64,000 nt of DNA. Source: Chryseobacterium tructae (GTDB taxonomy: Bacteria > Bacteroidota > Bacteroidia > Flavobacteriales > Weeksellaceae). The position numbers and the translations under genes were made by a program. The first letter of the stretch is position 1; each line of letters begins with the position of its first letter. The stretch lies in the NCBI RefSeq assembly GCF_030409875.1, contig NZ_JAUFQR010000001.1, positions 3,472,001 through 3,536,000 on the forward strand. Direction: 5' to 3'. This document shows, piece after piece, positions 1 to 64,000 of the stretch. Below the pieces are notes generated by a model. That model was not told where the DNA came from. It saw only the letters and a program-made list of their open reading frames with translations, and made no database searches.

Positions 1-1849
1 TCAATAATCAATGGTGTTTGGGCTGGGATTGTTAAAGTATTCTGTAGTAGAAATTCTTTTCCTGAAATAACTTCTTTCCCTTTAGAAAATCCTTTTAATG
101 ATTCTTCAAAATATTTTAAGTCTAACGTCTGATCCTTTTTATTATTGTTGATGATGACCATTACACTTTCTTTATCATTATATCTGAAATAGGTAAATAC
201 CCCATCTTTTGGAACAAAGTTTTTCGTTTTCCCGGTATGAATGACCTCTTTTCCTTTTCTCCAGTTCAGTAATTTCTGGGTAAACTGATAAAATTCTTTT
301 TGTTCAGGAGTTTGAGTTGTCGGATTGAAAGCATTTTGCTGATCAGACTTCCACCCCCCCGGAAAGTCTCTGCGAATATCAGCATCTCCGCCTTTTTCTT
401 TATCTCCTCGCATCCCTACTTCCGATCCATAATAAATTTGTGGAATTCCACGAACTGTTGAGATAAGAGCCAATCCCATTTGTAAACATTCGGATCTGCA
501 TTGAAGATTTCATTCCATCTTTCAGTATCGTGATTTTCAAAGAAAACCATCACATTATTGATATCCGGATAAAGGAAATCACTGCTAAAAGAGTCATACA
601 GCTTGATCATTCCAGCATTCCAGCCTTCTTTTTCTTTAAACGCCTTCGGCATGTCTCCAAACAACATAAAATCCATTACAGATGGTAGATTAGAATTGTA
701 TCCGGCCGCTTCTCCTGTCTTAGAATTCTTTTGCCAGGCTGAAATTTGTCCTGCGGTATACAACCAAGACTCTCCTACAATATTAAATTTCGGATATTCA
801 TCGGTAATGGCTTTGGCCCATTTCGCCATAGCTTCCTTATCATTGTAAGGATAGGTATCTACGCGGAATCCTCCTAATTCTGCATATTCAATCCACCAGA
901 TTGCATTTTGGGTTAAATATTTTAAAACTAAAGGATTTTTCTGATTAAGATCCGGCATTGTTTTATCAAACCATCCATCTAATGCATATTTCTTATCAAT
1001 ATCCGAAGCGTTGGGATCAAATTGGGTAGATGTTTTATAATTAGATCTTTTAAAGCCATCTTCTCCTTCTTTGAACCAGTGAATCCAGTCTTTTGTTGGA
1101 AGGTCTTTAATCATCCAATGCGAAATACCCCAGTGATTGGTAACGTAATCCATCACCAGTTTCATATTTCTTTTATTGAGTTCCTGGGAAAGTTTTTTGT
1201 AATCTTCATTGGTACCATAGCGGGCATCAATTTTATAGAGATCGGTTTGAGCGTATCCGTGATAGGAATAGACTTTTTCATTGTCTTCATTCACTGGTGT
1301 TAACCAAACGGCTGTTGCTCCCAGGTTTTGGATATAATCCAGGTTATTCATGATTCCTTTAAGATCTCCACCATGTCTTCCATTGGGTAAGCTACGATCA
1401 GATTTTTCTGTTAAACCTGCAACAGAATCATTTTTTTCGTCACCATTGGCAAAACGATCGGGCATAATCAGATACATCACATCCTTTGAAGTATAAGATT
1501 CTCTATCTGCGGATCCGGAATTTCTCTGTTTCAATTCATAGATATAGGAACCCAGCTTCTTTTTACCTTTTTGAACATTGATGGTAAACTTCGGAATATT
1601 GATTTCATTAGTATTGACCGTTATGAAAACATAGTTTGGATTATCTACTTTTTGGATGTCTTTAATTTGTACACCATCTGATAAACTGATTTCATTGTTG
1701 GCAATTTCTTTTCCATAAACAAGAATCTGAAGTTCAGGATTTTTCATTCCCTTCCACCAGAAAGAAGGTTCTACTTTTTCTACTCCTTTTGATTGTGAAA
1801 AAGCTATTGAAGCGGCGGATAGGGCAAAAAATGTATATATTTTTCTCAT
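1..1849 (-). CDS. SusA-like GH13 alpha-amylase/neopullulanase (frameshifted, 3' end off window)
   Basis: This is a glycoside hydrolase family 13 enzyme of the neopullulanase/cyclomaltodextrinase type, expected to cut alpha-1,4 links in maltooligosaccharides in the periplasm. A signal peptide ends near residue 18 (AFSQ). An N-terminal beta-sandwich (about 20-110) precedes the TIM barrel. The nucleophile is in GFRVDTY, the acid/base in NIVGESW, and the stabilising Asp in FENHDTE. The frame breaks at about 479-481. One extra base in the A/T run there restores RGIPQIYYGSE and the C-terminal beta domain, which stays open to base 1, so the last codons lie outside. It is on the same strand as the susCDE-GH97 genes and probably serves the same pathway, although two unrelated genes lie between. 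The family is clear; the exact substrate is inferred. Confidence 0.9.
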
Positions 1850-1965
1850 AACTTAATCTTAGTCTTGCATTTAACCATCATTTGTGCACTATAAAACGTC
1901 ATCAGAAACACTGTTCATTATTTTGATAACCAGCAAGTTACATTAAAAAATACAACAATTTAAGT

Positions 1966-2160
1966 ATGAATGACTTAGCAGCAAATTACGAAAAAATTTT
2001 AGAGTTATTACAAAATAATGAACAGAATTATCTTTTATCCATCAATATTTCAGAGTATTTGATTTTTATTATAATTAAACAGATTATCCTCCAATATTTA
2101 GGAGTTCATTTTGGAGTAAAACAAAGATATTTCACGATTCAGCACTCTATTTTTTATTAA
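1966..2160 (+). CDS. Small hypothetical ORF (doubtful)
   Basis: This is a 64-codon ATG-started frame in an otherwise empty stretch between the GH13 gene and the desaturase. The first 25 residues are charged and helix-like (MNDLAANYEKILELL). The rest is rich in Ile, Leu, Phe and Tyr, as expected from translated AT-rich DNA. I recognise no family and see no clear promoter. It may be a remnant or chance. Apart from it I see nothing in 1850-2224. Confidence 0.2.
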   Translation: MNDLAANYEKILELLQNNEQNYLLSINISEYLIFIIIKQIILQYLGVHFGVKQRYFTIQHSIFY

Positions 2161-2224
2161 ATTTTCATTAAAACATAGATAAAAGTCAATATTAAATCTA
2201 AAAAATTCCCATTTTATCCGTTTA

Positions 2225-3228
2225 ATGCTTAATTTTACAGAAAAAATGTTTGATTTTAGTAAAATGTTTGAAAGTGATGGGCCGGATATTGTTTATCCTT
2301 GGGCCATTCCTATGTTTGCGGGTATTATCTTTATAGAGATGGCATATAGCCACTTTAATAAAGAAAAGCTTTATGAAACTAAAGATGTGGCTACTAATGT
2401 GCTTTAGCACTTTTAAATTATAGCTTGGATATCATTATGAAAGGTTTCTCCATGCTTGTTATGATGTTCTTTTACTATCATCGTATTTTTGATTGGGAAG
2501 TTGGGATATGGTATTGGATTGCAGTATTCTTGGCTCAGGATCTGGCCTACTACGTCCACCATTATGTAGATCATCATTCCCGTGTCTTCTGGGCAGTACA
2601 TATTACCCATCATAATTCTGATTATTTCAATATTACCACGGGATTCAGAAGCCCTGTATTTCAGCCCTTGTACAGGTATTTATTCTTCTCTCCACTGGCG
2701 TTAATAGGATTCCATCCGCTGCATGTTATGGTAGCTTATTCTGCTATTCAGATTTATGGAACTTTTGTACATACACAATCCATCAAAAGCATGGGCTTTC
2801 TTGAATACATTCTGGTAACGCCTTCTCATCACCGTGTGCATCATGCTTGTAACATCAAATACCTGGATCGCAATATGGGAATGGGATTGATTATCTGGGA
2901 TAAAATTTTCGGTACTTTTGAAAAAGAAGATCCTGAAGTACCTGTTAAGTATGGTATTTATCCTAAAATGAAATCCAAAGATCCAGCTACCGTTCTATTT
3001 TACGAATGGAGAAGAATAGGAAAAGACTTGAAACAACCAGGACTTTCTTTCAAAGATCGTTTGAAATACCTCTTTTATTCACCAGGATGGAGACATGATG
3101 GCACTGGCAAAACAGTGAAACAATTCCAGAGAGAATACAAAGAAAAGATAAAAAATAGACCTTTACCAGCTCAGCCTGAGCAAGCGGAAGCGATGGAAAC
3201 AAAGGAACCGGAATATACTCCGAATTAG
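2225..3228 (+). CDS. Sterol desaturase / fatty acid hydroxylase family protein (frameshifted)
   Basis: This is an integral-membrane di-iron oxygenase of the fatty acid hydroxylase superfamily, acting on lipids or carotenoids. The substrate cannot be read from sequence. The histidine clusters that bind the iron pair are visible: HHYVDHH, HITHHN and HHRVHH, set between hydrophobic helices. The frame breaks near 2404-2407 (GTGCTTTAGCA). One more T in that run gives ...NVLLALLNYSLD... and a 334-residue protein of normal family length. A strong terminator follows at once. It stands alone on the plus strand among minus-strand carbohydrate genes. The family is sure; the role is open. Confidence 0.88.
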
Positions 3229-3233
3229 AATAT

Positions 3234-3265
3234 AAAACCCCCAAGCTGCTTAGCTTGGGGGTTTT
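3234..3265 (+). terminator. Intrinsic terminator after the desaturase gene
   Basis: CCCCCAAGCT and AGCTTGGGGG form a perfect stem around a 4-base loop. The stem is followed by TTTT and preceded by AAAA, so it may also work weakly in the other direction. The following 150 bases, up to the next gene's stop, show nothing else. Confidence 0.9.
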
Positions 3266-3415
3266 AATTATGTGCTTATGTATAATTTTATAGTGTTGTC
3301 AATCTGACGAAAGAAGAACATCATGTATTTCTCAGATTCTTCATTTCAATTCATTGCATTCAGAATAACAGAGCACAATAGCAAAAAGTTGTATATAGCT
3401 ATAATTATTAAGATT

Positions 3416-4408
3416 TTATTCTTTATTACCTATTGACTTTTCTGCAATTCTACTTGCCAGCCAGCTCACATAAAACAATTGAAAACTGTGATACACCATA
3501 ACCGGAAGCAGAAATAATACGGTCTGATCTTCAGGAATATTCAAAACCAACAGAAAAAGACTTCCGTGAACTAATGATTTTTTTGAGCCACAGAAAGTTA
3601 CCGTAATGGTATCCTGAGCATTGAGTCCCATTTTCCCGGAAATGAATTTAAGGATATTATATACAGCAAAAAAGAGAAAAACGACACTGAAAGCCAAGAT
3701 CAAAAACATCACCGGCGGAACTGAATTGAAAATATTTTCTATAAATGCTGTTGAGAAGCTTTCGTAAACAATTAATAAGATGATAAGTTTATCAAACTCT
3801 GCAATGATGCTGGCATATTTTGTCACCCATTTTTTGAAAACCGGATTCAATAAAACACCCAGAATAATTGGCAAGAGAACTTTCATCAAAAGCTGCTGCA
3901 ATACTTCACCATGATCTCCTGAACCTGATTCTGAAGTTAAGAAAAAGCTCATCAAAAGAGGAGTCATCACAATTCCTATCAATCCGGATATAGAGGCATT
4001 GAAAATAGCTGAAGTTACATTCCCTTTTGCAATAGACACCATTACTACAGACGATGAAACGGTAGAAGGTAAAGCAGCCAGGAAAAATACAGAAAGCCAT
4101 ATATCATAATATTCGGAACCTTGGACCAAAGGGTAAAAGAGCAATACCAATAAAGGGAAAAGAATAAATGTTCCAGTCTGGATCAGCACATGCAGTTTCC
4201 AGTTGGAGATATCTTTTACCACCTCTTTTAAATTCAATTTTAGCCCATACAGTAAAAAGATTGCAGCGATTCCCCAGTCTATAAAGGCTGAAAGATTAAA
4301 ATATTGATTGTAGGATTTATCAAAAGGAATCAGTTTTGCCATTAAAACCATTCCGATCAAGAGAAGAAGAAAAACGTTTTGTTTATTAAAAATTTTAGCC
4401 ATCAACAT
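3416..4408 (-). CDS. Bile acid:sodium symporter family (SBF-like) membrane protein
   Basis: This is a ten-helix-type transporter of the SBF-like family (related to bacterial proteins formerly called P7 or YfeH). It would move an organic anion with sodium, but the substrate is unknown and need not be a bile acid. The protein is almost entirely hydrophobic helices. The conserved stretch AALPSTVSSSVVMVSIAKGN sits near the middle and FCGSKKSLVHG near the end. I start it at the ATG at 4408; a second ATG follows at 4402, and only a TTG at 4429 could extend it. A terminator separates it from the upstream GH97 gene on the same strand, so it is probably transcribed alone. Confidence 0.85.
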   Translation of the reverse strand: MLMAKIFNKQNVFLLLLIGMVLMAKLIPFDKSYNQYFNLSAFIDWGIAAIFLLYGLKLNLKEVVKDISNWKLHVLIQTGTFILFPLLVLLFYPLVQGSEYYDIWLSVFFLAALPSTVSSSVVMVSIAKGNVTSAIFNASISGLIGIVMTPLLMSFFLTSESGSGDHGEVLQQLLMKVLLPIILGVLLNPVFKKWVTKYASIIAEFDKLIILLIVYESFSTAFIENIFNSVPPVMFLILAFSVVFLFFAVYNILKFISGKMGLNAQDTITVTFCGSKKSLVHGSLFLLVLNIPEDQTVLFLLPVMVYHSFQLFYVSWLASRIAEKSIGNKE

Positions 4409-4430
4409 TAAAATAAAGTCTTTTACCAAT

Positions 4431-4464
4431 AAAAAAATCCTTAAAGGTTTTGCCTTTAAGGATT
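4431..4464 (-). terminator. Intrinsic terminator after the GH97 gene
   Basis: On the minus strand AATCCTTAAAGG pairs with CCTTTAAGGATT around a short loop and is followed by a run of seven T. It ends the Sus operon before the SBF-like gene. Confidence 0.88.
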
Positions 4465-4481
4465 ATAAAATTAAGAAATAT

Positions 4482-6636
<2,155 letters not shown>

Positions 6637-6654
6637 AATGACTATTTATTAACT

Positions 6655-6689
6655 TAAAAAAATAAAGTGCTGCGGTAAAGCAGCACTTT
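6655..6689 (-). terminator. Terminator-like hairpin between susE and the GH97 gene
   Basis: AAAGTGCTGC pairs perfectly with GCAGCACTTT around a 6-base loop. On the minus strand it is followed by ATTTTTTT. It lies inside the 81-base gap between susE and the GH97 start, so it would end most transcripts after susE. Confidence 0.85.
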
Positions 6690-6717
6690 GCTTTATTTTA
6701 ATTTGATTTTTATTGAC

Positions 6718-7787
6718 TTAAAATACTGGAATTAATGAAAACTCTCCTGTGATGTCATTAAAATAAACATCATAATTAAAATCTTCTTTTACAGGAATAT
6801 TTCCACCATTAATTTCTGCTACTCCAAAAAACTCTTGAGCAGCTCCCCAGTTAGTACCCCAATCATGATCAGCTCTGAACTTTAGGTCTCCAGCATTTAA
6901 TGCTACTTTCTTTTTCAACCAGATATGAGGATCAAAAGTTGATTTTTGTAAATCGACATCTGTATTCCAATCTCCTGAAGCTGTTCCAATCATCGAGACT
7001 ATTGTATAAGCTTTAGTTGGATTAGGTATTGCTACTAATGTGTAGCTTAACGAATTAATATCAATAGTTAGTTTATAATATCCTGCTGTTTCTACCGGAA
7101 TATTTCCCGAAGAGCCACTTGCGTCCAATGTTCCTGCTGCTCCCATTCCATATTGGAAGTCCCATGATCCAGGTGTTTGATTAGTTTTATTCCACCTTTT
7201 GCAAAATATCCGGTATAGGAATATTTCCCTGCTGTAGCGGATTTCTGTAAAGGGTATAATTTAGTATTAGTCGCTACATTATCCCAACCTCCTGCAGTAG
7301 CATCACCAATCAGAAAAAGGTCTGTATAATTATATACCGGTCCTAAAATATAGGGAGTTACCTGTAACTTTATTACATTGGAATAAAATTTAGCACCTCC
7401 TACTGCCGTCATAAGTCTTACTTCTATTTCATTAACAACATTAGCCGTTCCACCAAGACCTAATATTAGTGCATTCAACTGTTTATTGGTCATGGAAAAA
7501 GGAGATGATACAACATCTATTAATTTACTATCTTGGAAATTCTTTCCTTTCATTCCAAATTCTATCTGTTGTGTAGAAACAATAGAAAGATTGAAAGTAG
7601 ATTTCGCCCATTTAAAGTTTACCGCAGTAACATCTACATTATTTTTGTCTAAAACAATTGTTGTTTTATCCGCAGAAATACTGCTTTGCGAAGTTTCATT
7701 AAGAATAGCCTGGTCTTCATCTTTTTCACAAGAAACAAGTCCCATTCCGATAAAAGCTATTGCTAATATTTTAAATATATTTTTCAT
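6718..7787 (-). CDS. SusE-like starch-binding outer membrane lipoprotein (frameshifted)
   Basis: This is a surface lipoprotein of the SusE/SusF group that binds starch or maltooligosaccharides beside the SusCD porter. The lipobox is GLVSCEKDED, with the lipidated Cys about 22 residues from the ATG at 7787. An Ig-like N-terminal domain (about 40-150) is followed by two carbohydrate-binding modules, each with a Trp-containing repeat (GDATAGGWDN and GTASGDWNTD). The frame breaks at 7176-7178. One added base gives LIKTPGSWDFQYGMGAAG and a 356-residue protein. It starts 18 bases after the susD stop, so it is in the same operon. The role follows from family and context; the glycan is inferred from the neighbouring hydrolases. 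Confidence 0.87.
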
Positions 7788-7805
7788 TTTGAGCAATATT
7801 TTAAA

Positions 7806-9385
7806 TTAATAACCAGGATTTTGAATCAAGTTAGGATTCGCTATAATATCTTTTGCAGGGATAGGATAAAGATTTCTGTAATCTTCTACACTTTTCCCAT
7901 CTTTAACTCCTCCCTTCCAAGGCCATAAATATGAACTAGTAGTAAATTTGTTATAACGAATAAGATCTGTTCTTCTTGTCATTTCCCAACCAAGTTCTCT
8001 GCCTCTTTCATCTAATATATAATCAGTATTAATTGAAGCTACTGTCGAAGCTCCCGCACGGGATCTTAAAGCATTTACATATCCAAGAGCAGTAGCTGTA
8101 TTACCTCCACTTCCACCTCTTAAAGTAGCTTCTGCATACATTAAATAAACATCAGCTAATCTAAATATAGGAATATCCGTATCACAGAAATTTCCTGATT
8201 TATCAGATCCTGGTACACCTGTACTTGTCAAGTTTTTATATTTAACAAATGCATAACCATCAGTAAAAACTCCAAGATCATTAATTTCAAGATTTTGTCC
8301 ATCTGTGTAGAATTTACCTCTCTGATCAGAAGGTGAGCCTGCAAATAGATTCACATAGGCCTTGGTAGTCCTTAAGCCACCCCAACCTCCACTGATACCG
8401 AAATCAGAACCGGGCATACTTCCTCCTACACCAGCATGAATAAGATAAGTGGTTCCTCCTGACGTTTGAATATGAACTCCATCAAAAGCAACTGGTAGGA
8501 TAATTTCTGGATTATTCTTATCATTATCAGCAAGGAATAAATCAGCATATTTTGTTTTCAGAGAATATCCTGCCTGTATTACTTTATTACAATAAGTGAT
8601 ACAATCTGTATAATGATTAGTGCCATTATACACCTGTGAATTAAGATATAGACGAGCTAGTAGAGACCAAGCAGCGGCTTTATCCACCCTACCATAAACA
8701 TTTGATTTAGCATCTTTCAACTCTCCTGTTACTGCAAGAAGCTCACTTTCAATAAAATTAAAAAGCTCTGCACGAGTGATTCTTTTAGGAGGATTTATTG
8801 ATCCTGGTAAGTAACTTTCATCTACAAAAGGAACATTACCAAATAGATCTAATGCATAATAATAAGACAATGCCCTTAGGTATCTTGCTTCAGCTCTCAT
8901 ATATTTAGCTTCAGCTAAATTAGTTCCGGTGATATTATTTGATGCTAATTTTTCATCTGTTACATTTCTCAAAAACTCATTACTTGTAGCAATCTGAGTA
9001 AAAATTCGATAATAAGCACCTTCTACAAATTCACTAGAGGAATCCCAAGTCATTTTATGGATAGTTTGCAAGGTTCCATCATTCCATGCTATTACCGCTT
9101 CATCTGTTGGTAAAGTCTGTAATGTATACAATACTCTTGTATACTGTGAAAAGTTCCCGTCAATCCCATTAATATCTGAGTTTCCACCATTAGCACCCTG
9201 TCCTCCATTGGCAAACCACCATATATCTTTGCTAATGCCATAGGATAATTTGCAAAATCTTTAAAAACACTAGCTGAAGTTATATCTGTAATAGGCTCTT
9301 GTTCTAAATCACTTACACAAGATGTTACAGTAAGCACGCTAAATAGGGCTGCAACTGCTATTATATTTGTTTTAAATCGTTTCAT
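7806..9385 (-). CDS. SusD/RagB family glycan-binding lipoprotein (frameshifted)
   Basis: This is an outer-membrane lipoprotein that forms the lid of the SusC porter and captures glycan. The lipobox is TVTSCVSDLEQEP. The alpha-helical TPR-like scaffold is visible in AKYMRAEARYLRALSYYYALDLFGNVP. The protein ends with NPNLIQNPGY, the usual SusD tail. The frame breaks at 9213-9215. One more base in the A/T run restores KIYGGFANGGQGANGG and a 526-residue protein of normal length. It begins only 5 bases after the susC stop, so the pair is co-transcribed and probably translationally coupled. Confidence 0.92.
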
Positions 9386-9390
9386 TTCTC

Positions 9391-12159
9391 TTAAAATTGA
9401 TAGTTAAATCCTAAAGAATACACTTTTGGCATCTGATAATACCCGTTGTCAATATTTCCAAATACTTCAGGATCTATTCCTGAATATTTTGTAATTACAA
9501 ATACATTTTGAAGCATTGCATACACTCTTATATTACTTCCTTTATAAAAAACATCTTTAAAGTTATATCCTGCATTGATATTATCCAACCTTAGGAAAGA
9601 TGCATTTTCTACAAAAACATCAGAGAAATATTGTGGACTTGAAAACTTATGTTGTGCTGTAGTAGAATATACATTCTGTAGATAATTATTGGTTGTGAGT
9701 GATTGAATAGAGCTATTCGCAGCAGCATTATTATATACATAATTACCTAACACAGCCCTTGCACTTAAACCGATATCCCAGTTATTATGAGAAAATTTGG
9801 TATTAAAACCTATAATAGCATCAGGTTGTGTTGATTTATAATAATACCTATCATTAACATCAATTTTACCATCTCCATTTCTATCAACATATGCTCCATC
9901 TATTGGCTTTCCATTAGTATCAAAAACCTGTTGGAATACATAAAATGCATTAGGTTGATATCCTACAGTATGTGCCTGAATCGTATTATTAACACCTCCT
10001 TCAATTCCTCCTACTAAGATTCTGTAGGAAGTATCTGCTCCATTGATAAGTTTAGTAATTTTAGATTTGTAATGAGTTGCATTAAAAGATACTTCCCATG
10101 TAGTCTTTTCTTTCTTTATTGGAACAAACGTAACAGAGCCTTCTATCCCTTTCGTTTGCATATTTCCCACATTGAGAAGATTATGATTACTTAAATCACC
10201 AGCTGCAATAGGTGCGTCTACAATCAAATCTTTTGTATCTTTCTGGTAGACATCTATGGAACCGGTAATTCTATTATTCGCAAAGCCAAAGTCTATACCT
10301 GCATTTTTTGTTGTTGTAATTTCCCAGCTTAAATTTGGATTATAAATTTCTGGTCTCATCATAAAAAAGAACTGATCCCCAAATTGATATTCGGCTCCAC
10401 TAGCACTTAAATTATAAGCAGCATAAGATGGGTAATTTCTTGGTTTATTTGTATCTAGTGTAGGAAGTTCCTGCTGTCCGGTTTTACCCCAACCTGCTCT
10501 CAATTTCAACACATTAATTCCTGTATCTTTAAGAAAGTTTTCTTCATTAATTTTCCAAGCTGCAGAAACTCCCGGAAAATTCCCCCATACATTACTTTTT
10601 GTCCCATTATAGAATCTTGAAGAACCATCTCTTCTTATGGAAGCTGAAAGAATATATTTGTTAGCGATTGTAAAAATACCTCTTCCATAAAAGGATAATA
10701 ATACATTTTTAGTTTCAAAATCATTAGTAAATGAATTTTGTCCCCTTCCTTTAAATGTAGTTGATCCAGGAATAATTGTATGAAAATCCTGATATGAGTA
10801 ACCAGCAGTAAGATCAACAGTTGTAGAAATAGAATTTATTGTTTTTAAGTAACTTAAATAAGTCTCCAACAATTTATTCTTTTTCTCCATAGTATACTGA
10901 TTATATGTACCCAAGTCTGTAATACCTGCTCTATAAATAGGACTTACTGTCTTTGCTCCATTACTTTTGGAATAGTCATATCCAGCATTCACATTAACAT
11001 GTAAATCAGGTAAAAAATGCAACTTATAATCCAATTGGATATTTCCAAGTCCTCTCCATACAGAAGATACATCACGTACACCATTTAATAGCCCTAAGGG
11101 GTTAGAAGTACCATTTACATTAAGACCTGTAATTTTATTATTAGAATCCAACCACTCATAGAATCCACCATAGGCCGAATTACCAGAATATATAGGCTGT
11201 GTTGGATCAAAATAAGTAGCAGCTTTAATTACTCCACCATCAACAAATCTATTATCTGAAAAAGTTCCCTTAACATTAACATTTACTGTTAAATGATTAT
11301 CAAAAAACTTAGGATTTAAATTTAAGCCTACGGAAGTCCTTTTAAATGAGTTCGTTTTTACAATACCATTTTGATCATTATATCCAATCGACAAACGGTA
11401 TGGCAGCCATTTTACTCCCCCGGAAAATGCCAAGTTATTATCTGTTCCCCAAGCAGCTTGATAAATTTGGTTCTGCCAGTTGGTATTGGATGTTCCTAAT
11501 CTTGCAGCATTAATAGCAACAGATGGATTGGTTTGTGCAAGCTCATTTACAAATGATCTGTATTCATTTGCATTAAGAACATCTACATTTTTCATTTTTG
11601 TCGAAACAGAAGCCATTGTTGAAAAATTGACCTTGAATCTCCCGGCAGATCCTTTTTTAGTGGTAATTAAGATAACCCCATTAGAAGCTCTGTTACCATA
11701 GATCGCTGTAGCCGAGGCATCTTTAAGAATATCAAAACTTTCAATATCGTTCGGGTTAATCAATGATAATGGATCTGAAGCTCCATTTACTCCTGTAAAA
11801 TCTTGTGGTACGCCATCAATTACAATAAGTGGGGAGTTTTCACCATTTAAAGAAGAAGTTCCTCTGATTCTAATCTTAGTTCCAGAACCTGGAGCTCCAC
11901 TATTGTTTGTGATCTGCACTCCTGGAGTCTTTCCCTGGATCAGTTGTCCTGCAGAAGTTGCTCCTCCATTAAAATCTTTAGCCGTAACTGAAGTAATAGA
12001 TCCTGTTAAATCTGTTTTCTTCTGTTTACCATATCCGATCAATACAACTTCGTCGATTTTCTTTTCCTGAGGAATAGAATCTTTTGTCTGCGCGTGCATT
12101 ACTGTACTTGCCAGTAAAAAAGCGGGCGCTATTTTTAATACCGTTGTAAAATTCTTCAC
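9391..12159 (-). CDS. SusC/RagA family TonB-dependent outer membrane porter
   Basis: This is the 22-strand TonB-dependent outer-membrane porter that imports oligosaccharides delivered by SusD. A signal peptide ends near MHAQ, followed by the TonB-box-like KIDEVVLIGYGKQKK and the plug domain (about 45-160: VTAKDFNGG, GVQITNNSGAPGSGTKIRIRG, ATAIYGNRASNGVILITTKKG). It ends in the aromatic residue of GFNYQF, as outer-membrane barrels do. At 922 residues it lacks the carboxypeptidase-like N-terminal domain found in many relatives. The start is GTG at 12159. It leads the susC-D-E-GH97 operon. No SusR-like or ECF/anti-sigma regulator adjoins it, and the absence of an N-terminal signalling extension argues against anti-sigma control. 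Confidence 0.95.
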   Translation of the reverse strand: MKNFTTVLKIAPAFLLASTVMHAQTKDSIPQEKKIDEVVLIGYGKQKKTDLTGSITSVTAKDFNGGATSAGQLIQGKTPGVQITNNSGAPGSGTKIRIRGTSSLNGENSPLIVIDGVPQDFTGVNGASDPLSLINPNDIESFDILKDASATAIYGNRASNGVILITTKKGSAGRFKVNFSTMASVSTKMKNVDVLNANEYRSFVNELAQTNPSVAINAARLGTSNTNWQNQIYQAAWGTDNNLAFSGGVKWLPYRLSIGYNDQNGIVKTNSFKRTSVGLNLNPKFFDNHLTVNVNVKGTFSDNRFVDGGVIKAATYFDPTQPIYSGNSAYGGFYEWLDSNNKITGLNVNGTSNPLGLLNGVRDVSSVWRGLGNIQLDYKLHFLPDLHVNVNAGYDYSKSNGAKTVSPIYRAGITDLGTYNQYTMEKKNKLLETYLSYLKTINSISTTVDLTAGYSYQDFHTIIPGSTTFKGRGQNSFTNDFETKNVLLSFYGRGIFTIANKYILSASIRRDGSSRFYNGTKSNVWGNFPGVSAAWKINEENFLKDTGINVLKLRAGWGKTGQQELPTLDTNKPRNYPSYAAYNLSASGAEYQFGDQFFFMMRPEIYNPNLSWEITTTKNAGIDFGFANNRITGSIDVYQKDTKDLIVDAPIAAGDLSNHNLLNVGNMQTKGIEGSVTFVPIKKEKTTWEVSFNATHYKSKITKLINGADTSYRILVGGIEGGVNNTIQAHTVGYQPNAFYVFQQVFDTNGKPIDGAYVDRNGDGKIDVNDRYYYKSTQPDAIIGFNTKFSHNNWDIGLSARAVLGNYVYNNAAANSSIQSLTTNNYLQNVYSTTAQHKFSSPQYFSDVFVENASFLRLDNINAGYNFKDVFYKGSNIRVYAMLQNVFVITKYSGIDPEVFGNIDNGYYQMPKVYSLGFNYQF

Positions 12160-12492
12160 AATTTTATTTTTATAGTTTCGTTTTTCAATCTATTTCTGGC
12201 CTGAAGCCAGTCTTGCAATTTAAAAAAAAATTAGAATTATTATAATTTTAATATAAATTATGATAAAATTATGTATATTACGAAACCGTTTTTAGTTAAA
12301 ATTTTACCTATCAATATTTTACACGATAGTATGCTATGCATAATATTTACTTTAGATTAACAAAAAGTTAAACATTCGTTTAACTTAATTTCATATTCAA
12401 GCTCGGAAAATGACAACATTCATCATAATAACTCCACAAAGAGCGGTATTCAAGAGATAATCCTTATCTTTGTAGTCAAAACTTTACTATAA
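12160..12492. promoter_or_regulatory. Divergent intergenic region between susC and metG
   Basis: This 333-base AT-rich gap must hold the susC and metG promoters. On the plus strand TATCTTTG at 12465-12472 matches the Bacteroidota -7 box, 20 bases before the metG ATG. On the minus strand I find no equally good box for susC. A short palindrome, CTGGC-N5-GCCAG, at 12196-12210 would lie in the susC leader. Nothing else is evident. Confidence 0.55.
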
Positions 12493-14527
12493 ATGTCAAA
12501 CAGAAAGATGATTACGGCAGCTTTGCCTTATGCAAACGGTCCGGTTCATATAGGGCATTTGGCAGGTGTTTATATTCCTGCGGATGTTTACGCAAGATTT
12601 CAGAGAAGATTAGGAAAAGATGTAGCGTTTATCTGTGGTTCAGATGAGCACGGTATTCCTATTACCATAAGAGCTAAAAAAGAAGGAGTTACGCCTCAGG
12701 ATATTGTAGACAAGTATCACGGGATTATTAAGAAATCTTTTGCTGATTTGGGAATTTCATTTGATGAGTATTCAAGAACCACTTCCCCAAAGCATTATGA
12801 AACCAGTCAGGATTTCTTTAAAGTTCTTTACGAAAAAGGAAAATTTACTGAAGAAGTTTCTGAACAGTATTTTGATGAGCAGGCAGGAGAATTCCTTGCA
12901 GATCGTTATATTGTAGGAACTTGTCCGAACTGTGGTAACGAGAATGCTTATGGAGATCAGTGTGAGAAGTGTGGTTCTACCCTTTCTCCGTCAGAATTGA
13001 TCAATCCGAAATCAATGCTTAGTGGAAATGTTCCTATTCTTAAAGATACAAAGAACTGGTATTTACCTCTTAATGAATACGAAGACTTCTTGAACGAATG
13101 GATCATTGAAGGTCATAAAGATGACTGGAAACCTAATGTATATGGCCAGGTTAAATCATGGTTAAATGATGGTCTGAAACCACGTGCCATGACCAGAGAC
13201 CTAAATTGGGGTGTTCCGGTTCCACTTCCAAACGCAGAAGGAAAAGTTCTTTATGTTTGGTTTGATGCTCCAATTGGATATATTTCATTCACCAAAGAAT
13301 GGGCTGAGAAACGGAAAAGACTGGAAAGATTACTGGCAAAATGAAAACAGTGACCTGGTACACTTTATCGGAAAGGATAATATCGTATTCCACTGTATTA
13401 TCTTCCCAGCCATGATGAAAGCTCACGGAGATTATATTATGCCTAAAAATGTACCTGCTTTTGAATTCCTGAACCTTGAGAATGATAAAATCTCTACTTC
13501 AAGAAACTGGGCAGTATGGGCACATGAATATGTAGAAGACTTCCCTGGACAACAGGACGTTTTAAGATACGCATTGCTTTCATCGGCTCCTGAAACTAAG
13601 GATAATAACTTTACATGGAAAGATTTCCAGACGAAGAATAATTCTGAATTGGTAAACAAATTTGGTAATTTTATTAATAGAGTTATTTCCTTCACAAATA
13701 AGAATTTTGAAGGAAAAGTTCCAGATGGGATCTTAGATGAAACAAGCAAAGCTGCAATGAAAACAGCAATTGAAGATGTTAAAAATTACCTTGAAAAATA
13801 TGAGTTTAGAAATGCTTTAAATGCATTTATGGGCTTAGTAGACTATGGTAATTTATATCTTCAGAACGCAGAACCTTGGAAAACTATTAAAAATGATCCA
13901 AAAGAAGCTGCACAATCTTTATTTGTAGGAGCTCAAATTGCAGCAGTAATAGCACAGCTATGTGAACCATTTATGCCATTCTCTGCAGAAAAACTATTTG
14001 AATATTTCAATATTGAGAAAAAGAACTGGAACGATTTAGAAAACACTGAAATTCATATCGCAATTGGACATAAAATTGAGGAAGCTCCTCTGTTATTCAA
14101 TAAGGTTGAAGACAATGTCATTGAAGCTCAGATTCAAAAGCTGGAAGACACCAAACAAAGCAATAAGAAAACCAACCCTAACGCTAATCCAATGAAAGAA
14201 GAAATCACTTTTGATGATTTTACTAAAATAGATCTTAGAACAGCAACCATTTTAGAAGCTGAAAAAGTAGAAAAAGCAGATAAATTACTGAAACTGACTG
14301 TTGATACAGGAGTAGATGTAAGAACTGTGGTTTCAGGAATTGCAGAAAGCTTCACTCCTGAAGAGATAGTAGGAAAACAAGTAATGATCTTACTAAACCT
14401 TGCTCCAAGAAAGATCAGAGGTATTGAATCTCAAGGAATGTTGTTATTAACGACTAAACCAGATGGTAAATTATCTTTCGTAACACCGGATGACAGTAAT
14501 GTCGAAAACGGTATTGAGATCGGATAA
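12493..14527 (+). CDS. metG: Methionyl-tRNA synthetase (frameshifted)
   Basis: This is a class I aminoacyl-tRNA synthetase that charges tRNA-Met. The HIGH signature is in PVHIGHLAG near residue 20, and the KMSKS-type motif is KISTSR. A zinc knuckle ([18 protein letters not shown]) lies at about 145-160. A C-terminal EMAP/Arc1-like tRNA-binding domain follows ([33 protein letters not shown]). The frame breaks at 13309-13311 (GAGAAACGG). Two missing A restore [13 protein letters not shown], giving 678 residues; one surplus base would also restore the frame. As an essential gene it must be intact in life, so the break is almost certainly a sequence error. A terminator follows. Confidence 0.95.
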
Positions 14528-14548
14528 TTATCTCTTATTATAAAGATT

Positions 14549-14582
14549 AAAGGCTGTTTCTATAAGAAGCAGCCTTTCTTTT
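14549..14582 (+). terminator. Terminator after metG
   Basis: AAAGGCTG pairs with CAGCCTTT, and the inner bases TTTC/GAAG extend the stem. The hairpin is followed by CTTTTTG. Confidence 0.85.
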
Positions 14583-14654
14583 TGATGATAGCGTTATTGA
14601 TATAAAATATTCTCTCGCAGATATAACAGATTTCGCAGATCGTTCCAAAATAAG

Positions 14655-14711
14655 TTTTGGCTAAAGCCAATCAGATAAGGTAAAAAAATAAAGCGGGCTA
14701 AAGCCCGCTTT
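14655..14711. repeat. Dispersed double-palindrome element, copy A
   Basis: Two palindromes share the core GGCTAAAGCC: TTGGCTAAAGCCAA at 14657-14670 and an AAAGCGGGC-TAAA-GCCCGCTTT hairpin at 14690-14711. The same pair in the same order recurs at 46793-46850 and 49417-49470. The second hairpin also acts as a terminator on the minus strand. The rest of 14583-14733 shows no gene. Confidence 0.8.
14682..14711 (-). terminator. Terminator of the methyltransferase gene, built from the repeat palindrome
   Basis: On the minus strand a perfect 9-bp stem (AAAGCGGGC / GCCCGCTTT, loop of four) is followed by ATTTTTTTA. It lies 23 bases after the methyltransferase stop. Confidence 0.85.
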
Positions 14712-14733
14712 TATTAAATTGCATTAAAGCATT

Positions 14734-15438
14734 TTATTTTTTAGTCAGTTTTGCTAAGTAAGAATCTTCATCCTTCAAAACATTTTCTATCTTAAATCCA
14801 TTGTTCTCAGCCGCATTTTTTAAGGTATTGAAATCAAGATACAGCCATGTGATCGGTTTTTCAGATTCTCCTTTATAATGAACAATATATTCAAGTTCTC
14901 CGTAATATCCACCGGCAGGAATATATACTCCGCCGTCTTTATCACGGTCAAACATATAAAGAATATCTGTACTATCGATCAGGATCTGGCCTCCTTCATT
15001 CAGTAATGCTCCTAATTTTTGAAGATAAGTATCAATCTTAGATAATCCTTCAAAAATTCCGGTACCATTCATTAATAACAAAACAGTATCAAACGTTTCT
15101 CCTGAAAAATCAAGAATATTTGTACAAACGGCCTTCTTAATTCCTCTTAATTGACAAACCTCAACAGATTTGGGTGAAATATCCAAAGCTGTAACCTCAA
15201 GATCAGCTTCATCCTGAAGATACAAAGCATGCGAACCGGCTCCGGCACCAATATCCAAAACTTTCCCTTTGGAGAGTTGCAATGCTTTCTGCTCAATGTC
15301 ATTCATTTCTTCAAAATCCCTGAACAAATAGTCTACAGGTAGTTCATCCAGTTCAGAAATTGACGTTTCAGTCTGCAGGTCTGCAGGATTCTCGTCATGA
15401 TAAAAATCCCAGATGGCTTGGCCCATTAAATCTTTCAT
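14734..15438 (-). CDS. Class I SAM-dependent methyltransferase
   Basis: This is a cytosolic methyltransferase with the Rossmann SAM-binding motif VLDIGAGAGSHALYL (about residues 60-75) and the acidic loop VTALDISPKSVEVC. The substrate is unknown. I start it at the ATG at 15438 (MKDLMGQAIWDFYH). The box TATCTTTG at 15444-15451 ends 5 bases upstream, which places the likely transcription start at the ATG and rules out an earlier start. It stands alone, ended by the repeat-derived terminator. The following 15439-15661 contains low-complexity GTTGC/GGTTC-like repeats and no gene I can support. Confidence 0.85.
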   Translation of the reverse strand: MKDLMGQAIWDFYHDENPADLQTETSISELDELPVDYLFRDFEEMNDIEQKALQLSKGKVLDIGAGAGSHALYLQDEADLEVTALDISPKSVEVCQLRGIKKAVCTNILDFSGETFDTVLLLMNGTGIFEGLSKIDTYLQKLGALLNEGGQILIDSTDILYMFDRDKDGGVYIPAGGYYGELEYIVHYKGESEKPITWLYLDFNTLKNAAENNGFKIENVLKDEDSYLAKLTKK

Positions 15439-15443
15439 AGTGG

Positions 15444-15451
15444 CAAAGATA
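15444..15451 (-). promoter_or_regulatory. -7 promoter box of the methyltransferase gene (leaderless type)
   Basis: TATCTTTG on the minus strand matches TAnnTTTG and is separated from the ATG by only CCACT. Transcription from it would begin at or beside the start codon. Confidence 0.6.
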
Positions 15452-15661
15452 CGGGTTCGGGGTTCAATGTTCAAAGTTTTTGATTGAATGTTACGAGTTG
15501 CGGGGTTCTTTTGTTGCTAGTTCTTTTTTGTTGCTGGTTAGTTAGTTAATGATGAATCTTGATTAATAATTTTACATTAAAAAAATCAGTATTGACATCT
15601 ACAAACCTCATCCCTATTTCATGGGATATTTCCCTAACCCCTACAACCTACCGTCTTCTAC

Positions 15662-16471
15662 CTATTCTATTGAATCTTTTTCTTCGTGTCGGTCTGCCTG
15701 TGACTCATTTTCTGCTTTACCTGCTTTCCAATAAGAAAATGCGTAGAGTTCTTTGGATGTCCAATTCTTTTCTTTTCGAAGATAGGTACGGATTTCTTTA
15801 ACGCTGGAAAATTCACATGCTACATATCCGAATTTTGAAGTTTCAGGAATCTCAATACTCTTTATTACATCTGCAATTTCACTGCTGATTTGAGGTTGAG
15901 AATTGTGAAGCCATTTAAACTCAATATCCGCTTTGGTTTCCAGAATCTGCTCATCTTCTTTTCCATGAACCTCAATAATACAGATTCCCTTTGCCGTTTC
16001 CGGAAGGGTTTCTAAAATGGCACTCAAAACAGGAATTGCAGTAGCATCACCCGCTAATAAATACCATTCCGCTTCAGGATACAGCTCTTTTCCATCCAGG
16101 CGCATCATAACACCAAGTTTTCCCCCTGCTTCTGCTTCTCTTGCCCATTTTGAGGCCGGCCCGCCGTCTCCGTGATCTGCAAAATCTATGAACACTTCAT
16201 TCTTTTCCAGATCAATCCCCCTATGGGTATATGTTCTGATAGACGGAGCCACTTCTTTGGGTGGATATACCCATTCATCATTTTCTATCGTCGGAAAATG
16301 TACTTCGTTTAATCCAACCGGAGGAATAGCAATTTTATTATTATCTCCTATTGTGGTATTTTTAAACAAATGAACTTCAGGAGAATACAGATACACTCTG
16401 ATAAAATGGTCAGTGATGTATTCTTTTCTGGTTACTTCGGCAATGAACTGCCCTGTTGAAATTTGAGCCAT
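15662..16471 (-). CDS. Siderophore-interacting protein (ferric-siderophore reductase, ViuB-like)
   Basis: This is a cytoplasmic flavin-dependent NAD(P)H ferric-siderophore reductase that frees iron after uptake. The FAD-binding N-terminal half has RTYTHRG and the family hallmark DHGDGGPASKWA. The C-terminal NAD(P)-binding half has LLAGDATAIPVLSAIL and ends with the typical FSYWKAGKAE. At 269 residues it is normal in length. It lies 110 bases downstream of a TonB siderophore receptor on the same strand with a terminator-like hairpin between, so read-through or a separate start is needed. Confidence 0.92.
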   Translation of the reverse strand: MAQISTGQFIAEVTRKEYITDHFIRVYLYSPEVHLFKNTTIGDNNKIAIPPVGLNEVHFPTIENDEWVYPPKEVAPSIRTYTHRGIDLEKNEVFIDFADHGDGGPASKWAREAEAGGKLGVMMRLDGKELYPEAEWYLLAGDATAIPVLSAILETLPETAKGICIIEVHGKEDEQILETKADIEFKWLHNSQPQISSEIADVIKSIEIPETSKFGYVACEFSSVKEIRTYLRKEKNWTSKELYAFSYWKAGKAENESQADRHEEKDSIE

Positions 16472-16483
16472 AACTGAAATGTT

Positions 16484-16528
16484 TTTAAAATTAAAATCCG
16501 GCTTCCGATCAATATCAGAAACCGGATT
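16484..16528 (-). terminator. Terminator-like hairpin between the siderophore receptor and the reductase
   Basis: A 15-bp stem with one wobble pair (AATCCGGTTTCTGAT / ATCGGAAGCCGGATT) is followed on the minus strand by TTTTAATTTT. It would limit expression of the downstream reductase gene. Confidence 0.8.
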
Positions 16529-16580
16529 TGTAGAAAGTATTTGATCTAGATTAAAGCATTATTACCTTAATCTTATTTTT

Positions 16581-18791
16581 TTAAAATTCAAAGGTATAAG
16601 ACAGATTAAATGTTCTGCCTCTTCCTTTATAATTAAACAGATCCGGAATTCCATAGCTTGAATATAAAACCTGTGAACGCTTGCTCCAGATGGTCTGATA
16701 ATCTGTATTAAACAGGTTCTGAATCCCAAGGTTGAATTTTCCAAAGTTGAATCTGTAGCCTATCATAAGGTCAGAGGTATTGTACCCCTCCACTACATTC
16801 TTAAGCTCGTCCGTTTGTTTAAAATTCTGTAACGACTGGAATCTGAATGACCAGTTTTTTACATTATATCCAATATACGTCACCAATTTTGACGGTGAAG
16901 CATTGTATATTTCCTGTTTCTGCCATTCTCCTTTGTTGTCTACCTCAGATTTAATCAATAATCCGCTTGCTCCGAAATACACTCCGTTGTTCATGGAATA
17001 GGAAATCTCAGCTTCAATTCCCATATTTCTTAATTTCAGATCGTTAACAAGAATCTGGAATGTATTTTTATCTACCGCTACAGTTTTGTCAGAATTACTT
17101 AAGAATCCGGCAACCTGTGCTCTCAATCCACCTTTATTAATACGGTATCCTACTTCAAACTGATTGGTTTTGATGGCCTGTAAAGGCTGCTCTTTGACAT
17201 TGATACTGGAAACTACATCCCAATGGGTTCCGTTCAGTTTATAGGTTCCTATTCCATAATATTTAGCAGGATCTGCTAAGCTTGCCCCTTGGGAAAATGT
17301 TCCCCATACCTGGTGCTGCTCACTGATTTTATACAGTAATCCAGCATTGGCTAATGTGACGTTATACGAGCTTTCTCCTCCCGGAATGGCTGAAGCAGAG
17401 GTTCCATATCCCATAGCAATCTGTGTCTGTTGTACAGATCCTACAAAATCATCCATTTTCACATTGATATGCTGGTAACGAACTCCTGCATTAAGCTGCA
17501 ACTTAGGAATGATATTATATTTTGCCTGTACATATCCTGCATAACTTTGTGAATGGTTGGTAGGATATCTTCCCAATCTATATTGAGTTTCATTGATTAA
17601 TCCACCACTTGACATTGTTTTGGTAATGTCATACACCGACTGAGTTCCTTCAAATTTTTCAAAATCTATATCTGCTCCATAAGTAACATTCAACCCTTTC
17701 CATGATTTTGATAATAGAGCTTTAATCCCTGAATAATAAGTATCTTGTTGTGAGGAAGACATATAAGCCATACTCCCTTTTTCCAGCTTTACATTTCCAG
17801 GAAAAGGATAGAATCCTAATTTCTCACCCCTCGTCGCAAGCTGAACGTATAGATCCTGCCCGCCCAGAATATTATTTCCATTATAGGCTAATGTTGCCAT
17901 ATAACGCTCTGTTCCTACATTTTTATCGGAAGAAAAGCCATCCCTCATTTGTAATAAGCTTCCGTCTTTCTTTGTAAAAGCGTTTAGGTTTTCCCCTAAA
18001 TACAAACTTCTATCGCCATTGAATTTAGAATTATAATATTGAACAGAGGCTGTTATTTTATGCTTATTATTGAACTGATAACCTCCGGTCGCCAGGATGT
18101 CAATCGATTGGTTGTACTGAAGATCGGTTTGGGTAATGTCTGTAAACAGCTGCTTCTGATCAGCTCCATATACTCCACCATTCTGTTGATAGGCAACTCC
18201 CAGCCTTCCAAAGAACTTCTCTCCTTTTCCTGCAATAGATTGTGCTGCACGGAAATCATGGTCATCTTTCCCCATAAATCCTGTACGCACACCCAATTCA
18301 GTTTCTCCACTGATTCCTTTTTTGGAAGGTGTTTTAGTAATAATATTAATGATCCCACCGGTTGCATTTCCACCATAAATTGAACTTGCCCCGGAAAGGA
18401 CTTCAATTCTTTCAATATTAAACGGATCAATGGCATCCAGCTGCCGGCTGATTGCACGGATACTGTTTAAAGAAACCCCGTCTATCATCACCAAGGCAGA
18501 ACGTCCTCTCATGTTTTGACCATAGTTTGTTCGCCCTTGTGGGCCAATATCCATACTTGGAATTAAAATGGACAACATTTCCTTAATGGGAACTCCACTT
18601 TTGGCCTGTTCCTGGATCTTTTCTTTCTGAACTACCCAAACGGTACCGGGAATTTCAGATATTTTGGTAGGTTTCCTTGATGCTACGATGACAACATCTT
18701 CTATACCTTTAGAGGCTATAGAGTCTTTAACTGTTTGGGAAAATAGTAATCCCGATGCTAATAGACCTATGAATGCATACTGCTTTTTCAT
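16581..18791 (-). CDS. TonB-dependent siderophore receptor, IutA-like
   Basis: This is an outer-membrane ferric-siderophore porter driven by TonB. The signal peptide is MKKQYAFIGLLASGLLFSQ. The TonB-box region (IEDVVIVASRK) and plug domain follow (GRTNYGQNMRGRSALVMIDG, RQLDAIDPFNIERIEVLSG, SSIYGGNATGGIINIITK). The barrel ends with YTFEF. The plug and motifs such as FYPFP and SSSQQDT recall the ferric-aerobactin receptor IutA, so a hydroxamate/citrate siderophore is a reasonable guess. No siderophore synthesis genes are present, so it may use foreign siderophores. The box TATCTTTG at 18820-18827 lies 28 bases upstream. Confidence 0.9.
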   Translation of the reverse strand: MKKQYAFIGLLASGLLFSQTVKDSIASKGIEDVVIVASRKPTKISEIPGTVWVVQKEKIQEQAKSGVPIKEMLSILIPSMDIGPQGRTNYGQNMRGRSALVMIDGVSLNSIRAISRQLDAIDPFNIERIEVLSGASSIYGGNATGGIINIITKTPSKKGISGETELGVRTGFMGKDDHDFRAAQSIAGKGEKFFGRLGVAYQQNGGVYGADQKQLFTDITQTDLQYNQSIDILATGGYQFNNKHKITASVQYYNSKFNGDRSLYLGENLNAFTKKDGSLLQMRDGFSSDKNVGTERYMATLAYNGNNILGGQDLYVQLATRGEKLGFYPFPGNVKLEKGSMAYMSSSQQDTYYSGIKALLSKSWKGLNVTYGADIDFEKFEGTQSVYDITKTMSSGGLINETQYRLGRYPTNHSQSYAGYVQAKYNIIPKLQLNAGVRYQHINVKMDDFVGSVQQTQIAMGYGTSASAIPGGESSYNVTLANAGLLYKISEQHQVWGTFSQGASLADPAKYYGIGTYKLNGTHWDVVSSINVKEQPLQAIKTNQFEVGYRINKGGLRAQVAGFLSNSDKTVAVDKNTFQILVNDLKLRNMGIEAEISYSMNNGVYFGASGLLIKSEVDNKGEWQKQEIYNASPSKLVTYIGYNVKNWSFRFQSLQNFKQTDELKNVVEGYNTSDLMIGYRFNFGKFNLGIQNLFNTDYQTIWSKRSQVLYSSYGIPDLFNYKGRGRTFNLSYTFEF

Positions 18792-18819
18792 TCCTTCAAA
18801 TCAAAGTTTTATAATCGGG

Positions 18820-18827
18820 CAAAGATA
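18820..18827 (-). promoter_or_regulatory. -7 promoter box of the siderophore receptor
   Basis: TATCTTTG on the minus strand matches TAnnTTTG, 28 bases before the ATG. I see no convincing -33 TTG or Fur-like site, though I cannot score one by eye. Confidence 0.5.
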
Positions 18828-18882
18828 AACCTTATTTAGAACTAATAAAAATAATAAAAGATGAAATTTTCCTTTTTTTAAA

Positions 18883-19121
18883 GATGGAAGCTGGAAGAAA
18901 GGAGGATGGAAGTTATTTATGTCATCAGTATAGCTATAACTACTTTTCAATAATTTTCTTACATTGAGCAACAGTCTTTAACCGTCTATTATAGCTTCCT
19001 ACTTCCAGCTTACTGCCTTATAAAACTTAAGTTCAATAGGCAATAGTACATCTATAAAAATTGAGATATAGATGTTAACCGTCTATCATAACTTCCCTCT
19101 TCCAGCCTCCAGCTTCCCTCC
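18883..19121. repeat. Intergenic imperfect inverted/direct repeat cluster (GGAAGCTGGAAG type)
   Basis: The gap 18792-19194 has no gene. A GGAAGCTGGAAG-containing unit reads forward at 18883-18916 and in reverse at 18978-19018 and 19075-19121. The two reverse copies share TTAACCGTCTATYATA followed by RCTTCC and lie about 97 bases apart. The outer units form an imperfect inverted repeat enclosing about 200 bases. A related pair occurs at 61448-61548. Confidence 0.65.
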
Positions 19122-19133
19122 TGTTATCCCCAA

Positions 19134-19173
19134 AAAATCATAAGATCCCAGCCCAATTAAGGACCAGGATCTT
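19134..19173 (-). terminator. Terminator of the efflux operon
   Basis: AAGATCC pairs with GGATCTT and the stem extends inward with wobble pairs. On the minus strand ATGATTTTTTGG follows. It lies just after the MFS stop codon. Confidence 0.82.
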
Positions 19174-19194
19174 ACTGTGAAAAACAAGGTATCT

Positions 19195-20787
19195 TTACAT
19201 CGCAGGCCCAGCTGCGTCTTTTATTTCTTCTAATAATTTTTTGCGTTCACGAAGTCTTCTTCTTGCAATTACAGATTTACCCCCAAGAACTCTAACGAAT
19301 CTAAAGTATTGGAATCGTTTGGCTCCGAAATGATGAGTAATCACATAAAGCAAAACTCCAAAACCAATAAGGATAATATATCCGAATATCTTTTTAGTAG
19401 CTACCAGAATCGCATTAAGCTGAATGGCTTTCATATTGGCCATCACATTCTGTGGAGTTACCGTCATGCCATCCATATAAACCGCAAGATCTCCTATTGC
19501 AGTAACCTGAAAACGGTACTGTAACCATGAATATAAGGTTGAAAATATACCTACTGCCAGAAATGTTCTCCAAACCAATACCAATCCGATGGCTGCCAGC
19601 ATTTCATCCATTTCAAGTTTATCCAGAGTATAAAACCATACCGAGATAAACAGCGAACACATTCCATAGCCTTTTAAAAACATAGGTAAGTACCAGTTAT
19701 CATAATTGAATTCCAGAACCATAGAAAAGTACAAGATAATCGCATATCCTATCATTCCTGAAAATCCTGAAAAAATATACATTTTCAATGGTTTTTCTTT
19801 TTTAAACCAAAATATAGCAATTACCCCAGCCACAATGATTCCCGGAATCATCATCATGCTCAATTTCGCATTCGTTAGCTGATCATACCCTAAAACTCCT
19901 ACAGCAAAAGTATTCTGAAGAGAAGCCGTTCCTAAGAACATCCCCAGCCAGAACAGCATAAATAAACCGTTCTGCACATTACTTTTTGTAAAAATTTTAA
20001 AAGAAAGATAAGGTCTCTTTAAAGTTAACTGACGAATGGAAAGCAATGCAAAACTTACAAAAGCGGCAATACTTGAATTAATGATATTCTTTGAATTCAA
20101 CCAGTCCTGTTGTCTTCCGAATGCATACACATAAGCCGAAAACATAAAGGTCGAAATGAAAAGCAGGATACTCAGCCAGTCAATATAATGCAATGGAACT
20201 TTCAGGGCAAAGTATTTGTTATGCATGAAAATCCAGTGTATCAAAGCTAAAATAAAGCATAAAACTGCTGTAAAAACATAATAATGCTGCCAATTATAAA
20301 GAAGAGCAAACTCCGCTGAATAATACACAGCCACCTGATTCATCACAAGAACAAATGTATAAAATGCTCCATAAAAAATTCCTCTGTTCCCAATCATTAC
20401 CATCAATGGCAGGAAGAGTTCTATAGTTACCATCATCTTCATAAATCCTATCAGTAAAGCGGAAAAAACGAAGATCATCGGTTGTAAAGTAGTAGAATTG
20501 ATGTAGCTTAGTAATCCTAAAAGAACCAATAGCAGCACCATTTTGTCTCTTACTTTAAACCTCATTTTAATTCTGATGACAACCGGCATACAGGCTCCCA
20601 TTCCTATCGTGGTCGCGTAATTCGCCCACATAAAATATTCTGTCATAGCTCCGGTACCACTCACCAGAGAACTTATGTTCCCTGTATACACCCCACCAAT
20701 CGGCATTACTACGGCAAGCAGCAATACAATCAGCAGGAGCTGTACGGGTTTCGGTACCCAATCGCTATATAATCCTTTGTTGTACAT
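19195..20787 (-). CDS. MFS multidrug efflux permease, EmrB-like (DHA2 type)
   Basis: This is an inner-membrane proton-driven drug exporter of about 14 helices and 530 residues, the usual DHA2 length. Nearly the whole protein is hydrophobic helices from residue 15 (VQLLLIVLLLAVVMPIGGVY) to about 490. It ends in a basic cytoplasmic tail (RRRLRERKKLLEEI). It is the third gene of a TolC-HlyD-MFS run, so it should form a tripartite pump with its neighbours. A 102-base gap with an inverted repeat separates it from the HlyD-like gene. Substrates are unknown; the AraC-type gene upstream suggests induction by a compound. Confidence 0.88.
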   Translation of the reverse strand: MYNKGLYSDWVPKPVQLLLIVLLLAVVMPIGGVYTGNISSLVSGTGAMTEYFMWANYATTIGMGACMPVVIRIKMRFKVRDKMVLLLVLLGLLSYINSTTLQPMIFVFSALLIGFMKMMVTIELFLPLMVMIGNRGIFYGAFYTFVLVMNQVAVYYSAEFALLYNWQHYYVFTAVLCFILALIHWIFMHNKYFALKVPLHYIDWLSILLFISTFMFSAYVYAFGRQQDWLNSKNIINSSIAAFVSFALLSIRQLTLKRPYLSFKIFTKSNVQNGLFMLFWLGMFLGTASLQNTFAVGVLGYDQLTNAKLSMMMIPGIIVAGVIAIFWFKKEKPLKMYIFSGFSGMIGYAIILYFSMVLEFNYDNWYLPMFLKGYGMCSLFISVWFYTLDKLEMDEMLAAIGLVLVWRTFLAVGIFSTLYSWLQYRFQVTAIGDLAVYMDGMTVTPQNVMANMKAIQLNAILVATKKIFGYIILIGFGVLLYVITHHFGAKRFQYFRFVRVLGGKSVIARRRLRERKKLLEEIKDAAGPAM

Positions 20788-20806
20788 ATTTTAGATATTA
20801 GATTAC

Positions 20807-20888
20807 AGATATCAGATAACAGACTTTACCAATTCAGCCTTTAATCTTTATTCCACATATCAAGTCTGAAATCTGACCTCTGATATCT
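20807..20888. repeat. Inverted repeat in the spacer between the efflux genes
   Basis: AGATATCAGA (20807-20816) and TCTGATATCT (20879-20888) are perfect 10-bp arms. CAGACTT (20820-20826) and AAGTCTG (20862-20868) are perfect inner 7-bp arms. The transcript would fold here between the HlyD-like and MFS cistrons. No T-run follows, so it is not a plain terminator. Confidence 0.75.
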
Positions 20889-20889
20889 T

Positions 20890-22008
20890 TTAGTCTTTAT
20901 TAATATTCACATTCATATTCATCCCTGCACTCAGTTTCTCAAGATTTTCTTTTTTATTAGAAGCAGTGAACTCTATTCTTACAGGAATTCTCTGTTGTAC
21001 CTTGATGAAGTTACCGGTAGAGTTATCTGTTGGTACATTTGAATATCTTGACCCGGTCGCTGCAGAAACAGCAGTTACTACTCCTTCAAACTGCTTTCCT
21101 CCCAAAGCATCTGCCGTCATCATCATTTTCTCTCCTACTTTAATATTAGGCATTTGGCTTTCAAGGAAGTTGGCTGTTACCCATTTCTGACCGTTTAACA
21201 CGATCGTTGCCACTTGCTGACCCGGTTGTATTAATTGTCCTTCCGAGATCGTTCTTCTCCCCATCACTCCATCATAAGGAGCAGTGATTACAGTATAAGA
21301 AAGATTAATTCTAGCCATATCCAACGCAGATTTTGTTCTTTTAATCTCTGCATCATTGATTCCTAGTTTGCTTTTCACTTCTGTTGTAGAAAGGTTTGCG
21401 GATTGTTTCTGATTCACTAAAGTCTCGTAGGAAGCCTTTTGAGCATCATACTCAGTTTTCACCTGATCATATTGTTGTCTTGTCACTGCCTCTGCAGATA
21501 GAAGATTTTTGTATCTGTTCAGGTTTTGCTCAGCATTCCAAAGTCTTGCTTTTGCTCCTGCAATATTGGATTCCATAACATTTACGTTATTGGAAACCGT
21601 GTTTACGGAAGAACTTGTTGCTGTTTTCTGAGCCATTGCATTTTGGTAAGCAGCTTCAGCCTGCCCTAATTGAGTAAGGATTTCACGTTCATCCAAAACA
21701 ACCAATGTATCTCCTTTTTTTACTCTTTGGTGCTCAATAAATTTAATTTCTTTGATATAAGCAGAAACCCTGGTATTAATTGGGTTAATGAATTCTTCTA
21801 CCTGTGCTGCTTCTGTATAGGTTTTATTCCCAATATGGAAATATTCACGGATGAGCCAGAATAATCCAAAACCGATGACCAGAAAAACGATAATATTGGA
21901 AATGATCGCTCTGATTTTATTTTTCTTGTTCTGTTTCTTTTTGCCATCTCCGCTTGGTCTTGCTGGAGTTGGTGTTGTATTTTGAGTAGTTTGTTCCTTG
22001 TTTTCCAT
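20890..22008 (-). CDS. HlyD/EmrA-family membrane fusion protein
   Basis: This periplasmic adaptor joins the MFS pump to the TolC channel. A Pro/Lys-rich cytoplasmic head (about 1-30) precedes one transmembrane helix (IRAIISNIIVFLVIGFGLFW). Then come a lipoyl-like half-motif (TRVSAYIKEIKFIEHQRVKK), a long coiled-coil hairpin (about 110-220, rich in Gln, Ala, Asn), and the second lipoyl half and beta-barrel (ITAPYDGVMGRRTISEGQLI). At 372 residues it is of normal length. It starts 22 bases after the TolC-like gene stop, within the same operon. Confidence 0.92.
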   Translation of the reverse strand: MENKEQTTQNTTPTPARPSGDGKKKQNKKNKIRAIISNIIVFLVIGFGLFWLIREYFHIGNKTYTEAAQVEEFINPINTRVSAYIKEIKFIEHQRVKKGDTLVVLDEREILTQLGQAEAAYQNAMAQKTATSSSVNTVSNNVNVMESNIAGAKARLWNAEQNLNRYKNLLSAEAVTRQQYDQVKTEYDAQKASYETLVNQKQSANLSTTEVKSKLGINDAEIKRTKSALDMARINLSYTVITAPYDGVMGRRTISEGQLIQPGQQVATIVLNGQKWVTANFLESQMPNIKVGEKMMMTADALGGKQFEGVVTAVSAATGSRYSNVPTDNSTGNFIKVQQRIPVRIEFTASNKKENLEKLSAGMNMNVNINKD

Positions 22009-22030
22009 TGTGTTGATTTCAGTTTAAAAA

Positions 22031-23341
22031 TTAAAGAGTTCCTGTAGATTTCAAAAGGTTATAATATTGATACAAAACATTGATTTCTGCATTAGCATAA
22101 TCCAGTTCTGACTGTAATTTCTGGTTCTGTGCATCAATCATTTCAGCCTGCACAGCCAATTGGTTCAGATATTTGGCTTCGGTAATTTTGTAGTTTTCCT
22201 CTGCCAGCCTTTTGGAATCATTAAGGATGTCTGCCTGCTGAATAGCTTCCTGATATTTGGTATATGCTGCATTCACACCCATATCTACATTCTGCTGTAC
22301 CAAAGTCATTGCATCATTGGCCTGATTTTTCTGCAGTTCACCTAATTTTACTTTTTCTTTTGTTTTATAGAGGGTATCGATATTGTAACTAAGAGAAACT
22401 CCTGTCTGCCAGCCCCCTGAATACATATCCAAGACAGGGTTTCTCGTAGTAATTGGTCTTTGTAGTGTATATCCACCGAATCCAGCCAGAGTAGGCATAT
22501 TATCGGTTTTTATAATCTCAATATTCTTATCGGCAACCGCAATATTTTTTTGTGCTGATCTCAGCATTGGATTGCTGTCGTGAGCAAGACTCATATAATA
22601 ATCCATTCCGATTCCTGCTTCTTTATTTTCAAGATTTTCAGTAGGAACGATTTCTGTGTCAGAAGATAAACCTAATGTAATATTTAAATTATAATTAAGG
22701 ATTTTTCTATTATTGGAAAGCGTCAGAATTCCCTGATCCAGATTTTTAAGAGCAAGCTCACCACGAATCACTTCGTTTCTGGTCACCATACCCTGCTGAT
22801 AGAACTTCTGGATATTTTTAAGACGTTCCTGAGCTAACTTTTTGTTATTCTGAAATACTTCTTCCTGATTGATAATTTTATAAACATCCAGATAATTTGA
22901 AATTACTAAAAATCTCACATCCTGTTTGTTCTTTTCAAAATCCAACTCGGAAAGCTGTTCACGAAGACCTGCCATCTCAATAGATTTGTTAACCAATCCA
23001 CCTTTGAAGATCAGTTGCGTTGCCTGAACTGCATACGAACTTCCATAATGAGGCATTGGAATCTTTGTAGAGTTTGAAAAATCTTTATCAATGGCTACTG
23101 CGTCACCTAAATAGAATTGGCTTGTAGAAGCTGTGATGGTTGGAAGTTTCTGAAGCTTAACAACATTGATATTTTGCTTGGCAATATCAATATTCTGAGC
23201 CGAAACCTTCAACTGCTGATGATTCTGGATAGCCAAATCGGCCACCTCACCTGCGGTCATCTGTTTTACCTGTTGCGAAAAAAACAGCGCAGGAAAAGCT
23301 GCTATCAAAACTGATAGTGCTGTTTTTATTTTCTTTGTCAT
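22031..23341 (-). CDS. TolC-family outer membrane efflux protein
   Basis: This is the trimeric outer-membrane channel of the tripartite pump. The signal peptide is about 1-22 (ALFFSQQ). The protein shows the two-fold repeated helical pattern of the OEP family (AGEVADLAIQNHQQLKVSAQ in the first half; MSLAHDSNPMLRSAQKNIAV in the second) and ends in the periplasmic helices QKLQSELDYANAEINVLYQY. At 436 residues it is normal. It is first in the operon, with a well-formed promoter and an inverted repeat just upstream. Confidence 0.92.
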   Translation of the reverse strand: MTKKIKTALSVLIAAFPALFFSQQVKQMTAGEVADLAIQNHQQLKVSAQNIDIAKQNINVVKLQKLPTITASTSQFYLGDAVAIDKDFSNSTKIPMPHYGSSYAVQATQLIFKGGLVNKSIEMAGLREQLSELDFEKNKQDVRFLVISNYLDVYKIINQEEVFQNNKKLAQERLKNIQKFYQQGMVTRNEVIRGELALKNLDQGILTLSNNRKILNYNLNITLGLSSDTEIVPTENLENKEAGIGMDYYMSLAHDSNPMLRSAQKNIAVADKNIEIIKTDNMPTLAGFGGYTLQRPITTRNPVLDMYSGGWQTGVSLSYNIDTLYKTKEKVKLGELQKNQANDAMTLVQQNVDMGVNAAYTKYQEAIQQADILNDSKRLAEENYKITEAKYLNQLAVQAEMIDAQNQKLQSELDYANAEINVLYQYYNLLKSTGTL

Positions 23342-23361
23342 TTTACCTTGTTTTACAGATG

Positions 23362-23402
23362 CAAAGTTAGGGCAACAACAAATTCAATCAAATGTTTGAA
23401 TT
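23362..23402 (-). promoter_or_regulatory. Promoter and candidate operator of the efflux operon
   Basis: On the minus strand TTTG (23389-23392) and TAACTTTG (23362-23369) are 19 bases apart, a textbook Bacteroidota sigma-A promoter. A perfect inverted repeat, AATTCAA-N8-TTGAATT (23381-23402), covers the -33 element. A protein bound there would block transcription. The AraC-type gene beside it is the obvious candidate but is not proven. Confidence 0.7.
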
Positions 23403-23430
23403 CTGGAAAAAGATGTTCAAATGTAGGATT

Positions 23431-24276
23431 TTAGTTTTCGAACTGATGTCTGTATTGTCTTGGGCTTACTTCCAGATGTTTTTTAAAAAAGTGAGAAAAT
23501 GCGTATTGATCACTAAAACCAAGGATAGAAGAAATTTCAGAGACCGGTTTACTGGAAGAGTTTAAAAGCACTTTTGCTTCGTTAATTACAATTAAAGCAA
23601 TAACATGACTGGCCGTCTTCCCTGTTACTTCCTTCACTACCGACGAGAGATGTCTGGTTGTAATAGATTGCCGCTCGGCGTAAAACTCAACCGTTCTTTC
23701 GGTAAGATGATATTCGGAAAGGTCTGTCAGAAAAACGAAAACGATTTCTTCCTGTCTAGACATCTGATTCATAGAATTATTGTCTTCTTTGGAAATAATC
23801 CCTGCCATCTGATAACAGAATACAGAGAAAAGATGTTCTACCATTTCTTTTTTATAGAGCATTTCGGTTTCAGAATCAAGAATGTATTTCAGGAAGTTGA
23901 CACTTTTCCACACCACCTCCATTTCATCTTCAGGAAACGGTACTCCTTTATTCATCTGTTGTCTGAAGTATCTATAAGTAATCAGTCTGTTGAATTTCAA
24001 AGACAATGCAGAGATGAATTCTCTTTTATAGGAAACCATCCTGGATTGAAAATCGTCACTCACAGCCACTACTTCATAGATAGTTTGGGGATCAGTCACC
24101 ATAAACATATTGGCAGAAACCTCCAGATCACTGAAATGCTGGCGAAGTTTTATCGTCCCGGATTTAATAAAAATAAAGGCAGGATTTTCGGGCCGGAATG
24201 GTTTATCTACGGCAATTCTCTCAAAAATATTACGTTCTGTAGAGATTTCTACTCCGAACTTTTCTAAGGCAGACAT
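23431..24276 (-). CDS. AraC-family transcriptional regulator
   Basis: This is a 281-residue regulator with a cupin-like sensor half (about 1-150: AFIFIKSGTIKLRQHF, FMVTDPQTIYEVV) and a C-terminal double helix-turn-helix (ASHVIALIVINEAKVLL, PVSEISSILGFSDQYAFSHF, KKHLEVSPRQYRH). It lies directly upstream of the TolC-HlyD-MFS operon on the same strand, with its own promoter and an 89-base gap. It most likely controls the pump in response to a ligand. The box TACATTTG ends 4 bases before its ATG, so its mRNA is probably leaderless. Confidence 0.92.
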   Translation of the reverse strand: MSALEKFGVEISTERNIFERIAVDKPFRPENPAFIFIKSGTIKLRQHFSDLEVSANMFMVTDPQTIYEVVAVSDDFQSRMVSYKREFISALSLKFNRLITYRYFRQQMNKGVPFPEDEMEVVWKSVNFLKYILDSETEMLYKKEMVEHLFSVFCYQMAGIISKEDNNSMNQMSRQEEIVFVFLTDLSEYHLTERTVEFYAERQSITTRHLSSVVKEVTGKTASHVIALIVINEAKVLLNSSSKPVSEISSILGFSDQYAFSHFFKKHLEVSPRQYRHQFEN

Positions 24277-24280
24277 AACA

Positions 24281-24313
24281 CAAATGTAAGCAAACTTCTC
24301 ACTGATTACAAAA
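24281..24313 (-). promoter_or_regulatory. Promoter of the araC-type gene (leaderless type)
   Basis: On the minus strand TTTTG (24309-24313) and TACATTTG (24281-24288) are 20 bases apart. Only TGTT separates the -7 box from the ATG. Confidence 0.65.
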
Positions 24314-24349
24314 TTTTATTATTTTAGCACCAATCCAATTCCTGTCAGT

Positions 24350-24823
24350 ATGAGAAAGGTTGATTTATTATTTGCAGAGTATAGTAAAAGCCATAGAAAT
24401 GCGACTAACAAGTTCATTCATTGGTTTTGTGTGCCTTTAATCTTTTGTTCTATTCTAGGATTCATTTCCCTGATTCCTTCACCCCATTTCTGCATTTCTT
24501 ACTTTGGATGCATCAGCATCATTAGTTTAATAGCCATTGTACTTATAAGCTTGTATTATATGAGATTGTCTTTGCTCATTGGGCTGATTATGATTGTTAT
24601 AATGCTGTTGGCAGAACATTTCATCTACCTTACCAATATCAGCTTGAATAAACAGTCCTGGGTTATCTATCTTGGCGTTTTTGTCATTACCTGGATCTTT
24701 CAGTTTATTGGGCATAAGATTGAAGGAAAAAAGCCCTCTTTCCTGAAGGATATTCAGTTTCTATTGATTGGCCCTATCTGGCTTTTAAGTTTCGTTCTTA
24801 AAAAAACAGGGATCAGATATTAA
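24350..24823 (+). CDS. Mpo1-like (DUF962) membrane protein
   Basis: This is a 157-residue protein of the Mpo1/YGL010w (DUF962) family. The yeast member is an Fe(II) dioxygenase acting on 2-hydroxy fatty acids. Signature parts are NKFIHWFCVPLIF near residue 25 and WIFQFIGHKIEGKKPSFLKD near 125, both with the conserved His. Four hydrophobic helices lie between and after. It is divergent from the araC-type gene and followed by a lipoprotein gene 87 bases downstream. The bacterial role is not known to me. Confidence 0.82.
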   Translation: MRKVDLLFAEYSKSHRNATNKFIHWFCVPLIFCSILGFISLIPSPHFCISYFGCISIISLIAIVLISLYYMRLSLLIGLIMIVIMLLAEHFIYLTNISLNKQSWVIYLGVFVITWIFQFIGHKIEGKKPSFLKDIQFLLIGPIWLLSFVLKKTGIRY

Positions 24824-24910
24824 CGTCTTGGCTTATTCTTTTAAATGATTTCTGGATGTTTGCTTTTCTAAGCATGGTTTTTGATAGTATTCATGAAAAA
24901 TTAACTTTCC

Positions 24911-25768
24911 ATGAGAACGATACTATTACCTTTATTATGCCTTATTCTTATTAACTGCAGTAAACAAAAAGCTGATAAGATATTATCTGCAAATGCAGAT
25001 ATAGCAGAAATGATTATTGAGGATAAAGTTGCAGGCAATACTCCACCTCCACCTCCTTCTGCTGCAGAGGAACCTGATAACTCTAATGCCACAACATCTT
25101 TAAAAGATAGTATCTCCAGAAAAATCATTAAAAACGGAGAAATGAGAGTTCAGGTGGGAGATATTAAGAAAGCCCAGAGTCAGGTAAATGACATCCTGAA
25201 AAACAACAGGGCTTATATCGAGAAAGAAGAGTTCGAGAATACAGATATCAATGAAAATATGAATCTTACCATCCGGGTGCCTCATAAGAACTTTGATGCG
25301 CTTGTAAACTCATTTTCCGATGGCGTAGGTTCGGTATTGTCTAAGAATATCTCCTCCAATGATGTTACAGAGGAATATACTGATGTATCCATAAAACTGG
25401 CTAATAAAAAAATATATCTGGAAAAGTATAGGGATATGCTCAAAAGTGCTGCTACTACAAAAGATATGTTGGAAATTCAGGAAAAGATCCGGGCGTTAGA
25501 AGATGAGATTGATGTAGCTGAGGGAAGACTTCGTTTTATTGATGACCGGGTGAATTACAGCACTTTAAACCTAAGTTTATATAAAGCAAAAATAAGAAGT
25601 TCTGCCACGTCAAAAATTGGATTTGGAAGTCGCTTTGTAGATTCCCTGACGGAAGGCTGGAACAGCTTTATAGCCTTTTTATTAGGAATTATTTCCTTCT
25701 GGCCTTTCTTCTTACTCATTCCTGTTATCGTTGCTCTTTGGAGAAAATGGAAAAAGAAAAAACAATAA
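24911..25768 (+). CDS. DUF4349 family lipoprotein
   Basis: This is a cell-envelope lipoprotein. The signal and lipobox are CLILINCSKQ. A Pro-rich linker (PPPPPSAAEE, about 45) precedes the DUF4349 domain (IIKNGEMRVQVGDI at about 75; TIRVPHKNFDALVNSF; VSIKLANKKIYLEKYRDML; EKIRALEDEIDVAEGRL). A coiled coil is likely at about 170-215. One transmembrane helix lies near the C terminus (FLLGIISFWPFFLLIPVIVA) with a Lys-rich tail. The biochemical role is unknown for the family. Confidence 0.85.
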   Translation: MRTILLPLLCLILINCSKQKADKILSANADIAEMIIEDKVAGNTPPPPPSAAEEPDNSNATTSLKDSISRKIIKNGEMRVQVGDIKKAQSQVNDILKNNRAYIEKEEFENTDINENMNLTIRVPHKNFDALVNSFSDGVGSVLSKNISSNDVTEEYTDVSIKLANKKIYLEKYRDMLKSAATTKDMLEIQEKIRALEDEIDVAEGRLRFIDDRVNYSTLNLSLYKAKIRSSATSKIGFGSRFVDSLTEGWNSFIAFLLGIISFWPFFLLIPVIVALWRKWKKKKQ

Positions 25769-25786
25769 ATTTCTTTATAAATTAAC

Positions 25787-25817
25787 AAAGCCGAAACTCT
25801 ATTGAATTTCGGCTTTT
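25787..25817 (+). terminator. Terminator between convergent genes at 25.8 kb
   Basis: AAAGCCGAAA pairs loosely around a 10-base loop with TTTCGGCTTT and runs into TTTTATTTT. It ends the DUF4349 gene. Confidence 0.85.
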
Positions 25818-25820
25818 ATT

Positions 25821-26831
25821 TTAATTTGCATATTTCGTGGGAAGATCCGGATACACATCTTTTAACGGAATCGCTTTCCCTGCTTTAGAGAGTTCGGCTT
25901 TTGGAAAAGCGTTTTTAAACAATTTAAAAGTAATCACCATAGGTTCATTCCCCTTTATCTGATTTAGCTCTTTAAAAGCATCCAAAATTTCCTGACTATC
26001 GAAAGAATAATTGCTCCCATATCTCTGTGTATTTCCCCAGTCTATTAAAAATCTATTGGGAAGATTTCTTGGCTTCACCTCTTCAAATGTTTCATCATCA
26101 GTTTTCATTGGTTTATCATCAAATGCATAAGCTGAAATCTCCGAAATTTTCTCAGCATTCTCAGTTTCAATTTTTGCTATCCATGAATATTTTTGAGTAA
26201 GAAGATCCGAATACTCTGAAACTCCTTTCAGAGAAGGAAAATCATTATATTCATCACCTGAATACTTTCTATAAACCAACATTTTTAATGTCCCCGGAAA
26301 TTCTTTTGCCTGAAAATTTCCTATTACTGCTGATTCAACACTCTTACTCCCCGATTGTTCAATCTTCAAAGAGATTTTTCCTTTCGATTGAATCTCCACT
26401 CGTAAATTAGCTCCCAACGTTTTATTTTTCAAAGAACTTTTCATTTTTTCCAAAGGAAGTTTTGTATTCAGCTGATAGAACTTTTTCTCTTCAACAGAAT
26501 AATATTTAATAGATAAAGAATCAGGCAGCAAATCATCCTGAGTCCAAAAATACGCAGAATCAGACCCTTTTTTTGAAACAATTAATTGAGGAGAATCGTG
26601 CTCTAATCTATTTTCAGATTGATTAAAGGTATTGATAAAAACACCATCAAGAATCTTTAGCATCCCGGATTTCTCATCTTTTGAATTCGGTTCTACGCTT
26701 ATGATTTTTGCTGACCAGCTCAGTTTATCAAATTCCTTCTTTTTCACTAAAGTAATTCCATACAAAATAACCAGCAAAATAAAAACGCCTGCCAGACAAA
26801 AATTCAGATAATCTATGACCGTTTTTTTCAT
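25821..26831 (-). CDS. Hypothetical membrane-anchored protein
   Basis: This 336-residue protein has one N-terminal transmembrane helix (FCLAGVFILLVILYGITLV, about 11-30) and a large soluble part, presumably periplasmic. The central stretch LPDSLSIKYYSVEEKKFYQL recalls DUF2931-type proteins, but I am not certain. The second half has KMLVYRKYSGDEYNDFPSL and RFLIDWGNTQRYGSNYSF. It begins just after the 96-residue membrane protein gene on the same strand (4 bases apart), so the two are probably one operon. Confidence 0.7.
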   Translation of the reverse strand: MKKTVIDYLNFCLAGVFILLVILYGITLVKKKEFDKLSWSAKIISVEPNSKDEKSGMLKILDGVFINTFNQSENRLEHDSPQLIVSKKGSDSAYFWTQDDLLPDSLSIKYYSVEEKKFYQLNTKLPLEKMKSSLKNKTLGANLRVEIQSKGKISLKIEQSGSKSVESAVIGNFQAKEFPGTLKMLVYRKYSGDEYNDFPSLKGVSEYSDLLTQKYSWIAKIETENAEKISEISAYAFDDKPMKTDDETFEEVKPRNLPNRFLIDWGNTQRYGSNYSFDSQEILDAFKELNQIKGNEPMVITFKLFKNAFPKAELSKAGKAIPLKDVYPDLPTKYAN

Positions 26832-26835
26832 ATTC

Positions 26836-27126
26836 TTAGTGGTTAAAAGATCTTCCTAATGCTCCTAAAAAACTTAACGTAATAAAGACTAGAATAGAAA
26901 TACCTACCATAAAAAAAGTAAAATACTTAAATCCTTTTTTATACTTAGATTCTCCGATCAACAAAGTAAGAAAAACAGAAATTCCCGGAATAAAAAAGCA
27001 AGCAACAGCCAAGGATAGTCCATCCCCCATTTTAACCCCAAAATCTATATAATCAAGATAGTAAATAAGCAATACCTTAATACAAAACAATAGAAAAACG
27101 GTAAGAAATGGGTTATTCTTCATCAT
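26836..27126 (-). CDS. Small hypothetical membrane protein
   Basis: This 96-residue protein has three predicted transmembrane helices (FLTVFLLFCIKVLLIYYL; LSLAVACFFIPGISVFLTLL; YFTFFMVGISILVFITLSFL). I recognise no family. It sits between the RsmI-like gene (7 bases upstream) and the anchored hypothetical protein (4 bases downstream), so all are probably co-transcribed. Two adjacent ATG codons could start it. Confidence 0.65.
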   Translation of the reverse strand: MMKNNPFLTVFLLFCIKVLLIYYLDYIDFGVKMGDGLSLAVACFFIPGISVFLTLLIGESKYKKGFKYFTFFMVGISILVFITLSFLGALGRSFNH

Positions 27127-27133
27127 TATTTTT

Positions 27134-27832
27134 TTATTTTCCTAATAAGAATACGGCAGGAACTTTATGCAACTCAGGCTTTTGTTTTTGCCAGTCTTTT
27201 ATTGTTTTTGTTTTGATAAATTCGTGTTCCGGATCATTGATATTGGCAGCGATACAAAGCTTGGTATTGGGAGATAAAAACTTTAAAAGGTCTTCAATAA
27301 GCTGATTATTTCTATATGGGGTTTCCATAAAGATCTGTGAATACCCTGTTTTCTGAACCAATCCTTCAAGGTTCGTCATCTGCTTCTTTTTTTCTCCTTT
27401 ATCGATGGGAAGGTATCCATGGAAGGTAAATTCCTGCCCATTAAACCCACTGGATATTAAAGCCAGAATAATAGATGATGGCCCTGAGATAGGAATAACA
27501 CGGATATTTTTTTCATGACACCATTTTACCATCAGGTTTCCCGGATCTGCAATACAAGGCAATCCTGCTTCTGAAAGCAATCCGAAATCCTGTCCTTTCA
27601 GCATAAGTTGTTGAGCTTCTTTAATATCGGCATTTTCCGTATACTTATCCAACAAAAATAGTTTCAGATCTGATTGTTTCTTTTCAGGAGCAAAGAATTT
27701 AACGACCTTTCTGGCGGTTTTCTCATTTTCCACAAAGAAGTAATCCGTTTGCATGATATATTCCTTAATAACAGGTGCAAAATGAGTAATAGAGGTATTT
27801 TCTGATAAGTAGGCAGGGAGTAAAAAAAGCAT
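27134..27832 (-). CDS. RsmI-like tetrapyrrole-methylase family SAM methyltransferase
   Basis: This 232-residue enzyme is of the fold used by RsmI, which methylates cytidine 1402 of 16S rRNA. Seen are LLSEAGLPCIADPGNLMVKW (SAM-binding), VIPISGPSSIILALISSGFNG and FMETPYRNNQLIEDLL. The N terminus (MLFLLPAYLSENTSITHFAP) differs from canonical RsmI. Bacteroidota commonly carry such a paralogue beside a true RsmI. The target is therefore unsure. It lies 4 bases after the NTF2-like gene on the same strand. Confidence 0.85.
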   Translation of the reverse strand: MLFLLPAYLSENTSITHFAPVIKEYIMQTDYFFVENEKTARKVVKFFAPEKKQSDLKLFLLDKYTENADIKEAQQLMLKGQDFGLLSEAGLPCIADPGNLMVKWCHEKNIRVIPISGPSSIILALISSGFNGQEFTFHGYLPIDKGEKKKQMTNLEGLVQKTGYSQIFMETPYRNNQLIEDLLKFLSPNTKLCIAANINDPEHEFIKTKTIKDWQKQKPELHKVPAVFLLGK

Positions 27833-27836
27833 TGTT

Positions 27837-28337
27837 TTATTTTTTAGTTCTTTCGTTTAATGATGGTTGTGGGAAGTATTTTGCAAGATCCATGGAGAAG
27901 GTTACAGAGGTTATTTTCCAAATTCCGTTAATCTTCATCAGCGTCCAGATTTCTTTTCCCCAGTTTTCCATTTTTCCTTCATACCAAAAACTGTAATCGA
28001 AATTGGCAGAAGCTACCGCTCCATCTTCAACGATTTTAATATTGTCAAATTTTTCTTCAGACTTGTCGTCTTTAAAGCCTTTGATGAAAGCTTTATAATC
28101 ATCAGCAAAATAATATTCTGCTTTAGGATTTTTCTCCAGACGTTTCGCCTGTGTCCTGTCTTTATAGATTCCAGTCCAGAGCACTGGTTCCTGAAATAGC
28201 GACAGGTATTGAGCTTCATTTCTTGTTTTAATACTTTCCATAAAGTCGTTCATTACTTTAAGGATTTCGTTTTCATCTTTCGTTTGAGCGAAGGAGAAAT
28301 TAAAGCTTACGATGAGTAGTAATAGCAGTTTTTTCAT
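27837..28337 (-). CDS. Exported NTF2-like (SnoaL-fold) protein
   Basis: This is a 166-residue secreted or periplasmic protein with signal peptide MKKLLLLLIVSFNFSFAQ. The body matches the NTF2-like pattern: an N-terminal helix (ENEILKVMNDFMESIKTRN), the strand-rich middle (SANFDYSFWYEGKMENWGKE) and WTLMKINGIWKITSVTFSMD at the end. Function is unknown. It lies 2 bases after the phosphatase gene, part of the same run of minus-strand genes. Confidence 0.75.
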   Translation of the reverse strand: MKKLLLLLIVSFNFSFAQTKDENEILKVMNDFMESIKTRNEAQYLSLFQEPVLWTGIYKDRTQAKRLEKNPKAEYYFADDYKAFIKGFKDDKSEEKFDNIKIVEDGAVASANFDYSFWYEGKMENWGKEIWTLMKINGIWKITSVTFSMDLAKYFPQPSLNERTKK

Positions 28338-28339
28338 GG

Positions 28340-28792
28340 TTATGTTATTAGGATTTGCTTTCTGATGGCATCACATCCTTTCTCCAAAAGCTGGAAAACA
28401 TGTTCAAAATCTTGCATATCTCCCCAATAAGGATCCGGAACCTCAGCATTTTTATGATCACCTAATGCTTCTAAAAATAATGATATTTTCTGACGTTCTT
28501 CTTCATTTTTAGCTTTGGAAACAACATCTTCAAACACATCTATATCCATACAGTAGATCTTATCAAAAGTTTCATAATCTGCCCTTGTGATGGGTCTTGA
28601 TTTCTGTTTGGAAATATCAACATGATGATTGGCGGCCGTTTTAATAGCTCTTTTATCAGGGTGTTTACCTTCATGCATAGAAATCGTTCCGGCGGAATCT
28701 ACCACAAAATTTTCCGGCACTTTTGTTTTCATAATTCCCTCTGCTAAAGGACTTCTGCAAATATTTCCAAGGCAAACCATCAGGATTTTCAT
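28340..28792 (-). CDS. Low molecular weight protein-tyrosine phosphatase
   Basis: This is a cytosolic phosphatase of 150 residues. The P-loop MVCLGNICRSP (C-X5-R-S) begins at residue 6. The general acid Asp is in VPDPYWG near residue 118. It would dephosphorylate phosphotyrosine on proteins; no partner kinase or capsule gene is nearby. It heads a tight run with the NTF2-like and RsmI-like genes and is separated from dnaA by a strong terminator. Confidence 0.93.
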   Translation of the reverse strand: MKILMVCLGNICRSPLAEGIMKTKVPENFVVDSAGTISMHEGKHPDKRAIKTAANHHVDISKQKSRPITRADYETFDKIYCMDIDVFEDVVSKAKNEEERQKISLFLEALGDHKNAEVPDPYWGDMQDFEHVFQLLEKGCDAIRKQILIT

Positions 28793-28851
28793 AGTCTGAT
28801 ATTTAATAAATTAATCGGCAATCAAAATGGATTGCTGTAACAAAACTAAAT

Positions 28852-28884
28852 AAAAAATGAAGAATACGACTATTCTTCATTTTT
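28852..28884 (-). terminator. Terminator after dnaA
   Basis: A perfect 14-bp stem (AAAAATGAAGAATA / TATTCTTCATTTTT) with loop CGAC or GTCG ends in a T-run on either strand. It lies 23 bases past the dnaA stop. Confidence 0.88.
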
Positions 28885-28907
28885 AAATATTTTAGATTAA
28901 GATCATC

Positions 28908-30361
28908 TTACTGCTTAATTCTTTCGGTAAGATCTTTAACGTATTTCTTAATTTCTTTATCAATCTTAGAAACATCTTTGATGGTATCACAAGCATACAT
29001 TACCGTAGAGTGATCTTTTCCGCCCATTTCTTCACCGATTTTAGTGAATGTGGAGTTGGTAAACTCTTTTGAGAAATACATCGCCAATTGTCTTGGTAAA
29101 GCGATCTCTCTTTTTCTTGTTTTGGATAGAAGCTGCTCTTTTTTGATTCCAAAATAGTCGCACACCACTTCCTGAATATAAGGAATATTGATGACCTTCT
29201 TTTGGTTAGCCGCAATTCTGTTGATCGTTTCCTTTAATAGCTCAAGACTTAAATCTCTCTTGTATACTGTAGAATAGGCAATTACTGAGTTGATAACTCC
29301 AATCAATTCTCTTACGTTTGTTTTTGTTTCAACCGCAAGGAAATCAAGCATATCTCCTGGAAGAACGATTCCGTCTCTGCTTAATTTATCTTCAATGATC
29401 TGTCTTCTTGTAGATAAATCCGGAGATTTGATTTCTGCAGAAAGTCCCCATTTGAAACGAGAACAATTCTGTCCTGAATATCCATAATGTCTGCTGGTGC
29501 TTTATCGGAAGTAAGAATGATCTGTTTTCCATTTTGATGCAAGTGATCAAAAATGTGGAAGAAACTATCTTGAGTAGCTGATTTTCCTGATAAGAATTGA
29601 ATATCATCAATAATCAGGACATCTACCATTTGATAGAAATTTGCAAATTCTGTTTGCTTATGTGCTTTTGCCGCAGAAATAAACTGCTGGATGAATTTTT
29701 CTGAAGATAAATAAAGAACTACTTTGTCTGGAAACTGATTTTTTACTTCAAGACCAACTGCCTGACCTAAGTGAGTTTTTCCAACACCATACCCGCCATA
29801 TAAGAATAAAGGGTTGAATGCGGTAGCTCCCGGTCTTTTAGCAATAGATCTTGCCACGGTAGCTGCAAATTTATTACTTTCTCCTTCTACATAACTATCA
29901 AAAGAATAGTCTGGTTTCAGATTAGAATCAATATTTACTTTTCTAATTCCAGGGACCACGAAAGGGTTTACAATATTAGCTGAGAATCCTTGTGGCATTG
30001 TTTCCTGTGTTTTTGGAGTAGGAACACTTTGTCCCTTCATGTTCATGGTAACCGGCTTTTCTTCACCTTTTGGTCTGTTTTCCATTACAGAATACCATAA
30101 CTTCACTCCTTTTCCTACATTTTTCTTCAGGGCAGCAGAAAGTAAGGACAAGTAATTATCCTCTATGTATTCCTTGTAAAAATCGCTCGGTACGATAAGT
30201 GTAAGGTTATTAGCTACTAATGAAAGTGGCTGTACCTTATCAAATAACATATCGAAAGATTTTTCAAGTTTTTTCAGGTCAGAATTATCTTCAGCTGCGT
30301 TCAGGTTATCGCGCATAAACTGAAGGCATTTCTGCCATATCATCATTAAATTGTCATCCAT
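28908..30361 (-). CDS. dnaA: Chromosomal replication initiator DnaA (frameshifted)
   Basis: DnaA is an AAA+ ATPase that opens the replication origin. Domain I is about 1-90. After a linker, the Walker A GGYGVGKTH and Walker B VLIIDDIQFLSGK mark domain III. Domain IV carries the signature GGKDHSTVMYACDTI. The frame breaks at 29462-29463. One added base in that A/T run restores DRIVSRFKWGLSAEIKSPD, giving 484 residues, normal for the family. As an essential gene it is surely intact in the cell. I looked for DnaA boxes (TTATCCACA) in the flanking gaps and found none, so no origin is evident here. Confidence 0.96.
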
Positions 30362-30467
30362 TTTTATGCCCTGATTATTCTTTTGTTTGTACTGTTTTTA
30401 GAAGGGAGACAAAGGTCTAATTTTTTCTTTTTAAAAAATAATATTGCGGGTATTGATTATTTAAAAA

Positions 30468-30475
30468 TATATTTG
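30468..30475 (+). promoter_or_regulatory. -7 promoter box of the thioesterase gene
   Basis: TATATTTG matches TAnnTTTG, with a TTG 21 bases upstream (30444-30446). It places the transcription start beyond the ATG at 30477 and so favours the ATG at 30498. Confidence 0.5.
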
Positions 30476-30497
30476 TATGTATAATTTAAGACCTAAA

Positions 30498-30922
30498 ATG
30501 ATACACACAACACACTCAATACGAGTACGTTACGCAGAAACAGACCCTATGAAATATGTATACTACGGTAACTACGCTGAGTACCTTGAAGTTGCCCGGG
30601 TTGAACTCTTCAGAAACATAGGAATTTCATACGATGAAATTGAGAACCAAGGAATTTGGCTTCCTGTTTCGGAGTACAAATTAAGTATATTCGCCCAGCT
30701 TTGTATGACCAAATTCTAGAAATTCATACTTATATTAAAAAAATCCCCGGAGTAAAAATTGAATTTGAATATGAAATTTACAATGAAGAGCATATTAAAA
30801 TTACGGAAGCCTCTACTACCCTCTTCTTTTTAAATGCCCAAACTAATAAAATCATGAAGTGTCCGGATTTTCTAATGGAAATAATTGAAGCAAACTGGAA
30901 GAACACACCAAAAGATGCATGA
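30498..30922 (+). CDS. YbgC/4-hydroxybenzoyl-CoA-type acyl-CoA thioesterase (frameshifted)
   Basis: This is a hotdog-fold acyl-CoA thioesterase. The catalytic segment is RYAETDPMKYVYYGNYAEYL, with Asp in TDPM. The frame breaks at 30678-30680. One more A gives VSEYKIKYIRPALYDQIL and a 141-residue protein of usual length. I prefer the ATG at 30498 to that at 30477, as the -7 box is too close to the latter. It is divergent from dnaA. The physiological acyl-CoA is unknown. Confidence 0.88.
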
Positions 30923-31063
30923 TAAGCGATTGAGGTAGAAAGCATAGAACTTGGAAATGGAAACCCTTCATCATTAACCATTAACTATTGCCTCAGAACC
31001 TCATCTATTTACTAATTAATTCGCACCTTTGCACTTGTATTAACCCATACTTATATCAATATT

Positions 31064-31912
31064 ATGAAGATTGCATTTTTGGGGCCTCATGCCAGCTTTA
31101 CTCAACTTGCCGCTGCACAACTTTTTCCTAATGACGAGCTTTTACCACAAGCCAGCATCCTGGATTGTTTTGGTGCAGTAGAAAGCGGAGAAGCTCTCAA
31201 GGCTGTTGTTCCTTTGGAAAACTCCATAGAAGGCACTGTATCAATGACGCTGGATTATTTGTATAAGACCCCGTCTATTAAAATTGAAGCAGAGGCTGTA
31301 ATGCCCATTGCTCATCACCTGATGATTCATCCTGAAAATTCTATTGAGGAAATCGAAAGGATTTATTCACACCCACAAGCGCTCGCTCAGAGTTTTCATT
31401 TTTTAGATACCCATTATAAAGGAATTCCTAAACAGGATATTTCTTCTACAGCTGCTGCTGCTAAATTTGTTTCGGAGAATAAAGATTCCAAAATAGCTGC
31501 AGTAGCCAATCAATTTGCCGCTAATTTATATGGATTAAATATCGTCAACCGCAATATTCAGGATTTTGAACAAAATCACACCCGGTTTATCATTATTTCT
31601 AAACAACAAAATAAATATGATAACAGCCAACTGGAAACATTAGGCGAGAAATCCGGGATGCTTATTACCCTTCCTGAGGATCATCCTGGAGGACTACACC
31701 AGGTTTTATCGGTTTTTGCATGGAGAAAGATGAACCTCAGCAAAATTGAATCCAGAACATTAAAGACCGGATTGGGTAATTATTTCTTTTTTATTAATGT
31801 AGAAGGCCCTTGGGAAGATGTACTTCACGGGAATGCATTAAAGGAACTTGAATCTATCAAAGCAGATGTTGATTTTCTTGGAAATTATAAAGAATTCCTT
31901 TTAGAAAGCTAA
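31064..31912 (+). CDS. pheA: Prephenate dehydratase
   Basis: The enzyme converts prephenate to phenylpyruvate in phenylalanine synthesis. The catalytic domain spans about 1-180 (FLGPHASFTQLAA; VVPLENSIEGTVSMTLD; SSTAAAAKFV; the hallmark NHTRFIIISK). A C-terminal ACT domain (about 195-280) has GGLHQVLSVFAWRKMNLSKI, ESRTLKTGLGNYFFFI, and would bind phenylalanine for feedback control. No chorismate mutase domain is fused. It is a single gene ended by a strong terminator. Confidence 0.95.
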   Translation: MKIAFLGPHASFTQLAAAQLFPNDELLPQASILDCFGAVESGEALKAVVPLENSIEGTVSMTLDYLYKTPSIKIEAEAVMPIAHHLMIHPENSIEEIERIYSHPQALAQSFHFLDTHYKGIPKQDISSTAAAAKFVSENKDSKIAAVANQFAANLYGLNIVNRNIQDFEQNHTRFIIISKQQNKYDNSQLETLGEKSGMLITLPEDHPGGLHQVLSVFAWRKMNLSKIESRTLKTGLGNYFFFINVEGPWEDVLHGNALKELESIKADVDFLGNYKEFLLES

Positions 31913-31931
31913 AAAAAATACATATCAACTT

Positions 31932-31963
31932 AAAAGCACTGTTACTACAACAGTGCTTTTTTT
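31932..31963 (+). terminator. Terminator after pheA
   Basis: AAAAGCACTGTT pairs with AACAGTGCTTTT around ACTAC and is followed by further T. The next 298 bases up to 32262 hold only an AT-rich leader with a -7 box TATCTTTG at 32228-32235. Confidence 0.9.
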
Positions 31964-32227
31964 ATGTGAAATATAGTAAAAAAACAATTCATTACCCCTC
32001 GATATCCTATTGACAAGTATCAATAACTCCAAATAATAACCCACAATAGGGGGAAATTTTATTTTCTCAAAAACCTCATATACACTAGCTTAACAAAAAT
32101 GGAATAAAAATAACTCGTAATTAAAATATGTAACAATATACATTAAAATACAAACATACGTTTAAAAATATTACATCATATTAACATTAAAAGTGAAAAT
32201 TTCATAATGCAGAGTATAATATTTTTG

Positions 32228-32235
32228 TATCTTTG
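32228..32235 (+). promoter_or_regulatory. -7 promoter box of the exported protein gene
   Basis: TATCTTTG matches TAnnTTTG, 26 bases before the ATG at 32262. No clear TTG lies at the expected -33 spacing. Confidence 0.45.
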
Positions 32236-32261
32236 TTAGCAACTAAATAAAAATCTTGATC

Positions 32262-32968
32262 ATGAAAACTAAACTTTACAGCCTAGTATTAGCGTGTGCA
32301 ACGTTGCCACTGTTTTCCCAAGTAGGAATTAATACTTCTGCTCCAACAGCAACGTTGGACGTTAATGGAAATATGAGAGTTCGAAATACACCAGCCGCTA
32401 CCACAGTACCTGGATACCAGCTTCTAGTTCAGGATAATTCAAGCACAGAAGTATTTGCAATGGATCCACAATTGTTAATAGGGGCTGCTAATGTAAATTC
32501 AGGCATGTATTCTGCTAAAAATCAACAGGAATAAGCCTTGTAAATGTTTCGCTTTTTCCAGCAACCTTCAAACCAGTCAATTTCCTGACAGCAGAAAGAA
32601 CAATAGGATCAGCAGCTATGTTTTCTGATTCAGACAGTTCATTTATTATTCCATCTACAGGAGTGTATATGTTAGGATATACTTTCAGATACGGAACAGG
32701 ATTACAGGCAGATCTTCTTGTAAATGGTTATGGTATTGGAATAGCAAGAACAAGAAGTGGAGTGGGTACAGTTATTGACACCCGAGCGTTTTCAGGTCTT
32801 GACTTACTTGTAGCTAAGTTAACACTATCTGAAGCCAGTATCAATTCATTATATTCCTTTCAGGCCGGAGATAAAGTAAGTTTTGGTCTCACAGGAAGCA
32901 ACGTTTTATCATTATCGATTGCGGGCTCCAGTGTTTCTTCTTTCTATATCTATAAAGTCTCTAATTAA
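32262..32968 (+). CDS. Exported hypothetical protein of flavobacterial surface type (frameshifted)
   Basis: This is a secreted protein with signal peptide MKTKLYSLVLACATLPLFSQ, followed at once by VGINTSAPTATLDVNGNMRV. This opening is common in flavobacterial surface and adhesin-like proteins. The rest is beta-rich and Ser/Gly-rich (FSDSDSSFIIPSTGVYMLGY; LLVNGYGIGIARTRSG), like a C1q/TNF-type jelly-roll, but I cannot confirm that. The frame breaks at 32517-32521. One more A restores SAKNSTGISLVNVSL and gives 235 residues. No type IX sorting domain is visible at the C terminus. It is a single gene with its own promoter and terminator. Confidence 0.75.
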
Positions 32969-32997
32969 TAAGAACATATTGTTAGTTATCTATATCG

Positions 32998-33033
32998 TTA
33001 GCCCATCGCAGTATTGTGATGGGCTAATTTTTT
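32998..33033 (+). terminator. Terminator after the exported protein gene
   Basis: TTAGCCCATC pairs perfectly with GATGGGCTAA and is followed by TTTTTT. Confidence 0.9.
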
Positions 33034-33075
33034 AATGCCATTTTAAAATTCTTTATATTTGATGAAAACTATATA

Positions 33076-35306
33076 ATGAATGAGTATTTTGCAGTTATCC
33101 TAATTATAGTCATTGCCATTATTTTCAATAACCTGAACACGAAGATCCGGAAACTTGAAAAAGAGGTATCAGACCTCAATTCCAAAATCAATAAAAAAGC
33201 ACCACATACTGAGATACCCCAGGAAGCTCCTCTTGCAAAAGAAACTATTATTCCGTCACAAACACAAATTCACGAACCTCAGAGAGAAACCATCACTCCG
33301 GATGAAAATACGGAACACGCACCACTCATTCAAAAAGACTGGTTACATCCTGTTTTTGAATTTTTAAAACAAAATATTCTTACCGTTATTGGGATTTTCA
33401 CCTTAGTACTTGGGATTGGTTACTTTGTAAAATATGCTATTGACAAAAACTGGATCGGAGAAACTGCAAGAGCAGGAATTGGTCTTTGTACCGGAACAAT
33501 CATTATACTTGTTGGGCATTTCCTCAGAAAGAATTATAAGACGTTTGCCTCCATTATTACAGGAGGCGGAATTGCCGTTTTATATTTCACAACCACCATC
33601 GCCTTTCAGGAATATCATCTCTTCACTCAAAATACCGCTTTTGTCATCACTTCAGTGATCACAGCCATTTCCATTATCTTATCTTACTATTATAAAAGTG
33701 AAGTTTTGATCATTTTTTCATTGATAGGAGGTTTCACAGCCCCATTGATGATCAGCACAGGAGAAAGCAACTACTTGTTTCTTTTCACTTACCTCACTCT
33801 ATTAAATATCGGAATGTTGGCTGTTGCTTTTCTTCAGCATTGGAAAAGCGTGGGCTGGACTGCCTATGTATTTACCAGTATCTATCTTTTTTACTGGACT
33901 GTAGATTTTCCTGAGCTTTTAAGCGTTACTTTTTACCTTATCAGCTATGTTATTTTTTACATTTTTGCCCTACTCGATTATTTCAGGAAAGACCAACTTT
34001 CCGTTTATGATATTCTCATGCTGGCTTTAATCAATTGCTCAAGTGTTATCGGGTTAACTTATATCTTTAATGAATTGCAGTATGAACCTGTTATTATCTT
34101 CCCACTTATTTTTGCATTGGTAAATACCATTCTCCTATTCAGAGAATATGGAAAACGCAATTTCGGAACTTCTTTTTCTGTGTTTGCCGGAATTACAGTG
34201 AGTCTGATTACTATAGCTGTTGCTTTACAGTTTAAAACACATCTCATCACCAGTGTTTGGGCGATAGAAGCCTCCCTACTCCTTTTCATATGGAAAAAGA
34301 CCGGTCACAAAATCTTTAAAACATGTTTTCATGTTCTTTTCCCATTGGTCATTTTCGCTCAGATCATTACCTGGTGCGAATATTTCAACGCGAAGGATCT
34401 CAACATCATTTTCAATCCGGTATTTTTAACAAGCCTTGTCACTATTGTTTCAACAGGGATTAATTTATATCTATTAAAAAACAACAATAAAGAAACAAAC
34501 ACAGAGATTAATCCTTTTTTCGAGGATCTTATTACATTAGCAAGTTATGGAGTAATCTATACTGCTGTTCTTTTAGAAATCATCTACCATATTAATGATA
34601 TGCCATGGGCTGTAATAACTAGCGTAGGATTATTATACAGCATCTTTATATTTTCATTTTATTGCTGTTCAGAAAAAAACTGAGTATTGCCAATGACCTT
34701 GAAACTGGACTGATCTATCTTTTCATGATTCTTATTATGATTAATATTTCCGTTTCTACCTCATCAATCGTTACTGATATTTTATCAAAACAACTTCAGA
34801 ACAGTTTTTACTTATTGCATTTACTTCAATGGATTCCTTTTATATATGTATCTGTAAAAATAATTCCTGATACAAAATTCCACCAATCGAAAATATCCTA
34901 TTGGATTATTTCCCTTGCCTTTATTGTTTCAGTCAGTTGTGAACTTCATCATTTATATGTTTTAATCGTTTCTAAAGACCTACCAGATTCTTATGCTGCA
35001 AAAAATCATTTTAATATTCTTTATTTGCCTATTATCTGGACGATTCTTGCCAGCCTATTTATCTATATCGGATTAAAAAGAAATATTCAGGAATACAATA
35101 AAGTTGGCTTTGCTTTGATTGGATTGATGGTTGTAAAACTTTATGGTTATGATGTTTGGCAAATGGATAATATCTCAAGGATCAGTGCATTTATTGCCCT
35201 TGGAATTATTTTACTATTGAGTTCATTTACTTTTCAGCGCCTTAAAAACATCATCAAAAACATGGTTGATAAAAAAGAAGAAAACCAAAGAAATCAGGAT
35301 TTATAA
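33076..35306 (+). CDS. DUF2339 multi-pass membrane protein (frameshifted)
   Basis: This is a very hydrophobic protein of about 743 residues and some 20 or more transmembrane helices, of the DUF2339 family, whose function is unknown. It opens with one helix, a coiled coil (LNTKIRKLEKEVSDLNSKI) and a Pro/Thr-rich linker. The conserved core starts with ENILTVIGIF-like NILTVIGIFTLVLGIGYFVK and GETARAGIGLCTGTIIILVG. The frame breaks in the A7 run at 34673-34679. One more A joins FYCCSEKK to LSIANDLETG. No partner genes are obvious. Confidence 0.85.
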
Positions 35307-35419
35307 TTGGATTAAATGTTTTTATTTCTAAATAAAATGTAAAACATTTCAATATTTAATTCACATTTTATAAAAAATAACTATATTTATCACGTTTTTA
35401 ACAGTTACATATTCTGATT

Positions 35420-35842
35420 ATGAAAAAATTACTCTACTCTTTTTTAATACTGTCTTCTGCAACTTTATTTGCACAAAAAAAGCTTGCAGTTGCCAATAAT
35501 ACGATTGGAACAGAAGACCTGTTCAAATCGAAAGGCACCCACATGCAGGTTGTGAAAACATATACTACTTCAGCCAGCCTTCCTGCCAATTTGAAAAAAT
35601 ACAGCTCTGTTTTTACAAACGGAGTTACTGAGTATAAATTCACCAAAGGTCCTAATACGTTTGATGTGATCACATTAGCTGTCCTGAACGAGCAAAGTGG
35701 CATTCCTAGCAACAATTCTGTTTTTATTGATGGTAATGAATTTACCGATTCATCTACTAAAATATTTCCGAAAATTGTAGCTAAGACTGAGATCAAAAAT
35801 TATAACGGAAAGCCTACTTTCTATATTTATACAACCAAGTAA
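35420..35842 (+). CDS. Exported hypothetical protein
   Basis: This is a 140-residue protein with signal peptide MKKLLYSFLILSSATLFAQ. The mature part is short and beta-rich (LPANLKKYSSVFTNGVTEYK; SVFIDGNEFTDSSTKIFPKI) and ends in YNGKPTFYIYTTK. I recognise no family. It is a single gene ended by a bidirectional terminator shared with rarA. Confidence 0.65.
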   Translation: MKKLLYSFLILSSATLFAQKKLAVANNTIGTEDLFKSKGTHMQVVKTYTTSASLPANLKKYSSVFTNGVTEYKFTKGPNTFDVITLAVLNEQSGIPSNNSVFIDGNEFTDSSTKIFPKIVAKTEIKNYNGKPTFYIYTTK

Positions 35843-35855
35843 TTTTTAACAATAC

Positions 35856-35888
35856 AAAAAAGGATAGCATTGATTGCTATCCTTTTTT
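35856..35888. terminator. Bidirectional terminator between convergent genes
   Basis: AAAAAAGGATAGCA pairs with TGCTATCCTTTTTT around a 5-base loop. It can serve both the exported protein gene (plus) and rarA (minus). Confidence 0.92.
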
Positions 35889-35890
35889 AT

Positions 35891-37168
35891 TTAATATTTC
35901 TTTCCCCACTTCTTCTTGAGCTCTTCATAGATTTTTTTTTCTGTGGCATTATTCCCAGGTTCGTACAACTTCACATCTTTGATCTCCTGAGGAAGAAAAT
36001 CCTGATCTACAAAATTACCCTCGTAAGAATGGGCGTATTTATATTCTTTTCCATAGTCCATATCTTTCATCAACTTAGTAGGGGCATTTCTTAAATGAAG
36101 TGGCACAGGTAGATTTCCCGTTTGTTTCACCAATGCTAACGCTTCGTTAATCGCCATATATGCGGAATTGCTTTTAGGAGAAACAGCCAGATATATTGCG
36201 GCCTCACTTAGGATAATTCTTGCTTCGGGGTTTCCAATAACATTCACAGCCTGGAAGCAATTATTAGCAATCACCAATGCATTAGGATTGGCCAGCCCAA
36301 TATCTTCAGCAGCAAGAATGAGCATTCTTCTTGCAATAAACTTAATATCTTCCCCTCCGGCAAGCATTCTTGCCAACCAATATACAGCTCCGTTGGGATC
36401 ACTTCCACGCATCGATTTAATGAACGCTGAAATAATATCATAGTGCTGTTCCCCATTTTTATCATACAAAGCCATCGTCTCCTGAAGTACTTCCAGCACA
36501 TCAGAATTGATAATCTCTTTGGTTTCTGAATTTCTATACTGATTTAAAACCAATTCTACAGAATTGATCAATTTTCTCGCATCACCTCCCGAGTATTGAA
36601 TAAGGGCTTCTTTTTCAAGAACTTTAAAATCGGCTCCTTCCTCTTTATTATATCTTTCAGAAGCAATATCAACAAGTTCTTCAAGTTTTTCATAACTTAA
36701 AGCTTTCAAAACATACACCTGGCTTCTTGAAAGCAGAGCAGATACCACCTCAAAGCTTGGATTTTCGGTAGTAGCTCCTATCAAGACAATCCAACCTTTC
36801 TCTACAGCATGCAACAAAGAGTCTTGTTGCGATTTATTAAAACGGTGAATCTCATCAATAAATAAAATAGGAGATTTTCCTGAAAACAAATTCTGCTTTT
36901 TAGCATCATCAATAACATCACGAACATCCTTTACTCCTGAAGAGACAGCTGAAAGTTTATAAAATTTTCTCCCTGAGCTTTCAGAAATAATTTCAGCCAG
37001 AGTCGTTTTCCCTGTTCCCGGTGGACCCCAAAAAATAAGGGAATTGAGACTATTGTTTTCAATCATTTTTCTGATCGTCCCTTTTTCGCCGGTAAGATGC
37101 TCCTGCCCTAATACATCCTCCAGGGTTTTAGGTCTTAGTTTCTCGGCTAATGGAATATTTTGATTCAA
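35891..37168 (-). CDS. rarA: Replication-associated recombination ATPase RarA (MgsA)
   Basis: This is an AAA+ clamp-loader-like ATPase acting at stalled replication forks. It starts with [20 protein letters not shown]. Walker A is [11 protein letters not shown], Walker [17 protein letters not shown], sensor 1 [11 protein letters not shown] and sensor 2 [10 protein letters not shown]. The C-terminal tetramerisation region contains [18 protein letters not shown] and [14 protein letters not shown]. The length of 425 is normal. The start appears to be TTG at 37168; no ATG lies in a sensible upstream place. Confidence 0.95.
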
Positions 37169-37256
37169 AGTACTTTTATTTTTTTTAGATCAATATTTCA
37201 GATTTCTACCCTCTGAAACTTCTAACAAAATTAAACTAATTTTCATTTTTTTACCC

Positions 37257-37264
37257 TATTTTTG
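37257..37264 (+). promoter_or_regulatory. -7 promoter box upstream of yidD
   Basis: TATTTTTG matches TAnnTTTG and ends 7 bases before the TTG start codon, which suggests a leaderless or near-leaderless mRNA. Confidence 0.45.
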
Positions 37265-37271
37265 CATTGTT

Positions 37272-37523
37272 TTGAAACTTACATTCAATAAAATCATTAC
37301 ATTTCCTTTGGTAATTTTGATAAAATTTTACCAATGGTTCATCTCGCCCCTACTTCCTAAAAATTGTCGTTACGAACCCACCTGCTCTCATTATATGATA
37401 GAGTCTTTAAGGGTTCATGGTATATTTAAAGGATTCTGGCTGGGATTCAAGAGGATTTTAAGATGTCATCCCTGGGGAGGAAGTGGCTATGACCCTGTTC
37501 CCCCGAAACATAACCATCAATAA
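37272..37523 (+). CDS. yidD: YidD, membrane protein insertion efficiency factor
   Basis: This is a small (83-residue) membrane-associated protein that assists YidC-dependent insertion. The family signature is complete: [31 protein letters not shown], and [17 protein letters not shown] with three Cys. The start is TTG at 37272; no in-frame ATG is available upstream. It lies 26 bases before lgt and is probably co-transcribed with it. It is not next to rnpA/yidC here. Confidence 0.93.
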
Positions 37524-37549
37524 AAACAAACTATTAAATCAATAGAAAA

Positions 37550-38818
37550 ATGAATACTATTTTTTTCAGAATTTACCTTGTCATATTTGCATTGGTTACT
37601 CAGTGCCTTTTTGCACAGGAATACCCTGGGGGTTTATCTGACGGAACTTTAGATATCAACGGAAACAATGTTCCTGTAAAAATCTATTCCACTACAGAAT
37701 TGGGAGACCTTAGTGCTTTTCCGGACAGAGGAATTAAAGATAATGTTCTGGTCATTCTTAACGAATCCAATTTTGAACCTGCTTATTACACTTACAGCTC
37801 TTCAACATTGGCGAGATTCAAGGATTCACAATACCAGTTTTTCGATAAAAATTTCAAACTGATCAATACAGCGGTTACCAAAGATAATATTACAACATTT
37901 AAATATGCGGTAAAATCTGCAAAACCTATTGCTGAATCTGATAAAGTTGCTCTTAAAACATCCTTTAAAATATGGGATCCTTCAAAAGGAATTCATCTTG
38001 GAGCGTTTACTTTACACTTTTACAGCTTAATGTTTGTTCTTGCATTTGGTTTAGGATATATTTTAATGACCAGAATCTTTAAAATTGACCATGTGAATCA
38101 GAAATACCTGGAACCACTTTTCACATGGACCTTAATAGGAACAATTCTTGGTGCAAGATTAGGACATGTAATTTTCTATCAACCGGAATTATTTAAAGAG
38201 GATTTCTGGAGTGTATTTCTTCCTATAAGCACCAAAAACGGAATTAAATTCACTGGATTTTCAGGATTAGCAAGTCATGGAGCAACCATTGCATTGATTC
38301 TTACCACTCTTTACTATTCATTTAAGATCATCAAGAAAAATCCTTTCTGGGTATATGACAGATTAGGCATTGTAGTGGCATTAGGAGGTGCATTTGTAAG
38401 AATGGGGAACTTCTTCAATTCAGAAATCGTAGGAAAACCTGCAGACCCTAATTCTCCATTTGCTTTACTTTTCCCACAACAAAGCAGCGAATACGGACTT
38501 ACAGTTCCACGGTATCCAAGTCAATTATTTGAAGCGGTAGGCTATGTTGCACTCTTCATTTTGTTATGGGTACTTTATAGAAAAACGAATAAAAAGTACC
38601 AACAGGGATGGTTATTTGGATTATTCTTTATCATCCTTTGGGCGATCAGATTCTTCGTAGAATTCCTGAAAGAGCCACAGGGAGATGAATTCATTCAGAT
38701 AGGAGGTTTAAATACCGGACAGGTTCTGTCTATTCCATTTATGATTGCCGGAGTAATCATCATGGTTGTTTCTAAGAAATTCAAAATTACTGAGGCTGAA
38801 AATGCAAAACCTGAATAA
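37550..38818 (+). CDS. lgt: Prolipoprotein diacylglyceryl transferase with extra N-terminal exported domain
   Basis: Lgt transfers diacylglycerol from phosphatidylglycerol to the lipobox Cys of prolipoproteins in the inner membrane. The catalytic core begins near residue 137 (FKIWDPSKGIHLGAFTLHFY). It contains GARLGHVIFY, GFSGLASHGATIAL, GAFVRMGNFFNSEIVGKP and PRYPSQLFEA. The first 135 residues are unusual: a signal peptide (ALVTQCLFAQ) and a beta-rich, apparently periplasmic domain with no family I know. Ordinary Lgt is about 260-300 residues; this one is 422. The window carries several Lgt clients (SusD, SusE, the DUF4349 protein). Confidence 0.92.
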   Translation: MNTIFFRIYLVIFALVTQCLFAQEYPGGLSDGTLDINGNNVPVKIYSTTELGDLSAFPDRGIKDNVLVILNESNFEPAYYTYSSSTLARFKDSQYQFFDKNFKLINTAVTKDNITTFKYAVKSAKPIAESDKVALKTSFKIWDPSKGIHLGAFTLHFYSLMFVLAFGLGYILMTRIFKIDHVNQKYLEPLFTWTLIGTILGARLGHVIFYQPELFKEDFWSVFLPISTKNGIKFTGFSGLASHGATIALILTTLYYSFKIIKKNPFWVYDRLGIVVALGGAFVRMGNFFNSEIVGKPADPNSPFALLFPQQSSEYGLTVPRYPSQLFEAVGYVALFILLWVLYRKTNKKYQQGWLFGLFFIILWAIRFFVEFLKEPQGDEFIQIGGLNTGQVLSIPFMIAGVIIMVVSKKFKITEAENAKPE

Positions 38819-38852
38819 TCAGGATATTCAGATCATCTCGGTTTAAAAATAG

Positions 38853-38888
38853 AAAAGGCAAATTTGTTTCATACAGATTTGCCTTTTT
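38853..38888. terminator. Terminator after lgt
   Basis: AAAAGGCAAAT pairs with ATTTGCCTTTT and TTTT follows. It lies between convergent lgt and nnr. Confidence 0.85.
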
Positions 38889-38911
38889 AAAGTTTAATTC
38901 GGTTTATTATT

Positions 38912-40429
38912 TTATAAATTTCGCTCTGTTTTTTTATTTAATTCTACAAAAACATTCCCCAATTCATTGATGACATCTGTTGGAAGCATAGATTCTTTCG
39001 AGTACTTTTTTGCCGCAAAGTCAGCAGCCTTTCCATGCAGCCAAACTCCTAAAATAGAGGTTTCTTTTTCCGAATACCCTTGTGCTAAAAGAGAAGTCAG
39101 GATTCCGGTCAGAATATCACCACTTCCTCCTTTGGCCAATCCGGCATTTCCGGTCACATTATAATAAACATCTCCTTCAGGAGTAATCACTTGTGTATGA
39201 TGATCTTTCAGTATAATATAGATATCGAACTCCCTCGCTTTTTCTTTTGCTAATTCTAATCTTTTAAAAGAGTTTTCCGTTTTCCCAAACAGCCTTTCAA
39301 ATTCTTTAGGATGCGGAGTCATAATTGACCTTTCAGGAATTAACTGAAGGTTGTTATGATTTTCAGAAATTATATTCAATGCATCGGCATCCAAGACTAA
39401 TGGAGTATGATAATCTTTCAGAAAACTCAGGAGTCCCTTTTGAGTATCTTCATGTGTTCCTAAACCGGGACCTATTCCTACTGTTGTTCCTTTATCGGGA
39501 TTAAAACTCTTTATATAGTGTTCTCCGCCTTCTATAAACATTGCTTCAGGGCAGGAAATTTGCACAATTTCATATCCACATTGAGGAGCCAATGTAAAAG
39601 TAAGCCCAGCACCGGTTTTCAATGCTGATTTTGTTGCCAATACAACCGCTCCGATCTTTCCATAACTTCCCCCAACAATAACTGCCTTACCATAATTTCC
39701 TTTGTGTGCGAATTCATTTCTCGATTTAAAAAGAGATTGAACAAAGTAATCATCTATTACAAAATAATTGGTTTTTGTTGTGTCACTATAATCTTTACTT
39801 AAACCAATATCCAAAACGATCACTTTTCCTGTGTATTTTCCAGTTTCCGGATGGAGAAAGCTTCTTTTCCAGCATTGGAAAGTCAGCGTATAATCAGCTT
39901 TTAAAACAACAAAATCACCCTCAAAAGTCTGATCAGCAGACAATCCTGAAGGAAGATCTATTGCTATTTTAATATGATCTTTTTTGTTGATCCAATCAAC
40001 CATATCTCCATACCCTTCATCTAAAGGTCTCGATAATCCAGTTCCAAAAAGAGCATCAATAATAATAGTTTTATCATCAAACTTGTAATGCTCAATCTGA
40101 CTGAAAGATCGAACGAAAATTCCAGAAGTACTTCCCAGCCTTTTAAGATTCACCCATGCATCTTCTGAGAACTCTCCTTTGATATCTTTAATAAAAACAT
40201 CAACGTCAAAGCCTTTCAGATACAACATTCTCGCTACAGCAAACCCATCGCCGCCATTATTTCCATGACCACAAAACAAAACCACCCTTCTATGAACTTT
40301 ACAATGTTCGGAGATCCAATTGGCGGCAGCCATTGAAGCTCTTTCCATCAATTGAATGGAAGATACAGGTTCATTGGAAATAGTAAACTGATCCCAACTC
40401 CGAATTTGTCCAGCTGTGAAGATTTTCAT
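38912..40429 (-). CDS. nnr: Bifunctional NAD(P)H-hydrate epimerase / ADP-dependent dehydratase
   Basis: The protein repairs hydrated NAD(P)H. The N-terminal epimerase domain (about 1-215, YjeF_N) shows FCGHGNNGGDGFAVAR, DALFGTGLSRPL and IDLPSGLSAD. The C-terminal kinase-fold dehydratase (about 230-500, YjeF_C) shows GNYGKAVIVGGSYGKIGA, VGIGPGLG, VLDADALN, TPHPKEFERL and GLAKGGSGDILTGI. The length of 505 matches the fused enzyme. It is a single gene, and the 245-base gap to mscL holds nothing else clear. Confidence 0.95.
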   Translation of the reverse strand: MKIFTAGQIRSWDQFTISNEPVSSIQLMERASMAAANWISEHCKVHRRVVLFCGHGNNGGDGFAVARMLYLKGFDVDVFIKDIKGEFSEDAWVNLKRLGSTSGIFVRSFSQIEHYKFDDKTIIIDALFGTGLSRPLDEGYGDMVDWINKKDHIKIAIDLPSGLSADQTFEGDFVVLKADYTLTFQCWKRSFLHPETGKYTGKVIVLDIGLSKDYSDTTKTNYFVIDDYFVQSLFKSRNEFAHKGNYGKAVIVGGSYGKIGAVVLATKSALKTGAGLTFTLAPQCGYEIVQISCPEAMFIEGGEHYIKSFNPDKGTTVGIGPGLGTHEDTQKGLLSFLKDYHTPLVLDADALNIISENHNNLQLIPERSIMTPHPKEFERLFGKTENSFKRLELAKEKAREFDIYIILKDHHTQVITPEGDVYYNVTGNAGLAKGGSGDILTGILTSLLAQGYSEKETSILGVWLHGKAADFAAKKYSKESMLPTDVINELGNVFVELNKKTERNL

Positions 40430-40637
40430 AAGTAAATCTGGTTTTTAAATAAATTATAAAGGATATTTCATTATGCTAAACCTCCGATAACAAAAATACA
40501 GAGACATCATTAATGAAATAAAATATAAGGATAAAGTTACAATTTCCATTAAAATGGATAATACAGATTTAGGATAAAAGCAAGCATTTTTGGAATAAAA
40601 AACTACAAAAAGTAGTGTTTTTTACATTTTTTAATTA

Positions 40638-40645
40638 TATTTTTG
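40638..40645 (+). promoter_or_regulatory. -7 promoter box of mscL
   Basis: TATTTTTG matches TAnnTTTG, 29 bases before the ATG. No good -33 TTG is seen. Confidence 0.4.
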
Positions 40646-40674
40646 TGTATATACTAATTAAAAAAATATAAATT

Positions 40675-41055
40675 ATGGGATTTGTTAAGGAATTTAAAGA
40701 GTTTGCCTTTAAAGGAAATGTTCTCGATCTTGCTGTCGGTGTAATCATTGGTGCAGCATTTGGTAAAATTGTTTCATCTTTGGTGGAAGATGTTATCACT
40801 CCTTTGATCTTAAACCCTGCACTTAAAGCTGCAGGTGCGGAAAATATAGCTAAACTTACCTGGAATGGTGTTGCTTATGGAAATTTCCTTTCTGCTGTCA
40901 TTAGTTTCCTATGTATTGCTATGGTTCTTTTCTTTATCATTAAAGGAGCTAATAAAGTTAACAAAAAAGAGGCTCCTGCTCCTGCCGGACCTACAGACGA
41001 TCAAAAGCTATTAGCTGAGATCAGAGATTTGTTGAAAAGCAAAAACAATATATAA
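40675..41055 (+). CDS. mscL: Large-conductance mechanosensitive channel
   Basis: MscL forms a homopentameric inner-membrane pore that opens under osmotic downshock. The N-terminal amphipathic helix (GFVKEFKEFAFKGNVLD) precedes the first pore helix (LAVGVIIGAAFGKIVSSLVE, with the conserved Gly/Ala gate). The second helix is FLSAVISFLCIAMVLFFIIK and the cytoplasmic helix is KLLAEIRDLLKS. The length of 126 is normal. It is a single gene with its own promoter and terminator. Confidence 0.96.
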   Translation: MGFVKEFKEFAFKGNVLDLAVGVIIGAAFGKIVSSLVEDVITPLILNPALKAAGAENIAKLTWNGVAYGNFLSAVISFLCIAMVLFFIIKGANKVNKKEAPAPAGPTDDQKLLAEIRDLLKSKNNI

Positions 41056-41080
41056 TCTACTCTGTAACAGTTTACAATAT

Positions 41081-41108
41081 AAAAGCACCTTCAAGAAGGT
41101 GCTTTTTT
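41081..41108. terminator. Terminator after mscL
   Basis: AAAAGCACCTT pairs with AAGGTGCTTTT and is followed by TT. It lies between convergent mscL and serA and may serve both. Confidence 0.88.
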
Positions 41109-41129
41109 ACTTTTATCTTATGGATTCAA

Positions 41130-42088
41130 TTACTGAATCTGTAAAATACTTGAAATCTGATCAGCCAGAGAAAGTCCTATTCTATCCTGAGCTTCTAAAG
41201 TAGAAGCACCTGTGTGAGGCGTCAGGGAGATTTGGAGTGATTAAGGATCTCTTTAGAAGGTGTTGGCTCGTTAATGAAAACATCCAGTCCTGCAAACTTT
41301 ACTTTACCGGAATCCAAAGCTTCCATTAAAGCAGATTCATCAATGACTCCACCTCTGGAACAGTTTACAATCGCTACTCCATCCTTCATAATCTCAAACT
41401 CATTTTTACCAATCATATATCCTTCTTTCTGAGCCGGAACGTGAAGAGTAATAAAATCTGAATGCTTCAATACTTCCTGCAAAGGTTCTGTTTCTATATC
41501 TACGTTGATAAACTGATTGTTATAGAACTTCACTTTAATACTTGCTCTTCCCACATTGTTATCTGCTGCAACGACTCTCATTCCAAGTCCAAGGGCAATT
41601 CTTGCTACCTCCTGACCTATTCTTCCCATTCCGATAATTCCGATGGTCTTTCCTCTTAGTTCAATTCCTGCCGCATATGCTTTTTTAAGCCCTGCAAACT
41701 CAGTATCACCTACCAAAGGCATCTTTCTGTTGGAATCCTGAAGGAATCTGGCTCCGGAAAATAAATGAGCAAAAACAAGTTCAGCAACAGACTCCGAAGA
41801 CGCTGCCGGTGTATTGATGACATGAAGGCCTTTTTCTCTTGCATAGTCTACATCAATATTATCCATACCTACACCTCCTCTTCCTATAATTTCAAGAGAA
41901 GGGCAACCATCGATAATATCTTTCCTTACCTGCGTAGCACTTCTTACCAATAAAGTACGCACTTGGTGCTCATTAATATAATCTACTAAAAATTCCTGTG
42001 GAACTTTTGCAGTAATAACCTCGAATCCCTTTTCTGTTAATGCATCAATTCCAGATTGATCCAGGCCGTCATTAGCTAAAACTTTCAT
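41130..42088 (-). CDS. serA: D-3-phosphoglycerate dehydrogenase family protein (frameshifted)
   Basis: This is a D-isomer 2-hydroxyacid dehydrogenase, most likely the first enzyme of serine synthesis. The NAD-binding motif is GIIGMGRIGQEVARIAL. Catalytic parts are NCSRGGVIDESAL (Arg) and the C-terminal TPHTGAS His. The frame breaks at 41231-41233. One more base restores NHSKISLTPHTGASTLEAQD and extends the protein to the TAA at 41130, giving 319 residues. There is no ACT domain, as in the short flavobacterial form. It follows the HAD gene by 85 bases on the same strand. Confidence 0.88.
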
Positions 42089-42173
42089 AAATACAACTAT
42101 GTTTTAAAAGTAGAAAGATTTAAAAATTAAAGGATGTACTCCATTCAATTTTTAAATCTCTCATTATATTATT

Positions 42174-42584
42174 TTATTCTTCGTCTTCTTTGAATACTTC
42201 AATGGTTACTTGCTTTTCTACCAGGTCTGTAAATCTTCCCTTGTATCTTGTAGCTCTTACCAAATGATTATCGATCCAGTGATAATTACCTCCTCTCGGT
42301 TTTCCGCAGAGTACGCTGTGGTATTTGAAACCATGCTTATCCAACCAATCGATGGTGATTTGCTTTAAGTTTTCTGTTCTTGAGGTAAAGAAACAAATCT
42401 GATGCCCTTCATCATACCATTTATTAACGGTTGCCAAAGCATCAGGATATGGTTCACAGGTAACCATTCTTTCTGGTTCTTCATTAGGAACGTCATCTGT
42501 AATGGTTCCATCTATATCGATTAAGTAATTTTTAACTCCATCCTTAAGAATAGGACTAATGTGCTCTACGTATTCTAATTCCAT
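42174..42584 (-). CDS. HAD-superfamily phosphatase-like protein
   Basis: This is a small cytosolic HAD protein with the nucleophile motif YLIDIDGTITDDVPNEE (DxDGT) near residue 20, the second motif FFTSRTE (Ser/Thr) and GNYHWIDNHLV as the acidic motif region. Length is about 136. The substrate is unknown. I start it at ATG 42584; a GTG one codon earlier is possible. Upstream on the minus strand TAACTTTG (42602-42609) is a fitting -7 box. It probably forms an operon with serA. Confidence 0.8.
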   Translation of the reverse strand: MELEYVEHISPILKDGVKNYLIDIDGTITDDVPNEEPERMVTCEPYPDALATVNKWYDEGHQICFFTSRTENLKQITIDWLDKHGFKYHSVLCGKPRGGNYHWIDNHLVRATRYKGRFTDLVEKQVTIEVFKEDEE

Positions 42585-42899
42585 CACGAAAATTTGTGAA
42601 ACAAAGTTAAGTCTTTTATACCTACCAAGTGTATTAATCTTGGTTTATGTTAAAAATTTACTACAAAAATCGTTATTTAATAAATAATATAAACATTTTA
42701 TTCATTATTTCAGGCCTTATGATTAAAAATTTTCATTTACAATTTTAGTTTTAGGTATTGGTATTGATAAAATTTGGAGATTTAGCGAAACTTACTTTAT
42801 ATTTCAAATTTCTTTTTCATTCCCTTCCTTATCATTCAAAAGATAGAATGTTTTCTGAAAAATTTCCAAAATACATTTATTACACTTACATTTGTAGAA
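42585..42899. promoter_or_regulatory. Divergent intergenic region between the HAD gene and idi
   Basis: This is 315 AT-rich bases without a supportable gene. It holds -7 boxes for both sides: TAACTTTG on the minus strand (42602-42609) and TACATTTG on the plus strand (42887-42894), the latter ending 5 bases before the idi ATG. I see nothing else in it. Confidence 0.55.
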
Positions 42900-43408
42900 A
42901 TGGAAGAATTTGTAGTTTTAGTAAATCCTGATGATGTAGTTTTGGGTTTGATGGAGAAACAGCAGGCTCACGTTAATGGCCTGTTACACCGTGCTTTTTC
43001 TGTATTTCTGTTTAACAACAATGGCGAAATGCTGCTTCAGAAAAGAGCGTCAGGAAAATACCATTCTCCCAACCAATGGACCAATGCAGTATGTTCACAC
43101 CCAAGAATTGGGGAAACTTATCTGGCCGGAGCCCAACGAAGGCTCAAAGAAGAATTGGGAATTGAGACTGAACTGTCAGAAAAATTCAACTTCATTTATA
43201 AAGCAGATGTAGGTGGTGATCTCTGGGAGCACGAGCTAGATCATGTCTTTGTAGGAAATTATGAATCCGATTTAATCTGAATAAAGAGGAAGTGGAAGAA
43301 GTAAGATTTATTTCTCCTGAAGATCTTGATAAAGAAATTTCTGAAAATCCTGAACATTTTACTGCATGGTTCAAAATCATCCTTGAAGAATATAAACACC
43401 ATTTTTAA
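42900..43408 (+). CDS. idi: Isopentenyl-diphosphate delta-isomerase, type 1 (frameshifted)
   Basis: This Nudix-fold enzyme interconverts IPP and DMAPP for isoprenoid synthesis. Seen are LLHRAFSVFLFN, NQWTNAVCSHPRIGE with the catalytic Cys and metal His, and GAQRRLKEELGIE, the Nudix helix. A second conserved Glu lies in WEHELDHVF. The frame breaks at 43271-43273. One added T gives ESDFNLNKEEVEEVRFISPE and a 169-residue protein ending at 43408. The mRNA may be leaderless. Two further plus-strand genes follow within a few bases. Confidence 0.93.
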
Positions 43409-43410
43409 CG

Positions 43411-43881
43411 ATGAAAAAAATACTTCTTTTTACTACCATACTATCAGGAAGTTTGTTTTTTGCCCAAAAGACAAATTCTTATGATAGCCCAAACTACTCT
43501 ATCAACGTTCCTGAAGGTTGGAGATCTACTAATGATAGTGATATCGTTAATATTTTCCCTACCAATGAAATTGGAGCCATTACCATTTCCGAATACCACG
43601 ACTTGAATTTGCCCAAAGCCGAAACAAAGAAATTCATTCTGGCTCTTTATAAATCGCAAGATGAAGAAAAAAAGGTAAAGGAAAATAGAAGTAAAAAAGG
43701 ATACACGGAATATTATTACGAATATTTTGATGAAAAAGAAAAACTATTCTGGATTACAAGAGCCTTTCAGAAGGATAAAGACTTGTATCTGGTCACCATT
43801 AATTGTGGCCAAAAATTCTGGAATGGAAACTATATGACCCTATTCAATGAGACTTTTAACAGTTTTAAAATAAAGAAATAA
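43411..43881 (+). CDS. Exported hypothetical protein
   Basis: This is a 156-residue protein with signal peptide MKKILLFTTILSGSLFFAQ. The mature part (SPNYSINVPEGWRSTNDSD; YLVTINCGQKFWNGNYMTLF; NETFNSFKIKK) has the look of PsbP/DUF1795-like single-domain proteins, in which a substrate is seldom known. It is 2 bases after idi and 9 bases before gcvT, so the three are probably one transcript. Confidence 0.7.
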   Translation: MKKILLFTTILSGSLFFAQKTNSYDSPNYSINVPEGWRSTNDSDIVNIFPTNEIGAITISEYHDLNLPKAETKKFILALYKSQDEEKKVKENRSKKGYTEYYYEYFDEKEKLFWITRAFQKDKDLYLVTINCGQKFWNGNYMTLFNETFNSFKIKK

Positions 43882-43890
43882 AAATTAAAT

Positions 43891-44967
43891 ATGAAGAAAA
43901 CAGCTTTGTACGACAAACATGTTTCCTTGGGAGCTAAGATCGTACCTTTCGCAGGTTTTGAAATGCCTGTACAATATTCAGGAGTAACGGAAGAGCATTT
44001 TGCAGTAAGAGAAAAAGCAGGATTGTTTGATGTTTCCCACATGGGTCAGTTTTTTATCGAAGGTTCGGGATCAAAAGATCTTTTACAATTCGTGACGACT
44101 AACAATGTAGATGCTCTTGAAAACGGAAAAGCTCAGTACTCATGTCTTCCAAATGAAAACGGAGGAATTGTGGACGACCTTATCGTTTACAAAATGGAAG
44201 ATGATAAATATTTTGTAGTAGTCAACGCTTCCAATATTGATAAAGACTGGAATCATATCTCAAAATACAATACGTTCGGAGCGAAAATGACCAATGCTTC
44301 TGATGACATGTCATTATTAGCCGTTCAGGGTCCTAAGGCTACTGAAATTCTTCAAAAGCTTACTGATGTAAACCTTTCTGAAATCCCTTACTATAACTTT
44401 ACAGTAGGAAGTGTAGCAGGAGTAAATGATATCATTATTTCCAATACAGGATACACGGGAAGCGGAGGTTTTGAGATCTATTTCAAAAACGAAAGCGCAG
44501 AAAAACTTTGGGATGAAATAATGAAAGCTGGTGAAGCAGAAGGAATTATTCCTTGTGGATTGGCTTCCAGAGATACTTTAAGACTTGAAAAAGGATTCTG
44601 CTTATACGGAAATGATATTGATGATACAACTTCTCCCATTGAAGCTGGTTTAGGATGGATTACTAAATTTGATAAAGAATTCGTTTCTAAAGATACTTTT
44701 GCAAAACAAAAAGAGGAAGGTGTTACAAGAAAATTAGTAGCCTTCGAACTTCAGGATAAAGGAGTTCCAAGACACGACTACCCTGTTGTAGATGCTGAAG
44801 GAAATGTAATCGGAAAAGTAACTTCAGGAACTCAGTCTCCAATGAAAAAGATCGGTTTAGGTCTTGCTTATGTAGACAAGCCTCACTTCAAATTAGGTTC
44901 TGAGATCTTTATTCAGGTAAGAAACAAAAACCTTCCTGCAAAAGTAGTGAAAGCTCCTTTTGTATAA
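43891..44967 (+). CDS. gcvT: Aminomethyltransferase (glycine cleavage T protein)
   Basis: This is the tetrahydrofolate-dependent T protein of the glycine cleavage system. It begins [20 protein letters not shown]. Folate-binding and catalytic parts are [38 protein letters not shown] and [19 protein letters not shown]-terminal barrel domain contains [20 protein letters not shown]. The length of 358 is normal. The gcvH and gcvP genes are not nearby. A UUCG-loop terminator follows. Confidence 0.96.
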
Positions 44968-44989
44968 TGAATCTCATACAATATAGAAT

Positions 44990-45018
44990 AAGAGACTATC
45001 TTCGGATAGTCTCTTTTC
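44990..45018 (+). terminator. Terminator after gcvT
   Basis: AAGAGACTATC and GATAGTCTCTT pair around a TTCG tetraloop, followed by TTCTTTT. Confidence 0.93.
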
Positions 45019-45100
45019 TTTTAATTATTTTATTTCAGAAATAGGAAATTTACACTCTTAGTTTCCTTAAAATTTCAACCCAAAATACTTTTGAACTGAA

Positions 45101-45132
45101 TAAAAAAGAGACTGTAAAACCTTACAATCTCT
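45101..45132 (-). terminator. Terminator of the 45.2 kb peptide gene
   Basis: On the minus strand AGAGATTGTAA pairs with TTACAGTCTCT (one T-G wobble) and TTTTTT follows, just after the peptide stop codon. Confidence 0.88.
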
Positions 45133-45138
45133 ATATTC

Positions 45139-45327
45139 TTATCTGCAGTAACAGCAAAGTGATCTGTCCGGAGTACACATATCTCCTCTTCCTGGATGAT
45201 TGGAGACTACACCTCCTGCTTCACCACAAAGTGTAAAACAATTAGGAACAATAACTTTTCCCCCACCTTTAATTTCTTTTAATGCTAACCTGTTAAGTTT
45301 CTGGGCTTTAAAAATGTTTTGATTCAT
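45139..45327 (-). CDS. Double-glycine-leader, six-cysteine peptide precursor (bacteriocin/RiPP-like)
   Basis: This is a 62-residue peptide. The first 23 residues form a basic leader ending in the double-glycine processing motif (LNRLALKEIKGG). The core of about 40 residues contains six cysteines (PNCFTLCGEAGG, GDMCTPDRSLCCYCR) and several Gly and Pro. This layout matches the bacteriocin-like/natural-product-precursor peptides common in Chryseobacterium. No modification enzyme, peptidase-ABC exporter or immunity gene adjoins it. It has its own terminator. Function (antimicrobial, signal or other) is unknown. A sister gene with the same layout lies at 50627-50809. Confidence 0.75.
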   Translation of the reverse strand: MNQNIFKAQKLNRLALKEIKGGGKVIVPNCFTLCGEAGGVVSNHPGRGDMCTPDRSLCCYCR

Positions 45328-45403
45328 AATAATAGTTTTTGATTATTTAAATATAAGAATAAAAACATTAAAATATTATATACCAACATTTTAAATAAAA
45401 AAA

Positions 45404-45424
45404 TAAGCTCCGCAAGCGGAGCCT
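45404..45424 (-). terminator. Terminator after the ArsC-like gene
   Basis: GGCTCCGC / GCGGAGCT-type hairpin (GCTCCGC-AA-GCGGAGC) followed on the minus strand by TTATTTTTTTA, 27 bases past the stop. Confidence 0.9.
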
Positions 45425-45450
45425 AAGTTTATATTTATTGAGCTAAATTA

Positions 45451-45804
45451 TTATTCTACTCCAAAGAATGTTCTTAGAGCCTCTATGTTATTTTTATCAT
45501 TCCCTATAAAAATCTCTTTATCTGTGATAAAAACTGGACGCTTTAAGAAGGTATAGTGATCCAATAATAATTCTTTGAAATCTTTTTCTCTCAAAGACTT
45601 TACATCCAGACCTCTCAATTTAATCTGAGTAGATTTTTTGCTGAACAAAGCTTCGTATGATTTCGCCAGCTTATGCATTTCTTCTAATTCTTCTTTGGTA
45701 ATGGGTTGCTTTTTAATCTCGCGAAGTTCCCAGTCTGTAAGGTCAAATTGAGCTAAAATTTTTCTGCAGGTATCGCAGGTATTTAGGTAAAATACTTTCT
45801 TCAT
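45451..45804 (-). CDS. ArsC/Spx-family thioredoxin-fold protein
   Basis: This is a 117-residue protein of the arsenate reductase (ArsC)/Spx/YffB family. The start is KVFYLNTCDTCRKILAQF, with a CxxC. The family Pro segment is HYTFLKRPVFITDKEIFIGN, whose Arg and cis-Pro match ArsC-like proteins. No arsenic resistance genes are near, so arsenate reduction cannot be claimed. A single gene. Confidence 0.85.
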   Translation of the reverse strand: MKKVFYLNTCDTCRKILAQFDLTDWELREIKKQPITKEELEEMHKLAKSYEALFSKKSTQIKLRGLDVKSLREKDFKELLLDHYTFLKRPVFITDKEIFIGNDKNNIEALRTFFGVE

Positions 45805-45923
45805 TATTATTCTTGTCTGTTATTTGTTAAAATTCTACTTCATTATTTATTTCGTCTTTCAAAAGTAGGATTTAATCTAAAACTTTGAAAATTATTAAAT
45901 AACTTTATTCAAATTTTATAAAG

Positions 45924-46391
45924 ATGCAGAACAAACCTATTACTTTTCAATTTATTTCAGAGCCATCAGATGTTAATTACGGCGGAAATGTGCATGGCGG
46001 AAGTGTTATGAAATGGATTGATCAGGCAGGCTATGCGTGTGCCACTACCTGGAGTGGAAATTATTCAGTTACAGTATATGTTGGAGGAATACGTTTCTAC
46101 GAACCGATTAAAATTGGAGAAGTGGTAAAAGTAGATGCTCAGGTCATTTACACTGGAAGCTCAAGCATGCATATTGCGATCAATGTCTTTTCCAGAAATC
46201 TGAAACAGCCTACTTTTGATAAAAAAACACATTGCATCATCGTCTTCGTTGCTGTGGATGAAAATGGTAAAAAGCTGCCTGTCCCTAAATGGACCCCCGA
46301 AACAGAAGAGGAAAAACTACAGGAACAATATGCCAAGCGTCTGATGGAACTCAGAACTCAGATTGAGGATGAAATGAAACCCTTTTTATAG
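45924..46391 (+). CDS. Acyl-CoA thioesterase, hotdog fold (YciA/BACH type)
   Basis: This is a cytosolic acyl-CoA thioesterase of 155 residues. The pattern DVNYGGNVHGGSVMKWIDQA carries the catalytic region (Asn and Asp of the family), followed by YVGGIRFYEPIKIGEVV and the hotdog strand VYTG-like VIYTGSSSMHIAINVFS. The C-terminal part PKWTPETEEEKLQEQYAKR is a helix. The preferred acyl chain is unknown. Confidence 0.9.
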   Translation: MQNKPITFQFISEPSDVNYGGNVHGGSVMKWIDQAGYACATTWSGNYSVTVYVGGIRFYEPIKIGEVVKVDAQVIYTGSSSMHIAINVFSRNLKQPTFDKKTHCIIVFVAVDENGKKLPVPKWTPETEEEKLQEQYAKRLMELRTQIEDEMKPFL

Positions 46392-46442
46392 AAATGTATA
46401 GCTTTGAAGCATTCGAATACTTTCAGTCAAAATATTGAGAGT

Positions 46443-46722
46443 ATGGATACTAGGTACAAAATGAATCCAACTTTAGAAATAAGCTATTCCCATCAATGAA
46501 AAGCAAAAACAGAAACTTATTATTGAATTTTATAATGACCCATTTGCTTTTGAAAGGAATAATTTTAACAAAAACAACGGTAATTTACGCATCAATATCA
46601 ACGGAAAGGAAATTCGCAATATAGAAGAACTGAATACCCAGGCCAAAAGCATGCAGGAGGTAATCAGAAAATACAACAATCCTGTAGAAATAGATAAGGC
46701 AATACATTATCCAATATATTAA
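46443..46722 (+). pseudogene. Small frameshifted ORF or gene remnant
   Basis: From ATG 46443 the frame reads MDTRYKMNPTLEISYS and stops. Near 46488-46491 (ATTCCCATC) a shift by two missing bases or one surplus base opens a longer frame: INEKQKQKLIIEFYNDPFAF, then ...NGKEIRNIEELNTQAKSMQE... up to TAA at 46722. The composition is protein-like (charged, helix-forming), unlike random frames here. The joined product would be about 93 residues. I recognise no family. It may be a real small gene with a sequence error, like the other broken genes, or a true remnant next to a repeat-rich zone. Confidence 0.4.
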
Positions 46723-46783
46723 ACATCAATATCACCAAATCCTGTGGTTTTGAACTAGGTATTTATGATTAAAGATATGCTCA

Positions 46784-46896
46784 GTTTTTAGGTTTTGGCT
46801 AAAGCCAATGGATTGCATATTCATTTATTCGGATGGGCTAAAGCCCATCCCTATTGATGTTGATATCGGGATGGATAATAGATGTTTAACGACAAG
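46784..46896. repeat. Dispersed double-palindrome element, copy B
   Basis: TTGGCTAAAGCCAA at 46795-46808 and GGATGGGCTAAAGCCCATCC at 46831-46850 repeat the GGCTAAAGCC pair. The similarity to copy C goes on through CTATTGATGTTGATATC and TGTTTAACGAC and ends in the ATCTTTTAT from which the tandem array starts. Confidence 0.85.
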
Positions 46897-47015
46897 ATCT
46901 TTTATCTTTTATCTTTTATCTTTTATCTTTTATCTTTTATCTTTTATCTTTTATCTTTTATCTTTTATCTTTTATCTTTTATCTTTTATCTTTTATCTTT
47001 TATCTTTTATCTTTT
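46897..47015 (+). repeat. Heptanucleotide tandem repeat, 17 copies of ATCTTTT
   Basis: Seventeen perfect, uninterrupted copies of ATCTTTT fill 119 bases. The array starts at the end of repeat copy B and stops 12 bases before a TATCTTTG -7 box. Translated, it gives only a meaningless LLSFIFY-type repeat. Uniform arrays of this length are prone to slipped-strand length change. Confidence 0.97.
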
Positions 47016-47027
47016 AATCATAATTTA

Positions 47028-47035
47028 TATCTTTG
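47028..47035 (+). promoter_or_regulatory. -7 promoter box of the fluoride exporter transcript
   Basis: TATCTTTG matches TAnnTTTG. The riboswitch begins about 10 bases downstream. The -33 region would fall inside the heptamer array, which has no TTG. Confidence 0.6.
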
Positions 47036-47044
47036 TAACATCAA

Positions 47045-47104
47045 AAGGAAATGGTGTTCTTCCTTCCCCAACCGCTTTACAAAAGCTGATGACGCCTGAT
47101 TGAG
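47045..47104 (+). ncRNA. Fluoride riboswitch (crcB motif)
   Basis: The leader matches the crcB motif consensus: a GGAA/TTCC stem capped by ATGGTGTTC, a GCTTT-ACA-AAAGC stem (47074-47086), and the conserved 3' segment GCTGATGACGCCTGATTG. The loop GGUGU can pair with ACGCC to form the required pseudoknot. It lies 32 bases before the start codon of a CLC-F-type gene, the classic target. Fluoride binding should turn the exporter on. No separate terminator is obvious in the short 3' part, so control may act on translation. Confidence 0.9.
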
Positions 47105-47136
47105 AGATTATTAAACAATAACTAATCAGGATTATT

Positions 47137-48444
47137 ATGTCAAAAAACCAACGAACACTTGTTAAAAAAACAATTTTTCACACTCAATTTTTCTTTAGAA
47201 AATTTCCGGCACTGCCTTATATTGGCAAATGGCTTCTAATCAGTATCATTATTGGAGCTTTGGCAGGAAGTGCCTCTGCTGGCTTTTTACAATCGCTGGA
47301 ATGGGCGACAAATTTTAGAGAAAGCCATTTATGGCTAATTGCTTTGCTTCCTGTGGCTGGTTTTTTAATTGGGCTTATCTATTATTATTGGGGAAAAGAT
47401 GTGGAGGCTGGAAATAATCTTCTGATTGATACTATTCATGATCCTAAAGAGATTATTCCATTCAAAATGGCTCCTTTCGTTTACTTAGGAACCATTGCCA
47501 CTCATTTTTTTGGAGGTTCAGCTGGTCGTGAGGGAACAGCTCTTCAGATGGCTGGTGCTATTGCGGATCAACTTAGTAAACCTTTTAAGCTTGATAAAAA
47601 TGAAAGGAAAATATTAATTATCTCTGCCATTGCTGCCGGATTCGGTTCTGTGTTTGGAACTCCTTTGGCAGGTGCTGTGTTCGGACTTGAGGTATTTCTG
47701 ATCGGAAGGATACGTTATAATGCCATATTCCCAGCTTTTGCCTCAGCAATTCTTGCGGATTGGGCTACCAACCTCTGGAATGTAAAACATACTCACTATC
47801 ATATTGATTTTATCCCTAAACTAGAGTTTCTCCCTATCTTATATAGTATTTTAGCAGGTATTACTTTTGGTATTTGTGCTGCAGCATTCAGTAAAATCAT
47901 TCATTGGGCAGGGTCTATTTTTAAATCGAAGATTAAATATCCACCGCTTCGTCCGGTTATTGGAGGAATTATTATTGCCCTTGCCGTTCTGCTCATGGGT
48001 ACAACAAGATATATCGGACTGGGAGTTCCGGTGATTCTGGAGTCTTTTGAAAAGCAGCTCCCATTCTATGATTTTGCCATAAAAATGATTTTTACCATCG
48101 TTACCCTTTCAGCAGGTTTCAAAGGTGGTGAAGTAACTCCATTATTTTTTATTGGAGCAACATTAGGAAGTGCATTATCCCTATTTATTCCATTACCTTT
48201 TGGATTATTGGCAGGAATGGGATTTGTGGCTGTATTTGCAGGAGCAACCAACACTCCATTAGCCTGTATGTTAATGGGAATTGAATTATTTGGGGCAGAA
48301 TGTGGTATTTATATAGCTATTGCCTGCGTGGTTTCTTATCTTCTTTCGGGGCACAATAGCATTTACACTAAACAAAAGATTGGTGAAGCTAAAAATAGAA
48401 GGTATGAGAGCCAACAGGATAGATCTATTTCCGATTTTCTTTAA
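47137..48444 (+). CDS. CLC-F-type fluoride/proton antiporter
   Basis: This is a CLC-family transporter of 435 residues that would expel fluoride. Ordinary CLC proteins have GSGIP and GREGP at the anion site. Here the corresponding places read EAGNNLLID and GREGTALQM, the GNN and GREGT variants that mark fluoride-specific CLC-F proteins. Other core helices (AAGFGSVFGTPLAGAVFGLE; GGEVTPLFFIGATLG; GATNTPLACMLMGIELFG) are well kept. The fluoride riboswitch in its leader agrees. An LysR-type gene follows 92 bases later with its own promoter. Confidence 0.93.
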   Translation: MSKNQRTLVKKTIFHTQFFFRKFPALPYIGKWLLISIIIGALAGSASAGFLQSLEWATNFRESHLWLIALLPVAGFLIGLIYYYWGKDVEAGNNLLIDTIHDPKEIIPFKMAPFVYLGTIATHFFGGSAGREGTALQMAGAIADQLSKPFKLDKNERKILIISAIAAGFGSVFGTPLAGAVFGLEVFLIGRIRYNAIFPAFASAILADWATNLWNVKHTHYHIDFIPKLEFLPILYSILAGITFGICAAAFSKIIHWAGSIFKSKIKYPPLRPVIGGIIIALAVLLMGTTRYIGLGVPVILESFEKQLPFYDFAIKMIFTIVTLSAGFKGGEVTPLFFIGATLGSALSLFIPLPFGLLAGMGFVAVFAGATNTPLACMLMGIELFGAECGIYIAIACVVSYLLSGHNSIYTKQKIGEAKNRRYESQQDRSISDFL

Positions 48445-48524
48445 TCATCCAACAAGCCATTAAAAGACGCACCACGAACCACAAACCTCTCCAACACTGT
48501 TACCCGAAATACAACTATAATCCG

Positions 48525-48532
48525 TACTTTTG
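48525..48532 (+). promoter_or_regulatory. -7 promoter box of the lysR-type gene (leaderless type)
   Basis: TACTTTTG matches TAnnTTTG and only CACC separates it from the ATG. Confidence 0.5.
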
Positions 48533-48536
48533 CACC

Positions 48537-49412
48537 ATGTTCGATTACAGGTTAAAAGTTTTCCATACCGTAGCTTCCAGACTGAGTTTTACTAAAGCTT
48601 CTGAGGAGCTTCATATTTCGCAACCGGCAGTTACCAAGCACATCAAAGAAATTGAAGTTCAGTTGAGCACCAAATTATTTGACAGAAAGGGAACTTCCAT
48701 ACAGTTGACGCAAAGTGGTAAAATCCTGTATGAATACGCTGAAAAGATCAGAAATATCTATCGTGATCTGGAATTTGAAATCAGTCAGATCAACCAACAA
48801 CATAAAGGAAAACTAATCATTGGAGCCAGTACCACTGTAGCCCAGTATATTTTGCCTGAAATTTTGGCCAAATTCAATGCTTATTATAAAGATATTAAAA
48901 TTGAACTGTTGACTGGGAATACTGAAGCCATTTCCACTCTTTTAAAAGAAGAAAAAATCGACCTTGGTATTATTGAGGGGGAATCACAATCTTCTTATTT
49001 TGATTATAAAGCTTTTAAACCCGATGAAATTGTTCTGGCCGCCAAGTCAGATCATCCTCTGGCTCATAAAATGTTAAATGTAAAAGACCTCTATCAGCTG
49101 AATCTTATTTTCCGTGAACAAGGTTCAGGAACTCTTGAGTATATCCAAAACCGATTAAGAGAAAAGGGAGTTAACATTCATGAGTTGAATACCGTTATTC
49201 AGTTGGGAAGCAGCGAGAGCATCAAAAACTATCTTCTTCATTCGGATTGTATGGCTTTTCTTTCTATCAGTACCATTTTAAATGAGCTGAAAAATAATAT
49301 TCTTACTGTTATTGACATTAAAAACTTCAATATTGAAAGAGATTTTCATTTTATCCTTCCCAAAGGAGAGCAATCAGAGCTTATAGAACTCTTTTTAAGA
49401 TTTGCAGAGTAA
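48537..49412 (+). CDS. LysR-family transcriptional regulator, YeiE-like by context
   Basis: This is a 291-residue LysR regulator. The winged helix-turn-helix is about 1-60 (YRLKVFHTVASRLSFTKASE; HISQPAVTKHIKEIE). The effector domain is about 90-290 (LIIGASTTVAQYILPEILAK; DLGIIEGESQS; FREQGSGTLEYIQNRL). It directly precedes a YeiH-family gene on the same strand, as YeiE does YeiH in enterobacteria, so it probably controls that gene. The effector is unknown. The stop codon abuts repeat copy C. Confidence 0.9.
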   Translation: MFDYRLKVFHTVASRLSFTKASEELHISQPAVTKHIKEIEVQLSTKLFDRKGTSIQLTQSGKILYEYAEKIRNIYRDLEFEISQINQQHKGKLIIGASTTVAQYILPEILAKFNAYYKDIKIELLTGNTEAISTLLKEEKIDLGIIEGESQSSYFDYKAFKPDEIVLAAKSDHPLAHKMLNVKDLYQLNLIFREQGSGTLEYIQNRLREKGVNIHELNTVIQLGSSESIKNYLLHSDCMAFLSISTILNELKNNILTVIDIKNFNIERDFHFILPKGEQSELIELFLRFAE

Positions 49413-49526
49413 TACGTTTTGGCTAAAGCCAGTGGATCTTTTTTATTTTTTGGCGGGCTAAAGCCGACCTTTATTGATATTGATACCCCAATACAAAATA
49501 GTTGTTTAACGACTTTATCTTTTATA
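49413..49526. repeat. Dispersed double-palindrome element, copy C
   Basis: GGCTAAAGCC occurs at 49421-49430 and 49456-49465. The tail TTATTGATATTGATA, TGTTTAACGAC and TATCTTTTAT matches copy B, but here the last heptamer is not expanded. It fills most of the 201-base gap between the LysR and YeiH genes. A hairpin-like TAACTTTTAGTTA follows at its end. Confidence 0.85.
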
Positions 49527-49613
49527 ACTTTTAGTTATCCGGTATAACAAAATACAATTTACTTTGTAATAACATATTTACGAATTTTGAACCAGATTTT
49601 AAAAGTTCGAAAT

Positions 49614-50548
49614 ATGAAAGATTTCATTCAAAATGAAACGACACGAAAAGTAATTTTTATTGGATTGGCAGTTTTATGTCTTACTCCATTCATTTCTTCT
49701 CCCATTGCTCTGGCATTAGGTTTTGCCCTAGCTGTTTTTATGGGAAATCCATTTGAAAAACATTTGCATCAATATATTCATCTGTTGTTACAGATCTCTA
49801 TTGTCGGATTAGGTTTTGGATTAAAACTGGATGAAGCACTTCATGCCGGAAAAACAGGATTAATGTTAACGGTTGTAAGTATTGTTACTGTAATGGTTCT
49901 GGGATATTTTTTAGGAAAGATCTTCAAGCTTGAAAGACCACTATCCTACCTCTTATCTGCCGGAACGGCTATCTGTGGTGGAAGTGCCATTGCTGCGGTT
50001 TCTCCTATCATTAAACCCACGACCAAACAAATATCTCTGGCTTTAGCAATTGTCTTTACATTGAATTCTATTGCTTTATTTGTATATCCTGCAGTCGGAC
50101 ATCTGCTGAATCTTTCTCAAGAACAGTTGGTTTATGGTGTGCTGTGGGAATTCATGACACTAGTTCTGTGGTAGGTGCTGCCAGTAAATATGGTGATGAA
50201 GCCTTAAAAATTGCCACTACGGTTAAATTAGCTCGTGCTTTATGGATTATTCCGGTTTCCCTGATCACCATGTTTATTTTTAAAAGTAAAGATTCAAAAA
50301 TTAAAATTCCGTGGTTTATAGGGTATTTCATCTTAGCTATTTTACTGAATACATATTTTCCTATTATGGATACTTTCAGTACGGCTATTACTTCTTTAGC
50401 TAAATCCGGATTGAATCTGACCCTGTTTTTTATTGGATCTACTCTTTCTATTCAGACTTTAAAATCAATAGGTTTTAAGCCCTTGCTTACCGCTGTACTG
50501 CTTTGGGTAACCATCAGTATTGGAAGCTTGTTATACATCATTCACTAA
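49614..50548 (+). CDS. YeiH-family putative sulfate/anion exporter (frameshifted)
   Basis: This is a membrane protein of the YeiH (UPF0324, PSE) family with about 10 helices. The signature parts are VGLGFGLKLDEAL, SAGTAICGGSAIAAVSPII and IHDTSSVVGAASKYGDEAL. The frame breaks near 50146-50148; one more G (GGGG) would join YGVLW to GIHDTSSV and give 311 residues. This is the one break in a G-run. I start it at ATG 49614, not the TTG at 49587. The transported compound is not firmly known for the family. Confidence 0.85.
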
Positions 50549-50550
50549 AA

Positions 50551-50585
50551 ACAGCAACACCCTTCTGAAATCAGGAGGGTGCTGC
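50551..50585. terminator. Terminator between the yeiH-like gene and the peptide gene
   Basis: A long stem (GCAGCACCCTCCTGA / TCAGAAGGGTGTTGC with small mismatches) is followed by TTTTT on the minus strand. It ends the peptide gene and may also stop plus-strand transcripts. Confidence 0.8.
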
Positions 50586-50626
50586 CTATTAAATGTGGAA
50601 ATGTTTATTTAATTCTAAATAATTTG

Positions 50627-50809
50627 TTATATCTGCGGACAGTTATATACCTGTAGACAGCCGATATATATAGAGCAATATTCCGGTCCTGTTACAGCAC
50701 CTGAACAGCTGCATCCACAAAGAGATAAATCCGGTTTACCGCTTATTCCTCCTGTAATGTTTTTCAAGTCTGCTTTTTTCAATTTTTTAGCATTTTTAGT
50801 AATGTTCAT
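50627..50809 (-). CDS. Double-glycine-leader, six-cysteine peptide precursor (bacteriocin/RiPP-like)
   Basis: This is a 60-residue peptide with a Lys-rich leader ending in LKKADLKNITGG and a core holding six cysteines (LSLCGCSCSG; EYCSIYIGCLQVYNC). Its plan equals that of the peptide at 45139-45327: leader of about 21-23 residues, GG, then about 40 residues with six Cys; the sequences themselves differ. It has a full promoter and a terminator, so it is an independent single-gene unit. No maturation or export gene is adjacent; the MFS gene upstream is not of a peptide-exporter type. Function unknown. Confidence 0.75.
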   Translation of the reverse strand: MNITKNAKKLKKADLKNITGGISGKPDLSLCGCSCSGAVTGPEYCSIYIGCLQVYNCPQI

Positions 50810-50850
50810 GTTATTTGTTTTTAGTTAAACGTATAGTTTTAGTTACATTC

Positions 50851-50880
50851 CAAAGTTAAACAAATATTAAATATTCGCAA
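50851..50880 (-). promoter_or_regulatory. Promoter of the 50.7 kb peptide gene
   Basis: On the minus strand TTG (50878-50880) and TAACTTTG (50851-50858) are 19 bases apart, an excellent Bacteroidota promoter, with a leader of about 35 bases to the ATG. Confidence 0.7.
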
Positions 50881-50978
50881 CACAATTATATTCAAATTAT
50901 AATAAATTATTGATTTAATATAATTATGATACCATAAAACACAATAACTCTACTTCTATTTTTTAAACAATTCAAAAT

Positions 50979-52219
50979 TTACTCTATAAATTCCAGATCC
51001 TTATTATGCGTTTCTGAAATTGTCAATGAAGAATAAAATGCCAAACCAAATACCACAACCCCTACAATTGCCGCACTTTCTACGACAGAAAAACTACCTT
51101 TAAAGAAGTCAAAAGCCAGAATCATTACAGGAACCAGCCCTCTTACCATATTCGGAACAGTAGTGGTGGCTGTATTTCTGATATTGGTTCCAAATTGTTC
51201 TGCTGCAAGGGTAACAAACATTGCCCAATAGCCTGTCCCAAAGCCCAGCCAAACACAGAACATATAATACTTTGTTTCAGTATTGGTATTCCCAAATAAC
51301 ATAATTCCTACGCCAACCAAAGTAAACAACAACATGTAAAATATAGCCATCTTACGTGATTTTAAAGCATGAGAAATAAAACCACTCATTAGATCTCCTA
51401 CAGAAATACCTACATAAGCCCACATAATGGCCTTCCCTGGATTAATCTCCTTGATTCCGAATTCGGGAGCAAATTGATTGGCCAAAACAGCCAAGATCCC
51501 TATACAATACCAGGTCGGTAATCCCACAGCAATACATTTCAAGTATCGTATCAACCTGTCTTTATTGGTAAAAAAAGAGAGAAAATTTCCTTTGGAGACA
51601 TTTTTATGCTCAATATTCTTATAAATTCCGGATTCGGAAACACTGATTCTCAATAACAGTAATAGAATCCCCATAATTCCACCGATGATATAGGAAATAT
51701 TCCAGCCTCCGGCTAATTCTACTGTTAATTGCGCTACAACAGCTCCCATTAATCCAAAACCAGCCACTACAGAGGTACCAATGGCTCTTAAATTCTTCGG
51801 CAGACTTTCAGAAACCAACGTAATTCCGGCTCCAAGCTCTCCAGCCAGACCTATTCCCGCAATAAACCTTAAACCAGCATATTGATACACTAAATGCTCT
51901 TTTGGAAAATAAGGCAAAAATCCACAGGCTATATTCGCAAGAGAATATACCAGAATAGAACCAAAGAGTACGGAAAGCCTTCCTTTTTTATCTCCGAAAA
52001 CTCCCCAGAATATACCTCCGATAAGAAGACCTACCATCTGACAATTTAGGATAAAGGTTCCGTCAACATCAGGATTAAGCCCTAAAGCTTTAAACTGGGA
52101 ATCCTCACAATCCCAAACAGGAGAAGGTCATAGATATCTACAAAATAGCCCAAGGCTGCGATAATAACGGGAATAGAGAAAATGTACTTCAATTTTGAAG
52201 ACAGAGATAATTCTTGCAT
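50979..52219 (-). CDS. MFS transporter, metabolite:H+ symporter type (frameshifted)
   Basis: This is a 12-helix major facilitator of 413 residues once joined. It begins at ATG 52219 (MQELSLSSKLKYIFSIPVII), with the helix-1 motif YFVDIYDLLLFGIVR. The frame breaks at 52089-52091; one more base restores PSLKALGLNPDVDGTFILN. Motifs of the sugar/metabolite branch follow: GGIFWGVFGDKKGRLSVLFG and GLRFIAGIGLAGELGAGITL, then LPKNLRAIGTS. The substrate is unknown. A terminator upstream separates it from rny. Confidence 0.87.
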
Positions 52220-52221
52220 TG

Positions 52222-52260
52222 TTAAGTTTTGATAAAAATAAAAAACCTTTCAATTTCTTG
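52222..52260 (-). terminator. Terminator after rny
   Basis: AAAAACCTTTC and GAAAGGTTTTT form an 11-bp stem, followed on the minus strand by a T-rich tract. Confidence 0.88.
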
Positions 52261-52292
52261 AAAGGTTTTTATAAAATATCTTATTCCGATTA

Positions 52293-53858
52293 TTATCTTG
52301 CAATATTCACGGCTCTTGTTTCTCTGATTACAGTTACTTTCACCTGTCCAGGGTAAGTAAGTTCATTCTGAATTTTTTCTGAGATATCATAAGACAGTTG
52401 AGAAGCAACTTCGTCGTTTACTTTTCCACTTTCTACCATTACTCTTAATTCTCTACCTGCCTGGATTGCATAAGCACTTGATACTCCATCAAAGCTTAAT
52501 GCTGCAGATTCAAGATCCTTCAGTCTTTGGATGTAAGATTCCAATACTTGTCTTCTTGCTCCTGGTCTTGCTCCTGAAATCGCATCAGCTACCTGAATGA
52601 TCGGAGATAATAGAGACTTCATTTCAATTTCGTCGTGGTGAGCACCGATTGCGTTTACAACCTCTGGGTTTTCACCGTATTTCTCAGCCCATTGCATTCC
52701 TAATAACGCGTGTGGTAATTCTGATTCCTGCTCAGGAACTTTACCAATATCGTGTAATAGACCTGCTCTTTTAGCTAACTTAACGTTTAATCCTAATTCA
52801 GCAGCCATAGTTGCAGCGATGTTAGCTACTTCTCTTGAGTGCTGTAGTAAGTTCTGTCCGTAAGAAGAACGGTATTTCATTCTCCCTACGATTTTGATCA
52901 ATTCAGGGTGTAATCCGTGGATTCCTAAATCGATGATCGTTCTCTTACCTACTTCAATGATTTCCTCTTCAATTTGTTTTCTTGTTTTTTCTACCACTTC
53001 TTCGATTCTTGCCGGGTGAATTCTACCGTCAGTTACCAATCTGTGAAGTGATAGTCTTGCAATTTCTCTTCTTACCGGATCAAAGCAAGAAAGAAGAATA
53101 GCCTCCGGAGTGTCATCTACAATAATTTCAACCCCTGTTACCGCTTCTAAAGCACGGATGTTTCTACCTTCTCTACCAATGATTCTACCTTTTACCTCGT
53201 CAGATTCAATGTTGAATACTGATACTGAGTTCTCGATAGCCTGTTCTGTTCCGATTCTCTGAATTGTTTGGATAACAATTTTTCTAGCTTCATTCTTAGC
53301 GTTCATCTGAGCTTCTTCCATAATGCTCTGAACGTGTGCCTGTGCTCTTGTTTTCGCTTCTGCCTTCATGGTTTCTACCAATTCTGCTTTAGCTTCATCA
53401 GCGGTGTAATTAGAGATTTTTTCAAGTACTTCTACTTTTTTAGCAGTAGCTGTATCTAATTCATGCTGTTTTTTGTCTAAAATTTCATTCTTTTTAGCAT
53501 AATCTGCAATCTGTCTGTCTAAGTCTTTTTCTAGTTTTGCGGTCTTGCTAAGTTCGTCAGTCACTTTATGCTCCTTATCCTTCGTTCTTTTTTCAGCTTC
53601 CTGCATTTTTCTTTCACGAGCCTGAATATCTGAGTCATGCTGAGATTTCAATTCAAGAAACTTTTCTTTAGCTTGTAAGTTCTTTTCTTTCTTTATGGAT
53701 TCAGCTTGTACGTTAGCTTTTTCTATAAGGTTTTCGGCGTTTTTCTTGGCATCATCTATAATGAATTTTGCCTTAGTATTCAGAGAGCTTTTTGAGAACA
53801 TTATTCCCACGGCAGCTCCGATTACTAAACATACAACACCGACTATAACTTCTATCAT
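52293..53858 (-). CDS. rny: Ribonuclease Y
   Basis: This membrane-anchored endoribonuclease starts mRNA decay. An N-terminal transmembrane helix ([19 protein letters not shown]) precedes a long coiled coil (about 30-200, rich in Lys, Glu, Ala). A KH domain ([20 protein letters not shown]) and an HD phosphodiesterase domain ([25 protein letters not shown]) follow. The length of 521 is normal. It lies downstream of zapA and the 6S-like RNA on the same strand. Confidence 0.96.
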
Positions 53859-53899
53859 AATGTATATTGAGTTTTAATTGTATTCATATCCTTTAAAAA

Positions 53900-54070
53900 T
53901 AAAAAAAGCCTACAATAATCCAGAGATTGAGAGTAAACTCCTAATCAACACGATTTGAACTGATTTCCACTGTCTGTAATCCGGAAGACCGGCACGCCAT
54001 TCAGAGGACATTTGTTCGGTAATTGTTTAGCGTTGAGTTTACCTTTAATGTGTTAGAATTATTGTAGGCA
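53900..54070 (-). ncRNA. ssrS: 6S-like regulatory RNA (6S-Flavo type)
   Basis: The gap between zapA and rny holds a structured RNA of about 162 bases on the minus strand. Its ends pair perfectly (GCCTACAATAAT / ATTATTGTAGGC) and the 3' end runs into TTTTTTTATTTTT, an intrinsic terminator. Inside, GGCGTGCCGGTCTTCCGGATT and flanking segments fold into a long interrupted helix. The place directly after zapA equals that of the 6S gene in many bacteria. 6S RNA mimics open promoter DNA and restrains RNA polymerase in stationary phase. No protein frame fits the region. Confidence 0.8.
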
Positions 54071-54090
54071 GTTTGTTCAGGAAAAAAAAT

Positions 54091-54378
54091 CTATTTCCCG
54101 ATTTCATTCAACGATTGATTGATCTGTTGTAATCTTTCGTTGGTTGAATTAATATTTTTTTCGTAGTTAAGAGAAACTACTTCTGCATTGGTTCCTAATT
54201 TTAGGGCACACATTGCTAAAGCATCTTGTTTATCTCTTACATCGAAGTTCTGTTCAAAATCTTTAATCATATTCTCGATCTGCTTCCCTACCTTACGCAA
54301 AGTCTCTTCCTCTGCCGCCGGTACGTTCAGCGGATACACTCTTCCTGCAATGTTGACGGTTATTCTCCTTACCTCCAT
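54091..54378 (-). CDS. zapA: Cell division protein ZapA
   Basis: ZapA binds and bundles FtsZ at the division ring. The protein is 95 residues: a beta-rich N-terminal head (VRRITVNIAGRVYPLNVPAA) and a C-terminal coiled coil (YEKNINSTNERLQQINQSLN), with the typical DKQDALAMCALKLGTN helix between. The start ATG overlaps the last base of the upstream coiled-coil gene, so the two are coupled. The 6S-like RNA follows 21 bases after the stop. Confidence 0.92.
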   Translation of the reverse strand: MEVRRITVNIAGRVYPLNVPAAEEETLRKVGKQIENMIKDFEQNFDVRDKQDALAMCALKLGTNAEVVSLNYEKNINSTNERLQQINQSLNEIGK

Positions 54379-54770
54379 TATAATCCACTGTTTTGAAGCT
54401 GAGCAATACAGAAATCAATTTCTTTCACCAATCTGTTGATGTGGTTTTTCATTAATCTATTATGTTCAGGATTTCCTGATATTGCTGAATAAAGTTTTAT
54501 ATTTTTTTGTTCTTCTGCTAATACCTGATTTCTTCTTCTCTCCTCATCATATTTTATCTTCAGCTCTTCATGCTCACTACTTAATTCTGATAACTTTTCA
54601 GTAAGATTTCTGTAATTTTTTTGCAGAGCCAAAATTTTTCTCTCTAATTCTGAAAAATTGTTTTCTAAATCTTGAAGCATTTCAGGTTTGTATATTCTAA
54701 CTAGAAGCAAAAATAAAAAAATATTAACACTAACAAAAATAAATAGTCCTATATTTTGATTTCCCAACAA
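54378..54770 (-). CDS. Membrane-anchored coiled-coil protein upstream of zapA
   Basis: This protein of about 130 residues has an N-terminal transmembrane helix (IGLFIFVSVNIFLFLLLV) and a long coiled coil (NFSELERKILALQKNYRNLT; SELSSEHEELKIKYDEERRR). I know no family name. Coupling to zapA suggests a division-linked role, which is inference. The start is uncertain: the frame opens with TTG at 54770/54767, directly against the T-run of the preceding terminator. The first ATG (54680) would lose the membrane helix. A -7-like box TATTTTTG at 54734-54741 could serve the shorter form. Confidence 0.65.
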   Translation of the reverse strand: MLGNQNIGLFIFVSVNIFLFLLLVRIYKPEMLQDLENNFSELERKILALQKNYRNLTEKLSELSSEHEELKIKYDEERRRNQVLAEEQKNIKLYSAISGNPEHNRLMKNHINRLVKEIDFCIAQLQNSGL

Positions 54771-54794
54771 AAAAGGAGATGCAAAAGCACCTCC
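54769..54794 (-). terminator. Terminator after the porT gene
   Basis: On the minus strand GGAGGTGC pairs with GCATCTCC (one G-T pair) around TTTT and is followed by TTTTTT. It abuts the start of the next reading frame. Confidence 0.85.
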
Positions 54795-54818
54795 TGAATA
54801 TTTTAATATGATAATTTC

Positions 54819-55604
54819 TTATTCGAATTTCAGTACAAACATCACCGCTCTGGTTTGTAATGTAGAGATAGCAGAAGCCCAATAAGGAGGCGTAGTCGCA
54901 TTATCAGCCACTTTCTCATTGTTCATGAAGAATGTTCCTCTGATGGCAGGAGTCAGCTTAAATTTATTGAAATAAAATTGAATTCCCATTTCTGCAGACC
55001 ACGCAAAGTTGTGGGTAGTGGATCTGAAGATTTGCTGCATGTTATCATCTGTAGAACTAGAATTAGACTGAAGATTTACAATATAATTCACCCCTGCCGC
55101 AACATAAGGTCTTGAATTATACCATCTTCGTCCATGAAGTTCCAAAAGTACCGGAATATCAACCAATGTAGATTTAATGTCTCTTACTTTATCTTTTTCC
55201 TGTAAAGGAATCGGCGTAAAAATAGGATTGGTGGTAGTTCCACCTTGAAATCTATCATTAGCTTGAGTATTAAAAGTCAACTGTCTTTGCGCAAACTGTA
55301 ACCCCGGCTCTACTCTTACATCCAAATAATCATTCAATCTCCATTTTGCGATAAGCCCGGCACCGAAGCTATAGCTTTCTTTGGTACTGGTCACGAGATT
55401 TTGATTATTTTCCATTCCATAAGTGGAATTGAGTACGATTCGGTAGTCTAGTTTATTCCCGTTCAAATAAAAACCCCAACTGAATTTCTGCTCGTCGAAA
55501 TCTTCCAGCTTATCCATTCTGTTTCGGGTTCTAAATTGCGCGTTTGCAAAAACGGCAACATTTACTGAGGTTAAAACCAGTGCTTTTAATAGAAATTTAT
55601 TCAT
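54819..55604 (-). CDS. porT: PorT/SprT-family outer membrane beta-barrel protein
   Basis: This is a 261-residue outer-membrane protein. The signal peptide ends near FANAQ. A small beta-barrel follows, with alternating strands (FSWGFYLNGNKLDYRIVLN; VDIPVLLELHGRRWYNSRPY; FKLTPAIRGTFFMN) and the terminal aromatic FVLKFE. It matches the PorT family, an accessory of type IX secretion and gliding. In flavobacteria porT lies next to ubiE, as here (3 bases apart), which strengthens the call. Confidence 0.85.
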   Translation of the reverse strand: MNKFLLKALVLTSVNVAVFANAQFRTRNRMDKLEDFDEQKFSWGFYLNGNKLDYRIVLNSTYGMENNQNLVTSTKESYSFGAGLIAKWRLNDYLDVRVEPGLQFAQRQLTFNTQANDRFQGGTTTNPIFTPIPLQEKDKVRDIKSTLVDIPVLLELHGRRWYNSRPYVAAGVNYIVNLQSNSSSTDDNMQQIFRSTTHNFAWSAEMGIQFYFNKFKLTPAIRGTFFMNNEKVADNATTPPYWASAISTLQTRAVMFVLKFE

Positions 55605-55607
55605 AGG

Positions 55608-56339
55608 TTACTTTGTTGCTTTATAAATTGTGGCTATACCCAAACTTAATTTTTTATATTCAACTTTCTTAAATCCCGTATCTAAAAGAATTTGCTTCAT
55701 CTTCTCCCCGAAAGGAAAAGCATTTACAGAATCCGGAAGGTATGTATACGCCCTATTATCTTTGGAAACCAGTTTACCTATAGCAGGTAATATATTTTTG
55801 AAATAAAACATATAAAATGGCCCCATGAAACCCTCAACCTTTGAAAACTCCAGTATATAAACACTCTTGTTATCTTTCACTACTCTTCTTAACTCTGCCA
55901 AACCTTTGGGTAGGTTTTCAAAATTCCTTACTCCAAATGCAACGGAAACAGCATCAAATCTATTGTCCTCGAAAGGTAAATTTTCTGCATCTCCTTTTTG
56001 CATGGAAATTTTGCCGTCTAATTTAAGTTTTTTTATTTTAATAACGCCAACATTGAGCATTTGTTGTGATAAATCTAAACCAACTACTTTTGAACCGGTT
56101 CCTTTTTCAATGGTAATTGCCAGATCTCCCGTTCCTGTAGCCACATCCAGCACTTCTTGCGGGTTATCATTTTTCATCCATTTTACCAATTTATTTCTCC
56201 ATAAAATATCAATTTTCATGGATAAAACACGGTTCAAAAGGTCATATTTCGGCGCAATATTGTCGAACATATCCTCTACCTGGCTCTTCTTTGTAGCCTC
56301 AGAATTGTAGGGAGTAACTTTAGTGATATCTTTTGTCAA
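55608..56339 (-). CDS. ubiE: Demethylmenaquinone methyltransferase (UbiE/MenG)
   Basis: This is the last step of menaquinone synthesis, a C-methylation with SAM. The family start motif VEDMFDNIAPKYDLLNRVLS, the SAM motif VLDVATGTGDLAI, the FDAVSVAFGVRNFENLPKGL segment and the C-terminal AYTYLPDSVNAFP are all present. The length is 243. The start is TTG at 56339, 2 bases after the stop of the upstream gene, so translation is coupled. PorT follows after 3 bases. Confidence 0.95.
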   Translation of the reverse strand: MTKDITKVTPYNSEATKKSQVEDMFDNIAPKYDLLNRVLSMKIDILWRNKLVKWMKNDNPQEVLDVATGTGDLAITIEKGTGSKVVGLDLSQQMLNVGVIKIKKLKLDGKISMQKGDAENLPFEDNRFDAVSVAFGVRNFENLPKGLAELRRVVKDNKSVYILEFSKVEGFMGPFYMFYFKNILPAIGKLVSKDNRAYTYLPDSVNAFPFGEKMKQILLDTGFKKVEYKKLSLGIATIYKATK

Positions 56340-56341
56340 AC

Positions 56342-56910
56342 TTAAAACTTGTAATATTCTTTATAATAATTTAGGTAATCCTGCTTTCTGAAAACCTTTG
56401 ATCTCGATTCCACTTGCTGGACATTCTTGATCACTTTGTCATAATCTTCATCTACGTTGTAGTAAAAATCTTCTGTGTAAAGCTTATTGAAACGCTTTGC
56501 TCCTCCGTAGTAATCCTTTCCGTCAATCACAGTCTTGTCAAGCGCTGTCAATAACGAATCTTTTTTAAGGTTATACCCGTAGTACTGGTCATTCACGTAG
56601 TAATCCTGATGAGCAATGTTGAGCAGACCTCGAAGTTTGTTCACTTCAAATGCAGAATCGTAAAGCATTTTTTTATTCTGATCGAAAACCTGAATAGAGT
56701 TTTTCCCTTATTCAAATCCACATGCACATACTGCCCCGCTGATATAACTCCTTCAGAACCATTGTTGATTTTAAAGTAATACGTGTTCGGGGTAGGATTA
56801 TCTACCACATAATAATTCTTCTTGGCTAAAAAAAGGAAGTAGATCCCAAAGGCAACGATAAACGCCACACCTGCAATAAGTAAGCCTTTTAAGGATGGGT
56901 TGTTTTTCAT
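56342..56910 (-). CDS. Conserved hypothetical membrane-anchored protein (frameshifted)
   Basis: This protein of 189 residues (after joining) has an N-terminal transmembrane helix (LLIAGVAFIVAFGIYFLFLA) and a soluble, presumably periplasmic part. The frame breaks in the T-run at 56700-56704; one more base restores NKGKNSIQVFDQNKKMLYD. The soluble part has many Tyr (YYVVDNPTPNTYYFKINNG; HQDYYVNDQYYGYNLKK; YYKEYYKF). I know no family. It is coupled to ubiE and porT. Confidence 0.7.
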
Positions 56911-56977
56911 AGATTGTAAAGTACAATTTTTGCAAATTTAATAATATTTTTAATTCTCTGTTATTAATATTAATTAT

Positions 56978-56985
56978 TAACTTTG
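56978..56985 (+). promoter_or_regulatory. -7 promoter box of the KAS III-like gene
   Basis: TAACTTTG matches TAnnTTTG, 26 bases before the ATG. Confidence 0.45.
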
Positions 56986-57011
56986 CATCTTTAAAAAAAT
57001 CATTTAAACGA

Positions 57012-58078
57012 ATGCCGAATACGATCATTATTGGCTCTGGATCTTACATCCCGAACAGAGTTATTGGTAGAGATTACTTCATGAATTCCGAGTTCTACAC
57101 TGAAGACGGAGTAAAGATTGAAAAGCCTGTGGAAGAGACCATTGCGAAGTTTGTAGAAATTACAGAAATCGAAAACAGGAGATTCATTGAGGATGATCTT
57201 TCCAATTCACAGATCGGTTATAAAGCCGCAAAAATTGCCCTTGAGGATGCAAAAGTAGACGGTGAAGAACTGGATTATATTATTTACGCTAGTAATTTCG
57301 GGGAAGTTACTGAGAACGGCTACGCAGACTTCATGCCAACAATGGCGGCAAGAGTGAAGAATAAACTGGGGATTAAAAACAGAAAATGTGTAACGTATGA
57401 CATGATTTTCGGATGCCCGGGATGGGTAGAAGGTATGATTTTAGCGGACAACCTGATTAAGGCTAAAGTTGCCAAAACCATTCTTATCATTGGAGCTGAG
57501 ACATTAAGCCGTGTCACTGATCCCTATGACAGAAACAGAATGATCTTTGCTGATGGTGCCGGTGCTGTAGTGGTAAAAGCTACAGATGAAGAAAATGTAG
57601 GAATCATTGCTCACAACACCATCTGTGATAACGGCCCTGAGTTAAATTACCTTGAAAACCAACCTTCTATCAACAAAGAAGTAGATCAAAAACGTCTTTA
57701 TGTGAGAATGTTGGGTAGAAAAATCTACGAATACGCACTTAAAAATGTTCCTGTAGCGATCAAAGACACTATTACAGACGCTGGTCTTTCTATTGAAGAC
57801 ATTGATAAATCCTTATCCATCAGGCGAATGCTAAAATGGACTATGCGATGATTGAAAGACTTCACAGACTTTACGACGTGAAAGAATATGATCACGCGAT
57901 CTCTCCTATGACCATCCAAGACCTTGGAAATACGTCTGTTGCGACTATCCCTACCATGTATGATTTAATAATTAAAGGAAAAATGGAGGGTCAATCGTTT
58001 AAAGAGAATGGTAACATTGTAATGACTTCGGTAGGTGCCGGAATGAACATTAATGCTATCGTTTACAGATTTCCTTAA
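57012..58078 (+). CDS. 3-oxoacyl-ACP synthase III family protein, FabH-like (frameshifted)
   Basis: This is a thiolase-fold condensing enzyme of the KAS III type that joins an acyl-CoA with malonyl-ACP. The catalytic Cys is in MIFGCPGWVEGM, His in IHQANAKM and Asn in DLGNTSVATIP. The frame breaks at 57807-57809; one added A restores EDIDKILIHQAN and a 355-residue protein. The long N-terminal insertion (EFYTEDGVKIEKPVEETIAK) differs from E. coli FabH, so a branched-chain or special-lipid role is possible. A single gene with terminator. Confidence 0.9.
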
Positions 58079-58100
58079 AAATAATTTTAATTAAAAATAT

Positions 58101-58137
58101 AAAAAAGCACAAAGGAAGTCTTCTTTTGTGCTTTTTT
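58101..58137 (+). terminator. Terminator after the KAS III-like gene
   Basis: AAAAAAGCACAAAGGAA pairs with TTCTTTTGTGCTTTTTT (one wobble), loop of three. The next gene begins 12 bases beyond the T-run, so that gene may depend on read-through or on a promoter inside this stretch. Confidence 0.88.
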
Positions 58138-58148
58138 TGAATCAGAAT

Positions 58149-59354
58149 ATGCAAAAGAATTTTTTAATCATTGCCGGAATCTTCCTATTTCTGGAAGTTT
58201 ACATTTATCAGGCTGTCCGAACACTGACCGATAATTTCTGGATAAGAACCAGCTATTGGGTAATCTCTTTAATCATATATGGGATATTCGCTTACGAAGT
58301 CACCCATTATCAGAGATCAGACCGAAGTACAATGAGAGCCCAGATCATGATCTCTCTATTTCTGGTATTCATACTTCCAAAAATATTTATTGTTTTATTC
58401 TTATTGATTGATGACCTTATCAGAATCGGAGGATACCTGATAGGCTTTGCAAAACCTGCTGAGAATTTCTTCCCGGAAAGGCGAAAGTTTCTGAGTCTTG
58501 TCGGGTTAGGAATGAGCGGTGTACTTTCTGCCCTATTCATTGATGGAATTACCTTTGGTAAATACCGTCATAAGGTAAGAAAAGTCAAAGTAAAGTTCTC
58601 TAACCTTCCGAAAAGCTTTAAAGGGTACAAAATCATTCAAATCTCTGATGTTCATAGCGGAAGCTTTGCTGATCCAAGTAAATTACAGCATGCTGTTGAT
58701 CTGATCAACGAACAAAAACCCGATCTGGTTTTATTCACCGGAGATATGGTGAATAACGTAGCAGATGAGTTCAAGCCTTTCATTCCTTTATTTTCAAAAA
58801 TTAAAGCGAAAGATGGCAAACTTGCCGTGTTAGGAAATCATGATTACGGAGATTATGTAACCTGGGATTCTCCAGCAGCCAAGAAAGCAAACCTGGATAC
58901 CTTGATCGATTACGAAAAGCAAGCCGGATTTGATATGTTGAGAAATGAACACAGAATCATTGAAAAGAATGGAGAAAAATTATACATTCTCGGGGTTGAA
59001 AACTGGGGACTAAAACCATTCCCTCAATTTGGAAAAATTGATGATGCTTTAAAAGGAGTACCTGATTCCGCTACAAAGATCTTAATGAGCCATGACCCCA
59101 CTCACTTTGATTATGTGGTAAAAAAACACCCTAAAGATATCCACCTAACCCTTTCAGGACATACTCACGGGATGCAATTCGGTCTGGATCTTAAGAACAT
59201 AAAGTGGTCACCTGTTCAATATCGTTATCCAAAATGGGCAGATCTTTATGAAAGCGAAGGGAAATTACTTTATGTTAACAGAGGATTCGGAGTATTGGGA
59301 TATCCGGGAAGAGTTGGGGTATTACCTGAGATTACGCTTTTTGAATTAAGTTAA
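58149..59354 (+). CDS. Membrane-anchored metallophosphoesterase (YkuE/YaeI type)
   Basis: Four N-terminal transmembrane helices (about 1-115) are followed by a twin-Arg-like RRKFLSLVGLG segment and a calcineurin-type phosphoesterase domain. The metal ligands are in IISDVHSGSF-like QISDVHSGSF, FTGDMVNN, GNHDYGDY, MSHDPTHF and SGHTHGMQFG, all intact. The tail NRGFGVLGYPGRVGVLPEIT is typical of the family. The substrate may be a phospholipid or UDP-sugar lipid but is unknown. I start it at ATG 58149, not at a TTG inside the terminator. Confidence 0.88.
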   Translation: MQKNFLIIAGIFLFLEVYIYQAVRTLTDNFWIRTSYWVISLIIYGIFAYEVTHYQRSDRSTMRAQIMISLFLVFILPKIFIVLFLLIDDLIRIGGYLIGFAKPAENFFPERRKFLSLVGLGMSGVLSALFIDGITFGKYRHKVRKVKVKFSNLPKSFKGYKIIQISDVHSGSFADPSKLQHAVDLINEQKPDLVLFTGDMVNNVADEFKPFIPLFSKIKAKDGKLAVLGNHDYGDYVTWDSPAAKKANLDTLIDYEKQAGFDMLRNEHRIIEKNGEKLYILGVENWGLKPFPQFGKIDDALKGVPDSATKILMSHDPTHFDYVVKKHPKDIHLTLSGHTHGMQFGLDLKNIKWSPVQYRYPKWADLYESEGKLLYVNRGFGVLGYPGRVGVLPEITLFELS

Positions 59355-59360
59355 TAAGGA

Positions 59361-59389
59361 GTGAGGTTCAGGCACATTTCTGACCTCAT
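59361..59389 (+). terminator. Weak terminator after the metallophosphoesterase
   Basis: TGAGGTTCAG pairs with CTGACCTCA (one bulge). The T-run GATTTTTTT comes some 10 bases later, so efficiency is doubtful. Confidence 0.5.
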
Positions 59390-59506
59390 ATTGTTTGATT
59401 TTTTTATAAAAACAACAGCATTTGATTTAAAGATACTTTTGAGCAAACAACTCAATACGTGTTTTTGAATCAAGTGCTTTTTTTATTTAATATAATCTGA
59501 AAAATA

Positions 59507-60259
59507 CTAAAATATATAATCTTTCATTCGGGAAGTGGCCATTTCTTTTTCATTAATGAAGGAAAGAAAGTCTTCCAGTTTATCCTCCATTTTTTTACCC
59601 GAAAATAAGCTTCTATAAAATGGGATATCAAAACGGTATTTATTGAAATCTGTGAATTGCCAGATATTGAGATACACCAGAACGAACTCTTCATTCTGTA
59701 ATGTTTCCAACACCATATTCTGATAATACTTCATCGGCAGAATCTGGAATACAAAATCATTGTAAGGTAATTGACTGTAAGGAGAGATACTTTCCGGCAC
59801 AATACTCAGTCCATCTTCTTCTGTAATTTCAGTATCTCTTTTCAGACGTTTGAATGGAAAAAGGATATTGGCATTATCGATATTGGAGACATAATTGAAT
59901 TCCAAAAGCTTTAGATTTTCTTGCGGAATTTTTACATCTTTCTGACGAATGCCTCGGATCTGTTTTCCCAAAAGATCCTGAATATCCTTTTTGGCATTTT
60001 CAATTTCTTCCAGATTTGAACCTTTATTATAAAAAGCAATTTCATGCCCTTGGGATGAAATTGCTTTGATAAGATTTTGCAGTTTTTCAGCAAGAGAAAC
60101 CTCCACAAAAAAACTTGCTTTTGTATCATGAATATCTAAAATTCTGAGAATCGCTTTTGTATTCTCTTCTGTTATTTTCAACCTATCTCCATCGGTAATC
60201 TGAGAACCTCTTTTTACTTCGGCCTCAATATTCGCAATGTTAAAAGTCAACAATATCAT
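59507..60259 (-). CDS. Polysaccharide deacetylase-like protein
   Basis: This is a 250-residue NodB-like protein. ILRILDIHDTKASFFVEVSL corresponds to the xTxFFV segment and SQGHEIAFYNKG to the His motif. The first-motif Asp pair is not clear (FNIANIEAEVKRG), so activity may be altered or lost. The C-terminal part (FVLVYLNIWQFTDFNKYRFD) resembles the DUF3473 tail of O-antigen-type deacetylases. Upstream lies the threonine dehydrogenase gene on the same strand, 84 bases away. No polysaccharide cluster is near. Confidence 0.7.
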   Translation of the reverse strand: MILLTFNIANIEAEVKRGSQITDGDRLKITEENTKAILRILDIHDTKASFFVEVSLAEKLQNLIKAISSQGHEIAFYNKGSNLEEIENAKKDIQDLLGKQIRGIRQKDVKIPQENLKLLEFNYVSNIDNANILFPFKRLKRDTEITEEDGLSIVPESISPYSQLPYNDFVFQILPMKYYQNMVLETLQNEEFVLVYLNIWQFTDFNKYRFDIPFYRSLFSGKKMEDKLEDFLSFINEKEMATSRMKDYIF

Positions 60260-60343
60260 TTAAATTAAATTTTAGATAAAGTTTATAATAAATTAAAAAT
60301 CAATCGTTAAAGCAATACTTAATTAAAGTATAACTTTACATTA

Positions 60344-61309
60344 TTAATCCTTAGCTAATTTTACTTTAAGATTCTTGATCATATCTTTAGACATTTCAGA
60401 AATTCCGAAATCGTAAGACAATCCCCAATCTTTTTTAGCTACAGAATCATCAATTGAAGCCGGCCATGAATCAGCAATTGCCTGTCTGAAATCCGGGTTA
60501 TAATCAATCTTAAAATTTGGGATTTCTTTGGTAATTTCCTCTGCCAATTCTTTTGGAGTAAATGACATTCCGCCTAAGTTATAAGATGAACGAACCGTTA
60601 AACTTTCCTTCGGAGCATCCATTAATTTCAGCGTTGCATTGATGGCATCATCCATATACAACATTGGCATTCCTGTGTTCTCAGAAATGAAACTTGTATA
60701 CTTTCCTTCTTCAATGGCTTTATAGAAAATCTCAACCGCATAGTCAGTAGTTCCACCTCCTGCCGGAGTCTTCCATGAGATCAATCCAGGATATCTGATA
60801 CTTCTTACATCCACTCCATGTTTATCGAAATAGTATTCACACCACTTCTCCCCTGCCATCTTAGAGATTCCGTAAACAGTTGTTGGATTCAGTACCACAT
60901 CCTGTCCTACGTCATGTTTTGGAATTCCTTTTCCAAACACAGCGATAGAACTCGGCCAGAAGATCTTTTTAAGAAGCCCTTCCTTAGCCATTTCACAAAA
61001 ATGAAGGAGAGGTTCAAGATTAAGTTTCCATGCAAAAATAGGTTGCTTTTCCGAGGTTCCGGATAAAAGCGATGCAAGGTGATACACTGTAGTGATGTCA
61101 TAATCCTTAATGATCTGTCTCACTAATTGAGTATTCGTAACATCCATCCTTTCATAATGACCCGCAGAAGTAATTCCCTCCTGCCATCTGTCAAGCCCTG
61201 AAGCGATAACATTTTCCGCTCCGTGAATTTCAACAAGTCTATTGGTAAGCTCGGTGCCAATTTGTCCCAAAGCACCTGTAATCAGTATTCTTTCCGTATA
61301 GGATTCCAT
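60344..61309 (-). CDS. L-threonine 3-dehydrogenase, SDR type
   Basis: This is an extended short-chain dehydrogenase/epimerase of the animal-type L-threonine 3-dehydrogenase group, which turns threonine into 2-amino-3-ketobutyrate. The NAD motif is ILITGALGQIGTELTNRL. The catalytic Ser and YxxxK are in FWPSSIAVFG and TTVYGISKMAGEKW. Group-typical parts are YPGLISWKTPAGGGTTDYA and FISENTGMPMLYMDDA. The length of 321 is usual. A -7 box TACTTTTG lies at 61335-61342 on the minus strand. No kbl gene is adjacent. Confidence 0.9.
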   Translation of the reverse strand: MESYTERILITGALGQIGTELTNRLVEIHGAENVIASGLDRWQEGITSAGHYERMDVTNTQLVRQIIKDYDITTVYHLASLLSGTSEKQPIFAWKLNLEPLLHFCEMAKEGLLKKIFWPSSIAVFGKGIPKHDVGQDVVLNPTTVYGISKMAGEKWCEYYFDKHGVDVRSIRYPGLISWKTPAGGGTTDYAVEIFYKAIEEGKYTSFISENTGMPMLYMDDAINATLKLMDAPKESLTVRSSYNLGGMSFTPKELAEEITKEIPNFKIDYNPDFRQAIADSWPASIDDSVAKKDWGLSYDFGISEMSKDMIKNLKVKLAKD

Positions 61310-61447
61310 TTTTCAGATTTTTTTTAGAATTGTACAAAAGTAAAAAAAACATGTCAACCATAATAATAAAGGTGAATTTAAAATGTATTCCCAAGTTGTC
61401 ATGATTTTTTTTTAAACTAAATTTTGATTATTGCAGGAAACCTGAAA

Positions 61448-61548
61448 CTGGAAGCTGGAAGTTATTAAAGCCCTTAAATACTAAAAAAACAAACTTATAC
61501 AAGTTACAAGACCAATAGAAACTCCCAGATTCCCTCTTCCTTCTCCCT
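61448..61548. repeat. GGAAGCTGGAAG-type inverted repeat in the tdh-ggt gap
   Basis: The 322-base gap 61310-61631 has no gene. GGAAGCTGGAAGTTATTA at 61450-61467 resembles the unit at 18883, and a reverse-oriented, more decayed unit (GAAACTCCC..TTCCCTCTTCC) lies at 61516-61548. A -7-like box TATTTTTG at 61604-61611 precedes ggt by 20 bases. Confidence 0.5.
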
Positions 61549-61631
61549 ATTCTCTCTATCCTATTTTCCTCGCTCCAAGCTCAGGTTATTGATGTAATTT
61601 CCATATTTTTGTTATAAGAAAAACAATCAAT

Positions 61632-63320
61632 ATGAAGAAGATCTTAATGGCTTCGATTATATTAGCCAGCCAGCTTAGCTGGGCTCAGTTTACAGATATC
61701 AATATTGTAAAAGAGGTAAAGGTTAAGAATAAAGGTGTAGTGGTCTCTGCCCATCCATTGGCAAGTGAAGCAGGAGCAAAAATCCTGAGAATGGGAGGAA
61801 ATGCCTATGATGCGATTACCGCTACTCAATATGCACTGGCAGTAGTATATCCTCAGGCAGGAAACATCGGTGGTGGTGGATTCTTGGTGGGGGTAAAAAA
61901 TAATGGTGAAAAATTCACTCTGGACTACAGGGAAACAGCTCCCAAAAAAGCTTCCAGAGATATGTATCTGGATAAAAACGGAAAAGCAAACACTGATCTA
62001 TCTCAGAACGGACGTCTGGCAGTAGGTATTCCAGGAAGTATAGCTGGTTTTTTTGCGACCTTGAAACACTGTAAACTTCCTATGGAAAAGATTATCCAGC
62101 CTGCTATTGATCTGGCAGAACAAGGGTTTGCTATTACCGAGCAGGAAGCAGATATGCTGAATAATAATAGAGAGCATTTTAAGAAACATAATACATCAGC
62201 CATCATTTTTGTAAAAGACAACCTATGGAAAGCCGGTGATCTTTTGATTCAAAAAGACTTGGCTGAAACTTTAAGATTGATCCAAAAACTGGGAGCTAAG
62301 GGTTTTTATGAAGGAAAAACAGCTGACCTTTTGATTGCCGAAATGAAAAAAGGTAATGGGATTATTACATTAGATGACCTTAAAAAGTATAAAGTTGCTG
62401 AAAGAAAAGCTTTAGAATTTGACTACAAAGGCAATAATGTCGTTTCAATGCCTTTGCCTTCAAGCGGCGGATTACTTCTTGCCCAGATGTTGAGAATGGC
62501 TAGCTTTGAAAATCTTGAAAAATACCAGCAAAACTCAACACAAGCTGTTCAGATCATGACGGAAGCAGAAAGAAGAGCTTTTGCAGACAGGGCTGAATAT
62601 ATGGGAGATCCGGATTTCATTCAGGATAAGACACCTTACCTGATTTCGGACGAATACTTAAAAGGCAGATGGAAGAGCTTCAGTTTTGATAAAGCAACTC
62701 CAAGTGCTGAAGTCGGAAAAATCATAGAACAACCTAAAGAATCTACTCAAACCACTCATATCTCTGTTCTTGACAAGGATGGCAACGCTGCTTCAGTAAC
62801 CACTACTCTGAACGGATATTATGGAAGTAAGGTATTGGTTTCAGGAGCCGGTTTCTTTTTGAATAATGAAATGGATGATTTCTCTATTAAGCCTGGCGTT
62901 CCCAATATGTTTGGAGCGGTAGGTGGAGAAGCCAACTCTATTCAGCCAAATAAAAGGATGCTTTCTTCTATGACGCCTACAATTTTGCTTAAAAATGGAA
63001 AACCTTATATGGTCGTAGGAACTCCGGGAGGAACTACTATTCCCACTTCCGTATACCAATCCATTGTCAATGTAGTTGATTTTAAGCTCAATGCTAATAT
63101 TGCAGTGAATGCTCCTAAGTTCCATCATCAGTGGCTTCCGGAAACCATAAAAGTAGAAAATAACTTCCCGGAAAGCACCATTACTGAACTGAAAAAGAAA
63201 AATTACACCTTTGAAAAGGTAAAACAAATTGGAAAGACAGAAGTAATTGTTCTTGACGAAAACGGCAACATTCACGCTGTAGCAGATGGTCGTGGAGATG
63301 ATTCTGTAGCTGTGGAATAA
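61632..63320 (+). CDS. ggt: Gamma-glutamyltransferase
   Basis: This periplasmic N-terminal nucleophile hydrolase cleaves the gamma-glutamyl bond of glutathione. Signal peptide about 1-19 (QLSWAQ). The large subunit holds VVVSAHPLASEAGAKILRMG, GNIGGGGFLVG and LDYRETAP. Self-cleavage should occur before the catalytic Thr in STQTTHISVLDKDGNA. The small subunit holds NNEMDDFSIKPGVPN and SMTPTILLKNGKP, then GTPGGTTIPTSV. The length of 562 is normal. A single gene with a long terminator hairpin. Confidence 0.96.
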   Translation: MKKILMASIILASQLSWAQFTDINIVKEVKVKNKGVVVSAHPLASEAGAKILRMGGNAYDAITATQYALAVVYPQAGNIGGGGFLVGVKNNGEKFTLDYRETAPKKASRDMYLDKNGKANTDLSQNGRLAVGIPGSIAGFFATLKHCKLPMEKIIQPAIDLAEQGFAITEQEADMLNNNREHFKKHNTSAIIFVKDNLWKAGDLLIQKDLAETLRLIQKLGAKGFYEGKTADLLIAEMKKGNGIITLDDLKKYKVAERKALEFDYKGNNVVSMPLPSSGGLLLAQMLRMASFENLEKYQQNSTQAVQIMTEAERRAFADRAEYMGDPDFIQDKTPYLISDEYLKGRWKSFSFDKATPSAEVGKIIEQPKESTQTTHISVLDKDGNAASVTTTLNGYYGSKVLVSGAGFFLNNEMDDFSIKPGVPNMFGAVGGEANSIQPNKRMLSSMTPTILLKNGKPYMVVGTPGGTTIPTSVYQSIVNVVDFKLNANIAVNAPKFHHQWLPETIKVENNFPESTITELKKKNYTFEKVKQIGKTEVIVLDENGNIHAVADGRGDDSVAVE

Positions 63321-63347
63321 TAATATTCTCCCTAATATAACCTATAT

Positions 63348-63405
63348 AGCTTCGGCTTCATTCCTTACAGACGAGATTATCTGTGGAATGAAGCCGAAGC
63401 TTTTT
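63348..63405 (+). terminator. Terminator after ggt
   Basis: AGCTTCGGCTTCATTCC pairs without mismatch with GGAATGAAGCCGAAGCT, followed by TTTT. The 17-bp stem is longer than usual. Confidence 0.93.
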
Positions 63406-63507
63406 GATATCTCAACTTAAAACAACAGATTAATTTCCATGACTTTTATCAGTTTTTTAGATGAAATTTCTTAATTTTCGCCCTTAAAAAAACAAAACGA
63501 CTGTTCA

Positions 63508-64000
63508 TTGAAAGCAAAAAAAATATACAATCAGCTCTATTTTCAGGTAATTATCGCCATAAGTGCGGGAATTTTACTGGGAAACTTCTATCCTGAACTG
63601 GGAGAAAAAATGAAACCTTTGGGAGATGGCTTTATCAAACTGGTAAAAATGATCATCGCTCCGGTAATCTTCATTACACTTACTCTGGGGATTGCTCATA
63701 TGACTGACCTTAAAAAAGTGGGAAGAATTGCTATAAAAGCAATGATTTATTTCTTCACCTTCTCTACCCTAGCCCTTATCATTGGTCTGGTAATCGGGAA
63801 TCTATTACAACCCGGACATGGATTAAACATTGACCCTGCAACTCTTACCGGAAATGTCTCAGAATACCAGGAGAAGGCTCATGAGTCTACCCTTACACGC
63901 TTTATTATGAATATTATTCCTGAAACACTTTTCAGTCCTTTGGTAGGAGATAATATTCTTCAGGTACTTCTTGTTGCTATTTTAATGGGTGTTGCATTGG
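63508..64000 (+). CDS. Dicarboxylate/amino acid:cation symporter (DctA/GltP family), 3' end off window
   Basis: This is the N-terminal part of a sodium/proton:dicarboxylate or glutamate symporter in the inner membrane. From TTG 63508 the frame reads KAKKIYNQLYFQVIIAISAG, then ILLGNFYPELGEKMKPLGDG and FIKLVKMIIAPVIFITLTLG, the family hallmark, and stays open to base 64000. A long periplasmic loop (HGLNIDPATLTGNVSEYQEK) precedes NIIPETLFSPLVGDNILQVL. No ATG lies at the right place, so the TTG start is a best guess. Substrate (C4-dicarboxylate or glutamate) cannot be decided from this part. Confidence 0.88.
   Translation, partial: MKAKKIYNQLYFQVIIAISAGILLGNFYPELGEKMKPLGDGFIKLVKMIIAPVIFITLTLGIAHMTDLKKVGRIAIKAMIYFFTFSTLALIIGLVIGNLLQPGHGLNIDPATLTGNVSEYQEKAHESTLTRFIMNIIPETLFSPLVGDNILQVLLVAILMGVAL

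What the first reader, a model, noticed from the sequence alone, without database searches (positions are those of the whole stretch)
46897..47139. 17-copy heptamer array directly upstream of a riboswitch-controlled fluoride exporter
Seventeen perfect ATCTTTT copies end 12 bases before the TATCTTTG -7 box of the CLC-F transcript. Uniform arrays like this change length by slippage, and promoter-side arrays are a known phase-variation device in other bacteria. Each unit also reads TATCTTTT, one base from a -7 box, so the array is a ladder of weak promoter-like elements. Fluoride resistance could therefore vary between cells on top of riboswitch control. A caution: the array is periodic and its distance to the -7 box is fixed, so a length change would act mainly through upstream DNA.
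Basis: partly seen in the sequence, partly recalled or inferred. Interest (0 to 1): 0.75.

Follow-up and report, generated by a model that had tools for sequence, protein, structure and literature searches.

The report
Dispersed element's repeat tail at promoter
The 17-copy repeat in front of a fluoride-export gene is not special to that gene: it is the length-variable tail of a DNA element scattered through Chryseobacterium genomes on one replication strand, and here it occupies the upstream half of the promoter.

Summary
The array is real: 17 perfect ATCTTTT units (46897-47015), 12 bases before TATCTTTG, then a fluoride riboswitch and a CLC-F gene. It is not a fluoride-specific device. The same heptamer forms arrays at 9 places in this genome; 8 of 9 stand behind one palindromic body. 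In a genus sample 84 of 148 genomes carry it; in other genera of the family 5 of 147 do. All 23 arrays in two genomes lie on the strand of negative GC skew. At CLC-F, 29 of 70 species examined have a heptamer array of about 4 to 21 units; well-supported sister species differ in number or even in unit. With an array, a TTG at -33 is nearly always missing (1 of 29 versus 17 of 41 without), while the -7 box is found in 69 of 70. Best reading: a slippage-prone tail of a dispersed element that took over the upstream promoter half. Graded tuning is plausible by analogy with Haemophilus hmw (ATCTTTC)n but untested. Phase variation of fluoride resistance stays unproven: no same-species strains were available.

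The parts
46789..46853 (+). palindromic doublet of the dispersed element, from TAGG to CCTA (REPIN-like); hairpin 1 at 46795-46808, hairpin 2 at 46831-46850
   Evidence: 46 matches to the body in the own genome (40 of 96 candidates scored), alignment by eye, DNA fold (z -1.35, 18 of 200 shuffles fold as well, so the fold energy alone is not exceptional)
46854..46883 (+). extension shared by the array-bearing copies
46884..46896 (+). tag GTTTAACGACAAG next to the array
   Evidence: all 5 exact matches to GTTTAACGAYAAGAT in the genome are at heptamer arrays
46897..47015 (+). 17 perfect ATCTTTT units
47028..47035 (+). -7 box TATCTTTG; predicted start of transcription near 47040 (inferred)
   Evidence: TAnnTT(T/C)G found in 69 of 70 orthologous promoters; position -12 to -5 from passages of PMC9723704
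47038..47105 (+). fluoride riboswitch aptamer RF01734
47137..48444 (+). CLC-F type fluoride/proton antiporter gene
49394..49523 (+). second copy of the element in the window, after the LysR gene, with one remaining ATCTTTT unit
   Evidence: (74% identity over query 10-144)
14655..14709 (+). third copy of the palindromic doublet in the window, without array

Best explanation
The array is the variable 3' tail of a short, non-coding, dispersed element: a palindromic doublet, an extension ending in a tag, then (heptamer)n. In many Chryseobacterium species the element lies upstream of CLC-F, where it takes the place of the -33 half of the promoter and leaves the -7 box, riboswitch and gene intact. 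Shown: body, tag, array, strand bias, length differences between species, absence of TTG. Inferred: the tail gains and loses 7-base units by replication slippage and by exchange between dispersed copies; the strand bias comes from insertion or slippage at the replication fork; the effect on CLC-F is modest graded tuning of promoter strength through upstream DNA, not an on/off switch.
For: Nine arrays of the same unit in the genome, 8 of 9 behind the same body. All 5 exact tag matches are at arrays. In CLC-F orthologs GGCTAAAGCC lies upstream in 25 of 29 with an array and 2 of 41 without (counted). Strand of negative GC skew: arrays 9 of 9 own and 14 of 14 in G054; body matches on contig 1: 43 of 43; exact hairpin-1 sites 40 of 42 in G054 and 41 of 49 on own contig 1. 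Supported sister pairs differ in length (17/13, 13/4, 21/5) or unit (L107/L119). TTG at -33: 1 of 29 with array, 17 of 41 without. Among arrays of period 4 to 12, period 7 makes up 6 of 11 in 600 kb of the own genome and 6 of 8 in 400 kb of G054.
Against: Only 6 of 19 arrays taken from nine other genomes have a recognisable hairpin nearby, so array and body can occur apart and the array may have its own history. 8 of 49 own hairpin-1 sites on contig 1 and 1 of 3 on contig 3 are on the other strand. No enzyme was found for the element: none of the 5 Y1 transposase loci of the genome holds the GGCTAAAGCC palindrome. 24 of 41 array-free promoters also lack a TTG in the stretch tested or could not be tested. 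No expression data; no within-species length data.
Confidence: 0.68

Rival explanations
1. Neutral by-product: 7-base slippage is favoured in these genomes, and the array stands near the promoter only because intergenic DNA tolerates it; length has no effect on the gene.
For: Heptamer arrays of many units dominate in stretches not chosen for them. Arrays are absent from 41 of 70 orthologs, change unit, and 2 of 9 own arrays stand at convergent gene ends.
Against: 10 of 19 arrays from nine other genomes lie at loci where the own genome also has an ATCTTTT array, 7 of 9 own arrays lie upstream of a co-directional gene start, and the array takes the place of the -33 element.
Confidence: 0.4
2. 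Phase variation of fluoride resistance: changes in unit number switch CLC-F between cells.
For: Uniform tract in the promoter, variable between species; in H. influenzae hmw1A more (ATCTTTC) units lower transcript and protein (PMC8262952 passages).
Against: Same array family at unrelated genes; distance to the -7 box is set by the array's end, so unit changes do not alter it; no within-species variation data; a riboswitch already gates the gene.
Confidence: 0.12
3. Selected promoter module: the T-rich array serves as a -33 or upstream substitute and is kept at certain genes for that.
For: Same loci in different species. Array ends about 10 to 12 bases before a -7-like box at CLC-F, isoaspartyl peptidase, an NAD(P)-binding protein gene and a lipoprotein gene (boxes at the last three read by eye; at CLC-F the computed distances run from 3 to 14, with 31 and 32 in two broken arrays).
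Against: Longer distances at other loci, e.g. 27 at the ECF sigma gene (read); two convergent sites; 20 of 30 isoaspartyl peptidase orthologs have no array; units drift.
Confidence: 0.22

Closest known systems
Haemophilus influenzae hmw1A/hmw2A promoter heptamer tract (ATCTTTC)n (PMC8262952, passages seen)
   Same: Seven-base unit differing by one base, uniform tract of similar length in a promoter region, last unit overlapping an upstream promoter element
   Different: There two paralogous adhesin loci, the active promoter lies upstream and the tract is in the leader, effect of unit number measured; here a dispersed element tail at many genes, tract upstream of the -7 box, no expression data
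REP / REPIN / BIME elements with RAYT transposases (PMC6006769, PMC3733652, PMC2817692, passages seen)
   Same: Short palindromes in many intergenic copies; two in inverted arrangement with short tags at the outer ends
   Different: Tag is TAGG rather than GTAG or CGTC; no cognate RAYT found in this genome; the genome's own RAYT-linked palindrome is a different one and shows no significant strand bias; here a heptamer tail
Long simple-sequence repeats with 7-base units; TAACTGA arrays of Beggiatoaceae, Cyanobacteria and some Bacteroidetes (PMC4679880, passages seen)
   Same: Intergenic heptamer arrays, often upstream of genes, patchy distribution
   Different: Other unit; TAACTGA arrays are described just before start codons with a translational role suggested; no palindromic body or strand bias mentioned in the passages seen
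Architecture-imparting sequences, AIMS (PMC5993296, search listing only)
   Same: Strand bias tied to replication
   Different: 8-base words, not an element of about 65 bases with a repeat tail

Membership tests
Phase-variable promoter simple-sequence repeat (hmw type) | Uniform short tandem repeat in the promoter region | tested here: met
Phase-variable promoter simple-sequence repeat (hmw type) | Unit number differs between clones or isolates of one species | not testable with these tools
   one genome per species; 17 loci of the second collection identical to ones held. Between species it differs
Phase-variable promoter simple-sequence repeat (hmw type) | Unit number changes expression | not testable with these tools
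   no expression data
RAYT-mobilised REP/REPIN | Palindromes in many extragenic copies | tested here: met
   46 body matches, 53 exact hairpin-1 sites; that they are extragenic was seen for the copies read, not scored for all
RAYT-mobilised REP/REPIN | Two palindromes in inverted arrangement with a short tag at the outer ends | tested here: met
   TAGG ... CCTA in most copies read by eye
RAYT-mobilised REP/REPIN | GTAG or CGTC tag | tested here: not met
   tag is TAGG by eye (definition)
RAYT-mobilised REP/REPIN | Cognate transposase gene flanked by the same palindrome | tested here: not met
   5 Y1 loci (about 3.2 kb each) in the own genome: no exact GGCTAAAGCC or GGCTTTAGCC; not tested in other genomes
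Long simple-sequence repeat with 7-base unit | Tandem 7-base unit far beyond chance | tested here: met
   85 matches against 0 in the reversed control
Fluoride riboswitch and CLC-F | Aptamer match above gathering score; closest solved relatives are CLC-F | tested here: met

The most novel reading that the evidence does not exclude
A dispersed element, held to one replication strand, carries its own hypermutable heptamer tail and, by landing at promoters, takes over the -33 region; it thereby plants portable, length-tunable promoters at many genes across a genus: a mobile maker of contingency-like loci.
Probability: 0.27. Interest if true: 0.82.

Novelty: new variant of a known kind. Interest (0 to 1): 0.6.

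Why it matters
Promoter repeats are usually treated as single-locus inventions. Here one repeat type recurs at the same promoters in many species, with a shared body, one strand orientation and quick length turnover. If length alters transcription, the genus offers natural promoter-length series at several genes to test how such repeats arise, spread and tune genes. The strand bias gives a handle on how short palindromic elements without a known enzyme enter or persist in replicating DNA.

Tried and rejected
Considered and rejected: a stand-alone microsatellite (it shares body and tag with other copies); an array confined to the fluoride gene; REPs moved by the genome's own RAYTs (those are flanked by other palindromes, and the one tested shows no significant strand bias); carriage on recorded plasmids or phages (no match); exceptional folding of the body (z -1.35).

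Led nowhere: a same-species comparison through genome contigs (17 of the 80 new loci were 100% identical over the compared coding stretch, and equal in array length, to loci already held; the one further identical pair lies within one genome and has no array; no near-strain pair with an array turned up; only the 30 loci and the 80 new ones were compared). Literature searches (listings only) showed no description of this element; the library lacks most subscription journals.

Not resolved: one ancestral insertion or several. In the CLC-F gene tree array-free species stand among array species, which fits repeated gain, loss or allele exchange. The tree is of one gene and has 11 of 27 inner branches well supported.

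Full report
What is there. The window carries 17 perfect ATCTTTT units at 46897-47015. Twelve bases further on lies TATCTTTG (47028-47035), a match to TAnnTTTG, which passages of the F. psychrophilum start-site map place at -12 to -5 (PMC9723704). This predicts a start near 47040, at the beginning of the fluoride aptamer RF01734 (47038-47105). The gene is a CLC whose best solved relatives are fluoride/proton antiporters. The array so covers the -33 region and runs from about -25 to -143.

It is one of a family. The three-unit pattern matches 85 times in the genome, in 9 arrays of 4 to 24 units; the reversed control matches 0 times. Eight of the nine stand behind the same body; the exception is the array in L036. 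A search with the body finds 46 matches, 40 of 96 candidates having been scored. Read by eye, the body is TAGG, a hairpin with GGCTAAAGCC, about 20-30 bases, a second hairpin with GGGCTAAAGCCC, then CCTA: two palindromes in inverted arrangement, like a REPIN. Some copies have an extension ending in GTTTAACGACAAG and then the heptamers. All 5 exact matches to GTTTAACGAYAAGAT are at arrays; of 3 matches with one mismatch 2 are, and the third was not looked at; matches with two mismatches are as frequent as in the control. Other copies have no array, or another one such as ACTTTTT.

Distribution. 84 of 148 genomes sampled in the genus have at least three units in a row. In a family-wide sample 57 of 246 do: 52 of 99 in this genus and 5 of 147 outside it (the split is my count from its table; the samples overlap). 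Most of the 80 loci fetched from named genomes bear the name Chryseobacterium. No match in plasmid or phage records.

Strand. In the one-contig relative G054 the 42 exact hairpin-1 sites change strand between 0.58 and 0.69 Mb and between 3.06 and 3.09 Mb, but for two stray sites. GC skew of 20 sampled stretches changes sign in intervals that hold these points (0.56-0.86 and 2.80-3.10 Mb). So 40 of 42 lie on the strand of negative skew. Its 14 heptamer arrays do so 14 of 14, and the own genome's 9 of 9. In the own genome the 43 body matches on contig 1 do so 43 of 43 (minus up to 2.53 Mb, plus from 2.83 Mb). The exact hairpin-1 sites score 41 of 49 on contig 1 and 2 of 3 on contig 3; one site on contig 2 was not scored. 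Seven of the eight discordant sites on contig 1 lie within its first 0.3 Mb or its last 12 kb. One 20-kb sample near 2.9 Mb has positive skew amid negative ones. Control: the palindrome beside two of the genome's RAYT genes scores 9 of 26, p 0.17, or 5 of 18 with at most two mismatches; its own near-symmetry makes its strand less certain, one site being matched on both strands. The small binomial p-values for the element overstate the case, since loci are shared between the two genomes. That the negative-skew strand is the one made discontinuously is the usual convention, not tested here.

Orthologous promoters. I examined 70 CLC-F upstream regions: the 30 best loci and 40 more from further down its list; the other genomes of the 147 with a match, mostly more distant, were not examined. 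A perfect period-7 run of at least three units occurs in 29 of 70, 3.9 to 21.1 units long; by rotation 26 are ATCTTTT, 2 ACTTTTT and 1 ATCTTGT. GGCTAAAGCC lies within the stretch examined (up to 600 bases) in 25 of these 29 and in 2 of the 41 without (counted; L103, one of the four misses, is cut by a contig end; the 2 of 41 have decayed units). TAnnTT(T/C)G is found before the aptamer in 69 of 70. TTG ending 14-24 bases before it, the recalled -33 element of this phylum, is present in 1 of 29 with an array (where the unit itself holds TTG) and 17 of 41 without. Several array-free relatives share TTTTTTGAAAAACA followed by TATATTTG. That the element took over this half is my inference from the comparison.

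Turnover. In the CLC-F gene tree supported sister pairs differ: 17 and 13 units; 13 and 4; 21 and 5; a decayed tract and 7. The pair L107/L119 has five units each, but of ATCTTTT and TACTTTT, with nearly the same body before and the same sequence after: this looks like a swapped tail and suggests exchange between dispersed copies (inference). A weakly supported pair has 13 and 12. At a second locus, isoaspartyl peptidase, 10 of 30 orthologs have arrays, 5.6 to 16.3 units. Of 19 arrays taken from nine other genomes (19 of the 21 in the capped listing), 10 lie at loci where the own genome also has an ATCTTTT array, and 6 of 19 have a recognisable hairpin (loci matched by eye on protein starts). 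So the array can occur without the body.

Neighbours. 7 of 9 own arrays lie upstream of a co-directional gene start and 2 beside convergent genes. The genes have no common theme that I can see: CLC-F, a polyphosphate-kinase-like protein, isoaspartyl peptidase, a lipoprotein and others, named here from recall of their sequences except CLC-F.

Why seven. Among perfect arrays of at least 24 bases with periods 4 to 12, period 7 makes up 6 of 11 in 600 kb of the own genome and 6 of 8 in 400 kb of G054, with many different units (the own stretches were not chosen for heptamers, but two of them are an inverted duplication and so count some arrays twice). This fits the statement that 7-base units are the most abundant class in most genomes of a wide survey (PMC4679880 passages, citing Mrazek et al.), and points to a slippage preference.

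How it most likely works. Shown: array, body, tag, strand bias, length change between species, absence of TTG. Inferred: the element enters, or is kept, on one strand through a replication-linked process (HUH transposases are known to use the lagging-strand template, PMC6006769 passages, but none is tied to this element); the tail changes by slippage and exchange; the promoter keeps its -7 box with a T-rich unit at -33 (the TTTT of the last-but-one unit ends 19 bases before the box); length changes alter only upstream DNA and so should tune, not switch. The best functional precedent is H. influenzae hmw (ATCTTTC)n, where more units lower transcript and protein (PMC8262952 passages), though there the active promoter is upstream and the tract is transcribed.

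Verdict. The mechanism is partly supported: the tract is of the changeable kind and sits in the promoter, but it belongs to a genus-wide element family, and variation between cells or any effect on fluoride tolerance is untested.

Noticed in passing
window 49394-49523: A second copy of the element, after the LysR gene and before a YeiH-like gene, with one remaining ATCTTTT unit; in G085 (L210) the same place has 13 units.
   Followed up: partly
window 49587-50548: The YeiH-like reading frame is split over two overlapping ORFs (49587-50174 and 50144-50548), so the gene looks broken by a frameshift or the sequence has an error.
   Followed up: no
L228 (G015, isoaspartyl peptidase promoter): The array runs straight into the -7-like box, giving TATCTTCG without spacer, unlike the other arrays seen there.
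   Followed up: no
L039 and L163 (own contig 1, both ends): (GATA)n arrays of about 11 to 27 units with hairpin-1 sites spaced alike at both contig ends in opposite orientation, probably an inverted duplication.
   Followed up: no
L080 and L082 (own genome near 2.178 and 2.180 Mb): Two almost identical REP-associated transposase genes in tandem, each flanked by the palindrome CGAGCATCTTGCTCG.
   Followed up: partly
L209 (G142) and L222 (G009): The ATCTTTT array is preceded by a second array of another unit (an 8-base unit and ATGTTTA), suggesting serial birth of arrays at one place.
   Followed up: no
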